A DNA stretch of 64,000 nucleotides, from NCBI GenBank assembly GCA_028344575.1, contig JAOMBO010000003.1, positions 1-64,000 of the forward strand, read 5' to 3'. The position numbers were made by a program, and so were the translations under genes. The notes under the pieces were generated by a model, which made no database searches, was not told the origin of the DNA, and saw nothing but the letters and a program-made list of their open reading frames with translations. The number at the start of each line of letters is the position of its first letter. Positions within the stretch are counted from its first letter, which is position 1. Source of the stretch: Candidatus Nitrosopelagicus sp. (GTDB lineage Archaea; Thermoproteota; Nitrososphaeria; Nitrososphaerales; Nitrosopumilaceae). Shown one piece after another: positions 1 to 64,000 of the stretch.

Positions 1-1
1 A

Positions 2-268
2 AAAGAACTTGCAGCAGCTAAAGCAGAAAAAGAACAGCTAGAGCGTGAAGAGGAATCTCAAAATGAAGACGTTGATCTTGCAACTGAACTTAAAAATGAA
101 TTAGAAAATTTGCGTAAAGAACTTGAATCTGTAGATGATGATTCTGATTCTTTAGATTCTGTTAATCCTGAAGATGCTAAAAATGCATATGCTGCAGAAA
201 TGAAAAAGAAAGGTGCAACGTTACCAAAAGGGTTCATTAAAGATGCAAAAGCAAACACTGGACATTAA
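2..268 (+). CDS. C-terminal end of an unidentified charged coiled-coil protein (5' truncated)
   Basis: The window opens inside this reading frame; 88 residues and the stop codon are visible. The visible part is very rich in Lys, Glu and Asp. A heptad-like helix fills its first half, followed by an acidic Asp/Ser linker and a short C-terminal segment containing KKKGATLPKGF. I do not recognise the family. The start and any upstream domains lie outside the window, so no function is assigned. Confidence 0.6.
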   Translation, partial: KELAAAKAEKEQLEREEESQNEDVDLATELKNELENLRKELESVDDDSDSLDSVNPEDAKNAYAAEMKKKGATLPKGFIKDAKANTGH

Positions 269-323
269 CCACTAGATCAAAAACCTATCAATAATTATAT
301 ACTCTTTTTAAAATTCTAGAACT

Positions 324-635
324 ATGGGTAAATGGGCAGATTTTGTTGTTAGTGGAATAACTAAGGGTCCGGGTCTTGCTAACATAACTCATGTTCAGAT
401 TCATGAAGATTATGGAACTGAATTTGGAAAACCACAAATTGTCGACAAAAAAACCATTGCATCACAAATTAAAAAAGGGAAAAAATATCTTACAATATAC
501 AAAAAAAATGAAACAGATTGGGAGCCTGGTGAAATTATTCACACATATGTCCTAAATGGCGAAACTCATATTCGAACTGATAACAACAAGGTGGAAGGCG
601 ATAGCTTGGGAACCTTGCCTGAAATTGAATCTTAA
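324..635 (+). CDS. DUF3892-like small protein
   Basis: This is a 103-residue soluble protein with no signal peptide or membrane segment. The N-terminal pattern (ADFVVSGITK, then a VQIHEDYG-type segment, then a polar KKTIASQIKKGKKY stretch) resembles the DUF3892 family, whose members are small beta-rich proteins of unknown role. The ATG follows a 55-bp gap that holds a TATA-like TTATATACTC at about 295. It precedes the aminopeptidase gene on the same strand by 33 bp and may be co-transcribed. The family call is from memory of the motif only. Confidence 0.55.
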   Translation: MGKWADFVVSGITKGPGLANITHVQIHEDYGTEFGKPQIVDKKTIASQIKKGKKYLTIYKKNETDWEPGEIIHTYVLNGETHIRTDNNKVEGDSLGTLPEIES

Positions 636-668
636 TCTTTAGATAAGCCATTTTTTTCAAGTAACATA

Positions 669-3164
669 ATGGGAATATCTGAAATAAATTATGATATCCA
701 ATTTGAGCCTATTTTCTCTAATTTCACATTCAAAGGGATAGAAATTTTATCATTTAAGACAACTTCTTCAAATAAATTCACACTACATTGTGCTGAAATT
801 AAAATACAAAAATGCTACATACTTTCTAAAAGTAAGACAATTGAAGTAAAATTCAAACTTGATGCAAAAAATGAATCTCTTTCTATTACTTCAGGAAAAA
901 AGGTCTCAGGAAAAATTAAACTTTGTATCGAATATACTGGAATCTTAAATGATCGTCTTTTAGGATTTTATCGAAGTAAATACACTGATCCTGCTGGTAA
1001 AACCAAATACATGGCTACCACTCAATTTGAGGCTGCAGATGCAAGACGTGCATTTCCATGTTGGGATGAACCCGCAACAAAGGCAACTTTTGATGTATCT
1101 CTTCTAGTGGAGAAAAATTACATGGCAATATCAAACATGCCTGTTAGAAAAAAACAAAATTTTGGTTCAAAAATAATCTATGAATTTGAACGTACTCCAA
1201 TCATGTCAACTTATCTTCTCTATCTTGGAGTTGGTGAATTCGAGTATTTGGAAACCAAATTGAGGAATATCAAAATTCGTGTTTTAACAACAAAGGGAAA
1301 CAAAAACAAAGCAAAATTATCCTTAGAATTAACAAAAAAATTCCTTGGTGAATATGAAAAATATTTTGGAATAAAATACCCACTACCAAAACTTGACATG
1401 CTTGCAATTCCTGATTTTGCTGCAGGTGCAATGGAGAATTGGGGTGCAATTACTTTCCGTGAAACCATACTATTGTATGATCCAAAAACATCTTCCACTA
1501 GAACCAAGCAATTCATAGCTGAGGTAATTTCTCATGAAATAGCTCATCAATGGTTTGGTAATTTGGTCACAATGAAATGGTGGAATGATTTGTGGCTAAA
1601 TGAGAGTTTTGCTACATTCATGGCAACAAAAATTGTAGACAAATTCTATCCTGAATGGGATTTGTGGGACCAATTCCTAGAAGATGCAATGAACACCGCC
1701 ATGTCACTTGATGCCTTGAAAACTTCTCATCCTATCGATGTTAAGGTAAACCACCCTTCCGAGATTAGGGAAATCTTTGATTCTATCTCTTATGATAAAG
1801 GAGGTTGTGTCTTACGAATGTTAGAACATTTTGTAACTGACAAAAATTTTCAAAAAGGCTTACAAAATTATCTCAAAAAACATGCATACTCTAATGCTGA
1901 AGGCCATGATTTATGGAAATCAATAGGTGAAGTTGCAAAAAAACCAATTGATAAAATGATGGACAGTTGGATCAATCAGGTTGGTTTTCCTATTGTATCA
2001 GTAAACCGAAAAGGGTCTCAAATTTCCTTAAAACAAACTCGTTATCTGTTGGAAGAAACAAAGTCAAGCAAAAAGGGAATTTGGAAAATTCCTCTAATTG
2101 TTGATGAAGGAAATATCACTACATCTCACATCATGGATAAAAAATCTCAAACGCTAAAACTAAAAAATAAAGAAAGAAATTTCATAATTAATTCAGGCCG
2201 AACCGGATTTTACAGAATGGATTATGATTCTGAAACATTGGATAATCTTTCTCTTCTAATTGATGAAAAAGTGCTTAATTATGTAGATAGATGGAGTATC
2301 CAAAATGACTATTATTCACAATGCGTAATTGGAAAGAAAAAGTTACAGGATTATCTTGACTTTACAAATGCATATTTTGATGAAGATAATTATATTTCAT
2401 CTCTAAACTTAGCTCAACATCTATACTCGTTATACTCTTTAACACATAAAGAAAAATTCTCAGATGAAATTAAACAATATGCATTTAATTTCCTTAGAAC
2501 TATTCATGACCGATTAGGCTGGGATGCAAAAAAGAATGAACCTCATACTAATGCTCTCTTGAGAAGCTTTGCAATTTCTGGATTAGGCAAACTTGGAGAT
2601 GAAGAAATATTGAAAGAATCAAAGAAACGATTTGATAAATTTTTGAAGAATCCAAATAGTTTATCTGCAGATTTACAAGAAACAGTTTTTGTTCTGATTG
2701 CATGGAATGGCAATGAATCTACTTATAAAAAATTTATGTCATTATACAAAAAGGCAAAATCTCAAGAACAAAAACTCCGATTCTTAGGTGCACTGTGTAG
2801 TTTCCAACAGAAGAATCTCTTACTAAAAACCTTGGAGTTTACCTTAGGTCCAGACGTTCGTTCTCAAAATATTCAAATGCCAATAATGAGAATTGCTGCA
2901 AATTTGAATGGTAAAGAATTCTTGTGGGGATGGCTCAAAAAGAACTGGAAAAAAATTGTCAAGAAGGCTGGAATTGGCAATCCATTATTGAATAGAGTTG
3001 TTGCAAGTATTGGACAAGTTGTCGATGCAAAACAAGAAAAAGAAATCCGTAAATTCTTTAAAGCGAATCCTTTACGAGGTACTGAAATGACTTTGGAACA
3101 AACCATGGAACGTGTCCGTGTTTCATCAAAATTCCTAAATTCAATTAAAAAAGAGTTTTCATAA
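669..3164 (+). CDS. M1 family zinc aminopeptidase (tricorn-interacting factor F2/F3 type)
   Basis: This 831-residue cytosolic metallopeptidase removes N-terminal amino acids from peptides, probably downstream of the proteasome. The exopeptidase signature GAMENWG lies near residue 253. The zinc site HEIAHQW starts at His289, with the third ligand in NESFA about 20 residues later. An N-terminal beta-saddle domain, the thermolysin-like core and a long helical C-terminal domain give the normal length for archaeal factor F2/F3 enzymes. No signal peptide is present. The proteasome alpha gene is also in this window, at about 55 kb, but not in the same operon. Identification is firm; peptide specificity cannot be read from the sequence. 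Confidence 0.95.
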   Translation: MGISEINYDIQFEPIFSNFTFKGIEILSFKTTSSNKFTLHCAEIKIQKCYILSKSKTIEVKFKLDAKNESLSITSGKKVSGKIKLCIEYTGILNDRLLGFYRSKYTDPAGKTKYMATTQFEAADARRAFPCWDEPATKATFDVSLLVEKNYMAISNMPVRKKQNFGSKIIYEFERTPIMSTYLLYLGVGEFEYLETKLRNIKIRVLTTKGNKNKAKLSLELTKKFLGEYEKYFGIKYPLPKLDMLAIPDFAAGAMENWGAITFRETILLYDPKTSSTRTKQFIAEVISHEIAHQWFGNLVTMKWWNDLWLNESFATFMATKIVDKFYPEWDLWDQFLEDAMNTAMSLDALKTSHPIDVKVNHPSEIREIFDSISYDKGGCVLRMLEHFVTDKNFQKGLQNYLKKHAYSNAEGHDLWKSIGEVAKKPIDKMMDSWINQVGFPIVSVNRKGSQISLKQTRYLLEETKSSKKGIWKIPLIVDEGNITTSHIMDKKSQTLKLKNKERNFIINSGRTGFYRMDYDSETLDNLSLLIDEKVLNYVDRWSIQNDYYSQCVIGKKKLQDYLDFTNAYFDEDNYISSLNLAQHLYSLYSLTHKEKFSDEIKQYAFNFLRTIHDRLGWDAKKNEPHTNALLRSFAISGLGKLGDEEILKESKKRFDKFLKNPNSLSADLQETVFVLIAWNGNESTYKKFMSLYKKAKSQEQKLRFLGALCSFQQKNLLLKTLEFTLGPDVRSQNIQMPIMRIAANLNGKEFLWGWLKKNWKKIVKKAGIGNPLLNRVVASIGQVVDAKQEKEIRKFFKANPLRGTEMTLEQTMERVRVSSKFLNSIKKEFS

Positions 3165-3575
3165 TTGATTGCCCCAAAAAATTTTATAATTATTTTAATT
3201 GCAACTATTTCAGTCAGTACTGTAATAATCTTGGATCCTCTTTCTGAAAATACTGATTTTAGTAACTTCACATTTGATGCTGTATATCAAAAAGATAGTA
3301 ATTCTGTATCAATTACTTTTATTGACACAAATAAAAAATCATCATTCGCTGTTCTGGAAATTTTAGGTATGGAGAATACTTTTCATGAAGAATTTGAGAT
3401 TTATGATTCAAAATTTACTAAATTAGTACCACTTGATAAAGTTCCAAAATATGGGTGGAAAACCACTCCTGTTACATTGGAAATAACTTATGATGAGTAT
3501 GTTGTATACATGAAAACTGAAATTCATGGCAAGGATCAAATTGCCCCTGTTGTGATTTTTGGCAAGAGTGATTAG
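3165..3575 (+). CDS. Membrane-anchored or exported protein of unknown function
   Basis: This 136-residue protein starts with TTG directly after the aminopeptidase stop codon (0 bp gap), so translational coupling is likely. One N-terminal hydrophobic segment (residues about 5-22) acts as an anchor or uncleaved signal. The rest is a beta-rich extracytoplasmic domain with no cysteines. No catalytic motif is recognised. It may be a short Ig-like domain protein, but this is only a guess from the pattern of alternating hydrophobic residues. Confidence 0.65.
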   Translation: MIAPKNFIIILIATISVSTVIILDPLSENTDFSNFTFDAVYQKDSNSVSITFIDTNKKSSFAVLEILGMENTFHEEFEIYDSKFTKLVPLDKVPKYGWKTTPVTLEITYDEYVVYMKTEIHGKDQIAPVVIFGKSD

Positions 3576-3635
3576 TTTTTACCACCAGTTATCCAAATTA
3601 GCATTAGTTTTATACTCAGTTGTGGACAAAACATT

Positions 3636-4577
3636 ATGAAAAATTTAGGACTTGGATTGATGATTCTTACTATATGTTTAGCATTTACAGCAATTGGTTC
3701 TGAAAGCGCATTTGCAGAAGTAATAAAAATTGAAAATGCACGAGGTTCATCCCAACAAGGATGTGAAGTAACAAATCTCTGTTTTGTACCTTCGTATGCC
3801 ACTGCACGTGTTGGTGATACTATAATTTTCCTTAACGGCGACGATGCTGCACATACTGCAACTAGTGGCACTCCTATGACTGGTCCTGATGGAGTTTGGG
3901 ATAGTGGGTTGCAACAACCTGGAGTCGATTATGAATTAATACTTGAAACTACTGGAACCTTTGATTATTTCTGTATGGTTCACCCATGGATGGCTGGTCA
4001 ATTGCAAATATTACCTGAAGGTGCAGACATTGTTGATGATACTGCTTCCGACTATGGAACAACAGTTGACCAACTGGAATCTGTAATTTATGGAGATAAC
4101 ACTCCTGAAGTATCTGATAAAGATCCTGGAGTTATCAGCGAAGTATTTGCAAATATTGTCACAAGTGATGGAACAAAAGGTTCCCCACTAATAGTTGAGG
4201 TTGAATTTATGGAATCAGACGGATTTGTAATTAACCATGTAAACTATGATATCAAAATATCACAAAATGAACAAGTAATATTTGCTGAAGAAGATGCACA
4301 CCGTCATTTATTCAAATATCCTGTTCATACTACTGCTCCATTGGAATATGATCCTAAATCTTATCCTGTAGACATTGATGTAACCTTCCAAGGAATTGGA
4401 CACTTTATCGGTTCTTTGAATGAAGATGCAATACTTGGAGTTCATGGCCCTGTAGGTCAAACATCCACTTTTCAAGTGGTTCCTGAATTCGGCGTGGTTG
4501 CATCATTAGTACTTGTAATATCTATTGTAGCAGTAATTGGATTTTCTGCAAAAACAAGATTAATCCAAAAATTCTAA
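3636..4577 (+). CDS. Exported cupredoxin (plastocyanin-like) with PEFG-CTERM sorting tail
   Basis: This 313-residue protein has a signal peptide (cleavage near AFA-EV, about residue 28) and one cupredoxin domain. Its type 1 copper ligands are His73, Cys113, His116 and Met119 in a CxxHxxM loop. Cys43 and Cys49 could form a disulfide. A second beta-rich domain of about 150 residues has several His near residues 225-235. The C-terminus holds PEFG at residues 283-286, then a hydrophobic helix and a basic tail. This is the PEFG-CTERM signal described for thaumarchaeal archaeosortase substrates. It probably carries electrons outside the membrane and is cell-surface attached. The promoter region is the AT-rich gap before 3636. 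Confidence 0.9.
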   Translation: MKNLGLGLMILTICLAFTAIGSESAFAEVIKIENARGSSQQGCEVTNLCFVPSYATARVGDTIIFLNGDDAAHTATSGTPMTGPDGVWDSGLQQPGVDYELILETTGTFDYFCMVHPWMAGQLQILPEGADIVDDTASDYGTTVDQLESVIYGDNTPEVSDKDPGVISEVFANIVTSDGTKGSPLIVEVEFMESDGFVINHVNYDIKISQNEQVIFAEEDAHRHLFKYPVHTTAPLEYDPKSYPVDIDVTFQGIGHFIGSLNEDAILGVHGPVGQTSTFQVVPEFGVVASLVLVISIVAVIGFSAKTRLIQKF

Positions 4578-4999
4578 AATTCTTTTTTTAGGTTTTTCAA
4601 AGATTGTGTATAGAACTTAGATAAAAATTCTACAAACGCATCAAATTCATTCTTTGTTGATTTTGATGCAAAGTAAGATTCCCATGTAATTTTTACTGAT
4701 TTTAATTTATTTTTTTCAATGGATATTGTAGCATGATATGCAGCTAACGGTAATCCTGAAACTGCAATGTATGAAAAATATTCTTTTGGTTGCCATCCTA
4801 CTATGTGCTCTTCTACATCTGACCCATCTTCAAATGAGATTAAGCGTTTAGCCCCAACTCCACTTTTTCTCTCTCCTAAAGATTTTGTTGATTTCTGACC
4901 TTCTAACCAGTCTAATTTTGTAATTTTACTAATTTTTGACCAAACTTTTTCTAAATCTGAATCAATTATTACTGATTTCTTCACTGAACCTGAATTCAT
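4574..4999 (-). CDS. SRPBCC (START/polyketide cyclase-like) family protein
   Basis: This 141-residue protein shows the helix-grip pattern: an N-terminal strand SVKKSVIIDSDLEKVW, an amphipathic helix, a run of beta strands, and a long C-terminal helix ending in FYTQSLKNLKK. Members bind hydrophobic ligands or act as cyclases; the ligand here is unknown. It is convergent with the cupredoxin gene and the two stop regions overlap by 4 bp. A second SRPBCC protein is encoded at 21928. Confidence 0.75.
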   Translation of the reverse strand: MNSGSVKKSVIIDSDLEKVWSKISKITKLDWLEGQKSTKSLGERKSGVGAKRLISFEDGSDVEEHIVGWQPKEYFSYIAVSGLPLAAYHATISIEKNKLKSVKITWESYFASKSTKNEFDAFVEFLSKFYTQSLKNLKKEF

Positions 5000-5053
5000 A
5001 TTACACTTCAGTACTTCTCAAATTTATATAATTCAACTATTGATCCTTTGATT

Positions 5054-6349
5054 ATGGTTTTTGGTTGGGGTAAAAAGAAAGTTGAACATGATGAACCTGT
5101 GGAACATTTTACATCATCATATCAAACTATCACATTAGATGAAATCCCAAAAATACTGGATGATATGGTAGTTCTTAGAAAAGGAACTCTTGCAGCAGAA
5201 ATAAAATCACATAGAAATAGAATTGATCCTCAAAGAGAGATATTATTAAAAATTGCAAATGAATTATCTGAAGATGAATTAGATCCTGATAAGCTTGATC
5301 CTCATTTTCAAATAATGGTGAATCGTGGAAAAAAAGAGGTTATCGCATCCATAAAAAAAGAATTTGCTAATCCATTTCCTGATATTAATTCTCCAGATGA
5401 TGTAATGCGATTCAAAAAAACATCTACTGCAGGAATAAACAAAGTAGGCGATATGTTGGGAAAACATTCTAGAGTAATTCACATCTTTGCAGCAAAATAT
5501 GCTAAAAAACTTACAAATGATCTTAAAGAATTATCTGAGAATCTAAAACAGGTAGATGAATTAATTGATAATTTTGCCGCCACTGAAAATTCTGTTAAAC
5601 TCATTAATGACTTATTGGCATCTCGGGACAAAACCCTAGAAAAACTATCTAAACAAAATTCACGTATAAACGAACTAAAATCAACAATAAATGAAAAGAA
5701 AGAAAAAATCAAAAAATTCGAAAATGAAATAAATGAAATTAAAACTTCTTCTGACTACAAGTCATATACTGAGATGAAATCTCAATTATCTGATTATGAT
5801 CATGAGGAAGTAAAAATTCGTCATGATGTTGATGATGAATTTACCAAAATTTCTAGACCGCTTGGAAAGTTCGTCCATATATCTTCACATGATAAGGAAT
5901 TGAAAGATTTGACCGCAAAATTAGCATCTACTCCTTATGATGTATTGAATGAAAATAATGTTTCTGGAATTAAAAATATACTTGATTCTATTGTTACTGG
6001 AATTGACTCTGGTTCTGTATCTGTAAAGGATGCTTCAAAATCAAAAGATAGTGTTGCAGAAATAAAAAATCTTATTCCTTCATTAATTTCCACCAAAGAA
6101 AAATTTGAAACTAAAAAACATGGATTACTTGAAAAACTTGAGAATTTCGATTCTAAATCTCTCCAAACCGTTGAAAACAACCTAAAACATGATGAATCTG
6201 ATGTTTCCGATGCTTTATCCAAATTGAAAGTATTTGAAGATGAAAATCTTGATCTCACTAATTCTTTACCTACAATACTACACCAAATAGAAACAAATCT
6301 CAAAGATGTTACCTCTACATCTTATACAATTTCCACAGATAATCAATGA
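5054..6349 (+). CDS. Long coiled-coil cytoplasmic protein of unknown function
   Basis: The ATG at 5054 is preferred over a TTG two codons upstream; it gives 431 residues. Residues about 1-120 form a mixed domain with a conserved-looking start (MVFGWGKKK). Residues about 130-250 and 330-400 are strongly predicted coiled coil, rich in Lys, Glu, Asn and Ser. No Walker motif is visible, so it is not an SMC or Rad50 ATPase. The gene overlaps the following JAMM protease gene by 4 bp (ATGA), which implies coupled translation and a joint role. It might be a scaffold or a substrate adaptor; this is inference. Confidence 0.7.
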   Translation: MVFGWGKKKVEHDEPVEHFTSSYQTITLDEIPKILDDMVVLRKGTLAAEIKSHRNRIDPQREILLKIANELSEDELDPDKLDPHFQIMVNRGKKEVIASIKKEFANPFPDINSPDDVMRFKKTSTAGINKVGDMLGKHSRVIHIFAAKYAKKLTNDLKELSENLKQVDELIDNFAATENSVKLINDLLASRDKTLEKLSKQNSRINELKSTINEKKEKIKKFENEINEIKTSSDYKSYTEMKSQLSDYDHEEVKIRHDVDDEFTKISRPLGKFVHISSHDKELKDLTAKLASTPYDVLNENNVSGIKNILDSIVTGIDSGSVSVKDASKSKDSVAEIKNLIPSLISTKEKFETKKHGLLEKLENFDSKSLQTVENNLKHDESDVSDALSKLKVFEDENLDLTNSLPTILHQIETNLKDVTSTSYTISTDNQ

Positions 6350-6744
6350 TTTTTAAAACAAAAAAACTAGAACGTAGTCTTGTATTTCTTAATGAAACTC
6401 GTGATGGAATTATCTCCTATTGTAAGATAACGCATCCCGATGAAATGATTTTGATTCTTAAAGGTCATTCAAAAAAGGGTAAAATGTTTGTTGAAAGCTT
6501 AGTAGTTCCACCATTTCATGAAACTGGTCCAACTTTTGCGGGATTTCCTGCAAATCAACTTCCATTTGATTCTGATTATATCGGAATGGTCCATTCACAT
6601 CCTACAGGAACTGCTGAACCCTCTTCTGAGGATCTACATAATTTTTTTGGTTTAGTTTCGGTAATTGTAAAATCTCCCTATGAGGATGAAGATATCTTTG
6701 CGTGGGATAGTTCTGGAATTCCAATTCCCATACTTGATGAATAA
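6346..6744 (+). CDS. JAMM/MPN+ metalloprotease (Mov34-type)
   Basis: This 132-residue single-domain protein has the complete zinc signature H83-S-H85, seven residues, S93, two residues, D96. The probable upstream catalytic glutamate is Glu50 in MFVESLVVPP. Archaeal enzymes of this family cleave isopeptide or linear bonds to ubiquitin-like modifiers; bacterial relatives trim sulfur-carrier proteins. No ubiquitin-like protein, E1-like enzyme or sulfur-carrier gene is next to it. The start codon overlaps the stop of the coiled-coil gene, so the two form a pair. The substrate is unknown. Confidence 0.88.
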   Translation: MIFKTKKLERSLVFLNETRDGIISYCKITHPDEMILILKGHSKKGKMFVESLVVPPFHETGPTFAGFPANQLPFDSDYIGMVHSHPTGTAEPSSEDLHNFFGLVSVIVKSPYEDEDIFAWDSSGIPIPILDE

Positions 6745-6800
6745 TTAATTGCTAATTACTCAATAAGCCTTATATTTGAAATTAGGATAATTTTCTTATC

Positions 6801-7139
6801 ATGATTAACTACAAATCATATTTAATTTTCCTATTTGCATCTCTTGCTGTAAGTATTGGTTTACAAATGATTCTTCCATTTCCATACGGACTGGGTGCTG
6901 CATTAGCTCTCTTCATTGCATTCCCCTTAATCTTAAGACGAAGAATGATGAGTCGAATGCGAGGTGGATTTGGTGGCGGTTCTTCTAGTTCTGGCGGTTC
7001 CGGTGGATTTGGTGGTGGCTTATTTGGACAAAATACCGATAAACCTGGAATAAAATATGAATGTCTTGTATGCCACAAGGTATACAATGCAAGAGAATGC
7101 CCACGCTGTGGCTCTAGTATGAAGCGTGCAATGTTTTAG
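6801..7139 (+). CDS. Membrane protein with glycine-rich linker and C-terminal zinc ribbon
   Basis: This 112-residue protein has two hydrophobic helices (about residues 6-24 and 27-45) and a short basic arginine stretch. A linker of Gly, Ser and Phe follows (residues about 54-80), and then a zinc ribbon with two CxxC knuckles, CLVC and CPRC. The layout suggests a cytosolic zinc ribbon tethered to the membrane. A TATA-like TTATATTT lies about 30 bp upstream of the ATG. Function is not known. Confidence 0.75.
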   Translation: MINYKSYLIFLFASLAVSIGLQMILPFPYGLGAALALFIAFPLILRRRMMSRMRGGFGGGSSSSGGSGGFGGGLFGQNTDKPGIKYECLVCHKVYNARECPRCGSSMKRAMF

Positions 7140-7149
7140 GATTCAAAAT

Positions 7150-7485
7150 ATGTCTCAAACAGATTTAGCATTAGATGTAATTAGAAAGAAAGTTTTCTTT
7201 CATAATTCTGTCGATGTCTGGATATCTGCATGTGATGAAAAAAACATGGAATGGAATAGCACTGAAAATTATAAAAAATTTATATCATATTTATTAAAAA
7301 ATAATCTTCAACTCAAAGCATTCAATCTATGCGCACATGAAGCTGGTGCAGTTGAAGAAGAAAAAACAAAATTCACTGAACTGTTGGCAGAAGAAAAAAA
7401 CTCAAATCCAAATGCTGCAACTTATACCATAAAATTAAATGATTCATCAATTGATTTAATACGTAAATTTACTCTTACTGGATAG
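7150..7485 (+). CDS. Small soluble protein of unknown function
   Basis: The ATG at 7150 (MSQTDLAL) is chosen because an in-frame ATG at 7126 would overlap the upstream gene; this gives 111 residues. The protein is helical, with two Cys-containing segments (WISACDEK, FNLCAHEAG) and a charged C-terminus. No known domain is recognised. It is convergent with the ABC permease operon, with a single base between the stop codons. Confidence 0.6.
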   Translation: MSQTDLALDVIRKKVFFHNSVDVWISACDEKNMEWNSTENYKKFISYLLKNNLQLKAFNLCAHEAGAVEEEKTKFTELLAEEKNSNPNAATYTIKLNDSSIDLIRKFTLTG

Positions 7486-7486
7486 A

Positions 7487-8848
7487 TTATCTTTTTAGTT
7501 TTGGATTAACTATTGCATCTAGTGCATTTCCAATAAAAACAAATGCCAATCCTGTAATTGCAATTAAAATTCCTGGTGGAACAATCCACCACCAAAATCC
7601 TTGTGCTGCTGCACCATAGGTGTTAGCATCATGTAAAATTTGTCCCCAAGTTGGAAATGATGGATCGCCTAATCCAAGAAAACTTAATCCTGCTTCAGTA
7701 GTTATTGCCGCTGGTACTGAAATTGCAATACTTGCAAATGCATATGGTAGCAATTGAGGTAAAATATGCCTAAAGATTATTTTTGAATCCTTTTGCCCCA
7801 TAATCTTTGCAGCTTCAATATACTGTCTAGTTTTAATTTGAAGTGACATACTTCGTGAGACTTTTGCAATTCCTACCCAGCTAAAAATCATAAGAAATCC
7901 AATCATCAGAAAAATACTGTTACTGATAGTAACGGCTAGAATTATTAAAAATGGTAATGCTGGTAATGCATAGATGACGTCATTAAATCGCATCATTACT
8001 TCATCAGTTTTCTTTCCTTTGTAGCCTGAATAAACTCCGTAGATCAATCCTACCACAACTGATCCAATTGACACTGAAATTCCAATGAAAAGTGCAAGTG
8101 GTGTGCCCCACAATAATCCTATTGCTAAATCTCTCCGAAGTTCATCTGTTCCCATTAATCCATATGCTTTTCCACCCAAAATCATCTTTGATTCTAAAAC
8201 CTCTACATCTTTTCCAATTCCGTAGATGTCTACAATGAAAATATAATTGCCTTTTTGTATTTGATTTGTATATAATTCTGAGAATATTATTTCAGTTACA
8301 CCTACTTGAAAATCAAATCCAAAATCATCTTTGTATGTACTAAGATTTTTCTTTATCATGCTGTCTGTTGAAAAATATCTTTGATTATGAATTGTCTCGT
8401 TATCTGAATGTGGCAATGATGTAGATAACAATTCTAGCGTAATTCCATCTGGACGTATAACTTTGATTTGAACTATGTGTGAATCTGTATATTTTGTTTT
8501 CATTTCAAAAATAAAATCGCTTGGAAAATCATCATACTCGAAGTATACTCCAAACTGCTGTGATGTAAGGAAAATCCCATTTTCCTGTGACTGAAAAACT
8601 TCTGCATTGATAATTTTATGTTCTGGAATCTTATCTGAGGATAAAAAATTTACCCAACTTGGTACTGATGTCTTTGGATATGAAATCCATTTTTCAGGAT
8701 TATTCCATTCTTGAAATGTTGATGCTGGAATTACTGAAATTGTTATTATCGAAACTAAAATTAATCCTGATAAAATAAAAACTCCTGTTAAGCCTAATTT
8801 ACTCTTCAGAAATTCTTTTTTAATTTCTTGTGTTGATACACTACTCAA
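7487..8848 (-). CDS. Peptide/nickel-type ABC transporter permease, DppC-like, with a large extracytoplasmic insertion
   Basis: This 453-residue membrane protein has the permease EAA loop near residue 355 (EAAKIMGQKDSKII), followed by the DppC/OppC hallmark EAGLSFLGLG and FPTWGQ. Five C-terminal transmembrane helices match the family. Typical DppC proteins are about 300 residues. Here about 190 extra residues lie between helix 1 (about 19-40) and helix 2 (about 245), predicted outside the membrane and beta-rich. Its start overlaps the stop of the DppB-like gene by 4 bp. No ATPase or substrate-binding protein is adjacent in the window, so these must be encoded elsewhere. The substrate is unknown. 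Confidence 0.9.
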   Translation of the reverse strand: MSSVSTQEIKKEFLKSKLGLTGVFILSGLILVSIITISVIPASTFQEWNNPEKWISYPKTSVPSWVNFLSSDKIPEHKIINAEVFQSQENGIFLTSQQFGVYFEYDDFPSDFIFEMKTKYTDSHIVQIKVIRPDGITLELLSTSLPHSDNETIHNQRYFSTDSMIKKNLSTYKDDFGFDFQVGVTEIIFSELYTNQIQKGNYIFIVDIYGIGKDVEVLESKMILGGKAYGLMGTDELRRDLAIGLLWGTPLALFIGISVSIGSVVVGLIYGVYSGYKGKKTDEVMMRFNDVIYALPALPFLIILAVTISNSIFLMIGFLMIFSWVGIAKVSRSMSLQIKTRQYIEAAKIMGQKDSKIIFRHILPQLLPYAFASIAISVPAAITTEAGLSFLGLGDPSFPTWGQILHDANTYGAAAQGFWWWIVPPGILIAITGLAFVFIGNALDAIVNPKLKR

Positions 8849-9906
8849 CTTGATGTCCTCACTCTTGGATCAAAATAACCATACAATAAATCTGCAATGA
8901 AAATACTCACCAAAAATAATACTGTCAAAATGTATGTCGAACCGATTATTACTGGTAAATCCATGACACTAATCGCCTCAAAATACAATCTTCCCATTCC
9001 TGGCCAATCAAACACTGCTTCTGTAATTATTGCTCCGCCCAATGAGCCTGACAAACTTAATGCAAGTATGGTGACAATTGGAGGTGCTGCATTTCTAAGT
9101 GCATGGCTGTAAACTATTTTCTTTTTACTAATTCCGATAGTTTTTTTTGCAGCTATGAAATCTTCTTGCATTATTCCCACCATAAAATTTCTAACTAAAT
9201 ATGCCCATGCTCCAAATCCAATCAAAACAATTGTTATTACTGGAAGTGCCATGTGGTACAATAAAGCCAAAATATATCCTGGCTCATCTGGTTCTATACT
9301 TGGTGTTGCTCTTGCGGGGAAAATCTGATATACAAACGCAAATACAAATATCATTAACATACCAATCCACCAAACCGGAAAACTACTGCTAATTACTGCA
9401 AATGTTGATGTGATTCTGTCTGTTTTTGAACCAATTTTGTTACTTGACGCTGCGCCTAAAAGAATTCCAATAATTGATATGATTATTGTGGCTGTGGTAA
9501 ATAACAAAATTGTTTTTGGCATTTTTTCAAAAATAATTTCGCCTACATTTGATGAACCTGAATCACTTGTCAAAAATGTTGCATTGCCGAAATCTAAAAT
9601 TAAAATTTTATACATTGTGTATCCCAGTCTTTGTGGTGAATACCATGGTGTATCGAGACCTAACGTTTTCACTCTTTCATCAATTTTCTGTTGAACAAAT
9701 TTTTCAAATTCCTCTGGATTGTTAAATCCTTGTGCTATGGTGGTATTTTCTGTAATCTCAGCTCTTACTTGATAAATTATCCCTTGTTTTAGAATTGTGT
9801 CCATATTTGAACCAACAAGGGAAATTGTTAGTAGTAATGTAATCATTAGAACTCCAAACATTGTTAGCCCTCTTGTGACCAAGTATCGTTTCAGTCCCAT
9901 ACTCAA
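8845..9906 (-). CDS. Peptide/nickel-type ABC transporter permease, DppB-like
   Basis: This 353-residue permease has six predicted helices and the EAA-type loop IAAKKTIGISKKKIVYSHALRN split over residues about 250-270. The DppB-typical GGAIITEAVFDWPG(M)G motif follows. It is the first gene of a two-gene operon with the DppC-like permease. The ATG at 9906 or the ATG two codons later could be used. A segment of about 60 residues after helix 1 faces outward. It forms the import channel with its partner; substrate specificity cannot be read. Confidence 0.9.
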   Translation of the reverse strand: MSMGLKRYLVTRGLTMFGVLMITLLLTISLVGSNMDTILKQGIIYQVRAEITENTTIAQGFNNPEEFEKFVQQKIDERVKTLGLDTPWYSPQRLGYTMYKILILDFGNATFLTSDSGSSNVGEIIFEKMPKTILLFTTATIIISIIGILLGAASSNKIGSKTDRITSTFAVISSSFPVWWIGMLMIFVFAFVYQIFPARATPSIEPDEPGYILALLYHMALPVITIVLIGFGAWAYLVRNFMVGIMQEDFIAAKKTIGISKKKIVYSHALRNAAPPIVTILALSLSGSLGGAIITEAVFDWPGMGRLYFEAISVMDLPVIIGSTYILTVLFLVSIFIADLLYGYFDPRVRTSS

Positions 9907-9991
9907 AATATCATTATTTACTTTATAATAGATCTGGGATTTTTAGTACATTTGCCAAATAACTTAAAAACCCAATTCATTCGTTTAACAC

Positions 9992-11308
9992 ATGCAGGAA
10001 TTTGCAAATTCCCCATCATTAAGAAATGGTATATTTGATTTACTTTCTTCTGTAAAACTTGCTACTGATGCAAATGTAAAATTATTAGATTACACGATAC
10101 AATTATTCAAAAATAATGGATTATTCAGCGATTATTATGGATATCACAATGTTGATCATGAACTTGAAGTAACCTATGTTACTCTACTTTCTGGTATACA
10201 TGCACTAGAGGATAATTATATTTCTCGAAATGATTTGAATTATCTCTATGCATCTGCACTTTTGCATGATTTTGATCCTGACAAATCAATTGATAAGCCT
10301 CATGAAAAAAATGTCATACAATTTATTTCAAAAGATCAAACTATTCAAAAACTTCTTGCCGATGCCAATTTAGATCAAAATCTAATTTGTTCTATAATCT
10401 CTAGAACTGTATATCCATGGACTGGAGATGTGATTACAAAAACTGAAAAATTTATCCAAAACTATTTTTCAAATTCTGAGATTAAAGATAACAAAGAACG
10501 ACAAAAACACTTTAGAGATCTAGGTCATTTCCTCTCCATTTCTGACCGTATCGGAGGCTATGCACTAGGTGATTTTCAAAAAGCAATGGAGATGGCAAAA
10601 ATGAATGCTCATTCATCCAGCTGGCATCCCGCATTTATTGTTAGACGCTCAGTTGTTTTCTTTGAAGACATGCTAAATAATGAACCTGATATGTGTCAAA
10701 GAGTTCTAAACGGACTTCCAAAACATATGAGAAAAAATTTCTTAGATAATATAGTTGGTTTCATGAAACTTCGTCAAGAAGAAATTCAAATTTATAATCA
10801 ATTCGTATATGATGGATTACCATTAGTTCCTTGTATCCAGAAGAGCGCACTTTCCGATGATGCCCTTGATGAACTTTTATCCATATATCGAGAATTACCA
10901 AAACCATTACAGTTCACAAGAGACGATTTTATTGAATCAGTTCGTGATCCTGAAACAATTCTTAATATGCTTCGTATTGGAACTTCAACTGGTCAAATTA
11001 TTGGATTTGCAAAAGGTGGACCATTGGAAAAATATAATTTTGATGTCGAGTTTGAAGACCGAAATCGTGGTAAAAACAATACTGTTTTTCTTGAACCTGT
11101 TGCAATTAAAAATGGATATTGGGGATTTCATGGAGGTAGAGAGCTAAGACAATTATTCATGATGCAGGTTCAGTCAAAAGGTTACAAATTCATGACTAGT
11201 TTTGCAATGCGTGATGTAATTGATGAAAGAAAACAAAATGACAAAAATGTTGTTTTTGTCCAAAAGTTTGATCCTGAACGATGGGATTATTTCAGAGTAA
11301 CTCTATAG
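9992..11308 (+). CDS. HD-domain phosphohydrolase fused to an acetyltransferase-like C-terminal domain
   Basis: This 438-residue soluble protein has an N-terminal HD-type metal site: His52 and His56 in GYHNVDHE, and His92-Asp93 in ALLHDFDPD. The helical core continues to about residue 290. The last 140 residues contain alternating strands and a glycine-containing segment (GTSTGQIIGFAKGGPL, VAIKNGYWGFHGGRELRQLFM) that resembles a GNAT acetyltransferase fold. HD proteins hydrolyse phosphate esters such as nucleotides or cyclic dinucleotides; here no substrate is evident. The HD call is good; the GNAT call is tentative. A 7-bp gap separates it from the small TPR gene, so an operon is likely. Confidence 0.75.
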   Translation: MQEFANSPSLRNGIFDLLSSVKLATDANVKLLDYTIQLFKNNGLFSDYYGYHNVDHELEVTYVTLLSGIHALEDNYISRNDLNYLYASALLHDFDPDKSIDKPHEKNVIQFISKDQTIQKLLADANLDQNLICSIISRTVYPWTGDVITKTEKFIQNYFSNSEIKDNKERQKHFRDLGHFLSISDRIGGYALGDFQKAMEMAKMNAHSSSWHPAFIVRRSVVFFEDMLNNEPDMCQRVLNGLPKHMRKNFLDNIVGFMKLRQEEIQIYNQFVYDGLPLVPCIQKSALSDDALDELLSIYRELPKPLQFTRDDFIESVRDPETILNMLRIGTSTGQIIGFAKGGPLEKYNFDVEFEDRNRGKNNTVFLEPVAIKNGYWGFHGGRELRQLFMMQVQSKGYKFMTSFAMRDVIDERKQNDKNVVFVQKFDPERWDYFRVTL

Positions 11309-11315
11309 ATGTTTA

Positions 11316-11543
11316 GTGACTGAACTGGAATCGCTAATTCAAAAGGGCATTACAAATCTTAACGATGGTAATTTTGAAGATGCATTAAGCTATTTTGAAC
11401 AGGCGTTACTCCTAAAACCTGATGATCCTGACTTGTGGAATCAAAAGGGTGTGGCGTTAAGAAGTCTTGGAAGATACGATGAGGCATCTGAATGTTATAA
11501 CAAATCCCTTCAATTGGATCCTAGGGATCGTGCTTCTTCTTAA
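11316..11543 (+). CDS. Short TPR-repeat protein
   Basis: This 75-residue protein contains two tetratricopeptide repeats with the usual spacing (GNFEDALSYFEQALLLKPDD and LGRYDEASECYNKSLQLDP). It starts with GTG 7 bp after the HD/GNAT gene. It is only long enough for two repeats, so it is either a small adaptor or a remnant of a longer TPR protein. TPRs bind partner proteins; the HD protein upstream is the obvious candidate partner by position. Confidence 0.8.
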   Translation: MTELESLIQKGITNLNDGNFEDALSYFEQALLLKPDDPDLWNQKGVALRSLGRYDEASECYNKSLQLDPRDRASS

Positions 11544-11770
11544 ATTTGATTTTGCTTTTTCTTACCGTAAATTATCATAAAAAATCCAATTCCAATTACT
11601 ACTAGAGATAGTTTTTCTGCAGTTATGTCTGATGATATGAAATACCTCACAACAAATTCTGGTCCCCAAATTATCAAATTCTGTAATGGAATTATTGCAC
11701 CGCTAATGAAAAATAAAATACCGAATGCTCCGAAAACATTTTTGGGAAAAAAAGAAGATTTTTCAGTCAT
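11540..11770 (-). CDS. Small two-helix membrane protein
   Basis: This 76-residue protein has two hydrophobic helices (about residues 12-32 and 51-69) and a basic C-terminal tail. It overlaps the convergent TPR gene by 4 bp and follows the DICT-like gene by 6 bp on the same strand, so it is probably the last gene of that transcript. No family is recognised. Confidence 0.55.
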   Translation of the reverse strand: MTEKSSFFPKNVFGAFGILFFISGAIIPLQNLIIWGPEFVVRYFISSDITAEKLSLVVIGIGFFMIIYGKKKQNQI

Positions 11771-11776
11771 TTTGCA

Positions 11777-12361
11777 CTAGTATCCGCCTTTAGCAAACTC
11801 ATATTCTTTTTTGTTAAAGTCGAACTTCGTTACTAGTATTTCGCCCATTGCATCTACAGCTGCTTGCACTACATCTGGTTGTGTTGAAAAGAATCCTCTA
11901 AATTTACCAACTCCGTATTCTTCTGCTATCAATCCAATTGGACCATCCGGACCTTTTGTCACTACTGCCCATACTGTTGCAAGTGGTGTTCCTATGCAGC
12001 TTAGTACCTGACAGCTGTCTGGTACTTCTTGAGCTAGATGTGGATTGTTAAAATTTCCAATAACCCATGTTCTTGGAAGTTTCTTCATCAATTTGAGATA
12101 TCTATCTTTAACGAATTCATATCGTTTATCGGTCTCAAATGATGCGAGTAGTGGGGCTGTATGTTTCGATGCATAGTTTTCAATCATTATGCTTAATGCA
12201 AAAAGATCTGAACGGTCTGCTTTGAAGTTTAGATATCCGCCGTCTTGAAAGTCCTGGAAGTTCCAGTTTACAAAAATCTCGTCGCCTTGTTCTGTAATTT
12301 CCTTCTTTTCAGGAAATCTTTCAAATACTGTGTCAATCAAACTATCGTTTGTTAAACCCAT
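11777..12361 (-). CDS. DICT-like sensory domain protein
   Basis: This 194-residue soluble protein is built as a single domain. Segments such as TWVIGNFNNPH, then GTPLATVWAVVTKGPDGPIG and LIAEEYG, then FRGFFSTQPDVVQAAVDAM match the strand order and motifs of DICT domains. These occur with cyclic-dinucleotide, two-component and light-related sensors. The match is from memory and only moderate. Its promoter (12381-12420) carries two CACTA boxes directly in front of the TATA box. It sits downstream of the cobalamin-binding protein gene and upstream of a small membrane protein. It may transmit the cobalamin or redox signal. Confidence 0.55.
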   Translation of the reverse strand: MGLTNDSLIDTVFERFPEKKEITEQGDEIFVNWNFQDFQDGGYLNFKADRSDLFALSIMIENYASKHTAPLLASFETDKRYEFVKDRYLKLMKKLPRTWVIGNFNNPHLAQEVPDSCQVLSCIGTPLATVWAVVTKGPDGPIGLIAEEYGVGKFRGFFSTQPDVVQAAVDAMGEILVTKFDFNKKEYEFAKGGY

Positions 12362-12380
12362 GGTTTTGCTAAACGTATAG

Positions 12381-12419
12381 AATATTTAACCTAGTGGAAA
12401 TTGGTCAAAATAGTGGTAA
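12381..12419 (-). promoter_or_regulatory. Promoter of the DICT-like gene with two CACTA boxes
   Basis: On the gene strand, TTACCACTA (12419-12411) and TTTCCACTAG (12400-12391) are repeated 19 bp apart. The second box abuts a TATA box, TTAAATATT (12389-12381), about 20 bp ahead of the ATG. The same box type recurs at other promoters of this region, so these are probably binding sites of one regulator placed over the BRE/TATA region. Confidence 0.6.
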
Positions 12420-13271
12420 TTACTTCTTTTTTATAATTCGAGGAATTTGTTCCAATGCATGGGCGTCTGTGATGAGTTTTCCATCAAATTTGAAATTTGT
12501 TTTTTCTGAAAAGGCTAGCCCTCCGATGAATATTGGTAGTTTTTTGTACGCCTCGTGGATTTTCTTAACCATTCTTTGACCCGATCTAATATTATCTTCT
12601 AATGTTATGGATACGATTAACGCATCTGGCTTTGCAGTTTTAATAAATTCAATTAATGATTCTGCAGGAGTTGATGGTGAAAGGTTGAACGTTGTAAAGC
12701 CTTTTGAAACTAAAAATGAATCAAGTACATTACATCCTAAATTATGGTCTTCACCAACAGGTGTAGTTAATACAATTTTTCCTTTATCTTTTTTAGATTT
12801 TCTATTTTCATCGGCAATAACTTTCACTAAACTATGTGCAATATTGCTTGCAACATGTTCTGTCGCAATTGATAATTTACCTTCTGACCACAAATAACCA
12901 ATTTCTGCCATAACTGGTGTCATTATTCTTTCATAAAATTGATCAAGTGTGTTGCCTGCTACAAATGCCGTGTAAATGTCCATTGTATCTTTTAGACTTC
13001 CTTCTGTAAGTGATGAAAATAATTTGGTTCTCAGTTGTTCTATTAATTTTTCTCGTTTTTCCCTATCTTTTGGTGTGTTTTGTAGTAAGAATGAATTGAT
13101 TTTTGCATCTTCTCTAAATTCTACTGGAATGTCATCTCTTGTAACGGATGATGATTCTCCTAGATACTTGATGGTCTCTTGCCTTGAAGTCTTTCTTTCT
13201 TTATCCCATGTACTTTTTACTAAATACAGATAATCTACCCCTTTTACCTTCTTTTTTCGAAGATATACCAT
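12420..13271 (-). CDS. Cobalamin-binding sensor with CarH/LitR-type Wx9EH motif, no MerR domain
   Basis: This protein has 283 residues. Residues about 1-45 form a basic leader (MVYLRKKKVKGVDYLYLVKS). Residues about 75-155 are the helical B12-binding-2 bundle with Trp128, nine residues, then Glu138-His139. This is the Wx9EH signature of CarH/LitR photoreceptors that caps adenosylcobalamin. Residues about 165-280 are the Rossmann B12 domain with E174-D-H176-N-L-G179, His176 being the predicted lower cobalt ligand. The N-terminal MerR helix-turn-helix of CarH is missing. A winged-helix gene lies directly upstream on the same strand. The role is inferred to be light or cobalamin sensing with output through partner proteins; a corrinoid carrier for a methyltransferase is the main alternative. 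Confidence 0.85.
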   Translation of the reverse strand: MVYLRKKKVKGVDYLYLVKSTWDKERKTSRQETIKYLGESSSVTRDDIPVEFREDAKINSFLLQNTPKDREKREKLIEQLRTKLFSSLTEGSLKDTMDIYTAFVAGNTLDQFYERIMTPVMAEIGYLWSEGKLSIATEHVASNIAHSLVKVIADENRKSKKDKGKIVLTTPVGEDHNLGCNVLDSFLVSKGFTTFNLSPSTPAESLIEFIKTAKPDALIVSITLEDNIRSGQRMVKKIHEAYKKLPIFIGGLAFSEKTNFKFDGKLITDAHALEQIPRIIKKK

Positions 13272-13286
13272 GCCCTATTTTAGTAA

Positions 13287-13315
13287 TAGTGCCTAATAAG
13301 TATACCTAGTGCTAA
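13287..13315 (-). promoter_or_regulatory. Promoter boxes of the cobalamin sensor gene
   Basis: On the gene strand, TTAGCACTAG (13315-13306) and TTAGGCACTA (13296-13287) are spaced 19-20 bp apart and enclose a TATA-like TATACTTATT. They lie 16-44 bp ahead of the ATG. The boxes match those at 12391-12419 and 16652-16681, which suggests autoregulation of the cobalamin sensor. Confidence 0.55.
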
Positions 13316-13361
13316 CATTAATGATTGAGACGTAAATTTGAATGATTTTCTAACTTCGAAT

Positions 13362-13637
13362 CTAATTTTGTATGCTTAATTCTTGTATTAACTCATTAAT
13401 TTTTGAATAATCTTTGTGAAATTGTTTACCTTTTTCAGTAACCTTGATTTGATCATCACTGTCGATAATTTCTTTAGTTTTCATTTCTTCGAGATATTTT
13501 GTCAATTTATCATAGGATGTATTGCATTTGAACTGAATACGTGTAGGAGAAATACTGTCATTATCCATCTCTTCTTCAAAAATTGCAGAAATTATATCGA
13601 AATATAGCTGAATACGTGTTCTTCTCTCCTTTGCCAT
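13362..13637 (-). CDS. Winged-helix DNA-binding protein (archaeal HTH_45-like)
   Basis: This 91-residue single-domain protein starts with MAKERRTRIQLYFDIISAIFEEE. A helix-turn-helix follows (PTRIQFKCNTSYDKLTKYLEEM divided over residues about 31-52) and a wing ending in IKVTEKGKQFHKDY. The pattern matches the small archaeal winged-helix proteins common in thaumarchaea. It is encoded between the cobalamin sensor and the MEDS-like sensor on the same strand. It is the best candidate for the regulator that binds the CACTA boxes. The pairing with the sensors is inference from position. Confidence 0.75.
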   Translation of the reverse strand: MAKERRTRIQLYFDIISAIFEEEMDNDSISPTRIQFKCNTSYDKLTKYLEEMKTKEIIDSDDQIKVTEKGKQFHKDYSKINELIQELSIQN

Positions 13638-13708
13638 AATTTTTGCATTCTTTTAGACTTTAATAAATCGAGATATGTACTGGTACAAATACAAAAATTG
13701 AGAATTTG

Positions 13709-13736
13709 GTATTTACGACTAGGGAGTGGTAAATAC
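13709..13736. promoter_or_regulatory. Inverted repeat GTATTTAC-N12-GTAAATAC with embedded CACT box
   Basis: An 8-bp perfect inverted repeat with a 12-nt spacer spans the stop codon of the MEDS-like gene. The minus strand contains TTTACCACT, which resembles the CACTA boxes nearby. It lies about 70 bp upstream of the winged-helix gene start. It could be a hairpin in the mRNA or an operator for the downstream gene. Confidence 0.4.
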
Positions 13737-14270
13737 TTCGGTACCTTTCTCTTCTGTCTGAAATATTATTGCTTTATGTGATTCTAACAGTTGATTTAGG
13801 AATCTATCCCTTAGATTTTGATTTATTTGACTAACTTCGAATGAGCAGAGGAAATTACCGTTAATTTTTTCAAAACCGTCATCTACACATTGTTCAATTT
13901 CAGCCATTCTGTCAGTTTTTTCTTCAGTATTGAAGTCAAAATAATGGGTGGATATCACTCTAATTTTGGCCTCTTCAGGAAGTCCTTCAACCTTATCTAA
14001 TATCATTTTTGAATAGTCTTCAAATGCCTCAGGTATTTTGACAATATGGAGGAGTTCGTTATTTTCCGTATTAATTCCAAATCCTTTCATTTCATCTAAA
14101 ATTTTCTGAGGTTTCTGAGTCGTGTAAAAACAATGTTGTCCATTTTCTAGTCCTTTTTTGATAAAATTATACTCTGTTTCTTTTGTTTCATTATTGCCAT
14201 CGTGAAATAGAACTATGTGAGTATGGTCTAATTCTTCTAAAAATTCATTTGCATTAATTGCCTCTGACAT
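13719..14270 (-). CDS. MEDS-like sensory domain protein
   Basis: This 183-residue soluble protein is a single alpha/beta domain beginning HIVLFHDGNNETKETEYNF, with IKKGLENGQHCFYTTQ next. It resembles the P-loop-like MEDS domain of methanogen/methylotroph sensors such as DcmR and of KaiC-related regulators. A canonical Walker A lysine-serine pair is not evident, so nucleotide hydrolysis is unlikely. Its promoter contains a perfect 16-bp palindrome. It lies upstream of the winged-helix and cobalamin-sensor genes and is probably part of the same signalling set. Confidence 0.65.
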   Translation of the reverse strand: MSEAINANEFLEELDHTHIVLFHDGNNETKETEYNFIKKGLENGQHCFYTTQKPQKILDEMKGFGINTENNELLHIVKIPEAFEDYSKMILDKVEGLPEEAKIRVISTHYFDFNTEEKTDRMAEIEQCVDDGFEKINGNFLCSFEVSQINQNLRDRFLNQLLESHKAIIFQTEEKGTEVFTTP

Positions 14271-14292
14271 GAGGACTTTTACCTCTCACATC

Positions 14293-14320
14293 TAATAAAC
14301 CAACACTCACCATGGTGAGT
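14293..14320 (-). promoter_or_regulatory. 16-bp palindrome ACTCACCATGGTGAGT beside a TATA box
   Basis: The perfect palindrome occupies 14305-14320, and a TATA-like GGTTTATTAG sits just downstream on the minus strand, ahead of the MEDS-like gene. The half-site ACTCACCAT recurs at 16661-16669 between two CACTAG boxes of the SDR operon promoter (as ACTCACCATA). It is therefore a likely operator of the same regulatory set. It lies between divergent genes and could control both. Confidence 0.6.
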
Positions 14321-14377
14321 TTTTTAGTACTTATCACAATTCATCAGCCTTTATAATGAAAATTCGGTCAATTGAAT

Positions 14378-14533
14378 ATGTTAACTGACCCTGAAGTCGA
14401 TTGCGTCTTTTGTGACAAATCCGTATTTGATCACTCTAATTTTGAAACAAGAGAATGTCTCTCAAAACACCTTCAAGTCCAAAAAATTCTACAAAGTGCA
14501 TTAGAAGAAAATCCTCATCTCAGCTTCCCTTAA
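14378..14533 (+). CDS. 51-residue CxxC protein
   Basis: This short reading frame starts with ATG 37 bp after the TATA-like TTTATAAT stretch. It encodes a soluble peptide with CVFC near residues 9-12, a later Cys27 and His31, and a helical C-terminus. The spacing could make a small zinc finger similar to C2H2/CCHC types. It is divergent from the MEDS-like gene, with the palindrome at 14305 between them, so it may be co-regulated. It is short, so the coding call is moderate. Confidence 0.55.
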   Translation: MLTDPEVDCVFCDKSVFDHSNFETRECLSKHLQVQKILQSALEENPHLSFP

Positions 14534-14581
14534 TTCTAATACATATTTTCTTTATTTTTAATAAAAAAACTAATTTTTAAT

Positions 14582-16051
14582 TTATGTGAAATCTGTATTA
14601 TAGACGGGTCTTGCCCCGCTTGGAACTTCTGCTCCGGCAGATTCTTTGACTGATTCACCCCTTGCCTGGTAAACCCTGACTTTGTGAAATACGTTATGAG
14701 ATGAAAATATTGCCAATCCTGCAAATGCAGCTCCTATGAAATTTCTTAATGTCACATCTATGCTTGGTTCTGCACCTATTACCGACATTTGGAATACAAC
14801 GTAAAAATTGTCAAATAACCAAAATGCCAAAGTTACCCATGATAACAGTCCTCCAATAAGATATCCTAGTCTTGCTTTCTGCCTTACAAATAAAATTGCA
14901 AAAATGATTGCGACATACCATATTGCTGATCCAAATAACCATGAAATTTCCCAGACATCTGTTCTATCATCCATCCAATAGTATGTGGACCCTATAATTG
15001 CCATGGCACAAAGTGAAATCAAAAGTAATTTCTGATTAACTTTGTATGATGTCTTTTCTTCAGGTAATTTTCCAATAGGTTTGAATGCTACTGCCTCATC
15101 TCTGGCTTCTTTGATTGCTTCGGTCATATGCTTGAGGTTTATTGGAACTAATTCATCAATGCTGTTGTCTTTAACATAAGAATCATGTACCAAACTATCT
15201 ACTAGTGGTCTTGCAAGTGATGCCTTTACTGGAGTTACTAAATCAATCCAGTATGATGATAATCTTGGAGTCAAAAATGGAATTTGTATGATGTTTAGGT
15301 TTCGATTAATTATTGATGAATAAAGTCTCATCATTTGTTCGTATGTCATTTTGTCTGGTCCTCCTATTTCTAATGTCTTTCCTGCAGTCATTGGATTTTT
15401 CATCACGCCAACCAAATAATCTACAACATTATCTACTGCGATTGGTTGTGTTGTTGATTTAACCCATTTTGGACATACCATTAGTGGTAATCTTTCTACT
15501 AGATATCTGAGCATTGCATAAGAACCGCCTTCTGCTCCTACTATTACGGATGCTCTTAATTCTGTCACAGGAATATTGCCTGATGCTAAAATTTTACCAA
15601 CTTCGTGTCTACTTCTCATATGCTTTGATAATTCTAAACTCTCGTTAACTAGACCTCCTAGGTAGATTATCCTCTTTACTCCTGCATCTTCTGCAGCTTT
15701 AAGAAAATTCTGAGCCTGTAGTTTTTCTCTATCTGCAAATTTTTCCCATTCTTTTTTTGAACCCTCCATTGAATGTAGGAGATAAAATGCTGTTTCTATA
15801 CCCTTTAGTGCTTTAGTTAATGAATTCATTTCAAATGCATCGGCTGCAACAAATTTGATATTTTCTGCGTCCGGATATTTTGATCTAGACATAGCAGTAA
15901 CTTTGTAACCTGTTTTGGCTAATCTCTCGAGTAATTTTTTTCCGATGAAACCCGTTGCACCTGTTACTAAAATTGAATAATCTTTTGTGTCTGCATTTTC
16001 TTTTAATGCTGCCATTTTCTCTAATCTGCTTGAACTAGCCTGTTGACTCAT
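14582..16051 (-). CDS. Atypical SDR / NAD(P)-dependent epimerase-like protein with C-terminal membrane domain
   Basis: This protein has 489 residues. Residues about 27-300 form a Rossmann domain with the dinucleotide motif TGATGFIGKKLL and VAADAFE, close to the NmrA/NDUFA9-type atypical SDRs. Residues about 345-465 contain four hydrophobic helices. The fusion of an SDR to a helical membrane domain suggests reduction of a lipid or quinone-like substrate at the membrane. Related SDRs are often found in light-responsive LitR/CarH gene sets in bacteria; this is general knowledge and not proof. It is the third gene of the operon starting at 16620, with a 4-bp gap to the gene before it. Confidence 0.8.
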   Translation of the reverse strand: MSQQASSSRLEKMAALKENADTKDYSILVTGATGFIGKKLLERLAKTGYKVTAMSRSKYPDAENIKFVAADAFEMNSLTKALKGIETAFYLLHSMEGSKKEWEKFADREKLQAQNFLKAAEDAGVKRIIYLGGLVNESLELSKHMRSRHEVGKILASGNIPVTELRASVIVGAEGGSYAMLRYLVERLPLMVCPKWVKSTTQPIAVDNVVDYLVGVMKNPMTAGKTLEIGGPDKMTYEQMMRLYSSIINRNLNIIQIPFLTPRLSSYWIDLVTPVKASLARPLVDSLVHDSYVKDNSIDELVPINLKHMTEAIKEARDEAVAFKPIGKLPEEKTSYKVNQKLLLISLCAMAIIGSTYYWMDDRTDVWEISWLFGSAIWYVAIIFAILFVRQKARLGYLIGGLLSWVTLAFWLFDNFYVVFQMSVIGAEPSIDVTLRNFIGAAFAGLAIFSSHNVFHKVRVYQARGESVKESAGAEVPSGARPVYNTDFT

Positions 16052-16055
16052 TTTA

Positions 16056-16415
16056 TCACTCCTTGTCTAATTTACGAAGTTCTTTGAGATCTACAATCTC
16101 TATGTCTTTACTCAATGTAACTAAAGATGATAATTTTGGTTTAGCATTTTTGCCCATTTTAAGGACTAGTTTATTTTTATGTAATATCTCAAGTGTAACA
16201 TTCTCCTTTTTTAGGATTTTACCAATATGCTTGGCCTCGGTAAGTTGTTTTAGTAGGCTCATTTTCCCAGGAATTTTTGTAGGAAGATGTGCGATGTTTA
16301 TTCTTCTTATATCTCCTTTTGAGGAAAATTCTATGGCTGTGCCATCTTTATCACTGACGGTTAAATCTCCGCTACGGAGGTAAAGTAAAAAATTGGCAGG
16401 AAGGTCGCTTTTCAT
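16056..16415 (-). CDS. Conserved-looking soluble protein of unknown function
   Basis: This 119-residue protein is rich in Leu, Lys and short beta segments, without Cys, membrane helices or an identifiable motif. It lies between the 62-residue gene and the SDR gene, with gaps of 16 and 4 bp, so the three are almost certainly one transcript. Its N-terminal half (LLYLRSGDLTVSDKDGTAIE) could be a beta sandwich or SCP2-like lipid carrier, but this is weak. Confidence 0.6.
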   Translation of the reverse strand: MKSDLPANFLLYLRSGDLTVSDKDGTAIEFSSKGDIRRINIAHLPTKIPGKMSLLKQLTEAKHIGKILKKENVTLEILHKNKLVLKMGKNAKPKLSSLVTLSKDIEIVDLKELRKLDKE

Positions 16416-16431
16416 TTCGTATCAATCCTGA

Positions 16432-16620
16432 TTAGGTTTTTGTTGTAATAGTCAATCCGCCTGTTAGCACAACTGTTCCAGTTGAAACTTTTTTACCATT
16501 TCTGTCTACCATTCCGCTAAGTTCTAACTTATCGAATTTGTATGAAATGGCTGCGTGCTTTGCAGTTAGTTTATCAAAAACTTCTGCCAGGAGACTTGCC
16601 CATTCTTGTTCTTCTGTCAT
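16432..16620 (-). CDS. 62-residue small protein, first gene of the SDR operon
   Basis: A helical N-terminal half (EQEWASLLAEVFDKLTAKHA) is followed by a beta-rich C-terminal half. No family is recognised. The promoter in front of it has two CACTAG boxes 19 bp apart that abut a TATA box, so it leads the putative regulon operon 16620 to 14582. Confidence 0.6.
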   Translation of the reverse strand: MTEEQEWASLLAEVFDKLTAKHAAISYKFDKLELSGMVDRNGKKVSTGTVVLTGGLTITTKT

Positions 16621-16642
16621 AATGGACTTTGAAATGTAATGA

Positions 16643-16752
16643 TATTAAAGCCTAGTGCCCTATGGTGAGTCTAGTGCCTAATGTTTACCACTAGAAATTA
16701 AATAATGCTAATACTTACCACTATACATACCCTAGTGCATAACCCATAAATA
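16643..16752. promoter_or_regulatory. Divergent promoter region with five CACTAG-type boxes
   Basis: For the minus-strand operon, TTAGGCACTAG (16681-16671) and GGGCACTAG (16660-16652) are 19 bp apart, and the second abuts TATA-like CTTTAATATC (16650-16641). For the plus-strand gene, TTACCACTAG (16685-16694) and TTACCACTA (16715-16723) point forward. A reverse copy, CTAGTGCATAA (16732-16742), abuts the TATA-like ATAAATA (16746-16752). ACTCACCATA lies between the first two boxes. This is the densest cluster of the motif in the window. Confidence 0.65.
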
Positions 16753-16775
16753 CAATAAATTAAAAAAACTGTTTA

Positions 16776-17357
16776 ATGAGCACTACACAATCACTTCCAA
16801 GTAAGATCGCATTGATGAAGGGTGGAATCGGAGCAGGCCTAATGGGTGGCTTTGCATTATTCTCATCATTCTTTGCAATCGATCAAATGTTAGATATCCC
16901 AGCAGGAACATTCTACAAAACTATCGGTATTACAATGGGCGTAGATGAAGGATTAGCAATTGCAATGGGCTTTATGGCACACATGGGCGTTGCAGCATTG
17001 ATTGGAGCCATGTACTTTTTGGCTTCAAACATTTGGAGATTCTTCAGATTGGTAACAGTCCCAAAAGCAATAATTACTGGTGTTTGGACTGGGCTAATTG
17101 TTTTCACAATAGCATTCTTACCAATTCACATGTTCGTAATGACTCCAATGATGGAGGTAGAATTGATAATTACTGACGTATCTCAATTTGACTTGGAACA
17201 ACAAAAAGCATTAGCAACTTTGTTGTATGAAAGCGACAAAATTTACATCAATGCATTGATTCTTCATGTAATATACGGAGGAATCGCAGGATTCATTGGA
17301 GGTTGCATAATGCATGACGACTACAAAGGAGTGAAAAGGATTGCCGGATTCTGGTAA
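16776..17357 (+). CDS. Four-helix membrane protein of unknown function
   Basis: This 193-residue protein has four hydrophobic segments (about residues 14-36, 60-82, 95-118 and 155-175), glycine- and methionine-rich, with a hydrophilic loop between helices 3 and 4. No transporter motif is recognised. It is driven from the divergent promoter with CACTAG boxes and overlaps the next gene by 17 bp. It is probably part of the same regulon as the SDR operon. Confidence 0.7.
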   Translation: MSTTQSLPSKIALMKGGIGAGLMGGFALFSSFFAIDQMLDIPAGTFYKTIGITMGVDEGLAIAMGFMAHMGVAALIGAMYFLASNIWRFFRLVTVPKAIITGVWTGLIVFTIAFLPIHMFVMTPMMEVELIITDVSQFDLEQQKALATLLYESDKIYINALILHVIYGGIAGFIGGCIMHDDYKGVKRIAGFW

Positions 17358-17712
17358 CGAAAACGAGAGAAGTCAAAAACTCGAAGGCATGTACAATGCT
17401 TTCATGCAAGACGTCTCAAAGTTATTTCCAAAGACCGATTCAAACCTACTACTCAATGTAATGGCTTTGGAAAGAAAATTCCCTGATATGATGCCACATG
17501 TGCATCTAGAGGTAATTTTCCCAAAGGGTACAAACGTCGATTTGCCAAAATACGAGATTACTGAAAAGTATCACGTTCAAGCAGCAACTCACAGATGGGA
17601 CAAGAACATACTTGTTGTAACTGGAATGATGAATGTAAATACTATTGCAGAGATTGCAGACCATAAAACTGTGGAAAAGATAACCGGCACAGCTAACGCG
17701 GCCTTTTATTAA
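17341..17712 (+). CDS. Soluble protein of unknown function, coupled to the four-helix membrane protein
   Basis: The longest form uses a TTG at 17341 and has 123 residues; an ATG at 17389 would shorten it by 16 residues and remove the overlap. It shows an N-terminal helix and then strands (HVHLEVIFPKGT, KNILVVTGMMNV) in an alpha/beta pattern. The family is unknown. The overlap with the membrane protein gene implies a functional pair. Confidence 0.6.
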   Translation: MPDSGNENERSQKLEGMYNAFMQDVSKLFPKTDSNLLLNVMALERKFPDMMPHVHLEVIFPKGTNVDLPKYEITEKYHVQAATHRWDKNILVVTGMMNVNTIAEIADHKTVEKITGTANAAFY

Positions 17713-17776
17713 AACCCTTTTTTCTATTTATTTTATTTTCAATTACCATTATATTTGATCATTTTTGGCAAACTTT

Positions 17777-18154
17777 ATGGCACAGAAAAATGAATTAGAT
17801 TCTCTAATTAAAAAAATTGGTAAACTACACAAAAAGATTCGTTTTGTTGCAATCATTCATAAAAATGGAAAAATATTAAAAACCGAAATGCGAGATGAAG
17901 TTCCGTCATTACTTAAGACAAAAAATGAAGAAAAATTCTGTCAGGATGTATCTGTACGTAGAAAGATGAGAGAGGAGTTTGATAAATCACTAGGTAAAGT
18001 AAGATTTGTCAATGTGGAACGTGAAAATATATCTCAAATAGTTATGTATGCAAAAACAAAATCTCTGTTTGTTACAGTAGAGCCTGAAATTTCCATCACT
18101 GATAAAACCAAAATCATCTCCCAAATTAAAAAACTCACTGCTAATTTGAAATGA
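17777..18154 (+). CDS. DUF6659-like thaumarchaeal protein
   Basis: The ATG at 17777 (MAQKNELD) is preferred over a TTG at 17765; this gives 125 residues. The sequence has a helix followed by a five-strand core with KIRFVAIIHKNGKIL, which resembles small roadblock/profilin-like thaumarchaeal proteins annotated as DUF6659. The name is from memory. It overlaps the PIN-like gene by 4 bp (ATGA). Confidence 0.55.
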   Translation: MAQKNELDSLIKKIGKLHKKIRFVAIIHKNGKILKTEMRDEVPSLLKTKNEEKFCQDVSVRRKMREEFDKSLGKVRFVNVERENISQIVMYAKTKSLFVTVEPEISITDKTKIISQIKKLTANLK

Positions 18155-18423
18155 AAATTTTAATTGATGAAATGGATGATGGCATGGATGATCGTCTAAT
18201 TCAGCTTGGATATGATGCGTATAGTGTAAAAAAACTTCGAGTTGAGGGTAAGAAGCTACATACTGATTATTCAGTTATTAATTATGCAAAAGAAAATGGA
18301 ATGATTTTGGTTACCCGAGATACTGAAAGTGGTCAAGCATGTGAAGAAAATGGGTTACCATGTATACTACTGGATAATAATGAAATTTTTAAAATTGTTA
18401 CTGAAAAACTGAAAAATTTCTAA
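18151..18423 (+). CDS. DUF5615 PIN-like protein (possible nuclease or toxin-like)
   Basis: This 90-residue protein starts MKILIDEMDDGMDDRL and contains ILVTRDTESGQ, the acidic positions and T-R-D-T/x-E/D motif typical of DUF5615 PIN-like proteins. These often act as RNase toxins in toxin-antitoxin pairs. The partner here would be the overlapping upstream DUF6659-like protein, not the usual DUF433 antitoxin. Activity is not proven; acidic residues Asp7, Asp10 or Asp13 and the Asp in TRDTE are candidates for metal binding. Confidence 0.7.
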   Translation: MKILIDEMDDGMDDRLIQLGYDAYSVKKLRVEGKKLHTDYSVINYAKENGMILVTRDTESGQACEENGLPCILLDNNEIFKIVTEKLKNF

Positions 18424-18457
18424 CTAAATTATTATTCAACCTTCTTGGAATGTACGT

Positions 18458-18712
18458 ATGAAAACTTGTGATGGCCGAGGTACATCATACATGAATGGAA
18501 ATTCATATGAAGATTGTAAAAAAATTGCAGAAGGTATTAACACAAAATTAAAACCGCTCATAACTGATAATGACTCTATGTCTTGGAAGCAATTATCTGA
18601 AGAAGTGAATCATGATGAACTTGTATACAAATTGGTTTTGAAATATCTGCGTCGAGATGGATTTGATATTGGAAATATTGATAATCCTCAAATTACTGTA
18701 AAACCTAATTAG
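18458..18712 (+). CDS. 84-residue hypothetical protein
   Basis: This is a small soluble protein with an N-terminal Cys-Asp-Gly-Arg-Gly segment and a winged-helix-like C-terminal half (SWKQLSEEVN and LVYKLVLKYLRRDGFDI). It could be a degenerate winged helix. It overlaps the convergent membrane protein gene by 8 bp. No family is recognised. Confidence 0.55.
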   Translation: MKTCDGRGTSYMNGNSYEDCKKIAEGINTKLKPLITDNDSMSWKQLSEEVNHDELVYKLVLKYLRRDGFDIGNIDNPQITVKPN

Positions 18713-19517
18713 TATTATTTTGAGATTTCAGTATTCTTCTAGATATAATAAATGGCGTTAAAATCAATACTGGCACTGTGATTACAATGAATAAAGTTTG
18801 TAGTTCTGTAATTGCAATTGTAAATGTAACCGCACTTGTTGCACCGATAAATAATGATAAAAACGATCCAACACATGTGGGGCATGCTATGAATAATCCT
18901 GTCGCTGCACCTATACTTCCCAGACCTCCTGTCTTTTTTGCAATTGAAATTGCATTAACTGCTAATGCAGTATTCACTGCAACAAGATATGATACTAGAA
19001 TCTGTAATAGTAGATTAATCGGAACAATGTTTATTCCAATATGTTCTGTTAGGTATGCAACAAATTTTGGCATATATCCTGGAGGTCCACAACATGGTGT
19101 TACATGTGCTGAAGGGACATCTGCTCCATAATGATATGAAAATACGACCTCTGGCTGATACACCAAAATTCCTGAAGTCATTGAAAAAAATACTCCATAA
19201 ATTATGAATGTCACAATGAATGTTTTTTTGGCTTTATTCCCAAGTGTGTTATTACAAATCATGGATAGTGCTGTTGTATTTCCTGTAGCTGCAACTCTTT
19301 TCTGAAATTTATGAAGCCCTACTCCAATCATTCCGATAGAAATTGTGAACAATATGTAAAATGCTACTCCTAATCTTTGAATTGATTGAACTGCATCTGG
19401 TGTAATTTCTTGGTATTCAAATCTAACATAGATCAAAAATAAAATCCCAATCGAGATGAATCCTAAAATGATTAATTTTTTATCATTTTGACCACCTTTG
19501 GTAGTCTCTGTTTTCAT
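18705..19517 (-). CDS. Multi-pass membrane protein with HxxxCC and CPTC motifs
   Basis: This 270-residue protein has about six hydrophobic helices. The loop after helix 3 contains His138, then Cys142-Cys143 in PCCGPPGY. Helix 5 begins with Cys212-Pro-Thr-Cys215. Paired cysteines on the outer side and in a membrane helix suggest a thiol-redox or copper-handling role, but no characterised family is recognised. It is transcribed divergently from the BFN gene. Confidence 0.7.
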   Translation of the reverse strand: MKTETTKGGQNDKKLIILGFISIGILFLIYVRFEYQEITPDAVQSIQRLGVAFYILFTISIGMIGVGLHKFQKRVAATGNTTALSMICNNTLGNKAKKTFIVTFIIYGVFFSMTSGILVYQPEVVFSYHYGADVPSAHVTPCCGPPGYMPKFVAYLTEHIGINIVPINLLLQILVSYLVAVNTALAVNAISIAKKTGGLGSIGAATGLFIACPTCVGSFLSLFIGATSAVTFTIAITELQTLFIVITVPVLILTPFIISRRILKSQNNTN

Positions 19518-19576
19518 GTGGGATCTCTTACTTAGTTCATTATATTTTTAACATATGTTCTGCAAGTAAATCTAGA

Positions 19577-20008
19577 ATGGAAATCAATGAAGTTCAAGAT
19601 CCAGATTATGAAGTAGTCACAATCAGTAATTTAGGTTTTGTAGATCCATACGGAAATGAAGGTCTGGTAATTTTACACTCTGATGATAAACGAGAGTTTC
19701 ACATGCGTGCATTTTCTGGTGAGGTATCTAGACATATCGCAAGTTTTCTTGACGGTGATCACGATACTGTTCCGACAATTTACAAAATGCTTGAAGATAT
19801 TTGTGAAGCAAATGAGCTATTATTAGTTAAAGTCAAAATTTATGAAAGCGGGGATGCCCTACGTGCGAATCTCTACTTGACTGGAAAAAAGGACCTTGTT
19901 TTACGAAATTACCGTGCATCTGATGCTGTTGCACTAGCAGTATATTATCAAATTCCTATTCTAGTAAGAACTAATATGCTCAAAAGTCCAATCGAAGAGA
20001 CTACGTAA
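19577..20008 (+). CDS. Bifunctional nuclease (BFN/DUF151) family protein
   Basis: This 143-residue protein shows the DUF151 core: a beta N-terminus, the TVPTIYKMLEDICE helix, then LYLTGKKDLVLRNYRASDAV with ALAVYYQIPILV. The (R)ASDA(V)ALA motif is characteristic. Plant and Mycobacterium relatives have RNase/DNase activity or stress roles; archaeal function is not established. It converges with purP, overlapping by 8 bp. Confidence 0.85.
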   Translation: MEINEVQDPDYEVVTISNLGFVDPYGNEGLVILHSDDKREFHMRAFSGEVSRHIASFLDGDHDTVPTIYKMLEDICEANELLLVKVKIYESGDALRANLYLTGKKDLVLRNYRASDAVALAVYYQIPILVRTNMLKSPIEETT

Positions 20009-21092
20009 CAATTTCTTTAATTTTATCTTCTTCTATTGCTCGTTTAATTTCTATTGCTATACGTCGACCAATTCCAAAAGTTGTGCCGTATTGGTATTTA
20101 GTATATGGACTAGTTGTTGCAACAATTGGGTTACCTGGTACTCGAAGTGATACATCGTATACAATCATCTCCAAGTCTTTTGTGATAACACTTTGAAGTG
20201 AAAATGGACCAATAATTCCTGGTGCATATTCTTTCTTCACTGCTCTGACAAATTTATCTCCCATTTTGAAGACTTTTTCTAATAATGATTCTCTAATACT
20301 TGCAGGTGTATGACCCACCTCGATGTTTTGTAATGGTATGTCCATCTCTAACTGTTGTTTTGCAGGAAGTGCGTTGTAATCGTGAATATTGGTTTGCAAT
20401 CTTCTTTCTATGCCTATGAAGTCAACTTGATCAGAAATTGGCGTGTGGAAGAAGTTAAAATTCAGATAGGTCCCAATGGCCAATTCTTCGATACTTGCTT
20501 TTTCTAAATCCTTTCTAGCAATCAATCCCTTCTTGATTTTTTCTTCAGATTTTTCTTTATAATCTGCATATGATGTAACTGTGAAAAATGCACGTTCTAA
20601 TTTTCTATCTTTTTCCATTACTTTGACAATTGCAGGTTTATTGATGGATTTTGGATTCTCAAAGATCTTTGGATACTTGACACCTGCTTTTTTTAATAAA
20701 TAATATTGATTTCGTTTATTTTCTCTTTCTTCGGCTTGGAAGAGCTTTCTATTTCCAAAGATTGGAACTTTTAATTTATTTTCTAATATTTCATATCCAA
20801 GATATGCTGTTAGTGAACGATGTGGAACAATAATTGTGTTATTCTCTCTCATTATTTTTTGATTTGCTGGACTTGCCATGTCCTTGAATTTTTTAACAAT
20901 CTTTATCTCATCTGCAATTCGATTAAATCTTTGATAAGGCACCTCTCTTCCCTTTTGACAATAAACGACTGTCTCAAAGTCTTCGTCTTTTGCACCGTCC
21001 ATTATTTCTAATGCTGAATGACTTCCTAAAACTCCGATTTTTGGATCTGTGTATTCTGATGCAATCTTTTGCATCTCAGATCTTTTAATCAT
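20001..21092 (-). CDS. purP: FAICAR synthetase, ATP-grasp enzyme of archaeal purine synthesis
   Basis: PurP (5-formaminoimidazole-4-carboxamide ribonucleotide synthetase) makes FAICAR from AICAR, formate and ATP, replacing the folate-dependent bacterial step. The 363-residue length, the N-terminal GVLGSHSALEIMDGAKDE motif and the C-terminal ATP-grasp half with IIGPFSLQSVI and DVSLRVPGNP fit the family. MIKRSEMQ has two possible ATG starts, at 21092 and 21074. It is not linked to the other pur genes, which lie 13-20 kb away. Confidence 0.93.
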   Translation of the reverse strand: MIKRSEMQKIASEYTDPKIGVLGSHSALEIMDGAKDEDFETVVYCQKGREVPYQRFNRIADEIKIVKKFKDMASPANQKIMRENNTIIVPHRSLTAYLGYEILENKLKVPIFGNRKLFQAEERENKRNQYYLLKKAGVKYPKIFENPKSINKPAIVKVMEKDRKLERAFFTVTSYADYKEKSEEKIKKGLIARKDLEKASIEELAIGTYLNFNFFHTPISDQVDFIGIERRLQTNIHDYNALPAKQQLEMDIPLQNIEVGHTPASIRESLLEKVFKMGDKFVRAVKKEYAPGIIGPFSLQSVITKDLEMIVYDVSLRVPGNPIVATTSPYTKYQYGTTFGIGRRIAIEIKRAIEEDKIKEIVT

Positions 21093-21166
21093 AATACACT
21101 GAATAATATTGTAAAATTAAATGCTTCTTTAGAACAGTTTTCTACTTGTAATTTTCTAATTATAAT

Positions 21167-21286
21167 ATGAGCGTTGAAATGGTTCTAGTTGGAATGATTC
21201 TCTTTGGAGGAATGATTGCAGCTGGTGTCAAAGTCTGGTTAAACAGACGAAAAGAATCTGAGCAATTAGATGAACCTCACGCGTAA
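21167..21286 (+). CDS. 39-residue single-helix membrane protein
   Basis: The frame starts with ATG 75 bp past the purP start on the other strand. It encodes one transmembrane helix (residues about 4-23) followed by a basic then acidic tail (RRKESEQLDEP). A TATA-like TTATAATA overlaps the start, so its mRNA would be nearly leaderless. Several such mini-proteins occur in this window. Coding is likely but not certain. Confidence 0.5.
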   Translation: MSVEMVLVGMILFGGMIAAGVKVWLNRRKESEQLDEPHA

Positions 21287-21332
21287 ATTCTCATATTCAG
21301 TTATATTTTGTAAAATCTGATTCAACAAGTAC

Positions 21333-21890
21333 ATGAAACTTGTAATTGGGATAACTGGAAGTACCGGTGTCATATACGGCATTCGTCTATTAGAGGTTCT
21401 AAAGGAAAAAGGAATCGAGACAAATCTCGTAATGTCTGAATGGGCAAAAAAATGTGTTCCAATGGAGACTAAACATAACATTGCATATGTTGAATCACTT
21501 GCTACCGAAGTAACTGATGAAAACAATATGGCTGCAAATGTTTCAAGTGGAACCCACAAAACTGACGGAATGATTGTGATTCCTTGTACCATGAAAACAC
21601 TTTCAAGTATTGCAAATGGTTATGATGAAACTCTAGTTGCTCGTGCAGCTGGTGTAACTCTAAAAGAGGTTAGAAAATTAATTCTGGTTGCAAGAGAAAC
21701 TCCTCTAACTGCAATAAATCTAGAAAATATGTTAAAACTTGCTAGACTTGATGTTGTGATCATGCCTCCTGTAACTGAATTTTATACAAATCCTACATCA
21801 ATTGATGCAATGATTGACCATATTGTTGGCAAATGTCTTGATCAATTTGATATTGATCATGATTTGTTTACTCGATGGGGAAGCAAATAA
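21333..21890 (+). CDS. ubiX: Flavin prenyltransferase (UbiX/Pad1 family)
   Basis: UbiX makes prenylated FMN, the cofactor of UbiD decarboxylases. The 185-residue protein has the N-terminal flavin motif GITGSTGVIYGIRLL, the central CTMKTLSSIANG, and the C-terminal RETPL..NLENM..MPP pattern, all typical. No ubiD gene is in this window. In archaea the enzyme also serves menaquinone-type and mevalonate-variant decarboxylation steps. It stands alone between a mini-protein and an SRPBCC gene. Confidence 0.93.
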   Translation: MKLVIGITGSTGVIYGIRLLEVLKEKGIETNLVMSEWAKKCVPMETKHNIAYVESLATEVTDENNMAANVSSGTHKTDGMIVIPCTMKTLSSIANGYDETLVARAAGVTLKEVRKLILVARETPLTAINLENMLKLARLDVVIMPPVTEFYTNPTSIDAMIDHIVGKCLDQFDIDHDLFTRWGSK

Positions 21891-21927
21891 CCCAAAAAAA
21901 TTTACGCTAGTTTTATTTTGAGAATTC

Positions 21928-22347
21928 ATGTTAAAGATATCCTTTGAAAGAGAAATTATTGGAGATCTCGATAAAGCATTTGATATAATTACAAATTTTG
22001 AGAATTTCCAAAAATTATTTCCAGATTTCTACCCTTCAATTTTAATAAAATCTGTACGGGATGAAAGCTCTCTTGTGGCAGAACATCTCAAACTTCATGA
22101 TACTGAATTCATTATAATGTCTAAACATTTTACATCAAAACCGCATTCACATGAAATGCGTGTTATTGGAGGTGATATCAAAGGAAGTAGTATTAATGAA
22201 ATTTTTAGTTTTGATAATGGTAAAACCGTACTCAAAGTTAATGCAGAATTAGATGTAAAATCATCTAGATTTTCTAAGAAAAATCCATATGAAGACTCTT
22301 TGAAAAATTTGTATGACTCAATGATAATAGAAATTGAAAAATCTTAG
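21928..22347 (+). CDS. SRPBCC (START-like) family protein
   Basis: This 139-residue protein starts with a strand (LKISFEREIIGDLDKAFDI), then the amphipathic helix and the usual antiparallel sheet, and ends in a long helix (YEDSLKNLYDSMIIEIEK). It is 37 bp behind ubiX, so it may be co-transcribed. Relatives bind quinones or lipids (for example Coq10), which would fit a link with UbiX; this is inference. It converges with tatA, overlapping by 4 bp. Confidence 0.7.
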   Translation: MLKISFEREIIGDLDKAFDIITNFENFQKLFPDFYPSILIKSVRDESSLVAEHLKLHDTEFIIMSKHFTSKPHSHEMRVIGGDIKGSSINEIFSFDNGKTVLKVNAELDVKSSRFSKKNPYEDSLKNLYDSMIIEIEKS

Positions 22348-22541
22348 TCTTTATTTTCTTTGATATCTTTTAGTTCTTTATCGGCTTCAATCTCTCCTTT
22401 CTTGTATTCTCCTTTAGCTTTACCAAAAGTTTTTGCTAGTTCTGGAATCTTTTTTGCTCCAAATAGTAATACTCCTGCAGCGACAATTACAATTATCCAT
22501 TCGCTTCCTCCTGGTATGAAATTGAATAAGCTCTCAATCAT
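22344..22541 (-). CDS. tatA: Twin-arginine translocase subunit TatA/TatE
   Basis: This 65-residue protein has the short N-terminal membrane helix (WIIVIVAAGVLLF), the FGAKKIPELAKTFGKA amphipathic helix and a charged tail, the standard TatA layout. It forms the pore with TatC for export of folded, often cofactor-containing proteins. It follows tatC by 25 bp. The gap contains TTATCACTAG, similar to the CACTA boxes at 12-17 kb, but with a single copy. Confidence 0.9.
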   Translation of the reverse strand: MIESLFNFIPGGSEWIIVIVAAGVLLFGAKKIPELAKTFGKAKGEYKKGEIEADKELKDIKENKD

Positions 22542-22566
22542 GATTCATCTAGTGATAAATTCTCAT

Positions 22567-23358
22567 TTAAGTCTTGAGGGTCTTTCTTTCTTGTCTCTCA
22601 GCTACAATCATGCCTGCAAAGTATAATGCAATCATTGGTAATGACACAAACCACATTGTTACTCCACTTCCATCTGGTGTGATTACTGCACCAAATACAA
22701 TTATAGCAATTATTGCATATCTCAAATTTCTTCTCCAAAATTTGGCATCTACTAATCCTGATAGACTAATTGCATACATTATGAGTGGTAGTTGAAATGA
22801 TATTCCAAATGCTAACAAGAATTGTAAAACAAATGTTACAAAGTCCATAATGTTCAAAAATGTGACTAATCCTGCAGATTCACCATATCTGTAAAGAAAA
22901 TCTAAAATGAATGGAATAACTGCTGCATATGAAAATGTACATCCTGTAATGAATAATCCTACTGCAGGCAATGTAATGGAGCGACCTACATTAATTTCTC
23001 TTTCTTTTAATGCAGGTCTCAAAAATGATATGAACTCTCTGACAATGATTGGTATACTTACAACAATTCCGATTAATGCTGCTATGTATACTTGAGAGAA
23101 AAATGCTTGTCCTGGTGCGGTCTGAATTAACTGAACTCCTTCTGGCACCAATTCTCCTTTCATTACATTTGTAAATTGTGCTGCAATGTTGTTTAGTGGT
23201 TCTGGGTATGGATAATACAATGTGACTCCCATGACATCAAAAGATGTTGCATGAAATGTTAGAATGAAAACTGTGATAACTAAAATTGAAATTATAGAGC
23301 GAATTACTCTTTTTCGTAATTCTTCAATGTGTACATTTATTCCGCTAATCTCTGACAT
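22567..23358 (-). CDS. tatC: Twin-arginine translocase subunit TatC
   Basis: This 263-residue protein with six helices has the N-terminal HIEELRKRVIRS motif and FLRPALKEREI after helix 2, both diagnostic of TatC, which recognises RR signal peptides. The loop between helices 1 and 2 is longer than in bacterial TatC (about residues 50-85). It is the first gene of a tatC-tatA operon, the reverse of the bacterial tatABC order. Confidence 0.93.
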   Translation of the reverse strand: MSEISGINVHIEELRKRVIRSIISILVITVFILTFHATSFDVMGVTLYYPYPEPLNNIAAQFTNVMKGELVPEGVQLIQTAPGQAFFSQVYIAALIGIVVSIPIIVREFISFLRPALKEREINVGRSITLPAVGLFITGCTFSYAAVIPFILDFLYRYGESAGLVTFLNIMDFVTFVLQFLLAFGISFQLPLIMYAISLSGLVDAKFWRRNLRYAIIAIIVFGAVITPDGSGVTMWFVSLPMIALYFAGMIVAERQERKTLKT

Positions 23359-23404
23359 CTAAATTTCCTAATGTCATATCTTCAACAAAAATGTTTCAAA
23401 TATT

Positions 23405-23866
23405 CTAGGTAGGGATTGGGAGAAGTTTTGCTTCTGGATATCCCCATTCTTTTAACTTCTCTTGTGTTGTATCGTGTAGTTCAATTGTTATTATTGGATT
23501 GATTGTAAATTCATCTTTCAATTCTTTTGCCAATTTGGCTATATCTTTTGCAGAGTAGATCTCTTTTGAATCCACCAGGAAAATTCTTTCACCTTTTTCA
23601 TACTCATTACCTCCAAATTTATTTTTGAGGGATTTTGTAATAGGGGGTAAATCACTTCTTTCGATATTATTGTAATAGTATGTTATGCCTTGTTTTGATT
23701 CATAATCGTGTGGTGTTCCTGCTTTGTAAAGAAACACTCCAAAAAATATGGCGTCCTCTTCTGGTTCTTTGGAACATTTTATATCCCAATTGAGAACTTT
23801 ATCTTCGTCATGTTCTACTTTTTCCATCTCTTCTGGAGTTAATTTCCAATAACGAAATTTTGCCAT
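23405..23866 (-). CDS. Soluble protein of unknown function
   Basis: The second ATG (MAKFRYWKLTPEEM, 153 residues) is preferred over one 7 codons upstream. The protein has a strand-helix start and an alternating alpha/beta pattern, with IFLVDSKEIYSAKDIAKLAKE near the middle. The N-terminal RYWKLTPEEMEKV could suggest a PUA/EVE-like or ThiF-like fold, but nothing matches firmly. Confidence 0.6.
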   Translation of the reverse strand: MAKFRYWKLTPEEMEKVEHDEDKVLNWDIKCSKEPEEDAIFFGVFLYKAGTPHDYESKQGITYYYNNIERSDLPPITKSLKNKFGGNEYEKGERIFLVDSKEIYSAKDIAKLAKELKDEFTINPIITIELHDTTQEKLKEWGYPEAKLLPIPT

Positions 23867-23972
23867 ATGACACAATATTTTTGCCATTATAAAATCAATT
23901 GCATAGATCCTAGATCATTTTTTAGAAATTTGAGCTTATATTGTATATTTTAAACAATGACTTCTAATTTCA

Positions 23973-24443
23973 TCATAAATTATATTTAATAAAATATTTT
24001 GTCCATACTTCTATATTTGAAACTCTATATCCTATATCATTAGTAAGTTTTGAATTTTTATTCATTATTACTCTTTCAAGAATATTATTTTTTTGTAAGA
24101 TTTTCAAGCTAACTGAGACAGTTGATCCTGATTTTTTAATTTTTTTTGAAATTTTGTTTGCTCCGACGACTTGATTGCAATTTGTCTGTTTCATAATATA
24201 CTTGAATATTTCATTATTAGTTTTATTTCTTAATACGGTGATTAGTATTCTATCTTTTTTTAGAATATTCGTTGTAAAGTATTTTCCACGTTTTTCACCT
24301 TCTTTTTCTATTTCTCCACTATCGATTAATTTTATAATATAATGTGAAACTACGCCATTGCTTAATCCTGTATCCCGTACAATCTCATTATATGAAATTC
24401 CTGGCATGCTTTTAATCAATTTGGTAACAATTTCTTTTCGCAC
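23973..24443 (-). CDS. Double winged-helix transcriptional regulator
   Basis: This 156-residue protein has an N-terminal winged helix (PGISYNEIVRDTGLSNGVVS, wing GEIEKEGEKRGKYF) and a second helix-turn-helix (GANKISKKIKKSGSTVSVSL) ahead of a short tail. It has no ligand domain. It is divergent from the large S-layer-like gene at 24559, with 115 bp between start codons. It may control that exported-protein cluster. Confidence 0.75.
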   Translation of the reverse strand: MRKEIVTKLIKSMPGISYNEIVRDTGLSNGVVSHYIIKLIDSGEIEKEGEKRGKYFTTNILKKDRILITVLRNKTNNEIFKYIMKQTNCNQVVGANKISKKIKKSGSTVSVSLKILQKNNILERVIMNKNSKLTNDIGYRVSNIEVWTKYFIKYNL

Positions 24444-24558
24444 ATTTTGAATGTTAATTTTGTATTAATATTCCACAATAGTTCATTTGAAAACTGTACT
24501 AGTTTGTATTCTAAATTTCCTATTTAGTATATATTCAAAAAATCTGAAAAAATTCAGT

Positions 24559-26745
24559 ATGAGATCACTCTTGATAATATTCACATTTTTTCTAGTTTTC
24601 ACTGTCAGCATCACCCCTGCAGCATTAGCAGCTGATTATCCTCCTTCTCCTTCAGATTCTGAAAATACAAATCCAGGAAAAAACCCTGTAGATGAAATTA
24701 AAAATGCCACAAAAGATTCTAGCTTTTATGGAACTGCAAACGATCAAAATGCTCGAACTCCTTACAATAACTATAATGGTGGATTTGATGGCTCTGCAGA
24801 AGCAGAATCAATAAAGATGTGGTTTTGTGGAAATAATCCGTTTGGAAATACCTCTCAAGGTGCAGGTGCATACAGCTATGTTTTTGATGGAAGGAATTCT
24901 TTCAATGCAACCGCTCCTGGATTAATTGATCAAAATGAATTACGTCAATCAGTAATTCAAAAATGTATGAAGGCTGAAAAATATATTGACTGGCATACGA
25001 CTGACACAGTTTACGTTGTTATCTTTGCACCTGGATTCAATGAAGACCCATTAAAAACAGATTATATTGGAAATAAACAATACAATGAAATTTTTTGTAC
25101 ATCTGATGTAAGTCCAACCGTTGGTATGTGGAGCAATGAAGGTGGACGTGAAGGTGCGGCATGGGGCTATCAATCATGGATTGCAGATAATGGTGGAAGT
25201 AGTGCTCATAAGGACATGTATGGTCCATACAAAAAATTTGGAAGTAGTTCAAATGATGGCACTTTTGCAGCCGACCGTACAAACTGGTCTAATGATTTCT
25301 ATCCTGGATATATGGCATGGTGGTCAAACACAGACAATGCTGGACTTGCAGCTGTTAAGGGCATCAAAGAGATAGGACATGATACTGGTGTATTTGCCGG
25401 CTCTGTGTCTTTATCCGGAATAAAACGTTTCATCGCACTACCCGAAAAATACTCTTTTGGTGTAATTAATACTGATTACAATAAACAATTTACATCTGGC
25501 AGTGATCGTTCTAGTACTACTTCAATTGGCAGTAAAATTTGTAATGTTCAAACTGATAGAACCGGAGCGTTTACGATTGCATGGGAATATTCTGAAGACA
25601 AGTTTGTCAGTAAAACTGCATACTATACAATGAAAGAAGGTGAGGTAAAGTTTGGCGATGATATAGTTACAATGGATCAACAAGTCTCTGTTGTATTATC
25701 TGATAGAGATGTATCTAGTAGGCCATGGGATTCAACTCCTATAGAAGTTCATGTTTGGTCTGATTCTGATGAAGGTGGAATACAATTACAACTTAGACAT
25801 GAACGTGATTGGTGGGTCATGCAAGCTGATGATCAAACATTTTATGGTACTCTCTATTTGACTACTGATCAAGAATCCTTAGATCAGGAAACCTCTGGTA
25901 AAGGTGGAATTCGTTGTTACAAAGGAGAATGTTATGAACGAGGAAGTGCACGACTTCATGCTGAACCTGGAGATCATATCTATGTACATTACAAAGATTA
26001 CACTTTACCAAAACCATACGGAATCGATGGCTGTACCATGAATTCTGCTGATTGGACAATTGATACAGAACCATATGATTGTGATCACTTAGACATCTAC
26101 AATTTTGCAAAAGTAAAAGAGGCTGCGCCTCTATCTGAAGTTGCTCTAACTCATGTTAGTATTCTTCCATATGACAAACCTGATGTTGATGAACTTAATG
26201 AAATAAATGCTGATATTACTACATATGAAAGACTTGCAGTAACTGAAGAAAGACGTATTGAAAAAATGGGCTATGAATCATCTAGTGAAAATATGAGTCA
26301 ATATTCTTTCAAATATGATGGATTAATTGCTAAAATCACTGATTTAAAAAATGAAGTGAATGAATTAAAAATAAAATTAGCTGAACATAAACTATCTAAC
26401 AGTTCAAAAACATTCGTTGAAGGTGAATTGGTGTACATCGAAGGAAAATTCGTAAGTTCAAGTTATGCTCCAAACCAATTTGTATTTGCTGCACAGGCTG
26501 AACATGTAGAAACAGGTCAGGTAGACTATGTTGGAATGTCACAAAAAATCAACGTGACAAAGAAAAAAGCTGTTGAAGAAGTATTACATTGGACACCTAA
26601 ACTGCCAGGTGAGTATGTATTGAAATTATATGTTATGGATGCAACTACAATGGGTGCTGTATTGAAAGATCCTGTAATCAATAATATCTATGTTGAACCT
26701 GCAAACACTAGTCTTGCTTCTGGTCCGGAGTCAGCAAAAAATTAG
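24559..26745 (+). CDS. Large exported S-layer-like protein
   Basis: The ATG at 24559 (MRSLLIIFTFF) gives 728 residues with a clear signal peptide cleaved near AALAAD. An upstream in-frame ATG at 24487 would bury the signal. Sequence patterns such as GHDTGVFAGSVSLSG and VSVVLSDRDVS, then a VHVWSDSDEGGIQLQL run, resemble the repeats of thaumarchaeal S-layer proteins. Cys residues are frequent and a coiled coil lies near residues 540-615, before a C-terminal beta domain. No membrane anchor is seen at the C-terminus. It probably works in the cell envelope with the two following exported proteins. Confidence 0.75.
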   Translation: MRSLLIIFTFFLVFTVSITPAALAADYPPSPSDSENTNPGKNPVDEIKNATKDSSFYGTANDQNARTPYNNYNGGFDGSAEAESIKMWFCGNNPFGNTSQGAGAYSYVFDGRNSFNATAPGLIDQNELRQSVIQKCMKAEKYIDWHTTDTVYVVIFAPGFNEDPLKTDYIGNKQYNEIFCTSDVSPTVGMWSNEGGREGAAWGYQSWIADNGGSSAHKDMYGPYKKFGSSSNDGTFAADRTNWSNDFYPGYMAWWSNTDNAGLAAVKGIKEIGHDTGVFAGSVSLSGIKRFIALPEKYSFGVINTDYNKQFTSGSDRSSTTSIGSKICNVQTDRTGAFTIAWEYSEDKFVSKTAYYTMKEGEVKFGDDIVTMDQQVSVVLSDRDVSSRPWDSTPIEVHVWSDSDEGGIQLQLRHERDWWVMQADDQTFYGTLYLTTDQESLDQETSGKGGIRCYKGECYERGSARLHAEPGDHIYVHYKDYTLPKPYGIDGCTMNSADWTIDTEPYDCDHLDIYNFAKVKEAAPLSEVALTHVSILPYDKPDVDELNEINADITTYERLAVTEERRIEKMGYESSSENMSQYSFKYDGLIAKITDLKNEVNELKIKLAEHKLSNSSKTFVEGELVYIEGKFVSSSYAPNQFVFAAQAEHVETGQVDYVGMSQKINVTKKKAVEEVLHWTPKLPGEYVLKLYVMDATTMGAVLKDPVINNIYVEPANTSLASGPESAKN

Positions 26746-26757
26746 AGATGAGTTAAT

Positions 26758-28191
26758 TTGAAAATTTTCAAGTTGATGTTAAAATTATCTTTCATACCTC
26801 TAGCAATGATTTTACTATCGGGATTTGTTCCTGACTCATTTTCTGAAACCGAATTGAAAACTGTTCAAATTTTTGTTCAACCACCTACAGGTTTAACTGC
26901 AGAAAATGATATGAATAATGACGAACAAAAACCAACCCCTCAAACTCCTCCAAACTATCCTGGCGAAATGCCTACTGCATTTGTTACAGGTAATGAATAT
27001 GCACTAAACAGTAATGCAATATACATTAACACTGATGAAGGACTATCTCTCAATAATCTCTTAACTGAACAGATTGAAACTGAGAAAGAAAATGTTCAAC
27101 ACACGGATAGTTTTTGGTCAAGAACTGATCAATTAATCATGGGAAATTTTGGTGTAATCAATGCATTACAAAACCCTTTTACTGAAAACAATTATCATAT
27201 AGAAGGTCAAAAACATTCTGAGAATACAAACTCAAATCTTGAATATTTTGTTCAAGAACGAGGATATGATCTTGATACTTTACAAGATATCCCCAATCAC
27301 ATGGTAACTCCAAAAAAATATGATCTATCAAGAATTGTAAGTAAGGAAATTAGTAATCCTCTTTCTTCTGATTTGAGTGTGCAACATGTACGTGATCTTA
27401 GAGATGTATCTCCAAATGCATTTGATTTTACTTCGCAGCAAGAAATGCAAATGTTTAGAGAATCTGTAAAGAATACATCATTTGATGTTGTTGGAACATT
27501 AATGCCTAGATTGATGGTCGATGAGTCTTGGTTTGAACCTGAATCTATAGCTCAAACAAACTCCAATGTAAGAAATGATGAAAAACAAAATATTTCGCAA
27601 AGTATGATTGAATCTCAAAAACAAGAAGAACAGAAAAAACAAGTTGAACAAGAAAAACTCTTCCAAGAAACCTCCCATATCAAAGATCTAATAGCAAATT
27701 CAGGATATGAACCAAATCATAATCTTCAAGAAAATTCTCAATTTCCTCTATTTGAAATCATTACATCATTTGGAATGTTTGTAACCTCTTTTATTACATG
27801 TCACATGATAATACGCCATTATAGAAATTCTCAAAAAATTCATCTACCTTCAATTACAATTGAATCAAAAAATAATTATTTGACAGAGGTTGAATCTTTA
27901 CTAACCCATGCAACATCTTTGTATCGTCAAAATAACATAAAAGATGCATACGAAAAACTCAGTCAGTCAATAAGATTATTTTATTCTAACAGACTTGAAT
28001 TAGAAAAAGAAATCATAACTTCTGATTTGTTACCTTTAATGAAACGTTTTGGTAGTAATGAAGAATCACTTGTTGAAGAAAGCCTTCGTTTATCCGATAT
28101 GATTGAATTTGCAAAACATATTGAAAAAGACAATAAATTTGAACAAATTATCACTGAATTCTCAAAAATTGTTAGAAAAGAAAAAATCTAG
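26758..28191 (+). CDS. Exported/membrane protein with DUF4129-like C-terminal domain
   Basis: It begins with TTG at 26758 (an ATG 6 codons later is possible) and has 477 residues. The signal sequence covers residues about 1-30. A long outside domain follows, with no recognised fold. A Gln/Lys/Glu coiled coil (about 280-310) precedes one transmembrane helix (about 332-352). The cytosolic C-terminal 110 residues are helical (SLLTHATSLYRQNNIKDAYE and ELEKEIITSDLL) and resemble DUF4129 or a TPR-like bundle. The 12-bp gap to the S-layer-like gene suggests an operon and a joint envelope role. Confidence 0.65.
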   Translation: MKIFKLMLKLSFIPLAMILLSGFVPDSFSETELKTVQIFVQPPTGLTAENDMNNDEQKPTPQTPPNYPGEMPTAFVTGNEYALNSNAIYINTDEGLSLNNLLTEQIETEKENVQHTDSFWSRTDQLIMGNFGVINALQNPFTENNYHIEGQKHSENTNSNLEYFVQERGYDLDTLQDIPNHMVTPKKYDLSRIVSKEISNPLSSDLSVQHVRDLRDVSPNAFDFTSQQEMQMFRESVKNTSFDVVGTLMPRLMVDESWFEPESIAQTNSNVRNDEKQNISQSMIESQKQEEQKKQVEQEKLFQETSHIKDLIANSGYEPNHNLQENSQFPLFEIITSFGMFVTSFITCHMIIRHYRNSQKIHLPSITIESKNNYLTEVESLLTHATSLYRQNNIKDAYEKLSQSIRLFYSNRLELEKEIITSDLLPLMKRFGSNEESLVEESLRLSDMIEFAKHIEKDNKFEQIITEFSKIVRKEKI

Positions 28192-28209
28192 ATATTTTTG
28201 ATATAATTC

Positions 28210-30669
28210 ATGAATAAAATACTAATATCTTCTATTTGCATTTCACTATGTTCAATATTATTTGTTAATTTTGGGTATGCTGATGAAACATCATCTGAAC
28301 CCGAAATTGCAATTCCTGACTTAGTAATTGATTTCAATAATGACAAAAATTGGTATGGTCTAAAATCTGGTGAAACACCGTATTGGAAAATTGAAAATGG
28401 CGTTGGAAAATTTAACATTCAACCAGGAACACTTGAACCTGGAAAGAGACAATTGGAATCTGCATCAATTGATCTTGAGAATCTTTTAGGTGAACGAATT
28501 GGCGAAGATTGGGTTTTGAGGTATAAACTAACAATTGATGAGTTTAAAATGGGCAGTGATTCTTCGTGGTCTCAACTATTAATTGGATTATTTTCAAAAC
28601 CTACCTCTGGAGCTGCATCTGAAATTACACACGGTGATGCAAAACAATGGGGACTAGGTACTGCATTCATGACAGGTGTGGATATGAAACGTACAATGCT
28701 CATGTATGACCTAGGATTTTACTTAGAATGGCATTCACAACCTGAAAAAGGCTCATTTGAAAATGAAAAATCACTTCCTGGTGAGAACAGAACTTACTGG
28801 GTTGAATATAGGAAAATGAAAAATTTTCTCACAGTAAGTATTTTCGATGATAGCTCATTTGAAAGAGAAACCTTAGTTGAAAAACAACATACTGAGGGAT
28901 GGGCGAATGTGGATGATCTAAAATATTTTAGATTATTTCCATTAATTGAAACAAATACTTCTGATGGAGTAATTGCAGGAACTATTGATGATATTGAGTT
29001 TTATAATAACAAAAGATATGTAACAAAAAACTTTGACGAAAAAGAACTCGAAGAAATAAAATCATTTGAAGAGAGACTAAACGAATTATTTGATAAACAA
29101 AACCAATCAAATATTGATAAAGAAAATAAAAGACTTGAAAAATTAAAAAGAGAATCTATCCCTGACTGGTTAAAATTCCCTGCAGGTCTGTGGTCTGATT
29201 CTAAATTATCTGATGAACAATTCTTTCAGATAATTGAATATTTGATTAAACAAGATATTCTTGCAATTCCACTTTCAAATTATGAATTGTTTGATGATAC
29301 TTTCAAACCTCAGACAATAACAATTCCTTCTGATCCTGAATGTACTAATTGCATTGAAACTAAATTGATAAATCTCAGATGGGTCTTACCTGAAGAACTT
29401 GCAAAAAAAGGTTCAAATCCACAGATATTCATTCAAAATCCTTCTAATGAAGTCATTAGTCTTAGTGCAACTAGTGCTGATTCAATATCATACGAGATTA
29501 CAAATGAATTTCTTCCTGGAATTTATGATGTAGATGTAATTTTTGCAAATGAAAAATTTTCTGTACCCTCATTCATGTTGTTGGAAACAGAAGTTCCAAA
29601 ATTACCATTCTGGATAAAAAATGATGTAAAAAAATGGTCACTTGATGAAAAACCAACTCAACATTTTAAGGATGTTTTATATTTTTTAATTCAAGAAAAG
29701 TTTATTGACATTGAACCATCTGAATTTATAGTTCCGGAGCCTATCCCACAATTAACTCAAAAACAAATACTTTTAACATATTTCCCTACAGATTATGAAA
29801 AAAATTCATTTGAACCATTTACTTGGAAATATTTTGAAGATTATTCACGAGGTATTTTTCAGTATAGAGCTCAAGAATCTATGTCCATACAAACTTCTGT
29901 AGGAAAAATATTGTATGATATTTCTAGACCATATGATCCAATTTACAACGAGAATCAGGTCCCGTATATTCTCATGGAATTGTATCAGTATGAATCCAAT
30001 GAAGATGCAAAATCCTTTGTTGATAAATATCCTCGTGTGTACAATGCATTTTTTGATCAATCTGATATGAGTGGAACATCCAATTTAACGGGTGATTGTA
30101 TGTATAACAATGAAAAAAACTTTGTTGAAGCCAGTATGGATGAAGTACACATGGTGATCTGTATCTATGAAGATCTTGCATTATTAATTACAGCTTATGA
30201 AGATTATCCAAATGTTAATTCCTCTTTAGTGTTTAACATTGCAGATGTAATGTTTGAAAAAATTCATAATGGAAATGAATCTCCAAAATTACATAAAATA
30301 CTAAAACAAAATAGTTTTGAAGTTCAACCTGAATCAAAAACTGAATCTTCTCAAGAACCAAATAACCCTTCACCTCAAAATGATTCTGAGTTATCAGGAG
30401 CCAAATTAGGAATTCAAAATTTCACTTGCATAAAAGATGATTTTGGAATGATTGCGATTAATGGTGAGTTTGCAAATTCTGAAAAGTTTTTTGAAAGAAT
30501 AGTTTTCAGTATTATTCTAAAGTCGTATGATGGAACAAAATTGGCACAAGGTGATTCAGAAATTTTAGATATTGAACCATTTGAAATAAGACAATTTGAT
30601 GGATATGTAGAATTGAATGAACCCTTCTACGAATGTAGCGCGGTCATAAATTGGGACAAATCTGGGTAG
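28210..30669 (+). CDS. Large exported multidomain protein with WxK/AGxW repeats and FxLYD-like domain
   Basis: This 819-residue protein has a signal peptide (residues 1-25). A jelly-roll-like N-terminal domain (about 35-270) is followed by a coiled coil. A first short W-rich repeat (IPDWLKFPAGLWSDSKLSDE) starts near residue 316, and a weaker second copy (LPFWIKNDVKKW) near 466. A middle domain, a Ser/Pro/Asn linker (about 700-725) and a C-terminal FxLYD-like beta domain complete the chain. The same W-rich repeat occurs twice in the next gene. It is a secreted or surface protein of unknown ligand. Confidence 0.65.
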   Translation: MNKILISSICISLCSILFVNFGYADETSSEPEIAIPDLVIDFNNDKNWYGLKSGETPYWKIENGVGKFNIQPGTLEPGKRQLESASIDLENLLGERIGEDWVLRYKLTIDEFKMGSDSSWSQLLIGLFSKPTSGAASEITHGDAKQWGLGTAFMTGVDMKRTMLMYDLGFYLEWHSQPEKGSFENEKSLPGENRTYWVEYRKMKNFLTVSIFDDSSFERETLVEKQHTEGWANVDDLKYFRLFPLIETNTSDGVIAGTIDDIEFYNNKRYVTKNFDEKELEEIKSFEERLNELFDKQNQSNIDKENKRLEKLKRESIPDWLKFPAGLWSDSKLSDEQFFQIIEYLIKQDILAIPLSNYELFDDTFKPQTITIPSDPECTNCIETKLINLRWVLPEELAKKGSNPQIFIQNPSNEVISLSATSADSISYEITNEFLPGIYDVDVIFANEKFSVPSFMLLETEVPKLPFWIKNDVKKWSLDEKPTQHFKDVLYFLIQEKFIDIEPSEFIVPEPIPQLTQKQILLTYFPTDYEKNSFEPFTWKYFEDYSRGIFQYRAQESMSIQTSVGKILYDISRPYDPIYNENQVPYILMELYQYESNEDAKSFVDKYPRVYNAFFDQSDMSGTSNLTGDCMYNNEKNFVEASMDEVHMVICIYEDLALLITAYEDYPNVNSSLVFNIADVMFEKIHNGNESPKLHKILKQNSFEVQPESKTESSQEPNNPSPQNDSELSGAKLGIQNFTCIKDDFGMIAINGEFANSEKFFERIVFSIILKSYDGTKLAQGDSEILDIEPFEIRQFDGYVELNEPFYECSAVINWDKSG

Positions 30670-30745
30670 TTTGTTCTAACTTTGTACTAATTCGAAAACC
30701 AAAACATACGCCTCTTTTTAATAACTGATTTTTTTGAGAAATTTC

Positions 30746-32512
30746 ATGCAAATACGAAAGTATGCAATACTAGGTTTATTCGCAGCAATACTCCTATCTG
30801 TCCCGAGTTCAGGTCTTGCAAGCGCAGAATCTGTCCCAAACTGGGTTAAGACTAACGCAGGTTGGTGGGCAAGTGGGGATATTGATCAACAATCGTTTAT
30901 TCAAGGAATTGAATATTTGGTTAACCAAGGAATTATCTCAGTTCCTGTCCAAAAAGTTTCTGGTGAAAGATCTGAAACTGTACCTGATTGGATTAAAAAT
31001 ACAGCAGGTTGGTGGGCAGAAGATGCAATCTCTGATGCTGAATTTGTTAGAGCGGTAGAGTTTCTAGTTGCTGAGAATATTATTTCCGTTCAAGTTGATG
31101 CACTAAATGAAATTAAAATGCCTACTTCAATTGGAAAAACCATAACTCTTGCAAAGTCTCCTGAAGGAACCGACTTTGAAGAAAAAGAAATGGATTTTTA
31201 TGATGAAGATGATTACAAGTTTGCAAAAAAACACGGTGATGGAATGGCATATCCTGGTGTCGTAATTGATGGTGACAGAAGTGCAGTACATGTTACTTAT
31301 GCTGATACCGTCAATGGAGAAACCAATATTTTATTTACATCAACATATGATGGCGGAAATACTTGGACCGGCCCAACAATTGTTAACGAACCTGGTAAAG
31401 CAAGCCGACCTCACATGGCCGGTGGTGCAATGTTGCAAGTAGGACCCGATGGTGAAATTTATGCACTGTATGGTCACTCTATCAAAGATAAAAAAGTCAT
31501 GGATGAAGGATTTGGACATGGTTATACCTATACAATCCTTGCACGTTCTGATGACGGTGGAAAAACATGGCCAATGCACACATTGATTGGTGATCCAAAT
31601 ACTCACTATCATGATGCTGCAAATGGAATGATGCATTCAAAAACATTTGAAAGCTTTTCTATTCGTGATGATGGACGTGTTTATGTTGCATGGCTAGACT
31701 CTAGAGGTCAGCAAAATGGTGGTTATACTACCGGACAAGTACGTATGCAATACTCTGATAATAATGGAGAATTATTTTCAAAATCTGTTATAGTCAAAAA
31801 CAAAGTTTGTCCATGTTGTGCAACTGACATTTGTTCAAAAACCACAGGTGAAACATTTGTCCAATACAGAAATGTAGTTGGAAATTATGGTGAGCCAAAT
31901 TACCGTGATATAGTTGTCTCAAAATCTGATGACCACGGTGCAGTCTGGAATCCACCAGAACTTGTAGGTGATGATGGATATGAGACCAATGGATGTGCTC
32001 ATACAGTTTCCTCTATGGCTCTTGATAGCAATGGTTACTTGCATGCCGCATGGTATACAGGCGGTCGTTCTAATGCAGAAGGACCTGGTCTTTATTATGC
32101 AGTAAGCAAAGATGATGCTGAAACATGGTCTTATCCACTAAAAGTATGGGGTGAAACATTCTTCCCTCCTGCACATATCAAAATTACTGTTGGAACAGAT
32201 GATGTTCCAAGAATGGCATGGTCTGATAGAACAGTTGATGGTGGTGCAGTCTACACAGCTGCAGTTAATCCAAATAATGGAAAACTCACTGAAGCACAAA
32301 AAGTTGGTGTTGGTGACAATGCTTGGATTAGTTCTGTAGGTGGTGTTACCGCAATGACTTGGAATAGTTCAAGCGTTTGGGTAGATGAAGACAAACTTGA
32401 TGAAGATGGTGTTTTCGAAGACTGGAAGGATGGTCAATACTCCGGTGGAAACGTCAAGGATAAACAGACTAAAGGTGAAATCTTTGTTAAAATCTGGGAT
32501 GACCGATTATAG
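30746..32512 (+). CDS. Exported beta-propeller (sialidase/BNR-like) protein with CPCC and GCAH metal-type motifs
   Basis: The ATG at 30746 (MQIRKYAILG) gives 588 residues with a signal peptide. Two W-rich repeats come first (NWVKTNAGWWASGDIDQQSF and DWIKNTAGWWAEDAISDAEF). A beta-propeller follows with Asp-box motifs YDGGNTW, SDDGGKTW, SDDHGAVW and SKDDAETW. Cys355-Pro-Cys-Cys358, Cys363 and Cys417-Ala-His419 lie at the positions where related bacterial proteins of copper/cytochrome gene clusters carry CPCC and GCPH. A sialidase activity is therefore unlikely; metal (copper) binding is more plausible. The gene overlaps the thioredoxin-CcdA fusion by 14 bp. Confidence 0.8.
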   Translation: MQIRKYAILGLFAAILLSVPSSGLASAESVPNWVKTNAGWWASGDIDQQSFIQGIEYLVNQGIISVPVQKVSGERSETVPDWIKNTAGWWAEDAISDAEFVRAVEFLVAENIISVQVDALNEIKMPTSIGKTITLAKSPEGTDFEEKEMDFYDEDDYKFAKKHGDGMAYPGVVIDGDRSAVHVTYADTVNGETNILFTSTYDGGNTWTGPTIVNEPGKASRPHMAGGAMLQVGPDGEIYALYGHSIKDKKVMDEGFGHGYTYTILARSDDGGKTWPMHTLIGDPNTHYHDAANGMMHSKTFESFSIRDDGRVYVAWLDSRGQQNGGYTTGQVRMQYSDNNGELFSKSVIVKNKVCPCCATDICSKTTGETFVQYRNVVGNYGEPNYRDIVVSKSDDHGAVWNPPELVGDDGYETNGCAHTVSSMALDSNGYLHAAWYTGGRSNAEGPGLYYAVSKDDAETWSYPLKVWGETFFPPAHIKITVGTDDVPRMAWSDRTVDGGAVYTAAVNPNNGKLTEAQKVGVGDNAWISSVGGVTAMTWNSSSVWVDEDKLDEDGVFEDWKDGQYSGGNVKDKQTKGEIFVKIWDDRL

Positions 32513-33902
32513 GAACATCCTATTTCTCACTTTTTCTATTCTAATACTTACGTCTAGCGTAAGCGTTGCTTATGCACAAGATGAACCAAAAACATATCCA
32601 AATTATCGTGCATATGATTATGATGGAAATACTGTAAGACTTACTGACCTTGAAGGTCAAGTTGTGTTACTAAATGTCTGGGCAACTTGGTGTATGGAAT
32701 GTTTAGAAGAAATGCCATACCTTAACGAACTTAACAAAGAATATTCTCCATCAGGCCTTAAGACACTCAGTGTAAGTATTGATACTTTATCCCCTGATAT
32801 TGTAAAAGAATTTGCTGATGATATGGATATGACCACTGAAATTTGGTATGATCCTCGAAATAATGCAACTCGTGAATTTAGAATGATGGGACCGCCTATC
32901 ACCCTTTTGATCAATGGAAATAGTGAACTGATTCATGAATGGAAGGGTCCAATTTTTGAAGGAACTGATGTTGAAATGCGAATTGAAAGTGCATTAGGGT
33001 TAACAGGAATTGAAGAATCACAAGAACAAATACAGAACTTTGAATTATCTCAAATGGATCAACTTAGTATAGGTGTAGCATTTGCTGCTGGTTTGTTGAG
33101 TTTCTTATCTCCTTGTGTTTTACCATTAATTCCAGCATATGCTTCATTTATCACAGGAATGAGTTTGAGGGATTTATCTAATGCACAAAGTTCTGATAAA
33201 CCTAGAAAGTTCAATCAAGACGAAATTACTGAATCTACAATTGGTCATGAAGAGGTAATAGGTCAATCCACATCAAAATTCCGAGTACAAACAATGGTAT
33301 TGTCAAAAGGGCTTTTGTTTGTTTTAGGATTTTCAATAATTTTTGTCATATTGGGTTCTGCTGTTTCTTATGCAGGAACAATGTTTGATGAAGCCACATT
33401 GTGGATTGAAAGAATTGGTGGAATTGTACTGATTGCATTTGGTCTTCATTTGATTGGAATTCTTAAGTTGAACAAACTGAACATGCAAAAATCAATGAAC
33501 TTCCAAAATCGTTCTACAAAAAATATTGGTTCATTATTTGTAGGAATGGCTTTTGGTGCAGGATGGACTCCTTGCATTGGTCCGATTCTTGCAGGAATTC
33601 TAACTATGGCTGCTACTAGTTCAAGTTGGGTTGCAGGAACATCTCTTCTTATAGCATATTCTGCAGGACTTGCAATTCCATTTATCATATCTGCATTAGC
33701 AATTGATCGTTTTATGACATTCTTTAACAAAATAAAACGTTGGATTGGTTGGATTGAACGTGGTAGTGGAATATTGCTCATAGGAATTGGAGGATTACTA
33801 CTCACCGGCTCATTATCAGTACTTGCATCGTATTTCCCAAATACTGAGATTAATCTTGATTCACTTTTACATCCAATGTCTACTCTAAAACATTCTAGTT
33901 AG
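32499..33902 (+). CDS. TlpA-like thioredoxin fused to CcdA/DsbD transmembrane domain
   Basis: The ATG at 32499 (MTDYRNILFL) lies inside the end of the preceding gene and gives 467 residues. A signal peptide is followed by an extracytoplasmic thioredoxin fold with the active site WATWC65-M-E-C68. The CcdA domain (about residues 180-460) has paired cysteines in FLSPCVLPLIP and GWTPCIGPI. The protein should move electrons from cytosolic thioredoxin to the outside. The neighbour suggests reduction of Cys or copper sites in the Cys-rich propeller. A split version of the same system is at 56982-58801. Confidence 0.9.
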   Translation: MTDYRNILFLTFSILILTSSVSVAYAQDEPKTYPNYRAYDYDGNTVRLTDLEGQVVLLNVWATWCMECLEEMPYLNELNKEYSPSGLKTLSVSIDTLSPDIVKEFADDMDMTTEIWYDPRNNATREFRMMGPPITLLINGNSELIHEWKGPIFEGTDVEMRIESALGLTGIEESQEQIQNFELSQMDQLSIGVAFAAGLLSFLSPCVLPLIPAYASFITGMSLRDLSNAQSSDKPRKFNQDEITESTIGHEEVIGQSTSKFRVQTMVLSKGLLFVLGFSIIFVILGSAVSYAGTMFDEATLWIERIGGIVLIAFGLHLIGILKLNKLNMQKSMNFQNRSTKNIGSLFVGMAFGAGWTPCIGPILAGILTMAATSSSWVAGTSLLIAYSAGLAIPFIISALAIDRFMTFFNKIKRWIGWIERGSGILLIGIGGLLLTGSLSVLASYFPNTEINLDSLLHPMSTLKHSS

Positions 33903-34521
33903 AACAGAAATCATATGAATTTACTGAGTTTGATTCTTTAATTTTTTCTAGTTGTAGTCTCTTTATATCATCCACGCCTAGATATTTTCTCATATTTTCG
34001 TATTCTTGTTTTTCAAACTCGTCACTACTTATTCCTATATAAAATTCAGCTTTTCCTGTGAGCATTGAATTTTGCATACTTTCTTTTGGTATGCCATAGA
34101 AGATGTATGCAATGAATTTACCTTCTTCTAATTTATTCTCAGGTATTGAAAAAACAAATGAATCATCATATGTAATGTGTACTCCATCTGACATCACCAT
34201 TCTGTAATCTGATGGAAACGGACTAACCTGATACACCCACATTATTGCCGGGTAGCCTTTTTGTATTCCTAAATTGACAGCCTTACCATTTTCAAAGTTT
34301 ACGTTACCTGAAATCAAAACGTTCTTCGATTCATCCAATTGATTATATTTGTGAATAACTTCGGCAAGTGTAATGGTCTCATTACATGCAAAAAGATGCT
34401 TTAGTGACTCTGGAATCTCGCGCTCTTCAGCAACGCTTGAAGCTGATAATGCAGGTATTACCCCTATGGATACTATCAAAGTAAATAATACTGATCTGTA
34501 AAAATTGGATTTTATTTTCAA
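33895..34521 (-). CDS. Exported protein of unknown function
   Basis: This 208-residue protein has a signal peptide (cleavage near SASSVAEE). The mature part begins with LFACNETIT and ends with YDFCSN, so a disulfide joining the termini is possible. A beta-rich middle has VVSPFPSDY-like loops. It overlaps the convergent fusion gene by 8 bp. No family is recognised. Confidence 0.65.
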   Translation of the reverse strand: MKIKSNFYRSVLFTLIVSIGVIPALSASSVAEEREIPESLKHLFACNETITLAEVIHKYNQLDESKNVLISGNVNFENGKAVNLGIQKGYPAIMWVYQVSPFPSDYRMVMSDGVHITYDDSFVFSIPENKLEEGKFIAYIFYGIPKESMQNSMLTGKAEFYIGISSDEFEKQEYENMRKYLGVDDIKRLQLEKIKESNSVNSYDFCSN

Positions 34522-34630
34522 TAATCAAATACAAATCATTGAAAATATAAGCGTCAAAACTACTACTCACTAGTGCCAAATCACTATTTTTAATTTTTTA
34601 CTAAGATAGAGCACTTAAATTATTTAAGAC

Positions 34631-34903
34631 ATGCAAAACATCATGCCTAATTTTCAAGTTAGTGTTGTAATTGAAAACAAACCTGGAATTAGTGATCCTG
34701 AAGGTGATACCATACTAAATGATCTTGTTCTAAAAGGTAAAAACACAAACATCACCAAAATTCGTTCTGGTACTATTTTGAAATTTTCTATAACTGAAAA
34801 AAATGAACAAGATGCCAAAGATTCCATTGTCAAAGCTTGCGATGAACTTAGAATTTACAATCCTTTAGTCAGCAGGGTCACTGCTACTGTGGAAGAAATC
34901 TAA
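34631..34903 (+). CDS. purS: FGAR amidotransferase subunit PurS
   Basis: PurS bridges PurQ and PurL in the three-part FGAM synthetase. The 90-residue protein (86 if the second ATG at 34643 is used) has the compact beta-alpha-beta pattern with VSVVIENKPGISDPEGDTIL and the C-terminal YNPLVSRVTATVEE. It overlaps the CBS-domain gene on the other strand by 4 bp, which separates purS from purQ by about 490 bp. The region in front carries ACTCACTAGTGCC, similar to the CACTAG boxes. Confidence 0.9.
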   Translation: MQNIMPNFQVSVVIENKPGISDPEGDTILNDLVLKGKNTNITKIRSGTILKFSITEKNEQDAKDSIVKACDELRIYNPLVSRVTATVEEI

Positions 34904-35316
34904 TCTGCACTAATACTCTTTATTGTCCCATCAACTAAAATTTGGTCTCTTAGATAACTTGCAAGATCTGTTTGGGTTATGACTCCTACTAGTTTTTCAT
35001 TATCTAATATTAACAATCGACGAATATTATTATTCAACATTTTTTGAATGGCATCTTCTATTGTAGTAGTTGGTCCTACTGAACGAAATTTGTATGACAT
35101 GATCTCTGCGATTTTTATCTCACTTGCTTTCTTATCTTCGGCTGCAACTTTACGAACAAAATCACTTTCGCTTAGTACTCCTTGAGGTTTTCCATCATTC
35201 ATTATTACTAGAAAACTAATATCTTTTTCAGCGATAATCTTGGCTGCATCTTGTGCTGTTTTGTCATTCTCAATTGTTATGACATCTTTCTCCATAATGT
35301 CTCGAATCTGTCCCAT
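34900..35316 (-). CDS. Two-CBS-domain protein
   Basis: MGQIRDIMEKD, the second ATG, is preferred as start; an upstream ATG at 35349 would add 11 residues. Two CBS motifs are present (ITIENDKTAQDAAKIIAEKD, then GVLSESDFVRKV and VGVITQTDLASYL), so it is a single Bateman module that probably binds adenine nucleotides. It has no catalytic domain. It is inserted in opposite orientation between purS and purQ, which fits a role in sensing purine nucleotides; this is inference. Confidence 0.88.
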   Translation of the reverse strand: MGQIRDIMEKDVITIENDKTAQDAAKIIAEKDISFLVIMNDGKPQGVLSESDFVRKVAAEDKKASEIKIAEIMSYKFRSVGPTTTIEDAIQKMLNNNIRRLLILDNEKLVGVITQTDLASYLRDQILVDGTIKSISAD

Positions 35317-35393
35317 AATGGAAATGTAGATTTCTTGAAATAAAAACATGTCATCACGAAATCAAATTTATACCACGAATTCAATCATAAATT

Positions 35394-36074
35394 GTGAAAG
35401 TCGGGGTTATTGTTTTTCCTGGCAGTAATTGTGATCGTGACATGCATCACGTATTGACGGATGTTTTTAACTTAAATGCTCAATTTTTCTGGCATGAAAA
35501 AAATCTGCCACACGATATTGATGCGGTCGTTCTCCCAGGAGGTTTCTCTTATGGTGATAGATTACGTGCTGGAGTTATAGCTGCACATAGTCCAATAATC
35601 TCTGATGTAAAAAAATTGGCAGAAAAAGGAATTCCAATTTTAGGCGTCTGTAATGGTTTTCAAATTCTTGTAGAATCTGGATTGCTTCCAGGGGTTTTAC
35701 TGAAAAATGAATCTTTGAATTTTATGTGTGAATGGACCAATCTGATTGTAAATAATAATCAGACACCTTTCACAAATAAATTAGAACTGAACCAAAAAAT
35801 TCCAATTCCTATTGCAAATGGAGAAGGCAGGTATTTTGTTGATGATGAATCTTTGAGTGAATTAAAAAAGAATAACCAAATTGTGTTTTCATACGAAAAT
35901 AAGGTTAATGGTTCTATTTCTCAAATTGCAGGTGTCTGCAATTCTGATGGAAATGTGGTTGGTATGATGCCTCATCCAGAACGTGCTGCGGAAAAAGCAA
36001 TTAATCAAATTGATCATAAACCATCTTCATTAATTTTTGAATCCTTGATTGAAACTGTGGGTATGAAAAATTGA
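35394..36074 (+). CDS. purQ: FGAR amidotransferase glutaminase subunit PurQ
   Basis: PurQ releases ammonia from glutamine for FGAM synthesis. It starts with GTG at 35394 and has 226 residues. The class I glutaminase nucleophile is in GVCNGFQIL, the oxyanion region in GGFSYGDRLRAG, and the His-x-Glu pair in MPHPER. Its stop overlaps the purL start by 4 bp, so translation is coupled. Confidence 0.95.
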   Translation: MKVGVIVFPGSNCDRDMHHVLTDVFNLNAQFFWHEKNLPHDIDAVVLPGGFSYGDRLRAGVIAAHSPIISDVKKLAEKGIPILGVCNGFQILVESGLLPGVLLKNESLNFMCEWTNLIVNNNQTPFTNKLELNQKIPIPIANGEGRYFVDDESLSELKKNNQIVFSYENKVNGSISQIAGVCNSDGNVVGMMPHPERAAEKAINQIDHKPSSLIFESLIETVGMKN

Positions 36075-38224
36075 GTTTTCAAGAACATGAAAAGCAGCAT
36101 ATTGAAAAAAATGTAAACCGAAAACTAACTGATACTGAATTACAAATACTTGCTGCAGAATGGTCTGAACACTGTTCTTACAAATCATCAAAAAAACATT
36201 TACGAATGTTGCCAACTACTGGACCTAACGTAATAGTTGAGAAGGGATATGATTCTGGTGTTTTAGATGTAGGTGATGGTTATGTAGTGACGGTACATAT
36301 TGAGAGCCACAATCATCCATCAGCTGTTGAACCATTCGGTGGTGCTGCAACTGGTGTAGGTGGTGTTATTCGTGATATATTGTCTGCAGGAACACGGCCA
36401 ATTGCTTTGTTTGATGGATTAAGATTTGGAAATATTGAAAACGACGCACATGCACGATGGCTATTCAAAAATGCTGTCTCGGGAATTGCAGATTATGGAA
36501 ATTGCCTTGGCATTCCTACTATTGGTGGTGAAGTTGAATTTGATGAATGTTACAAGAATTATGCATTAGTTGACGTTGCTGCAGTTGGATTTGGAAAAAA
36601 ATCAAAATTAATAAAAAATCACGCAAATGTAAATGATCTAGTTTTACTGATTGGTGGTTCTACCGGCCGTGACGGTGTAGGTGGTTCACAATTTGCATCA
36701 GATTCGTTAGAAGAAGAAAATCGTTCAGCGGTACAAATACCTGATCCCTTTATTGAAAAATTAATCATTGAGGCAATTCTAGAATGTCGTGATGCAAACT
36801 GCATTAATGCAATGAAGGATTTGGGTGGTGGCGGTCTTTCTTGTGCAATTTCTGAAACTGCAGAAAGTCTGGGAATTGGTATTGAACTTGATGTAAAAAA
36901 TGTACATTTACGTGAATCTGATTTATTACCTGATGAAATAATGATATCTGAATCTCAAGAAAGAATGCTTGTCATATCTGATCCAAATAATCTTTCAAAA
37001 ATTAATGAAATATGTGATAAATTTAGAATTCAATGTTCTGTAATCGGTACTGTTAAAGAAGATAAAATGATGCATGTAAAAAACGGTGATGAAACTTTGG
37101 CATTACTTCCTGCAGATTTTGTCGCACGTGGTCCTTTGGTAGATAGGGAAAAATCAAAACCGGAATATCTCTCAAAACTTCCTTCTTTTCCATCATCTAA
37201 AAGTGAAATACCATTGTCTGATATTTTATTAAAATTACTTTCATCTCCTAATATTGCAAGTAAACATTGGGTCTTTCGTCAATATGATCATGAAGTTGGA
37301 ATTAGGACTGTCATAAAACCTGGATTTGATGGTTCTGTTTTACGTTTGGATAATGGAAAATCACTATCTGTAAAAATTGATGGTAATCCAAAACACTGCT
37401 ATATTGATCCAAGGCAAGGTGCAATTGGATGTTTTGAAGAGGCATGTAGAAATGTTGTTTGTACCGGCGCAACTCCAATTGGAATGGTTGACCATTTACA
37501 ATTTGGAAATCCTGAAGATCCTGAAATATTCTGGACATTTATGGAATCCATTGAAGGTATAACTGATTTTGCAAAATTCCTTGATGTTCCATGCGTAGGT
37601 GGTAAGGTTAGCTTCTATAATGAAACCTCTGAGGGTCCCATCAAACCAACTCCGTTAATTGGAGTACTTGGATTAATTGAAAAATCCCCTTTACTTCCAA
37701 CTCCGCCTACAAATGATGATGTAATCTTGGTGGTCGGTGAAACAAAAGATGAACTTGGAGGTTCTGAATATTATGAATATATTCATAATTTTATTGGAGG
37801 TGTTGCACCAAAAGTAGATTTTTCAGAATCAAAAAAGAACATGAAATCTGTTTTATCATTAATCTCAAAAAATCTTGTCAAATCTGTTCATGATTGTTCT
37901 AAAGGTGGCCTTGCTATTGGAATCTCTGAATTATGTATCTTCGGTAAAATTGGATGCAAAATTGATTTATCGACATCTCTTTCATCCGAAAAAATGTTAT
38001 TTTCTGAAAGTCACTCACGTTACATCTTAGTTGCAAATAAAAATAATTTAGATGATATCAAATCTATTTTATCTGGAGATGAATGTTCATTCTCGGAGAT
38101 TGGAATATTTTCTGGCGATCAGATTATCTTTGAATCTGCTTCTAACTCAATTTTGGAACTAAGAGTTGATAAAGCAGAAAATAATTATCTAAACTCATTG
38201 GGGAAAATAATTCAAAATGGTTAA
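36071..38224 (+). CDS. purL: FGAR amidotransferase synthetase subunit PurL
   Basis: This 717-residue small-type PurL uses ATP and ammonia to convert FGAR to FGAM. It starts with TTG, overlapping purQ by 4 bp. The N-terminal AEWSEHCSYKSSK and HIESHNHPSAVEPFGGAATG, and the repeat half with FDGSVLRLDNGK and VGGKVSFYNE, are typical. It overlaps purF by 8 bp. PurS, PurQ and PurL together form the complex. Confidence 0.96.
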   Translation: MSFQEHEKQHIEKNVNRKLTDTELQILAAEWSEHCSYKSSKKHLRMLPTTGPNVIVEKGYDSGVLDVGDGYVVTVHIESHNHPSAVEPFGGAATGVGGVIRDILSAGTRPIALFDGLRFGNIENDAHARWLFKNAVSGIADYGNCLGIPTIGGEVEFDECYKNYALVDVAAVGFGKKSKLIKNHANVNDLVLLIGGSTGRDGVGGSQFASDSLEEENRSAVQIPDPFIEKLIIEAILECRDANCINAMKDLGGGGLSCAISETAESLGIGIELDVKNVHLRESDLLPDEIMISESQERMLVISDPNNLSKINEICDKFRIQCSVIGTVKEDKMMHVKNGDETLALLPADFVARGPLVDREKSKPEYLSKLPSFPSSKSEIPLSDILLKLLSSPNIASKHWVFRQYDHEVGIRTVIKPGFDGSVLRLDNGKSLSVKIDGNPKHCYIDPRQGAIGCFEEACRNVVCTGATPIGMVDHLQFGNPEDPEIFWTFMESIEGITDFAKFLDVPCVGGKVSFYNETSEGPIKPTPLIGVLGLIEKSPLLPTPPTNDDVILVVGETKDELGGSEYYEYIHNFIGGVAPKVDFSESKKNMKSVLSLISKNLVKSVHDCSKGGLAIGISELCIFGKIGCKIDLSTSLSSEKMLFSESHSRYILVANKNNLDDIKSILSGDECSFSEIGIFSGDQIIFESASNSILELRVDKAENNYLNSLGKIIQNG

Positions 38225-39653
38225 AGAAAACTGTGGTGTAGTTGGAATTTACAGTGAAGGTGACGTAAATGTAATCCCTATGGTAATCGACGCATTACGT
38301 GCATTACAACATAGGGGACAAGAAGCATGGGGCTTGGCAATACCAAATAAAGCTCCGTTAAAACGACTTGGACTTGTTTCAGGTTCTTCTGGCGAATTTA
38401 AAAAAATTACTGAAGAATATGCATCACATTCTGCTATTGGACATGTTAGATACTCTACTGTTGGAAAAAGTGATCTTGAGAGTGCACAGCCACTAAAAGT
38501 TAAGGATCTATGTGTTGCACATAATGGGACAATTTCAAACGTTGAAGAACTTTCCAATCTTGTAGGTGGTTGTACTTTTACTCCTCAAAATGCTAGTGAC
38601 ACACTTGTTGCAGCGCAAAGACTAGTTTCATTAATTACTGAAAACGGAAAGCTTGGAAATGCATTATCTATACTGAAAAATGAAATGGTTGGCTCATTTT
38701 GTTTCACATTTCTTTCTGATGATGATGCTGTGTTCGCTGCAAGAGATCCAAAAGGATTTCGTCCTATGGTTTTAGGTCACAAAGAAGATGGTAATGTACA
38801 CATTGTGACTTCCGAATCATCGGCAATTTCTGCAATTGGTGCAAAACTAGTTCGTGATGTTGTACCTGGTGAATTAATTAAAATTAGTAAAGATGGCGGT
38901 TTTGAAACTGAAATGTTCTCTGATGATAAGAATCGTGCACATTGTTCCTTCGAATTTACATATTTTGCTCAACCCTCAAGTAAAATGGAAGGAACGAACA
39001 TCTACCTTGCAAGAAAAAGAATTGGTCAATTCCTTGCAAAAAAATACCCAATACATGATGCAGATGTTGTAATTCCTGTACCTGATTCTGCAAGACCTGC
39101 TGCACTTGGTTTTGCACAAGAGCTTGGAATACAATTTGATGAAGGTTTACTAAAGGATCGTTATAGTAAGAAAGGTCCGCTACGAAGTTTCATTGAACCA
39201 CATCAAAGTGATAGGGTGGAAATTAACCGATGGATTATTCCAATTCGTGAAGTTATTGAGGATAAGCATATCATTGTGATTGATGATAGTTTGGTTCGAG
39301 GTACTAGTTCTAAAGCAATTATCAAAGCATTACGTCGTTCAGGAGCTAGAAAAATTAGCATGATGGTCACATACCCTCCAATTAAATTTCCATGTTATGC
39401 TGGAATTGATTTTCCCTCACAAGAAGAATTGGCAACATTTGATGGCGGTAAAGATCTTACGGAAAAAGAAATGATTGAGAAAGTTCGTAATGATATTGGT
39501 GCAGACTTTTTAGGATACAACGATGCAGAGAATCTTGCAAATGCTGTGGGTATTCCAAAAGATTCAATGTGTTTCACATGTGCAACTGGTGATTATGCAC
39601 CATTAGGAATAACCCCAAATTTTAATAAGATGAAACAGATGAAAAGTGTCTAA
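38217..39653 (+). CDS. purF: Amidophosphoribosyltransferase PurF
   Basis: PurF makes phosphoribosylamine from PRPP and glutamine, the first committed step. The 478-residue protein has the N-terminal nucleophile Cys6 after a short MVKEN propeptide, and the PRPP loop VIDDSLVRGTSS. It has the cysteines of a [4Fe-4S] type enzyme (HCSFEF, FPCYAG and CFTC). The propeptide and cluster place it with the Bacillus-type, oxygen-sensitive enzymes. It ends by sharing one base with the next small gene. Confidence 0.96.
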   Translation: MVKENCGVVGIYSEGDVNVIPMVIDALRALQHRGQEAWGLAIPNKAPLKRLGLVSGSSGEFKKITEEYASHSAIGHVRYSTVGKSDLESAQPLKVKDLCVAHNGTISNVEELSNLVGGCTFTPQNASDTLVAAQRLVSLITENGKLGNALSILKNEMVGSFCFTFLSDDDAVFAARDPKGFRPMVLGHKEDGNVHIVTSESSAISAIGAKLVRDVVPGELIKISKDGGFETEMFSDDKNRAHCSFEFTYFAQPSSKMEGTNIYLARKRIGQFLAKKYPIHDADVVIPVPDSARPAALGFAQELGIQFDEGLLKDRYSKKGPLRSFIEPHQSDRVEINRWIIPIREVIEDKHIIVIDDSLVRGTSSKAIIKALRRSGARKISMMVTYPPIKFPCYAGIDFPSQEELATFDGGKDLTEKEMIEKVRNDIGADFLGYNDAENLANAVGIPKDSMCFTCATGDYAPLGITPNFNKMKQMKSV

Positions 39654-39901
39654 TGGAAACTGCATACGTTTTAGTTCAATGTAAAATGGCACATGAAATG
39701 GAAGTACTAAAGGCATTATTAGATATTGATTTGGTGAAAGAAGCAAAAGGTACATTTGGTTATTATGATATATTTACAAAAATTCAAGGTGAGAGTTCTT
39801 CTGAAATTGAAGATATAATTACAAAACAAATACGTAATATCGAACATGTCACTGCAACAACTACGTTATCTATAATTCCCGAACAGGATTTTGAAAAATG
39901 A
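39653..39901 (+). CDS. Stand-alone Lrp/AsnC ligand-binding (RAM) domain protein
   Basis: This 82-residue protein is the RAM ligand-binding domain alone, starting ETAYVLVQCKMAHEMEVL and showing GYYDIFTKIQGES. It has no DNA-binding part, so it probably oligomerises and binds an amino acid or nucleotide to modulate a partner. It shares one base with purF and overlaps the next ATG by 4 bp, so it belongs to the pur operon. Confidence 0.88.
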   Translation: METAYVLVQCKMAHEMEVLKALLDIDLVKEAKGTFGYYDIFTKIQGESSSEIEDIITKQIRNIEHVTATTTLSIIPEQDFEK

Positions 39902-40038
39902 GCAAAGAAACACGTTCTATTGATAAGAAAGGATTTTCAAATAAATTTTTTGAAGAATTAGACAAAGAACATGATAATGCAAAAGATTTTGCAAAACGAC
40001 AAAAGGAATTAAAAGAAAAAAAGAAACAGCAAAGCTGA
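39898..40038 (+). CDS. 46-residue basic peptide at the end of the pur operon
   Basis: The ATG overlaps the RAM-domain stop by 4 bp. The peptide is hydrophilic and helical, with an alternating Lys/Glu C-terminus (KRQKELKEKKKQQS) and no Cys. It resembles small RNA- or nucleotide-binding basic peptides, but no family is recognised. The coupled start supports real translation. Confidence 0.55.
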   Translation: MSKETRSIDKKGFSNKFFEELDKEHDNAKDFAKRQKELKEKKKQQS

Positions 40039-40083
40039 TTTTTGTTCTTTTATACTGATTTTGCAAGTAGTTTACAACCAGAT

Positions 40084-40130
40084 TGAGAGTGATTCTCATC
40101 CTTCCTGCAAGTTAGGCTGAATCACTCTCA
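40084..40130. other. Stem-loop with a 12-bp perfect stem
   Basis: TGAGAGTGATTC (40084-40095) and GAATCACTCTCA (40119-40130) are exact reverse complements with a 23-nt loop. The stem lies 46 bp after the pur operon and 39 bp before the Cys-rich gene. It could be a transcription stop or attenuator for the pur operon, a leader structure of the metallothionein-like gene, or a palindromic operator. Confidence 0.6.
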
Positions 40131-40168
40131 TCTCGGGGTGTTAAATAGTAATTTTGTAATGATATGCC

Positions 40169-40375
40169 ATGAAATTACGATGTACTTCTTGTGCAAAGTT
40201 TTGCTGTGATGGAAAAAAGTGCAGTTGTACCTGTCACAAAAAATCATTCAGCCGCACAAATTCTTATCTTTCAAACGTAATGGACGTACTGGCAAAACAA
40301 AAAATCAAGAACGTACAAAAAATTGATCTAAGTTGGCAAAATAACATTCTTGGCTCTATGATGAGACTTGAATAA
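40169..40375 (+). CDS. Cys-rich metallothionein-like small protein
   Basis: This 68-residue protein has seven cysteines in its first 22 residues (Cys5, 8, 12, 13, 18, 20, 22) plus His23, followed by a helical basic tail. The dense pattern with CC, CxC and CxxC steps suggests binding of several zinc or copper ions, like a metallothionein. It differs from the DNA-binding zinc ribbons at 6801 and 45223. It stands alone after the stem-loop at 40084, and a TATA-like region lies close to the ATG. Confidence 0.7.
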   Translation: MKLRCTSCAKFCCDGKKCSCTCHKKSFSRTNSYLSNVMDVLAKQKIKNVQKIDLSWQNNILGSMMRLE

Positions 40376-40463
40376 GAAAAATCTATTATTCTACAAATGA
40401 TATAATGTGTTGGTTTAGACTTATTTCAGATTAACATCCTGTATTATTCTTCAAAATTCAAGG

Positions 40464-40745
40464 TCATGGCGAACGTGCTATGATCTTCATGTTATCATAC
40501 TTACGTTCATTATGTGTCAGTTCATCAAATTCATTGAAGCATTTTTGTTCTTCAGCTTCTTGTCTTTTCTCACATTGATCATTGTCAACACAAGGATTAT
40601 CCAAATGCTCACTAATGATTGCCCTACATTCTCCAATTTTATCAAGTCTGTTTTGTTCGTCAATATCCATGTTTACAAGAATTGCAACTATTATCAAAAT
40701 GCTAACAATTCCCACTATGATTTGGTTTCTTCGTATTTTTTCCAA
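40464..40745 (-). CDS. Small membrane-anchored protein with two extracytoplasmic Cys pairs
   Basis: This 93-residue protein has one N-terminal helix (about residues 9-26) and a hydrophilic domain with four Cys (ECRAII, NPCVDNDQCEKR, KCFNEF) that could form two disulfides. No family is recognised. The region before its ATG is AT-rich and contains a plausible TATA box. Confidence 0.55.
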   Translation of the reverse strand: MEKIRRNQIIVGIVSILIIVAILVNMDIDEQNRLDKIGECRAIISEHLDNPCVDNDQCEKRQEAEEQKCFNEFDELTHNERKYDNMKIIARSP

Positions 40746-40836
40746 TTTCTAAAGTATACTTGATACATGTTATTCTTATTCATTTGGCTATAGATGTCAA
40801 TGTTTTTCTTAAATTATTGTAATAGTTAGACAGTAC

Positions 40837-41037
40837 GTGAATCAAATTGTATTTGCAGGTATGATTGCCTGTTTTGCAATTGGGTTTTTGGTATTAGTTG
40901 CTGGTATATTTTTGCATACGACAACATTATTCGATTACAGTCTTCACATATCTGTTGGAATACTCTTGATTTTGATTGGACTTGTATTAAAATTTGTAAA
41001 AACTTGGGATTGGAAACAAAGATTTTCAGATCAATAG
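40837..41037 (+). CDS. Two-helix small membrane protein
   Basis: This 66-residue protein starts with GTG and has two hydrophobic helices (about residues 3-27 and 32-53), a short basic loop and a hydrophilic tail. It lies 101 bp before the next small membrane gene. No family is recognised. Confidence 0.5.
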   Translation: MNQIVFAGMIACFAIGFLVLVAGIFLHTTTLFDYSLHISVGILLILIGLVLKFVKTWDWKQRFSDQ

Positions 41038-41138
41038 ATTAGACATTAATGTTCCAAGTCCTAGTTTGTATTGATTTTTTGCTGTATAATCCGGCAAATA
41101 CTTACAAAACTATTATTCTAGTTTTTTGTTGTTTTTTA

Positions 41139-41519
41139 ATGGTAAATAAAATTTCTATAATTGGAGGAATTATAGCTGCTGTTACAGGCGTTGTATTTTT
41201 CATATTTTTCACGCCTAATGGTCTTACACAAGAAGAATATTCATTATCTGTTGATCCAACAAAAGAAAAACAGAGTTTGTTTATCATGGCACGAGTTTCT
41301 TTAGAAAATACTGGAACAAAACCACTAACAAATGTCGAACTTAATTTTGGAGATGGCGATAAAATATATCTTGGAACGTTAAAACCTGGACAATACGAAA
41401 TCATTTCTCCACCTCAAGGAAATTCATTACAATTTGTTATTGTAACTTCCAATGAAGGTGTTTATGTGAGTAAAGTTTATCGTGAACCAATTGCAATGCC
41501 TGGAATGATGGGGTCTTAG
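41139..41519 (+). CDS. Membrane-anchored beta-domain protein, upstream of purC
   Basis: The ATG at 41139 ([10 protein letters not shown]) is chosen because the longer in-frame start at 41049 puts a second hydrophobic stretch before the anchor; this gives 126 residues. An N-terminal helix (about 7-25) is followed by a beta-sandwich-like domain ([20 protein letters not shown] is typical of fibronectin/DUF11-like folds). It ends 5 bp before purC, so the two may be co-transcribed. Confidence 0.6.
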
Positions 41520-41524
41520 ATGGT

Positions 41525-42349
41525 ATGAAATTTCTTAACTCTGGTAAAGTAAAAGATGTTTATGACATGGGTGATGATACTTTATTATTTAATTTTAGTA
41601 ATCGTGTATCTGCATATGATGTTAAATTTAATGATGAAATTCCTAAAAAAGGCAAAGTATTATGCAAATTTGCAAAATTTTGGTTCGAACAACTAGACGT
41701 TGATAATCATTTTGTAAAATCACATTCAGATACCGAAATAATTGTCAAGAAAATGGAAATGTTGCCGATAGAATGTGTTGTACGTGGCTATTTCTATGGT
41801 AGTTTAGTTAGTAGGTGGAAGTCTGGAGAGATTACTTTGCCAGATAACGCTGACACAACTCTTGCTGCAAAACTTCCTTCTCCGTTATTTGATCCTACGA
41901 CAAAGTCTGAACATGATATTCCTATAACAAAGGATGATGCAATAAGACAAAACCTTGTAACATTAGACGACTATGAGTGGTTATCTGAAAAAACCATTCA
42001 AATTTACAATAAAATGTCCTTAATTGCAGATGCTGCTGGATTCATTTTGGCAGATCTAAAGTTAGAATTTGGAAGACTGAATGGTAAAATTACACTTGGC
42101 GATTCTATTGGTCCTGATGAGTACCGTTTATGGCCAAAATCTTCTTACAGTCCTGGAAAAATCCAGGAAGCATTTGATAAACAACTCCTTCGTGACTGGT
42201 TAACTGAACACGGGTATCAAAAACAATTTGAAAATTCAAGAGCGATGGGACAAGAACCTGTTGCTCCTGAAATCCCTAGCGAAATTATTCAAAAAATGAC
42301 TGATAGGTATACTGCAGCATACGAACGCACTACTGGTCACTCTCTTTAA
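41525..42349 (+). CDS. purC: SAICAR synthetase PurC
   Basis: PurC joins CAIR and aspartate with ATP to make SAICAR. The 274-residue protein shows [13 protein letters not shown] at the start, the [11 protein letters not shown] motif, LADLKLEFG, and the catalytic segment [12 protein letters not shown]. It stands near, but not inside, the purS-Q-L-F group, so it is a second purine transcription unit. Confidence 0.96.
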
Positions 42350-42646
42350 CTCGATTTCTAAATACTATATTTTCCCTACATCCAACCTATTTTGGCTGCA
42401 TTGTCCTAATTTTATGGATTTTTTCCCAAAAATCCTGATTTTTGAACCTCTACTGATTTTTTTGTAACTGTATCAATATTATTGATACCACTATGAATAT
42501 TATAGTATATGTTACAATAATAATGATAATACTACTATAATTATACAGTCTGCTACTAGATTTTTAATTGCATAAAAAAAATAACGGATTTGGACAAAAA
42601 ATACTGATACAGATAACTTTTAGCTAAGATCTATAGAAAAAACAAC
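42350..42646. other. AT-rich intergenic region with palindromic operator-like site
   Basis: This gap of about 300 bp has no gene. The only clear structure is the 19-bp palindrome described at 42470 and nearby short AT repeats (ACTAT-N7-ATAGT at about 42490-42506). A TATA-like stretch lies just before the ATG at 42647. Confidence 0.6.
42470..42488. promoter_or_regulatory. 19-bp perfect palindrome GTATCAATA-T-TATTGATAC
   Basis: A 9-bp inverted repeat around a single T lies 159 bp upstream of the ArsR-like gene and 120 bp after purC. The length and symmetry fit a dimeric regulator. It may control the ArsR-like gene itself or another unit; a long leader would be needed for autoregulation. Confidence 0.5.
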
Positions 42647-43147
42647 ATGTCAACAATACTCGAAAAACCAATATCGGTGAATCGTACACTTGCAACAAGT
42701 CTGGAGCATGCAAAAGCTATCGAGGACCCCGCACGAGCAAAAATTCTGCAAATGCTATATCGAAAACATCTTAACGCAGAACAAATCACGGCTCAATTAA
42801 AAAAGAATGGATTCAAAAAAGCCCTTACGACAACTAGACATCATCTAGAAATCTTGAAAGGCGCTGAATTAATTGAAGTGGTGAAAATCGAAGAAAAGCG
42901 CGGTGCTATGATAAAATTCTACGGTACATCGACCAAGTTTCTTGACTATGAAACCCCAAAAGACTTTGAGAAGAAATACTCTACAGTCATAAAGTCAACG
43001 TCAAAGCATATTGAACAACTTCTAGACGGACTTTCAAAAAAGACTGGTAAGGCGAAAAACTCTCAAAATAAACAGGAATATAGTCAATACTTGATGATGG
43101 AGATTGTAAATCGTGCAGTTACAACGGTCTTTGAAAAAAGACACTGA
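42647..43147 (+). CDS. ArsR-like winged-helix transcriptional regulator
   Basis: This 166-residue protein has an ArsR/TrmB-type winged helix (EDPARAKILQMLYRKHLNAE, recognition TTTRHHLEILKGAELIEV, wing EKRGAMIKFYG), followed by a helical C-terminal domain of about 70 residues. Cys residues are absent, so it is not a metal-sensing ArsR. The ligand is unknown. It is convergent with the DUF371 gene with no gap. Confidence 0.8.
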   Translation: MSTILEKPISVNRTLATSLEHAKAIEDPARAKILQMLYRKHLNAEQITAQLKKNGFKKALTTTRHHLEILKGAELIEVVKIEEKRGAMIKFYGTSTKFLDYETPKDFEKKYSTVIKSTSKHIEQLLDGLSKKTGKAKNSQNKQEYSQYLMMEIVNRAVTTVFEKRH

Positions 43148-43588
43148 TTACAATACCTCTATGATCATCTTGCCCTTGGTTTGCGGGTTTTGAAGGAGAC
43201 TGACCAAGTCTCTAGGTATGTCACTGGATGCCTTGTCGCAATTGATAGCGATAGTACGTGAGCATGTGAATGCGCTCTTACGCAGTACTATGTCGCTTAC
43301 ATGCTTTAGCGTTAGCTTTTCAGAACCATGACCTTGAATTTTGAAGCTGAATTTTCCTACTTTAAGCGTGAATGAGATTTTTGATTTTGGGTTTTGTATT
43401 TTTTCTTTCATTTTTTCAGGTAAATCTATACATGATATACCTGAATTTACGCCAACAATACAATCTCCTTGAGGTGTAAGGCTGTCATCTTTAGTAATTT
43501 CCAAAGTTTTCTCGTGTAGTGATAAAACTTGTTCATGTCCTGTGAATGGTATCGTCAACTTCATGGTATTTTGAAATTTTTGAGACAT
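43148..43588 (-). CDS. DUF371 family protein
   Basis: This 146-residue protein contains the DUF371 signature order: an N-terminal strand with a HEQVLSLHEKTLEITKDDSL region, LTPQGDCIVGVNSG, then SDIVLRKSAF, CSRTIAINCDKA and a Leu-rich C-terminus. DUF371 is an archaeal family with no known function. It ends directly against the ArsR-like gene. Confidence 0.85.
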   Translation of the reverse strand: MSQKFQNTMKLTIPFTGHEQVLSLHEKTLEITKDDSLTPQGDCIVGVNSGISCIDLPEKMKEKIQNPKSKISFTLKVGKFSFKIQGHGSEKLTLKHVSDIVLRKSAFTCSRTIAINCDKASSDIPRDLVSLLQNPQTKGKMIIEVL

Positions 43589-43614
43589 AAATATTCAATT
43601 TGTGTTATTTTAGT

Positions 43615-44022
43615 ATGGATTCAAAGGCTGAAGTTCTTCTAAATGGTAAAAATCTGGTTTTTTTGGCCACAACCATGCCTGATGGTTCACCTCAAGTCAC
43701 TCCTGTGTGGGGGGATTTTGAAGATTCTCACATACGAATCAATACTGCTGAAGGTAGATTAAAGCACAAAAACATACTACGTGATCCTCGTGTTGCAATA
43801 TCTGTAGTTGATTCTAAGAATCCGCTTGATATGACCTCGATTAGAGGCAAAGTGGTCGAAATAATCCCTGATTATGAATACAAACACGCTGATTTTCTAA
43901 CAAAACAGTACATGGGAAAAGAAAAATATCCTTTCAAGCGTCCTGGTGAAAAAAGAATCATTCTCAAAATTGAACCTAAAAAAATATTCATTCTTCCTCA
44001 TCTCCCTATGAGCGAGGAGTAA
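43615..44022 (+). CDS. PPOX-class (pyridoxamine 5'-phosphate oxidase-like) F420- or FMN-dependent protein
   Basis: The ATG at 43615 gives 135 residues. The sequence fits the split-barrel PPOX family: KNLVFLATTMPDGSPQVTPV, then WGDFEDSHIRINT and GRLKHKNILRDPRVAISVVD. Small archaeal members of about 130-140 residues are usually classed as F420-dependent. The substrate is unknown. The gene is followed by a palindromic repeat at 44028. Confidence 0.85.
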   Translation: MDSKAEVLLNGKNLVFLATTMPDGSPQVTPVWGDFEDSHIRINTAEGRLKHKNILRDPRVAISVVDSKNPLDMTSIRGKVVEIIPDYEYKHADFLTKQYMGKEKYPFKRPGEKRIILKIEPKKIFILPHLPMSEE

Positions 44023-44027
44023 CAATA

Positions 44028-44060
44028 AACAATATTTCTTAATTCGAATTTAGAAACATT
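44028..44060. repeat. Dispersed palindromic element, copy 1
   Basis: This 33-bp sequence is 31/33 identical to 44947-44979. It centres on the 10-bp palindrome AATTCGAATT, with TTTCT and AGAAA arms. It begins 6 bp after the PPOX stop codon. Confidence 0.6.
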
Positions 44061-44119
44061 ACTTATCTTACACGGTAGGTTTTGCTATCACTTAAAGCAA
44101 CTTTTGACATAATGTATGC

Positions 44120-44248
44120 ATGAAACCAAACAATAATGAGCACGGAATATTTTCAAATTCAAAACCACAAAGCATTCCGAAGTTTTGGTATCCTTTGACT
44201 GCTGGAATTATCAGTATTTGGATAATTTTTTCATATTTTTTGATGTAA
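44120..44248 (+). CDS. 42-residue single-helix membrane peptide
   Basis: This short frame encodes a hydrophilic N-terminus (MKPNNNEHGIFSN) and one C-terminal helix (residues about 26-42), a tail-anchored layout. It starts 60 bp after the palindromic element. Coding potential is modest. Confidence 0.4.
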   Translation: MKPNNNEHGIFSNSKPQSIPKFWYPLTAGIISIWIIFSYFLM

Positions 44249-44252
44249 TTTA

Positions 44253-44431
44253 GGGGGTTTAGCTTTCGTGACTAACTCAAATTAACACGGTATGTTGTAA
44301 TGGGTAATGGTGGTGTTTTGACCTTTGGTTAGTATATCTATGAACAAATGTTCAACCCCCCCTGTTTTTTTGCATTTTTGAAAATGTGGTCTATTCGTAA
44401 ATTGGCAATGATATGGAGGGGGTTTAGCTTT
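44253..44431. repeat. Region with a 14-bp direct repeat and complementary C-run
   Basis: GGGGGTTTAGCTTT occurs at 44253-44266 and 44418-44431. Between them, CAACCCCCCCTG (about 44353-44364) is complementary to the GGGGGTT part, and GAACA-AA-TGTTC (44342-44353) is an inverted repeat. No gene is visible from 44249 to 44455. It could be a structured RNA or a slipped-repeat remnant. Confidence 0.5.
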
Positions 44432-44455
44432 TACGAACAAATTAGGTTTTTTGGA

Positions 44456-44899
44456 TTAAAATGTCTTGATCAAAAACCGATTTGTTTTTTCACTCATTTC
44501 TATAATTTCTTCTAGTGCTTTGAAGAATGATGGTTGATTTAGCTGTTCTTGTTTATCTAAGATGATGTAAACCCCTACCTTTTTCTTCCCATCTTCTTCT
44601 AAAAATTTACCCACCGCCTTGATTGAATAACAAAAATCGTCAATTTTTTTCTTAAAGTTATCTTGTTCTGTTTCATTTAATTCTCTAAATCTCATTAATT
44701 GTTTAGTTTTCATTTCAATTTTAATTCCTATGACTAGAATATTTTCTTGGGCCTTTGGTTCAAACACTTCTGTGTCATTTCCCAATCCATCTGAATTATT
44801 TATTACGATTTTGAATGCGGCATCATCTGCTTTTGATTGATTAAAATCATAGTTTTCATGTATTAACCATCTTTCTACATTGTCTCTTAAACGTGACAT
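44456..44899 (-). CDS. DUF2299-like protein
   Basis: This 147-residue protein starts RLRDNVERWLIHENYDFNQS and has an ENILVIGIKIEMKTKQL strand-helix core and a basic helical C-terminus. It resembles archaeal DUF2299 proteins; the name is from memory and moderately sure. It is flanked by a repeat-rich region on one side and the second palindromic element on the other. Confidence 0.55.
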   Translation of the reverse strand: MSRLRDNVERWLIHENYDFNQSKADDAAFKIVINNSDGLGNDTEVFEPKAQENILVIGIKIEMKTKQLMRFRELNETEQDNFKKKIDDFCYSIKAVGKFLEEDGKKKVGVYIILDKQEQLNQPSFFKALEEIIEMSEKTNRFLIKTF

Positions 44900-44946
44900 G
44901 AGAAAACAAAGAATTCATGATATAACTAGTTTAAGACGTTCAAATT

Positions 44947-44979
44947 AACAATATTTCTAAATTCGAGTTTAGAAACATT
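44947..44979. repeat. Dispersed palindromic element, copy 2
   Basis: The element contains TTTCTAAA-TTCGAG-TTTAGAAA (44954-44975) as an 8-bp perfect inverted repeat. It differs from copy 1 at two positions. It lies at the 3' end of the minus-strand gene 44979-45239, as copy 1 does at the 3' end of the PPOX gene. This suggests a shared role in termination or mRNA ends. Confidence 0.6.
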
Positions 44980-45239
44980 TAGACATTTACGCTGTAATCC
45001 TGCTCAAAGGTTCCAGTTGAAAATAACGAAATATTCACGATGACGTTAATGGCTGTTAGAATGATTCCAACCCATAAACATTTTTTTGCTTTCTGAGGAT
45101 CATCTCTTCTTATTGCAAAATATGCAATTACTCCTCCTATCAATCCAAAGAAAATTGGAACCAAATACCATGCACGTGAACGAATTTTTTCAGGATACAT
45201 TGATTTTAAGAAATTTTTTCCTCTATTTACTTTTTGCAA
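44979..45239 (-). CDS. Two-helix membrane protein
   Basis: This 86-residue protein has a basic N-terminus, helices at about residues 24-43 and 52-71, and a short polar outer tail. The sequence between them (AIRRDDPQKAKK) is typical of small thaumarchaeal membrane proteins with a DUF4190-like layout. It overlaps the zinc ribbon gene by 17 bp and is probably co-transcribed. Confidence 0.55.
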   Translation of the reverse strand: MQKVNRGKNFLKSMYPEKIRSRAWYLVPIFFGLIGGVIAYFAIRRDDPQKAKKCLWVGIILTAINVIVNISLFSTGTFEQDYSVNV

Positions 45240-45471
45240 GCTTTCTTTGTATCTGTGTAATCTCTATTTCCACAGTCTCCAGTGGGTCCTCTGTAACATT
45301 TCTTTTTATTGAAAACATTTTTGGTTTTTCAAAGTCCTCTGTACAATCTGGGCATGCATAAACCAAAACTCTGTGTTCGTTTGGCGCTTTTGGATTTGAT
45401 AATCTTGGATAATAAACCAGTCTTGCACCGCAATCGACACAATATCTGTTAGCCCTTCTAGTTCTGGCCAA
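45223..45471 (-). CDS. Small zinc ribbon protein
   Basis: This 82-residue protein has a zinc ribbon from Cys11-x-x-Cys14 (RYCVDCGARL) and Cys40-x-x-Cys43 (ACPDCTED), then a charged helix. The basic start ARTRRANR suggests nucleic-acid binding. Upstream lies the inverted repeat TAGATCG-N11-CGATCTA. Confidence 0.75.
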   Translation of the reverse strand: MARTRRANRYCVDCGARLVYYPRLSNPKAPNEHRVLVYACPDCTEDFEKPKMFSIKRNVTEDPLETVEIEITQIQRKLAKSK

Positions 45472-45510
45472 TGTAACACTCCTGCATACTTTCTATAATG
45501 GATCCAATAT

Positions 45511-45535
45511 TAGATCGCTCCTGTCTAACGATCTA
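45511..45535. promoter_or_regulatory. Inverted repeat TAGATCG-N11-CGATCTA
   Basis: A 7-bp perfect inverted repeat lies between the tRNA-Asn gene and the zinc ribbon gene, 40 bp before the latter's ATG. The element ATCTAAACTAA occurs twice just beside it (45531-45541 and 45558-45568). It may be an operator; function unknown. Confidence 0.4.
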
Positions 45536-45585
45536 AACTAACAACGTGCAAAAAATCATCTAAACTAATTTTGAAGATTAGAAGG

Positions 45586-45659
45586 CGCCGTGTATCAGAT
45601 TTGAACTGATGACCAATCGATTAACAGTCGAACGCTCTACCAGGCTGAGCTAACGCGGC
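45586..45659 (-). tRNA. tRNA-Asn (GUU)
   Basis: The reverse strand from 45659 folds as a tRNA: acceptor start GCCGCGT, D-arm GCTC...GAGC, anticodon loop CTGTTAA with anticodon GTT, and T-arm ATCAG-TTCAAAT-CTGAT. The acceptor 3' strand is ACACGGC and the discriminator base is G. The acceptor stem contains a C5:A68 mismatch. CCA is not completely encoded (CCT follows). No intron is seen. Confidence 0.93.
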
Positions 45660-45702
45660 ATATTTTTTTCCAAGTAAAATGCGATTTAATCCTTCCGACG
45701 AA

Positions 45703-45996
45703 TTAGTTTGGATTGAATTTTGTGAAAAAAGCAACAATATCGTCTGAATGTTTTTCAACAATTTCAACAATTTCCATATGTTCTTCTGCACTTGGTTCTC
45801 TTTTATGATATACCTGAAATGCACTTAGTGCTGAACCCACCATTTCTCCTACAAAAAAACCGCACAGAAAATCTCCTGTATTATCGCACTTCCAAACGTC
45901 GCCTATTCTGGGTGATGCCCCTGCATTTTTGTATAATTCTAATGTTTCTGAAACTAATTTTTCGGTTTGTTCTTTGAACTCGTTATCTAGGGTCAA
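45703..45996 (-). CDS. Small protein of unknown function after the ribosomal cluster
   Basis: This 97-residue protein is helical, with two Cys (WKCDNTGDFLCGFF) in the middle and a glycine-rich GEMVGSALSAF segment. It is 11 bp downstream of rpl6 on the same strand and lies where L32e would be in many archaea. No family is recognised. Confidence 0.55.
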   Translation of the reverse strand: MTLDNEFKEQTEKLVSETLELYKNAGASPRIGDVWKCDNTGDFLCGFFVGEMVGSALSAFQVYHKREPSAEEHMEIVEIVEKHSDDIVAFFTKFNPN

Positions 45997-46007
45997 TTAT
46001 TTTAAAA

Positions 46008-46565
46008 CTAATTCTCTATTCCCTTTTTCTTTTCAAATTTATAGACTCCGTCTAAAAATACACGATGATCTTTATTTTTTACTCTTGAACCATTTTCAAT
46101 TTCTGCGGCAGTCTGTGAAACATCTGTCAAAACATGTCCTGTAATTATTACATCGTCTCCTTTTGGAACCACTTTGGTTTCGCCCCAAATTTTTGTTTTT
46201 CTTGGAGCTCGTTCCCCTTGGAAATTCTCAATTAAAACTGTCTTACCTTCAACTTTTACTGTAATAGGAAAGTGTGAAAATACGATTTTCATTTTAATTG
46301 TATATCCTTCAACAACTCCTTCACAAAGATTTCTGATAAGTGATCTTGATGTGTTCATAATTGAACGATTTTTGTCTCTTGTACCTTGTGCTTTGAAAAA
46401 TACTTTACCGTCTGTAACCTCAATTGTCACAGGAATTTTTTTGAAGCTTTTCCAAGTTTTTCCTAATGGTCCTTGAACTGTTATCATCGGTCTATTGTAT
46501 GTGACGGTAACACCCTCTGGAATTTCTAATTCGGCTGCTAATTTATCTATTAAACTAGTAGACAT
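46008..46565 (-). CDS. rpl6: Ribosomal protein L6
   Basis: The 185-residue protein has the two L6 repeats (IPEGVTVTYNRPMITVQGPLG and the KMKIVFSHFPITVKVEG region split over residues about 85-130). It belongs to the large subunit. Its start overlaps the S8 stop by 11 bp. Confidence 0.97.
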   Translation of the reverse strand: MSTSLIDKLAAELEIPEGVTVTYNRPMITVQGPLGKTWKSFKKIPVTIEVTDGKVFFKAQGTRDKNRSIMNTSRSLIRNLCEGVVEGYTIKMKIVFSHFPITVKVEGKTVLIENFQGERAPRKTKIWGETKVVPKGDDVIITGHVLTDVSQTAAEIENGSRVKNKDHRVFLDGVYKFEKKKGIEN

Positions 46566-46947
46566 AACCTATCAAAAATCCTCCTAATCCTTTGTTAGAT
46601 GCTTCGTGATGTGACATTACGCCTTGATTTGTTGTGACTATTAGCATACCTCTGTTAAATGACGGTAGATATTGTTTTTCCCATTCCAGGTATTCATCTT
46701 TTTTAACTTTGAATCTTGGACTAATTGCACCACATTTTGTAATTTTTGCCATTAATTCTATTTTGAATTTTCCTCCTCTATTGTCTTCGGTTCTTGCATA
46801 ATCTTTGATATATCCATCTTTTTTCAGTGTGCTTAGAACACTCGTTCCAATTTTTGATGTTGGAAGTACCACGCATTCTGACTTTCTTCGAGCTTCAGTA
46901 TTGTATATTGTTACAAATAGATTTGCTAATACATTCATTGCTGGCAT
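46555..46947 (-). CDS. rps8: Ribosomal protein S8
   Basis: The 130-residue archaeal S8 shows MPAMNVLANLFVTIYNTEAR and the C-terminal GMLIVTTNQGVMSHHEA. It binds 16S rRNA helix 21. It is 6 bp downstream of S14. Confidence 0.97.
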   Translation of the reverse strand: MPAMNVLANLFVTIYNTEARRKSECVVLPTSKIGTSVLSTLKKDGYIKDYARTEDNRGGKFKIELMAKITKCGAISPRFKVKKDEYLEWEKQYLPSFNRGMLIVTTNQGVMSHHEASNKGLGGFLIGYVY

Positions 46948-46953
46948 ATCATA

Positions 46954-47184
46954 TCACCTTAATTTTTTGAACCCTAGGGAAGTTGCAACTTCTCTGAAAC
47001 ATTGTCTGCATAGCATTAAGTCGTATTTTTGAATTGATACATAACATCCGCATCTTTTACACCATCTTGCACCTCTACCATATCGTTTTTCGTTTGTAGT
47101 TCCTGGGATACTTTTTTTCCTAGGTGTATATCCTGTTCCTCTATCCCCATATGATCTATTTTTCCCCCACGTTGTTTTTCCCAT
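46954..47184 (-). CDS. rps14: Ribosomal protein S14 (zinc form)
   Basis: This 76-residue protein carries CKRCGCYV and the second pair CRQC, a four-Cys zinc site typical of archaeal S14, with a basic N-terminal extension of about 40 residues. It shares one base with L5. Confidence 0.95.
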
Positions 47185-47705
47185 TATTCTACACTAGCTC
47201 CGAATTCTTTTGTTAGATATGCTTTTGCTTCATCAGGTGTAATTTTATGGTGTTTTCCAACACTTGCTTTGTGTTTACTTCGTGTAGTTATTGAGAATCC
47301 TGGTCTCACTAATCTCACTGTTACATTTAATCCTAAAATTCCGATCTTTGGATCATATTTTATTCCTGGAATATCGATATGTTCTAAAATTCCAAATGAA
47401 AGGTTACCCATGTTATCAAACGAACGACCTTTCACTCTGTTTCCTTTTGCTTCTAGTAATCTTTTTAATAATTCTCTACCGTCATTACCTCTTACTGTAA
47501 CTGCTGCTCCGATTGGTTCCCCTTTTCTAATTCCCCAATCTCTAATTGCTTTTTTTGCAGGCCTATCGTTTACTTTTTTATTTGATATTTGTCCTAATGC
47601 TTTTTTTGCAATCTCTACAGCATCTCCTGATTTTCCGAGTCCCATATTGAGGACAACTTTCTCCAATCTTATTTCTTTCATTACATTTTGTACTTCTTGT
47701 GCCAT
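47184..47705 (-). CDS. rpl5: Ribosomal protein L5
   Basis: The 173-residue archaeal L5 shows [17 protein letters not shown] and [20 protein letters not shown]. It binds 5S rRNA. It lies 4 bp after S4e. Confidence 0.97.
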
Positions 47706-47709
47706 AAAA

Positions 47710-48426
47710 TCACCTAATCTTTATCTCCGGTTTATCTTTTCCAATTGGCATTACCAATCTTGCTGGAATCTCAACTTGTCTTTCATCAAATGTAATGTCT
47801 AAACTTTTTGGAATATTGAATGTTCCTTCTTTTATTTCGTCCACTTTACCAATTTTTCCTGCGTTAACACCTTTTGTAATTAAACAGTTCATTCCTTTTT
47901 CTAATTTTATTACTGATAAAATTTTGATATCTGGTATTTGTAGTACACATGTATCGCCAACTGATACTGCTGTTTCATCTATCAATGTTTTTCCGTCATG
48001 GAAGCCAATCTGTGTTTTTCCATTTTTAATTGTAGTTTTTGATTTTACTTGTACGAATTTCTTTGTCTTTTCAGCATCTTCGATTTCTATTGGTTTTAGT
48101 AATATTCCTTCTTGTGGTACTAATCTGTATATTTTATTGGCACCTTCTAACTCTACTACGTCCATTAAACCTGCACCGTGATGTAATGACTTTCTTACAA
48201 CTCCATCTACTCTTATTTTACCTGAATAAATTACTGATTTCGCTTCTCTTAAACTTGTAACAATTTTTATTGTATCTCTTAGGAAAACTGAGATTGGTAT
48301 TGATGTATGTTTTGACTGAGCGCCAGGTTTTACTGTAACTACAAATCGCTTATTTTTTCTGGTAATTCCCCAGAAAAGTGGTGCCATCTGTCGTTTGAGT
48401 TTTTTACTACCTGCAATGTGTACCAT
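47710..48426 (-). CDS. rps4e: Ribosomal protein S4e
   Basis: The 238-residue archaeal/eukaryotic-type S4e has the N-terminal GSKKLKRQMAPLFWGI, an S4-like RNA-binding stretch and the C-terminal KOW-type region (GVNAGKIGKVDEIKEGTF). Its presence between L24 and L5 is specific to archaea. Confidence 0.97.
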   Translation of the reverse strand: MVHIAGSKKLKRQMAPLFWGITRKNKRFVVTVKPGAQSKHTSIPISVFLRDTIKIVTSLREAKSVIYSGKIRVDGVVRKSLHHGAGLMDVVELEGANKIYRLVPQEGILLKPIEIEDAEKTKKFVQVKSKTTIKNGKTQIGFHDGKTLIDETAVSVGDTCVLQIPDIKILSVIKLEKGMNCLITKGVNAGKIGKVDEIKEGTFNIPKSLDITFDERQVEIPARLVMPIGKDKPEIKIR

Positions 48427-48905
48427 TATTCTTCATTATCCCCTTTCTTTGTTTTGGTTTTTGTTGCTTTTTTTGTATCTTTCTTTACTTCTTTCACTTT
48501 TGGTGTTTCTGTCTTTGGCTTATCATCTGCTCTTGCAGCGGTTGCCTTCTTCCCTTCCAATTTATTAATTCTCCATTTATCTCCTGAATCCAATCCTGTT
48601 AGTATGATGTTTGTTGTGTGAACATACACGTCAAATTTCTCTCCTTTCAATTTCTCTTTTTTCACTCCTTCGATGTTTACTCCTCTGTCTGGAATTGATA
48701 TTTTGGTAACTTTTCCATCAACTCCTGCAAATTCACCTCTCACAATACTTGCAGTATCTCCTTCTATGATTCGTGCACTGCGTTTTCCATACTTTTTTCT
48801 TAAATCTTTTGAAAGTGCACATGACAATTGTTTACTTGCTGTTTGCATAGCTGCATAGTAAATTTGCTGATTTCTTGTTTTTCTTGGAAGTGATGATCTG
48901 TTCAT
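48426..48905 (-). CDS. rpl24: Ribosomal protein L24 with acidic/lysine-rich C-terminal tail
   Basis: The 159-residue protein has the basic N-terminus SLPRKTRNQQIYYAAM and a KOW motif (GEFAGVDGKVTKISI). The last 40 residues are a Lys/Thr/Glu-rich tail not found in most bacterial L24 proteins. It shares one base with S4e. Confidence 0.95.
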   Translation of the reverse strand: MNRSSLPRKTRNQQIYYAAMQTASKQLSCALSKDLRKKYGKRSARIIEGDTASIVRGEFAGVDGKVTKISIPDRGVNIEGVKKEKLKGEKFDVYVHTTNIILTGLDSGDKWRINKLEGKKATAARADDKPKTETPKVKEVKKDTKKATKTKTKKGDNEE

Positions 48906-48906
48906 A

Positions 48907-49338
48907 TTATACCACCATTTTTGCCAAATTTGCTATTCTTGGCCATTTTTCTGTAACTTCTGATGCAACTGGACCTTTGATGTCAGTTCCTTTCATTTCG
49001 CCTTCAGGTGTGATTAATACGCCTGCATTATCTTCGAATTGAACTCGAACTCCATTTGGTCTATGAACAACATATTTTTGTCTAATAATTACTGCACCGT
49101 GAATTTGTTTTCTTAATTCTGCCGGTCCTTTTTTCACTACTACATTGCAAAAGTCTCCTACAGAAGCTGCAGGAAGTCTTGATGTTCTTGTTTTATGCTG
49201 ATGTACGTTAACCACTTCAATAATTTTTGCACCTGAATTATCTGCACAAGTAATACGTGCGCCTACCGGAATTGATCTTGTGATGTATGGTTTGAAGTCT
49301 TCTACTCCTTTACTACCTTTACTACGTGCTCCGCCCAT
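48907..49338 (-). CDS. rpl14: Ribosomal protein L14
   Basis: The 143-residue protein has VGARITCADNSGAKIIEV and the C-terminal WPRIANLAKMVV, with GVLITPEGEMKGTDIKGPVA in between. It has an N-terminal extension of about 10 residues relative to bacterial L14. Confidence 0.97.
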   Translation of the reverse strand: MGGARSKGSKGVEDFKPYITRSIPVGARITCADNSGAKIIEVVNVHQHKTRTSRLPAASVGDFCNVVVKKGPAELRKQIHGAVIIRQKYVVHRPNGVRVQFEDNAGVLITPEGEMKGTDIKGPVASEVTEKWPRIANLAKMVV

Positions 49339-49667
49339 TATTCTTTAACCTCCACTACTACAAATGATACGGATTTTGCTATAGGTCTACATTCTGCTGC
49401 AACAACTGTATCTCCTTCATCTACTTGTAAGTTTGATGGCACATGTGCATGAATTCTGCTGGTACTTCTTCCATATCTTTTGAATTTACTAAAGTAAACC
49501 GGAGCCTCTTTTTGGAGTACAACTGTGTCCTTTCCTTTTGATTTGACTACTTTACCTTCAAATAATTTGCCACGAACAGGAAGTGTTCCGTTGAATGGAT
49601 TTTTTTTATCTCCTTCATGTGGTTCTTCTTTAGGGGCTTTTACTTTAATTCCGATATTTCGTGTCAT
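49338..49667 (-). CDS. rps17: Ribosomal protein S17
   Basis: The 109-residue archaeal S17 has NPFNGTLPVRGKLFEGKVVK and the OB-fold with KRYGRSTSRIHAHVPSNLQV. Its start overlaps the Rnp1 stop by 4 bp. Confidence 0.95.
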   Translation of the reverse strand: MTRNIGIKVKAPKEEPHEGDKKNPFNGTLPVRGKLFEGKVVKSKGKDTVVLQKEAPVYFSKFKRYGRSTSRIHAHVPSNLQVDEGDTVVAAECRPIAKSVSFVVVEVKE

Positions 49668-49921
49668 ACTAACATCTCCAGTCTTTCATGTGTTCTTTTG
49701 TTTAATTTAGTTGAATCGATTTCAATTACTTCCCCATTATTGCTTAATTGACATATGTTTTTTGGGATACTTCTTTTCCCATTTTTAGTGTTTATTATAA
49801 TCATGTTTTTTGTTTCCATGATAATTTCACCATTAATTCCAATAATTTCTTTATTTTTTGAATCTGAAATTGTTATCTCTTGTCCAATCAAATCAAATTC
49901 ACACTGTGTACTTAGGTTCAT
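49664..49921 (-). CDS. rnp1: RNase P protein component 1 (Rnp1/Pop4)
   Basis: The 85-residue Sm-like protein of archaeal RNase P shows CEFDLIGQEITISDSKNK and a central KNMIIINTKNGKRSIPKNIC strand pair. It binds the RNA of the tRNA 5' processing enzyme. It overlaps L29 and S17 by 4 bp each, its normal place in archaeal ribosomal clusters. Confidence 0.9.
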   Translation of the reverse strand: MNLSTQCEFDLIGQEITISDSKNKEIIGINGEIIMETKNMIIINTKNGKRSIPKNICQLSNNGEVIEIDSTKLNKRTHERLEMLV

Positions 49922-50121
49922 TCTTTTTTTACCTCATTTAGTCTTGTTAAAAGCCTTGCAACCTCTTTTCTAACTTTTCTAATTTTTCCAGTCTCTTTTC
50001 TGAGTGTTCCTTTAGCATTTTCAGTTTGTAATTTTGATAATTCTGTTCTCATTTGCTCTACTCTATCTCTCAGATCTTTTTCATTTAATTCTCTGATTGA
50101 TTTCATTTTTAACATACCCAT
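49918..50121 (-). CDS. rpl29: Ribosomal protein L29
   Basis: The 67-residue two-helix protein has SIRELNEKDLRDRVEQMRTE and RKVRKEVARLLTRLNEVKK. It sits at the polypeptide exit site. Confidence 0.95.
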   Translation of the reverse strand: MGMLKMKSIRELNEKDLRDRVEQMRTELSKLQTENAKGTLRKETGKIRKVRKEVARLLTRLNEVKKE

Positions 50122-50867
50122 TATTTCATCTCCTCCTCTGCATCTTCCATAGTATCTCCCATTTCTTTCATTTTTTCCTCTTCAATTTTAATTATTTCTG
50201 ACTCTGATTCTGCCTTTGCAAGTGCATCGTCTGCTTCTTTCTTGATTCTAACTTCTTCATCTTTTTGTTCCTGTGTTTTTCCTTTCATTTCAAATTCTGG
50301 GATTAATTTCTCTTTTTTAGCAATTCTTATTCTTACACCAATTAGTCCCATGGCTGTTTCAACATGTGCAATATCTTCTGACACTATAACGTCTGCATGA
50401 TGTCCTGCTCTTGGTAAAATTCCCTGTCTGTGTTTTTCAAATGCAGATCTATCGCCCCTTAATTTTCCTGAAATTGTAATTTCTACTCCCATTGCACCTC
50501 CTTCCATAATTTGTTGAATTGTCCACATTGTCGCACGTCTGAATGCTGTACCTCTTTCAAGATGTGACGCCATTCTATTACACATAACTTCTGGTGATAG
50601 TTCTGGTTTTGTAATTTCTTCAACTGCAATTTGTGGATTTTTTAATCCAAAGTCTGATTCTAATTTTTCAGTTAACTCTTTAATTCCTGTTCCTTTTCTA
50701 CCAATTACGATTCCTGGTCTAGTTACATGTAGTACGACTCTGGTACCTGTTGGTGTTTTTGAAACTTCTGCATTTTCAAATCCTGCATCTTTAATTTTTG
50801 ATCTTAAGTAATCTTTTAGCAACATCATGTTGTAATTATCTTTGATTACATTCTTTACTGCAGACAT
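50121..50867 (-). CDS. rps3: Ribosomal protein S3
   Basis: The 248-residue protein has the KH domain ([20 protein letters not shown]) and the S3 C-terminal signature ([15 protein letters not shown], and [20 protein letters not shown]). A 50-residue charged Glu/Lys tail follows, as in archaeal S3. It shares one base with L29. Confidence 0.97.
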
Positions 50868-50869
50868 TT

Positions 50870-51337
50870 CTAAAACTCCTGTGCCACCAATTCTACGTGT
50901 GTTAATACATCGTTCTTATCTGTCGCACGACCTTGGGCTCTTGGAATAAATCTTTTAATTACTACTCCTTTATGGGTTGTCGCATTAATAATTTTTAATC
51001 TGTCCATATCCATTCCCTTGTATTCTGCATTTGATTCTAAATTATCTAATAATTTCAAAAATTCCCCTGCTGTCTTCTCTGGATATCTTCCAGACATCAT
51101 TCCTGGGTCACTTCTATGTCCAACTTGATTTTTAAATCGTCTAAATGGTATTGCTCTTTCTTTTGCAACAACGCTTAGCATGTAATCTCTAGCCTTTTCA
51201 AGTGTGAGTCCTTTGATTGCTTTTGCTGTTTCTCTTGCATGTTTATGTGAAATCTTTTTTTCACGAATTGCAGCTCTAACATGCTTTGTAGCATCATAAT
51301 TTTGAAATGCGTAATTGTATCTTCCCATTTTAATCAC
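50870..51337 (-). CDS. rpl22: Ribosomal protein L22
   Basis: The 155-residue protein has [20 protein letters not shown], the central [13 protein letters not shown] and the extended loop [15 protein letters not shown]. It overlaps S19 by 4 bp. The annotated ATG gives [11 protein letters not shown]; the second Met (residue 4) may be the true start. Confidence 0.95.
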
Positions 51338-51732
51338 TTTAGTGGCACATACAAACTAGATCTTGATGCTCCTACTCCCGGTGCTCCGTGATTCACTCTC
51401 TTGTTTGTAATTGCGTATTCTCCTATGTAATGTCCAACCATCTCTGTACCAATTCCTATTGGCTTGAATTCCTTTCCGTCAAAGACGTTGACTGTCGTTC
51501 CTATCATGTATGGTAAAATTATTAGATCTCTTTGATGTGTCTTGATTGGATTTTTGTTTTTTCCTTCTTTTGCCTCTTTAATTTCTGCAATCAATTTCTT
51601 TTTGTTATCTGAAAGTCCTCTCTTTAGTGATCTTCTTTGTCTTGCATTTAGCAATACAAATAGTTCGTCATTTGGAAGTTTTTGTAATTCCTCTGTTGTC
51701 TTCCCTTTATAGCTATTTACTACTTTGACCAT
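51334..51732 (-). CDS. rps19: Ribosomal protein S19
   Basis: The 132-residue archaeal S19 has a helical N-terminal extension and the core IKTHQRDLIILPYMIGTTVN, then GHYIGEYAITNKRVNHGAPG. L23 precedes it directly; L2, normally between them in archaea, is absent here. Confidence 0.95.
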   Translation of the reverse strand: MVKVVNSYKGKTTEELQKLPNDELFVLLNARQRRSLKRGLSDNKKKLIAEIKEAKEGKNKNPIKTHQRDLIILPYMIGTTVNVFDGKEFKPIGIGTEMVGHYIGEYAITNKRVNHGAPGVGASRSSLYVPLK

Positions 51733-51782
51733 TTCTACATATCTCCTTGCAAAATTCTGATTTTATGAGTCATTTATACTAA

Positions 51783-52049
51783 TCACATCATTCCGACTTT
51801 ATTTGCCAAGTCTCTTGCTTTATCTGGAGAGTTAAATCTAACAAATGCTTTTTTCCCATAAATTGTTCTTGCTGTTTTTACGTTTAATGCGTCTTCATTG
51901 TACAGTACTTTTACGGCTTCAATTATCTGTGATTTTGTTGCTTCTTTTTCAACTAAAAAGCAAATTTTTTGTTCATTTTCTACTAATGCATATGTCTTTT
52001 CTGTAATGTATGGTCTTAGAATAATTTTATTTGCAACCTCTACATTCAT
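51783..52049 (-). CDS. rpl23: Ribosomal protein L23
   Basis: The 88-residue protein has IILRPYITEKTYALVENEQK and the helix ATKSQIIEAVKVLYNEDALN with VKTARTIYGKKAFVRF. It overlaps L4 by 4 bp. A 50-bp gap with no coding sequence follows before S19. Confidence 0.95.
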   Translation of the reverse strand: MNVEVANKIILRPYITEKTYALVENEQKICFLVEKEATKSQIIEAVKVLYNEDALNVKTARTIYGKKAFVRFNSPDKARDLANKVGMM

Positions 52050-52858
52050 TTCAAAGTCACCATTAATTCTAGATGTCGTGATTTAATTTCTGCAATCTCT
52101 TCAATTGCTTTCTTTGAGAATACTGTTAATCTAATCAAAGTTCCACCTGGTGCTAAATTGAGAACACTTAGGTTCTTTGCTTCACACACATCAATTCCCT
52201 TTATAGCTCCGGCTGCTTTTGAAATATTTTCTGATTTTGATACTACGAATAATGCACTCTTTCCTACCTTTGAAACTCTACCTCTTAATGCAACTTTACC
52301 TGTTCTTCTTTTTCTGTTTTTTAATCTATTAACATCTTGTGTAATTTTTAAATCTTCTAGAATTTTGATTAATTCTGATGTTTTTGTAATTTTTTCTATA
52401 TCGTCTGAAACTACCAATGGGAATGCCTCAATTCCTTCTACTTTGTGACCTCTCTTTTCAACTAATTCTTTTGATGTAGTTGCAGCTAGTGCTGAACATA
52501 ATGCTAGTTTATTTTCTTTTTTATTTATTTTCTTGTAAATGACTTTAGCAGCAATTGGTGGATGTGCTTGACGTCCTCCTCTGGTTGATGCTACTTCTCC
52601 AGCTTGTCCTGCTCGACCTCCTCCACCACCTTTGATTTTAGCAATTCTTGCAACGCCTCTACCAGTTGGAGGATCATTTGAATCTGCAACTACTTCCATT
52701 CCTGCTGTTGGTTTTGTAGAATGTTTTTGGAAGGAATGTGTTTGTAAATTAATGAATGCTCTATGAATTAGTGTACGATTAACTTCTGTTTCAAATACAT
52801 TTGGAAGTTCGATATCGCTATCTTTCTTACCGTTTATTGTTAAAATAGATCTTTTCAT
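52046..52858 (-). CDS. rpl4: Ribosomal protein L4
   Basis: The 270-residue archaeal/eukaryotic-type L4 has the central loop GRGVARIAKIKGGGGGRAGQ (with HPPIAAKVIYKKINKKE) and a conserved C-terminal SVLNLAPGGTLIRLTVFSKK. It shares one base with L3. Confidence 0.97.
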   Translation of the reverse strand: MKRSILTINGKKDSDIELPNVFETEVNRTLIHRAFINLQTHSFQKHSTKPTAGMEVVADSNDPPTGRGVARIAKIKGGGGGRAGQAGEVASTRGGRQAHPPIAAKVIYKKINKKENKLALCSALAATTSKELVEKRGHKVEGIEAFPLVVSDDIEKITKTSELIKILEDLKITQDVNRLKNRKRRTGKVALRGRVSKVGKSALFVVSKSENISKAAGAIKGIDVCEAKNLSVLNLAPGGTLIRLTVFSKKAIEEIAEIKSRHLELMVTLK

Positions 52859-53853
52859 TAAATTACAACCTCCAGTACGTTTGGCTTTACTAGCTTCTTT
52901 GGTTCGTTTCTAATCTGTTTTCTTAGTTTGATTAATCTTCTATATGTTCCTGGAACTGAACCTTTTACAATTATGAAGTCTCCTGTAACATTTCCAAAGT
53001 GTTTGAATCCTCCATCAGGATTTATTTTAAATTCTTCTTTTTCTGTATTGCTCATTATCATGATTCTTTTATCATATTCCACTCTTTGATGGAATCCTGT
53101 TTGTCCTGCTCTTGGAACTGTATACATTACACTTTGTGGTGAGATAGGACCCAATGAACCGATTTCTCTGACGGTTTTTCTTGATTTATGTTGTTTTCTT
53201 TTTGCACCCCATCTGTAAATTACTCCTTGCCATCCTTTTCCTTTTGTAATTGCGGCAGTATCCACATAGGTTCCACTTTCAAACACTTGATCTACTTTTA
53301 CAGTTTTTCCTAATAGATCTTTTGTGAATGCGAATTGTTTTGGTATATCTCCACCTTCTACTTTGACTTCAAAGATGTAAGGTTTCTTCATTTCTAAATT
53401 AACATCAACTGGTGTTGTTGTGACTATTGCAAAAATCTCCTTGATTTTTCTCAAATGTTTTTCAGCTTCATCAACTGGAGTTCCTTCTGTTTTAATTTTT
53501 AAATTATTTTGTACATTTTTTGGTAAATCTTTTGCAAATGAATCAAATTCTGCATTTCTTGTATGATTTGTATCTACTGAATATCCTCTCATTCCTACTA
53601 TTGTAATTGGTGGAGTTGCGATGACTGTTCCAAGTGTTACAAGTTGTTTTCCATGACTTGGTGTGTGTTCTCTGTCATCTATGCTGACTAGTTGTACACA
53701 TCCTGCTTTGTATCCTGCATGTGCAAGTAGTCTTGGTTCGTCACTGTCTATTTTTGGCCATGCTCGAACTCGTGCTTCCATACTTTTTGCACGTATTCTA
53801 GGAGAATATGCTAAACTTCCTCTTCTTGGTTGACTGCGTTTTCTATGTCCCAT
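52858..53853 (-). CDS. rpl3: Ribosomal protein L3
   Basis: The 331-residue archaeal L3 starts MGHRKRSQPRRGSLAYSPR and contains GITKGKGWQGVIYRWGAKR-like sequence (the TKGKGWQGVIYRWGAKRKQ segment). It is the first gene of the ribosomal cluster in transcription order, and its promoter lies at 53882-53888. Confidence 0.97.
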   Translation of the reverse strand: MGHRKRSQPRRGSLAYSPRIRAKSMEARVRAWPKIDSDEPRLLAHAGYKAGCVQLVSIDDREHTPSHGKQLVTLGTVIATPPITIVGMRGYSVDTNHTRNAEFDSFAKDLPKNVQNNLKIKTEGTPVDEAEKHLRKIKEIFAIVTTTPVDVNLEMKKPYIFEVKVEGGDIPKQFAFTKDLLGKTVKVDQVFESGTYVDTAAITKGKGWQGVIYRWGAKRKQHKSRKTVREIGSLGPISPQSVMYTVPRAGQTGFHQRVEYDKRIMIMSNTEKEEFKINPDGGFKHFGNVTGDFIIVKGSVPGTYRRLIKLRKQIRNEPKKLVKPNVLEVVI

Positions 53854-53881
53854 GGATAAATGAAAAAAGTCGTTAACCCCA

Positions 53882-53891
53882 TTATATACTG
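53882..53891 (-). promoter_or_regulatory. TATA box of the ribosomal protein cluster
   Basis: On the minus strand, AGTATATAAT (53891-53882) is placed about 30 bp ahead of the rpl3 ATG, giving a very short leader. It is the only clear promoter found upstream of the whole L3-L6 run, where intergenic gaps are mostly overlaps. Confidence 0.65.
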
Positions 53892-53931
53892 TGAGAATCT
53901 CAATATTCTTTGTTAATTGTTGTAATATTTT

Positions 53932-54042
53932 CTATGGTGAATATAATTCTGAAATCATTGAAAAAATTGTAACGGCACCAATTCCAACTCCTGCAATCCC
54001 TACTAATATTGCCAATATCAAAAATTTTCTCTGATTGTTCAT
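53932..54042 (-). CDS. 36-residue single-helix membrane peptide
   Basis: The frame encodes MNNQRK, then one helix (residues about 7-28), and a short polar C-terminus. It lies between the SPOUT methyltransferase gene (26 bp away) and rpl3. It is one of several mini-membrane proteins in the window and has the same layout as the one at 58876. Confidence 0.45.
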   Translation of the reverse strand: MNNQRKFLILAILVGIAGVGIGAVTIFSMISELYSP

Positions 54043-54067
54043 ACCGAAATCATAATTTTTTTATAAT

Positions 54068-54886
54068 TTATTTGTTAAATGTGTGAGCATTGATTATTGA
54101 TAAACATCCTAAAATTGCTTCTTCGAGACGGATCGTTTCTGTTCCTTGATTTGGAAAGAAATTCCATGCTTTAAAATTTTGAATATTGCTGATCTTTTTG
54201 TCTAACATTTCGTGAATTCCTTTGTCTGTTGTACCAAATACTACTAGAATTTCTTCTTTTGAGGAAAGAATTTTTTTCATATCGTCCTCTTTGATTTTCT
54301 TTGATTTTCTACTTGTAAGTATTTTTGGTCCTTTCCATTCAGTTAACAATGTGAATAAATTTCCACCATGTTTTACATTATAACTCCAAAAATTTGGTAT
54401 TTGATCTTTTTCTATATCATATGATGTGAAATTTGGAAATGTATCTTTAATTTTTATAATTGTTCTTTTATCAATTTGTTTTTTACCATGGTATGGAATT
54501 GAATGGTCTATTCCAATATCGATAAATTTTTTCCCATCTTTTGGAAAAATTACTCCTTCTCTAATGTCACCTTTTTTCACTTGTTTGGCATCTGACGTTC
54601 CAGTTTGATTAGGCATTTTAATTGGTGATAATGCTCCTACGAATTGTAGTAATCCTGATTTTGGATACAAACGTTTTCTAAAATGCTGAGGTGTTTCAAG
54701 ATATCTGAGAATCATTGATAACAATTTTGAATCAGTTTCAAACTCTCGTCCATCTTTGTAAATTATTATGTTATTAATCTGAAATATTCCTGCTGCACGT
54801 GCAATCTGAAATATTTTTCGAGTTTTATTTTCATGTTTTTTTTCATCTTTTAATGATGAATCAGGTATTGCAATTGATAATTTCAT
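54068..54886 (-). CDS. SPOUT-fold RNA methyltransferase (COG2106 family)
   Basis: The 272-residue protein belongs to the archaeal SPOUT methyltransferases usually encoded upstream of rpl3. The knot region FFPNQGTETIRLEEAILGCL is at the C-terminus, and KIFQIARAAGIFQINNIIIY at the N-terminus. A central OB-like insertion is present. Relatives methylate rRNA or tRNA uridine N3. It lies 30 bp after the proteasome gene. Confidence 0.85.
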   Translation of the reverse strand: MKLSIAIPDSSLKDEKKHENKTRKIFQIARAAGIFQINNIIIYKDGREFETDSKLLSMILRYLETPQHFRKRLYPKSGLLQFVGALSPIKMPNQTGTSDAKQVKKGDIREGVIFPKDGKKFIDIGIDHSIPYHGKKQIDKRTIIKIKDTFPNFTSYDIEKDQIPNFWSYNVKHGGNLFTLLTEWKGPKILTSRKSKKIKEDDMKKILSSKEEILVVFGTTDKGIHEMLDKKISNIQNFKAWNFFPNQGTETIRLEEAILGCLSIINAHTFNK

Positions 54887-54916
54887 TTTAAATTCTGAAT
54901 GGTTGATGAAAATTAT

Positions 54917-55654
54917 TTATTTTCCATCAGCTGGATATTTTGATTTTGCATTTGCCGCAAACTTTGTTATTTCTTCATTTTTAATAAATTCAAAAACTCC
55001 CTGTTCGCCAGATACTTTTGACATCTTGATGTGTTCAATTCCTTCTTTTGTTTCACTTGAAATGTAAATTGATGCAATAGCTAGTGATGCTGCATCGTCT
55101 AGTGACATATCTTCTTTGTAATTCTTTTCTAGAAATTCATTAACTACATCTGAGTTAGCACCAATTGATATTGCATTATATGAAATGTATGAGCCACTTG
55201 GGTCTGTCATATACAGATTAGTTCCTGCAGGATCAATTCCTCCAATTATCAGTGAAACGCCAATTGGTCTTGCTCCGCCGTATTGTGTATATTGTTGACA
55301 TTGATCAGCTAAATGTTTGGCTACTGTTTCAACCTCGACTGCTTCATCGTATACTAGTTTGTTACTTTGAGAAAATGTTCTTGCAGTATCAATTTGTGAA
55401 CGTGCATCTGGAATGTATCCTGCTGCTGCTGCGCCAATGTGATAATCAATTTGAAATATTTTTTGTGGTGTATTAATAATCTGTAATTTTCTTGATTTTT
55501 CTTCTACTGCAATAATTACGCCATCTTTTGTTCTAATTCCTACTGCAAGTGCACCTCTTCTAACGGTCTCAATTGCATATTCTACTTGATATAATCTTCC
55601 GTCAGGTGAGAATACGGTAATTGCACGGTCATACCCTTGTTGTGATGGCATCAT
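54917..55654 (-). CDS. psmA: Proteasome subunit alpha
   Basis: The 245-residue protein has the alpha-type N-terminus GYDRAITVFSPDGRLYQVEY and the alpha signature region; it lacks the catalytic Thr. It forms the outer rings of the 20S proteasome. No beta subunit gene is adjacent in this window. It is transcribed ahead of the SPOUT methyltransferase gene on the same strand. Confidence 0.97.
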   Translation of the reverse strand: MMPSQQGYDRAITVFSPDGRLYQVEYAIETVRRGALAVGIRTKDGVIIAVEEKSRKLQIINTPQKIFQIDYHIGAAAAGYIPDARSQIDTARTFSQSNKLVYDEAVEVETVAKHLADQCQQYTQYGGARPIGVSLIIGGIDPAGTNLYMTDPSGSYISYNAISIGANSDVVNEFLEKNYKEDMSLDDAASLAIASIYISSETKEGIEHIKMSKVSGEQGVFEFIKNEEITKFAANAKSKYPADGK

Positions 55655-55706
55655 GATAATCTAATTCCTTGCCATTCTTGATATAACGGTTACGCAAATT
55701 GCTGTT

Positions 55707-55826
55707 ATGGGTTACAAAGAAAAAATTGTTGTGATCACATTAGGCTCATTTGCTGCTATAATCATTGGCTTTGCCATCTTTAATACTGCGTGCAGGCATT
55801 CATTTTTCAGCTTTATTGGATGTTGA
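55707..55826 (+). CDS. 39-residue single-helix membrane peptide
   Basis: It starts MGYKEKIVVITLG and has one helix (about residues 6-25), with Cys29 and a terminal Cys39. It is divergent from psmA with 52 bp between starts. The coding call rests on the ATG, the hydrophobic profile and clean termination. Confidence 0.45.
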   Translation: MGYKEKIVVITLGSFAAIIIGFAIFNTACRHSFFSFIGC

Positions 55827-55878
55827 AAAAAATACTATATTGTTTAATGAAATTTAGCAAATTTGTGATATTCTAGTA

Positions 55879-56226
55879 ATGGTCATTAAATTCATGGTAA
55901 GAGATCTTTCAATTACATCCAAAGACGATCTATCTGAAGATGATATTGCAAAAATTAAATCATATTTTTCTGATATGCCTATCTCTGAGATATTGAGCGG
56001 TTTAAAATTTGCAAAAAATCGATGGGATGCAAAAGATGCGGGTACTCTAAAAGTCGGCAGAAAAAGTATAATCAGTAATGAAGTTCATTCAATAACTCCT
56101 GAACAAGCTACTTGGAGATTAAATAATTGGAAATTAATGATTAAGAATTATAGAAAGCGTGGTTATAGTTATCCCACAATCTCTAGAATTAAAAAATTAC
56201 TACAAGAAATTAAGAAAAAAAATTAG
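55879..56226 (+). CDS. Soluble helical protein of unknown function
   Basis: This 115-residue protein has a DISTSKDDLSEDDIAKI-like helical opening, a beta stretch, and a basic C-terminus (YRKRGYSYPTISRIKKLLQE). The C-terminal half resembles small HTH or RNA-binding domains. It overlaps the CdvB-like gene by 4 bp in a convergent arrangement. No family is recognised. Confidence 0.6.
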   Translation: MVIKFMVRDLSITSKDDLSEDDIAKIKSYFSDMPISEILSGLKFAKNRWDAKDAGTLKVGRKSIISNEVHSITPEQATWRLNNWKLMIKNYRKRGYSYPTISRIKKLLQEIKKKN

Positions 56227-56882
56227 ATTGCTTCTCTTTCTCTTAGTATATCTTCAACACTATTTCCGCTAATTGGTGGCTCTGGCATACTTTGTCTAGT
56301 TTGACCTTCTACCATTGCTTGTGCCTCATCTAGTATTGACTGTGCTTCTCCATTTGATGTTGTAAATTCTCCCATGGTTCCTTCACTTGTGATGGTTGTA
56401 CCTGTTGCAATATCTCCTAACATGCTTGATAGGTCTTGCATTGATTCTGCAACTTCTGGCATCATGCCACCTAGTGATGTACTTAGTCCTTTGATTAATG
56501 ACATACATGGGCTTAATGTTACTACCACATCTCCTAACTCTGAAACTGTGTTTAATCTAATCTGGACTTGTTCCATTGATAATTTTGCATTACTAACCGT
56601 TTTGTTATTTTTTCTAATTTCTGCTAATTCTGTTGCATACATTTTTGCATATGCTTGATTGTTTGTTTTTGTTGCTTCTACTATCTTATCCATAAACATT
56701 GAATCTTTTTGTTTCAATTTTTGTTCTGTTTCTCCTAATTTTGAAATTTGTTGTTGTAGTCTTTTTTGTGCTACGTCTAATCTATTTTTTAGTGGTGCGT
56801 CTGGTTTTACGGTACCCATAAATTTTTGAGATAATGTCTCTTTACTCTTCAAAACATTCCATTTCTCTGAAAATGATACCAT
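56223..56882 (-). CDS. ESCRT-III/Snf7-like CdvB paralogue
   Basis: The ATG at 56882 (MVSFSEKWNVL, 219 residues) is preferred over one 8 codons earlier. The protein has the long Snf7 helical hairpin (residues about 25-110) and further helices, and ends in an acidic helix. A PEPPI segment near residue 200 could serve as a MIM2-like site for the Vps4/CdvC ATPase. The winged-helix tail of canonical CdvB, which binds CdvA, is absent, so it is a paralogue of the CdvB1/B2 type. It acts in membrane constriction and division. Confidence 0.85.
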   Translation of the reverse strand: MVSFSEKWNVLKSKETLSQKFMGTVKPDAPLKNRLDVAQKRLQQQISKLGETEQKLKQKDSMFMDKIVEATKTNNQAYAKMYATELAEIRKNNKTVSNAKLSMEQVQIRLNTVSELGDVVVTLSPCMSLIKGLSTSLGGMMPEVAESMQDLSSMLGDIATGTTITSEGTMGEFTTSNGEAQSILDEAQAMVEGQTRQSMPEPPISGNSVEDILREREAI

Positions 56883-56981
56883 GTAATGGATTGAAAAATT
56901 TGGCATTTTATAGAGCGACTAAAAAAAATTAATCTAAATGGATCAATTTTTCTTAAGCAATCTTCAATTTCATTAATGAAA

Positions 56982-58070
56982 TCATCCAAAAGTAAATGTG
57001 AATATCTCAAAACCTGGGTTTTCTACTTGAATAATTATTTCGTGGGGGCCTTCTTGTTCCGAATCTATCAAATTATACAATCGTGGTTCTGAAATTTTGA
57101 CCGTACCGTCTGGTGAAACATCTTGACCTCTAACCTGTTCTGGAATTTTACCTCCATCATATTCTATCTTTAATATTGAATTTTCGGATGCGACAATGTT
57201 TACTTGTTTTGCATTAAAATTCAAAACGATTTTTCCTGAATCTGAAATTAGTTTCATTCCATCATTATTATTTTTCCACATTCCTTCCATGTAGAAATAA
57301 TGCTGTGTGAATTTTTCAGGCAATTGATATGTTACTATTTTATTTTTTGAAAATCCTTCTTCATTGCCTAAATGATTTCTACCCTCTGCAAAATTAAATC
57401 CAAAGTATAACTCTGGTGTTCTAAATGCTGCATGTGTAAATTCACTTAGATCTAACAATTCTTTTTTCTCTAATGTATTTCCTAATGCATTTGATCTTTC
57501 TTCTAATAGCACTTGAATTACTTTTTCAGTTTCTTTGTATGCACCTTCTCCGATATGATCGAAACGAATGTAACCCTCATGGTCTGCAATGTATTTTCTT
57601 GGCCAGTATCTATTTTGAAAATCATTCCACACTTCTTTATCATTATCTTGGATCACAGGATATTTTATTCCAAATTTCTCAGTTGCAAAGACAACATTAT
57701 TGTATTCTTTCTCAAATTCAAACTCCGGTGTATGTATTCCTACAATTACTAATCCTTCCTCTGAATATTTTTCATCCCATGCTGTAAGATGTGGCAAGGT
57801 CCGTATACAATTGATGCAACTATATGTCCAAAAATCATATAATACTACTTTTCCTTCTATGTCTTGACTTATTTGTTCTGAAGATGTATTGATGTATCCT
57901 GATATTCCTTTTAATTCGGGTGATGTTCTTAGAAATGTTTTATCTAATATTGTCATATCATTTGTTGTATTTCGTTTTAGATCAACTTCCTCGTAAAAAT
58001 ATGAAATAGAAATTATTCCTATTGCAATTATTCCAAATAACATTGATGCATACATGTATTCTTTTTTCAT
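56982..58070 (-). CDS. TlpA-like thioredoxin with DipZ-type C-terminal domain
   Basis: The 362-residue protein has an N-terminal signal anchor (about residues 8-25) and a thioredoxin fold with active site YSC-I-N-C (FWTYSCINCIRTLP). Its C-terminal domain of about 160 residues resembles that of the mycobacterial DipZ protein. It sits directly behind the CcdA gene (2 bp gap) and should be its electron acceptor outside the membrane. Confidence 0.88.
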   Translation of the reverse strand: MKKEYMYASMLFGIIAIGIISISYFYEEVDLKRNTTNDMTILDKTFLRTSPELKGISGYINTSSEQISQDIEGKVVLYDFWTYSCINCIRTLPHLTAWDEKYSEEGLVIVGIHTPEFEFEKEYNNVVFATEKFGIKYPVIQDNDKEVWNDFQNRYWPRKYIADHEGYIRFDHIGEGAYKETEKVIQVLLEERSNALGNTLEKKELLDLSEFTHAAFRTPELYFGFNFAEGRNHLGNEEGFSKNKIVTYQLPEKFTQHYFYMEGMWKNNNDGMKLISDSGKIVLNFNAKQVNIVASENSILKIEYDGGKIPEQVRGQDVSPDGTVKISEPRLYNLIDSEQEGPHEIIIQVENPGFEIFTFTFG

Positions 58071-58072
58071 TT

Positions 58073-58801
58073 TTAACTCAACAGTAATAGATCATTTAGA
58101 AGTGGAAAGTTTGCAATTAAAACTAATTGATTAAAAAACACCAGTACGCCTAACACAATAATTACTATCCCAAATAGAACTGTATAATATTTCAAATGTT
58201 TCCCTACTTTTGAAATTATCTTACTTGATTTAGAAATTAATGCTCCCATTATTACAAATGGAATCCCCATTCCTATAGAATAGGCAAGTAGTAAATTGAA
58301 TGCAATGCTAGGTGATGTCGCTGCAAGAGTGATTATTGTACCTAAAATTGGCCCCACACACGGTGTCCATCCTGCGGCAAATGCCATTCCAAACAAAAAT
58401 GATACTGGAAATCTAGCACCTACGCTTTTTGGAAATATCTTTTTTTCAACATTGAGTATGCGAATTTTATGACTTAGAAGCATGTATGTACCAAACCCTA
58501 TTATGATAATTCCACCAATTTGGTTGAATTCTGATACAATTTGATTGGCACTTTCATAAAAAATTGAATTAATCGCTACCCCTAGAGCAGAAAATACCAC
58601 TGAGAATCCTAGTACAAAAAATATTGAATTTAAAAGTACGTTAGATTTGTTAATGGAAATGACATTATTTTTTGTTTTAATTTCGGATAATGTTGTTCCT
58701 GAAATATATGCCAAAAATGCTGGAACCATAGGCAAAATACAAGGTGCAAAAAAAGAACCAATTCCTGCCAAAAATGCAATTATTAGTGAAATCTCTGCCA
58801 T
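58073..58801 (-). CDS. CcdA-type thiol-disulfide transmembrane protein
   Basis: The 242-residue six-helix protein has the paired cysteines in FFAPCILPMVPAF and GWTPCVGPI. It carries electrons from cytosolic thioredoxin to the adjacent TlpA-like protein. It is the stand-alone counterpart of the CcdA half of the fusion at 32499. Confidence 0.93.
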   Translation of the reverse strand: MAEISLIIAFLAGIGSFFAPCILPMVPAFLAYISGTTLSEIKTKNNVISINKSNVLLNSIFFVLGFSVVFSALGVAINSIFYESANQIVSEFNQIGGIIIIGFGTYMLLSHKIRILNVEKKIFPKSVGARFPVSFLFGMAFAAGWTPCVGPILGTIITLAATSPSIAFNLLLAYSIGMGIPFVIMGALISKSSKIISKVGKHLKYYTVLFGIVIIVLGVLVFFNQLVLIANFPLLNDLLLLS

Positions 58802-58875
58802 AGCACTTCTATGAATTGATTTTATAAAATCATTAACACAAGTGAGTTTTTATTCAAGGCTTTTCAGATTTCCAT

Positions 58876-58989
58876 ATGAATTCACGATTTTATGTCGTTA
58901 TCGCAGGACTTGCAGCAATCACTATATTCGCATATCTTGTTGGTGCACCTGAATCTGGTGGTGGACTAGGTTTCGATATGATGCGCTAA
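58876..58989 (+). CDS. 37-residue single-helix membrane peptide
   Basis: It starts MNSRFYVVIAGLAAITIFAY with one helix and ends in a Gly-rich tail (GGGLGFDMMR). It is divergent from ccdA and its stop is directly next to the bioF stop codon. It resembles the peptide at 53932 in layout. Confidence 0.5.
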   Translation: MNSRFYVVIAGLAAITIFAYLVGAPESGGGLGFDMMR

Positions 58990-60126
58990 TCATTTTAGTT
59001 TGAATTTTCTTTTAGCTTTTTCTAAAATTTGTATTGAATGTTCTATTTCTGCATTTGATAACCAACCTGTAATTGAAATTCTAATTCGAGCTTGATCCTT
59101 CTTTACCGTTGGATATCTTATTGCCTGTGCAAAGATTCCATTATCTCTTAAAAATTTTGAAAACTCCATTGCATTCTTTTCTTTACCGATAATTATTGGA
59201 ATTATTTGACTTGTTGATCTGGTCTGAAGTTGAATCTCTTCTAATCTTTTATGAAATAAATTAATTTTTTCCCATAATTTTTTTCTATATTTTTCTCTGT
59301 TTGAATTAAATCTTTTTAGTGAGTATTGATTGATTGATGCAGGTAATGCTGATGTGTATATGAAAGTCTTTGATGTGTTTATACATAAATCCACTAAACT
59401 TTTTTTCCCACAAACATAGCCTCCAAAACTTCCTAATCCTTTACTCAGACTACTAATGTATAGATCAATTTTTTTTTCTACATTAAAAAAATTTGCAGTA
59501 CCTTTTCCGTCTTTTCCTAACACAAAATCTCCATGTGCATCATCTAGAATTGTGATAATTCCATGTTTTTCTGCTAATTGGGATATTTTATCTAATCTTG
59601 ACCAGTCACCATCCATACTGAATATTCCTTCAGTGATCAAAAGTTTTTTTCCTTTAGTTTTCTCAATTTTTTGTTCTAAATCTCCAATATCATTATGTTT
59701 GAAAATTTTAATTTTAGATCCGGATAACTTACATGCTTCAACAATACTTGCATGGTTCAACTCATCACTGAATATTGTATCTTGTTTGTTTGCAATTGAA
59801 GAAATTATTCCAAGGTTTGCCATATATCCTGTAGGAAAAATTATTGATTTTTCTTGTGATTTGTGTTTAGCTAGTTTTTTTTCAAGTATTGAAAAACTAG
59901 TATCGTTTCCAGAAACAAGTCTTGAACTAGATTGGAATTGAGTATGTTTTATCTTACCGGGATTTATTCCAAGATAATCATTTGATGAAAAATTCAAAAG
60001 TTTTTTTCCATTTTGCTTTATGAATTGTTTTTCAACTTGGCTATCCTGAAGATTTCGTAGTAGATTGTTTTTTTTAATTACACTTAATTTCTTTTCAAGT
60101 GTGCCAAATTTAGGCTTCAAGATCAA
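58990..60126 (-). CDS. bioF: 8-amino-7-oxononanoate synthase (BioF-type)
   Basis: The PLP enzyme condenses pimeloyl-thioester and alanine to KAPA. The 378-residue protein has FSSNDYLGI at the start, the GYMANLGIIS helix, and the PLP lysine region SSLSKGLGSFGGYVCG. It overlaps bioB by 17 bp and forms the bioB-bioF operon. The source of the pimeloyl group is not visible; no bioW, bioC or bioH was found here. Confidence 0.93.
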   Translation of the reverse strand: MILKPKFGTLEKKLSVIKKNNLLRNLQDSQVEKQFIKQNGKKLLNFSSNDYLGINPGKIKHTQFQSSSRLVSGNDTSFSILEKKLAKHKSQEKSIIFPTGYMANLGIISSIANKQDTIFSDELNHASIVEACKLSGSKIKIFKHNDIGDLEQKIEKTKGKKLLITEGIFSMDGDWSRLDKISQLAEKHGIITILDDAHGDFVLGKDGKGTANFFNVEKKIDLYISSLSKGLGSFGGYVCGKKSLVDLCINTSKTFIYTSALPASINQYSLKRFNSNREKYRKKLWEKINLFHKRLEEIQLQTRSTSQIIPIIIGKEKNAMEFSKFLRDNGIFAQAIRYPTVKKDQARIRISITGWLSNAEIEHSIQILEKAKRKFKLK

Positions 60127-61090
60127 TCTCTTTTATCATTTTAACATCTTTTTGCATGGAGTTTCCGTCTAATGTCAAGTATCCTGCACTAATAATTCCG
60201 TTGGCACCGCTCAAAAGTAATTCTTTTCCATCGTCATTCAAATTAACTTCTCTACCACCTGAAATTTTTATAATACTTTTTGGAAGTAAAAATCTCAGAA
60301 CTGCAAACACTCTTAGTATTTCTTCTAAACTTAATGGGGTTTGTAGTTCTAAAGGTGTACCTGGGAATGCAACCAGTAAGTTCACTGTAACTTCTTCTGG
60401 ATTGAGTTTAGATATTGCTTGGACCAACTCTTCTCTTTGCTTTCTTGTCTCTCCCATCCCTATTATTCCTCCAGTACAAAGCTCTAATCCTGCTTTTCTT
60501 GCGGTATGTAGTGTGTCGATTCTATCTTGATATGTATGCGTTGTACAAATTTCTGGAAATTTAGATTCAGATGTTTCTAAATTATGATTATATCTGATTA
60601 CTCCTAATTCTTTTAATTTTGTTGCTTGCTGAATTGTTAGAAATCCTAAACTACATTCTATTGAAATGCCTACTTTTTCATTAACTTCATTAATTATGTG
60701 GCAAACTTTATCAAAATCTTTGTCTGTTGGTTCTCTCCATGCTGCAACTAAACAATATGAGTGTGCACCTGCTTTCTTTGCATCCATTGCTTGTCTAACT
60801 ACTTCCTCGGCTGACATTAATTGATATTTGTCGATACCTGTATCAAAAAATGCCGATTGACTACAGAATGTACAATCTTCGCTGCAATAATTTTTTTTAA
60901 TATTTGCTAATTGCTCAACATCTATTTTTGATCCTTGAAATGTTCTGGTAATCTCATTTGCTGCATCGGATAATTGGCTCAAAACTTTGTCTTCTACATT
61001 GAATAACTCATTTGTCAATTCTTCAGTTAAGCCCTGTTTGTTAAGTATTCTATTTTTACATTCTAGGATTAACTCTGTTTGATTTTGCAT
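60110..61090 (-). CDS. bioB: Biotin synthase (radical SAM)
   Basis: The ATG at 61090 (MQNQTELIL) gives 326 residues; an ATG 7 codons upstream is also possible. The radical SAM cluster CSEDCTFCSQS (CxxxCxxC) and the substrate motif YNHNLETS are typical. The enzyme inserts sulfur into dethiobiotin. It is the first gene of the minus-strand biotin operon, divergent from bioA. Confidence 0.96.
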   Translation of the reverse strand: MQNQTELILECKNRILNKQGLTEELTNELFNVEDKVLSQLSDAANEITRTFQGSKIDVEQLANIKKNYCSEDCTFCSQSAFFDTGIDKYQLMSAEEVVRQAMDAKKAGAHSYCLVAAWREPTDKDFDKVCHIINEVNEKVGISIECSLGFLTIQQATKLKELGVIRYNHNLETSESKFPEICTTHTYQDRIDTLHTARKAGLELCTGGIIGMGETRKQREELVQAISKLNPEEVTVNLLVAFPGTPLELQTPLSLEEILRVFAVLRFLLPKSIIKISGGREVNLNDDGKELLLSGANGIISAGYLTLDGNSMQKDVKMIKEIDLEA

Positions 61091-61110
61091 ATTCGAAATT
61101 AAAAAATTCA

Positions 61111-61151
61111 CTAAATAAGCGTTAACTTGTATAAAATCTATGGTTAACCAT
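61111..61151. promoter_or_regulatory. Divergent biotin promoter with GTTAAC operator-like pair
   Basis: GTTAAC at 61121-61126 and the perfect 12-bp palindrome ATGGTTAACCAT at 61140-61151 lie between bioB and bioA, 16 bp apart measured between the two GTTAAC cores. A plus-strand TATAAAA (61130-61136) and a minus-strand CTTATTTAG (61119-61111) are interleaved with them. The layout suits a BirA-like repressor that controls both operons. Confidence 0.6.
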
Positions 61152-61169
61152 TAATTAGTCATAAAAAAT

Positions 61170-63721
<2,552 letters not shown>

Positions 63722-63726
63722 TAGAT

Positions 63727-64000
63727 TTATTCAACAAATGCGTATCTTCTTTCCCCTCGTTTATCTGAGGAAATTTGTTCAACATGTTCTAAAATGAATT
63801 CTTTTTTTGCATTAAGTATTGATTGATCTGGTGTACGTTTGTTCTCATGTAGTTCTTCATAATCTGATAAACTCAATCTTTGTCGTTCTCCAATTTCTGT
63901 TTCCAAATTCATCTCTTTCACAATTTCCAGGTGATCTGGTTGTATTACTCCACTGAATACCATTGCACTACTACCACTTCCGTATGATGCAAATCCAAAA
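63727..64000 (-). CDS. HMG-CoA synthase, C-terminal part (runs off the window)
   Basis: Only about 90 C-terminal residues are visible; the frame continues past 64000 upstream. The segment FASYGSGSSAMVFSGV and the end RQRLSLSDYEELHE, with YAFVE at the C-terminus, match archaeal HMG-CoA synthases of the mevalonate pathway. In other archaea it is followed by thiolase and DUF35 genes; here an unknown gene follows on the 3' side. Confidence 0.8.
   Translation of the reverse strand, partial: FGFASYGSGSSAMVFSGVIQPDHLEIVKEMNLETEIGERQRLSLSDYEELHENKRTPDQSILNAKKEFILEHVEQISSDKRGERRYAFVE

Follow-up and report, generated by a model that had tools for sequence, protein, structure and literature searches.

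How might a putative cobalamin-binding protein that carries the Wx9EH motif of CarH/LitR photoreceptors, with no MerR helix-turn-helix, act on transcription in an ammonia-oxidizing archaeon? The question arose from a 283-aa protein encoded in the window, i.e., the whole stretch of 64,000 nucleotides of Candidatus Nitrosopelagicus sp. that was analyzed. The sequence-only reading had placed this protein beside DICT-like, winged-helix and MEDS-like genes and proposed that the four together could make up a light- or cobalamin-responsive circuit. The four open reading frames were recovered as described there (Table 1), and the 283-aa protein was confirmed as real. Pfam bore out the winged-helix and MEDS calls, and the remaining gene can be called DICT-like but not DICT proper, its Pfam match being below the cut-off.

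Table 1 Features of the locus (positions in the window).
Feature	Position	Strand	Evidence
DICT-like gene, 194 aa	11777-12361	-	Pfam DICT E 0.073, below cut-off
Half-sites before DICT-like gene: TTACCACTA (12411-12419), TTTCCACTAG (12391-12400), then TTAAATA	12391-12419	-	Second site by eye, 2 mismatches
Putative B12 regulator gene, 283 aa	12420-13271	-	ORF list; Pfam, NCBIfam and single-sequence searches
Cobalamin-binding domain, residues 78-281, with W128, E138-H139, H176	12429-13040	-	Pfam, fold search, conservation, profile alignment
N-terminal domain, residues 1-62, putatively DNA-binding	13086-13271	-	AlphaFold2, conservation, charge, transposase/Fic N-termini
Direct-repeat element at the B12 gene's own promoter: TTAGCACTA (13307-13315) and TTAGGCACTA (13287-13296)	13287-13315	-	Comparison of upstream regions
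Winged-helix gene (HTH_45/Sso10a-like), 91 aa	13362-13637	-	Pfam HTH_45 2.6e-12
MEDS-domain gene, 183 aa	13719-14270	-	Pfam MEDS 2.5e-8, over cut-off
Palindrome CTCACCATGGTGAG upstream of MEDS gene, distinct from the TTAGCACTA element	14306-14319		Upstream-sequence comparison
NmrA-type SDR with C-terminal membrane part	14582-16051	-	Commonest neighbor of the B12 regulator, 35/58 loci
119-aa ORF upstream of SDR, same strand	16056-16415	-	ORF list and neighbor comparison; no Pfam match
62-aa ORF, first of presumed SDR operon	16432-16620	-	ORF list; neighbor cluster c19
Six half-sites between SDR operon and gene at 16776: 16652-16662(-), 16672-16681(-), 16685-16693(+), 16703-16711(-), 16715-16723(+), 16732-16742(-)	16652-16742		Half-site comparison
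193-aa membrane-type protein, divergent from SDR operon	16776-17357	+	ORF list; no Pfam match

The C-terminal domain is of the CarH/LitR type

The 283-aa protein matched the Pfam families B12-binding (1.1e-10) and B12-binding_2 (6.6e-9), both over cut-off, and the helix bundle and Rossmann fold of the CarH/LitR cobalamin domain were recovered by Pfam, AlphaFold2 and fold search. Trp128, E138-H139 and E174-D-H176-N-L-G179, all named in the sequence-only reading, are present; their counterparts in the TtCarH alignment are W, EH and GERHEIG. Two B12-photoreceptor signatures, GxxW (G125-W128) and GxxH (G173-H176), accompany Wx9EH. Among 58 homologues, H176 is invariant and W128, E138 and H139 each persist in 56, and the pattern G..W.{9}EH was found in all 77 named loci examined (L240-L316, from 80 fetched). 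Wx9EH was not found in seven other B12-domain proteins compared and is therefore not a generic B12-domain feature. The fourth signature, GxxxP, as described in excerpts of PMC11796333, is lacking in the 283-aa protein, where Ser198 replaces its Gly (S198-P-S-T-P202), and P202 is conserved in 57 of 58 homologues. By our own reading its TtCarH counterpart would be GPDTP; GxxxP by itself is no defining feature of CarH/LitR. In the alignment, Ser129 occupies the position of TtCarH His132.

Photocobilins and CarH make up the best 50 fold matches listed for the B12 domain, and its best PDB profile matches were photocobilins, a MerR-type B12 protein and CarH. Profile scores were 60.1 bits for CarH, 57.4 for MetH and 45 for AerR, and in single-sequence searches a MetH chain (52.6 bits) scored above CarH (45–46 bits). 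The best NCBIfam match was CarH, at 62.1 bits against an equivalog cut-off of 400 and over residues 77-230 only. The same two-part B12 domain would be expected of a methyl carrier in a corrinoid methyltransferase system, and carrier families score 27–55 bits, but this is far under their cut-offs of at least 215. Grouping with such carriers, which the sequence-only reading had named as counting against it, did not come about: the fold comparison placed the structure with photocobilins and CarH. No methyltransferase occurred in the part of the neighbor clusters that was annotated. We rejected this hardly credible assignment given scores so far below the curated cut-offs and a Wx9EH motif that the seven compared B12 proteins do not share.

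A conserved N-terminal domain takes the place of MerR

The protein had been described as having no DNA-binding domain. This holds for MerR, which was not found by Pfam, NCBIfam or AlphaFold2, strands being predicted at the N-terminus instead; otherwise the description fails, as residues 1-62 form a conserved domain of their own among the homologues, basic in charge and putatively DNA-binding. Its predicted fold has three long strands, at residues 2-9, 12-23 and 28-39, followed by a helix at 56-65, with a mean pLDDT of 88, or 86 when modeled alone. It is related to the N-termini of DDE-transposase-type and Fic ORFs, and apparently serves in DNA binding. A Pfam search of this domain gave nothing beyond MrcB_N (PF12102), which stayed below its cut-off of 25 bits (15.6 bits for the window protein; best E 0.0047, with 7 of 16 members matched). 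No clear PDB match emerged from Foldseek (best E 0.26, PI-SceI domain I), and in a VIA fold search none was telling (Z ≤ 4.3 for ribosomal S16, 3.2 for PC4, 2.4 for an arm-type integrase domain).

The overall plan nevertheless resembles CarH and class I LitR (TtCarH, PDB 5c8a, 5c8d-f): two domains with about 70 N-terminal residues in the DNA-binding position, a B12 domain with Wx9EH and the lower His, and a direct-repeat DNA element at the promoter. It differs in that the archaeal N-terminus is a three-stranded sheet rather than the MerR winged helix, and, from TtCarH specifically, in Ser129, Ser198 and an archaeal TATA/BRE promoter. In both fold and sequence the B12 domain comes closest to the photocobilins (8j2w, 8j2x, 8j2y), but the archaeal protein ends after that domain and has no biliverdin-binding domain.

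Direct repeats precede the B12 gene across Nitrososphaeria

Comparison of upstream regions revealed a direct repeat, new in this analysis, that precedes the B12 gene across Nitrososphaeria: TTAGCACTA, about 10 bp, and a TTAGCACTA-like half-site, beside the TATA box. The repeats lie about 19–20 bp apart and abut or flank the TATA/BRE region, the second half-site often abutting the TATA box, where TFB binds. By comparison, CarH operators are given in excerpts of PMC8156234 as tandem 11-bp repeats (nAnnTnnACAn). At least two half-sites were found within 60 bp upstream of 41 of the 58 B12 genes, versus 1 of 1160 shuffles, and at least one upstream of 48. Five of the 58 Wx9EH-bearing loci (L127, L140, L142, L146 and L148) lack both a half-site within 150 bp and an operon layout of the L053-L055 type.

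A strict pattern of the element occurred in 95 of 400 genomes and its reversed control in none. It tracks the gene, with 89 of 144 genomes with the B12 gene versus 6 of 256 without (not corrected for kinship). Here, 19 of 163 N-terminal-domain matches (E > 2.1e-7, a cut drawn by us) were counted as gene absent; none of these 19 genomes has the strict element, the weak matches inspected were transposase-type, Fic-type or short ORFs, and recounting them as gene-present gives 89/163 versus 6/237. In 52 of the 144 gene-bearing genomes the pattern matched away from the listed B12 gene start; at least three of these places adjoin homologues missing from the list (L199, L204 and one of two in L221). 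The strict pattern is absent from 55 of the 144, including nearly all of the window's genus, whose second half-site has one extra base; a search for this longer form matched 17 of 61 relatives, once each. A one-mismatch half-site scan of the 64-kb window did no better than chance (16 found versus 12.7 expected); only half-site pairs and their places are informative. We infer that the conserved repeats are a candidate operator.

The element could be read by another factor, such as a TFIIB paralogue acting via the BRE or some other regulator, with the B12 protein as an AerR-like co-regulator or mere regulon member. AerR has no DNA-binding domain and acts through a PpsR/CrtJ-type repressor. This reading, which we consider unlikely but deserving of weight, fits the second half-site's position at TFB's place, the TFIIB-type genes nearby in 10 of 58 loci, and the match of AerR (7te2), a B12 domain without MerR, to the archaeal domain. 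As a match, AerR scores lower than CarH (45 versus 60 bits), and the archaeal protein has an extra conserved N-terminal domain. Against another reader of the element stand the basic charge of that domain and its presence on transposase-type ORFs, and the element follows the B12 gene among genomes. Furthermore, the paralogues lacking Wx9EH form one sister clade of nine with a different upstream element, ACTCA(C/T)CNNGGTG. Excerpts of PMC9304148 and PMC8156234 describe a comparable pairing of a B12-type and a B12-independent paralogue in M. xanthus (CarH and CarA), from which the archaeal paralogue differs in its loss of Wx9EH and its other upstream element.

The winged-helix and MEDS genes form a separate module

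The sequence-only reading had named a lack of conserved gene order as counting against it, and for these four genes that proved to be the case. The four-gene order and orientation were kept in only 7 of 24 loci, i.e., the window and six close relatives, two more loci being cut by contig ends. Of 16 sensor-bearing genomes, the same five have close winged-helix homologues (E < 1e-15) and MEDS homologues, and 14 have weaker winged-helix matches. The winged helix and MEDS, judged by this distribution, are a module separate from the B12 regulator. The MEDS promoter carries another palindrome, which was not found at L344-L346, three further loci with a winged-helix and MEDS pair.

A B12 sensor without a DNA-binding part, acting via its winged-helix, MEDS and DICT neighbors, would suit the adjacency of the four genes in those seven loci, the half-sites at the DICT promoter and the light-responsive B12 domains fused to MEDS that are reported in excerpts of PMC11796333. 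Against the limited gene order, the 5 of 16 genomes, the palindrome and the sensor's own basic N-terminal domain, we regard this arrangement as very improbable. The four-gene split circuit was rejected on its order, and the winged helix as reader of TTAGCACTA on the rarity of its close homologues in sensor genomes. What stands of the proposed circuit is a CarH-type Wx9EH domain in a thaumarchaeon, within an apparent photo-oxidative circuit, and a DICT-like gene with promoter half-sites, not the division among these four genes.

A candidate regulon and its signal

Within the window, half-sites also precede the DICT-like gene and the SDR operon, where the cluster is common to the operon and the divergent 193-aa gene. 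In other genomes they precede genes for secreted, membrane, FAD-oxidoreductase and TFIIB-type proteins. SDR, FAD oxidoreductase, photolyase, DUF1722 and TFIIB genes are found among the neighbors of the B12 regulator, and a half-site was found before one of six photolyase genes. A photolyase, a short-chain dehydrogenase and an FAD-dependent oxidoreductase likewise adjoin the regulator in the Pseudomonas class II LitR cluster; that regulator, however, is of the MerR type and keeps only the helix bundle, so that no B12 is expected (excerpts of PMC9758184).

The photolyase, FAD-oxidoreductase and SDR neighbors and the conservation of Wx9EH in 56 of 58 homologues argue for light as the signal. The same regulator might instead respond to the level of AdoCbl or corrinoid, or to oxygen or redox damage to cobalamin, given that any AdoCbl-dependent repressor reads its cofactor level and that Ser129 (for His132) and Ser198 (for the GxxxP Gly) are unlike TtCarH. 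We hold a signal other than light to be improbable.

We favor, with moderate confidence, a light-controlled, cobalamin-dependent transcription regulator that is CarH-like in action and whose N-terminal domain would bind the TTAGCACTA repeats. Adenosylcobalamin would sit between the helix bundle and the Rossmann fold of the C-terminal domain, whose state would shift upon illumination or when AdoCbl is lost. The three-stranded N-terminal domain, not a MerR domain, would bind the direct repeats at the TATA/BRE region, both upstream of the regulator itself and in a small regulon comprising the SDR operon, a CrtI/amine-oxidase-like FAD protein, secreted and membrane proteins, a TFIIB paralogue and, in the window, also DICT. 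Bound in the dark, the regulator would repress rather than activate, and light would release a photo-oxidative-stress response. On this best reading, the archaeal protein would be an analogue of CarH that governs a photo-oxidative regulon through a DNA-binding domain of another type than MerR, working like CarH yet no member of the CarH/MerR family.

A broader proposal is offered more tentatively, as possible rather than probable: a family of B12 photoreceptor-repressors across ammonia-oxidizing archaea, with a transposase-kin DNA-binding domain and TTAGCACTA repeats, standing above a TFIIB-paralogue cascade, from which a sister clade without B12 sensing moved to another DNA site. Such a cascade would be the archaeal counterpart of light-controlled alternative sigma factors.

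Significance for ammonia-oxidizing archaea

Light inhibits ammonia oxidation by these archaea, according to excerpts of PMC9239080. In the portions of the open-licence PMC literature available to us, no paper was found on such a protein in ammonia-oxidizing archaea. The likeness of the protein to CarH, its different and apparently DNA-binding N-terminus and the conserved element at its own and other promoters point to a candidate archaeal light-response circuit. If true, such a B12-based switch and its defined promoter element would offer a direct and testable molecular handle on photoinhibition, i.e., on which genes respond to light and through which protein. The B12-photoreceptor principle would then extend to TATA/TFB-dependent transcription in archaea, coupled to a different DNA-binding domain.

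Domains, predicted fold and photoreceptor-type residues of the B12 regulator

The window comes from a genome of 857 kb in 16 contigs (66% complete). Among relatives that carry a name, those whose proteins are 96-100% identical belong mostly to Candidatus Nitrosopelagicus. The top NCBIfam model for the B12 regulator was CarH (62 bits over residues 77-230, cut-off 400). AlphaFold2 (19 aligned sequences; mean pLDDT 88) predicted, from N- to C-terminus, three long strands (2-39), a helix (56-65), a helical bundle and a Rossmann domain, and the best 50 Foldseek rows for this model were photocobilins, CarH/LitR and one MerR-type B12 protein. PDB profiles ranked photocobilin (83 bits) above CarH (60) and MetH (57). 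In a single-sequence search one MetH chain (52.6 bits) exceeded CarH (45-46). Scores by themselves therefore do not tell the two apart; the conserved residues do.

Features of the B12-regulator locus in the window
Feature	Coordinates	Strand	Remarks
438-aa ORF	9992-11308		HD-type N-terminal and GNAT-like C-terminal parts (by eye)
B12 regulator, 283-aa ORF	12420-13271	-	Pfam B12-binding and B12-binding_2, both above cut-off
Direct-repeat element TTAGCACTAGGTATACTTATTAGGCACTA	13287-13315	-	Upstream of the B12-regulator gene
Exact palindrome CTCACCNNGGTGAG	14306-14319		Upstream of MEDS

W128, E138 and H139 are each conserved in 56 of 58 homologues and H176 in all 58; G..W.{9}EH is present in 77/77 named loci examined. 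Wx9EH was not found in seven other B12-domain proteins of these genomes, which have F or Y for W and lack EH. An excerpt of PMC11796333 gives four signatures of B12 photoreceptors, GxxW, EH, GxxH and GxxxP, and the B12 regulator has the first three named. In a profile alignment, the Gly of GxxxP is replaced by Ser198. The same alignment places Ser129 opposite His132 of TtCarH, a MerR-type bacterial B12 photoreceptor; the TtCarH light state has bis-His ligation, which is therefore not expected in the B12 regulator.

A MerR domain was looked for in the B12 regulator and not encountered, and the protein thus falls outside the MerR-type CarH/LitR family. On balance we lean towards a CarH-like function, with confidence in it, and in the more tentative reading given under the mechanism, slightly reduced by the GxxxP mismatch and the single-sequence MetH score.

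A putative DNA-binding N-terminal domain

Residues 1-62 contain 17 invariant columns among 16 diverse members, and the median net charge is +7 for residues 1-40 versus +2 for the rest of the protein. We take residues 1-62 to be a putative DNA-binding domain; fold searches found no clear match between it and a solved fold. With weak matches counted, its profile occurs in 163 of the 400 genomes of the class, from 33 of 82 genera. Among the strong matches listed, ORFs are mostly 280-350 aa, with a few shorter, some of those near contig ends. Weak matches fall at the N-termini of two kinds of ORF, one of 459-493 aa (a DDE_Tnp_1 in one case) and one of ~300 aa (a Fic in one case). Fic-type ORFs with such an N-terminus occur at L335 and L332-L334 (genomes G140, G132, G098, G181), one confirmed by Pfam and the remaining ones assigned by eye.

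A direct-repeat element at the regulator's promoter

The direct-repeat element is nearly identical among close relatives. The pattern TAGCACTAN{8,14}TTAGNCAYTA occurs in 17 of 61 relatives, once apiece and always at the B12-regulator gene (reversed control, 1/61). Across 58 loci spanning three families, at least two half-sites, the parts of the repeat, lie within 60 bp at 41 genes (shuffled control for pairs, 1/1160), and at least one at 48. Commonly, two same-strand half-sites end at about -48 and -29, the second adjoining a TATA-like box. Of the 77 named loci, 49 carry the direct repeat at 19-21 bp, and one half-site or more is present in 76. Ten of the 58 genes have none: three (L053-L055) are downstream of a gene bearing sites, two (L131, L151) lack Wx9EH, and the remaining five (L127, L140, L142, L146 and L148) belong to neither group.

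A strict form, TTAGCACTAN{9,11}TTRSCAYYA, was found in 95/400 genomes (reversed control, 0/400), namely 89 of 144 with the gene versus 6 of 256 without it (Fisher p 1e-42, without correction for kinship). Four of these six have the match inside ORFs (93, 205, 951 and 439 aa); in the other two, G395 (87% complete) and G284 (84%), the site is promoter-like, and the gene's absence may reflect a gap in the assembly. Matches more than 150 bp from any listed gene start occur in 52/144 genomes, a slight overcount; they are mostly in front of genes, immediately before a TATA-like box, with one inside a 573-aa ORF (L220) and two inside small ORFs (L202, L203).

Candidate regulon

Half-sites upstream of recurrent neighbour clusters
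Cluster	Type	At least two half-sites	One half-site
c3	secreted-type	13/18	
c2	membrane-type	11/17	
c19	first ORF of SDR operon	9/9	
c13	DUF1722	9/12	
c18	TFIIB-type	6/11	
c14		5/12	
c16		4/11	
SDR itself		5/34	
c8	CrtI/amine-oxidase-like	3/14	10/14
c1	DICT	0/19	15/19

The tabulated genes are the B12 regulator's likely regulon; the counts for c2/c19, c3/c13 and c14/c18 are not independent, as these pairs share intergenic regions. No paired half-sites (0/88) were found upstream of c4, c5, c6, c9, c11, c15 and c17. The divergent c3/c13 pair, whose secreted-type member has NNAGWWADG repeats, carries direct repeats in its common intergenic region (e.g., L193, L195, L201, L209, L214, L216).

TFIIB paralogues are found near the B12 regulator in 10/58 loci (e.g., L052:7216-8148 plus c18; L210), often preceded, directly or via a small ORF, by the half-site TTAGCACTA. 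Mostly a single half-site faces TFIIB genes; at L210, by eye, a full repeat precedes a 67-aa ORF ahead of a TFIIB-like ORF. Photolyase adjoins the regulator in six loci, with a half-site at one. A Pseudomonas LitR region, in an excerpt of PMC9758184, similarly holds photolyase, short-chain dehydrogenase and FAD-dependent oxidoreductase, all of which also occur near the B12 regulator.

Neighbouring genes and a second promoter element

The sequence-only reading had joined sensor, DICT-like, winged-helix and MEDS genes in one possible circuit. Of 24 loci, 7 keep this four-gene order; three have an inverted winged-helix gene, and others lack both it and MEDS. Where winged helix and MEDS occur, in 5 of 16 sensor genomes and the same five for both, they are adjacent, and beyond the window's close group, among the 58 loci, they adjoin only the two Wx9EH-less paralogues. 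The 438-aa ORF, with Pfam Acetyltransf_1 at E 0.17 only, stays beside the locus across the close group.

Nine Wx9EH-less sequences form one clade (support 1.0; tree of 71), and all nine promoters, by eye, carry ACTCA(C/T)(C/T)NNGG(T/A)G instead of the regulator's element. The palindrome precedes MEDS in 9 of 10 MEDS-bearing loci of the window's group. A second conserved element, ACTCACC-NN-GGTGAGT or close to it, precedes both MEDS genes and Wx9EH-less paralogues (besides the window, L131, L151, L227-L231, L233 and L234). The pairing of B12 regulator and Wx9EH-less paralogue resembles M. xanthus CarH/CarA as described in an excerpt of PMC8156234.

Proposed mechanism

In the same excerpt, the dark AdoCbl form of CarH sits on direct repeats at its promoter, and light breaks the complex (PMC8156234). 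Likewise, the AdoCbl-loaded B12 regulator would occupy its promoter repeats in the dark, and light would break the regulator-DNA complex. The archaeal twist would be a block of TBP/TFB by way of the second repeat, which is located at the BRE/TATA. The two half-sites found in the window's genus lie on either side of a TATA-like stretch, an arrangement that would fit autorepression. More tentatively, and with some doubt, these proteins could be archaeal B12 photoreceptor-repressors with a transposase-kin DNA-binding domain and a TFIIB-paralogue cascade below them, and with a B12-insensitive sister clade acting on another site.
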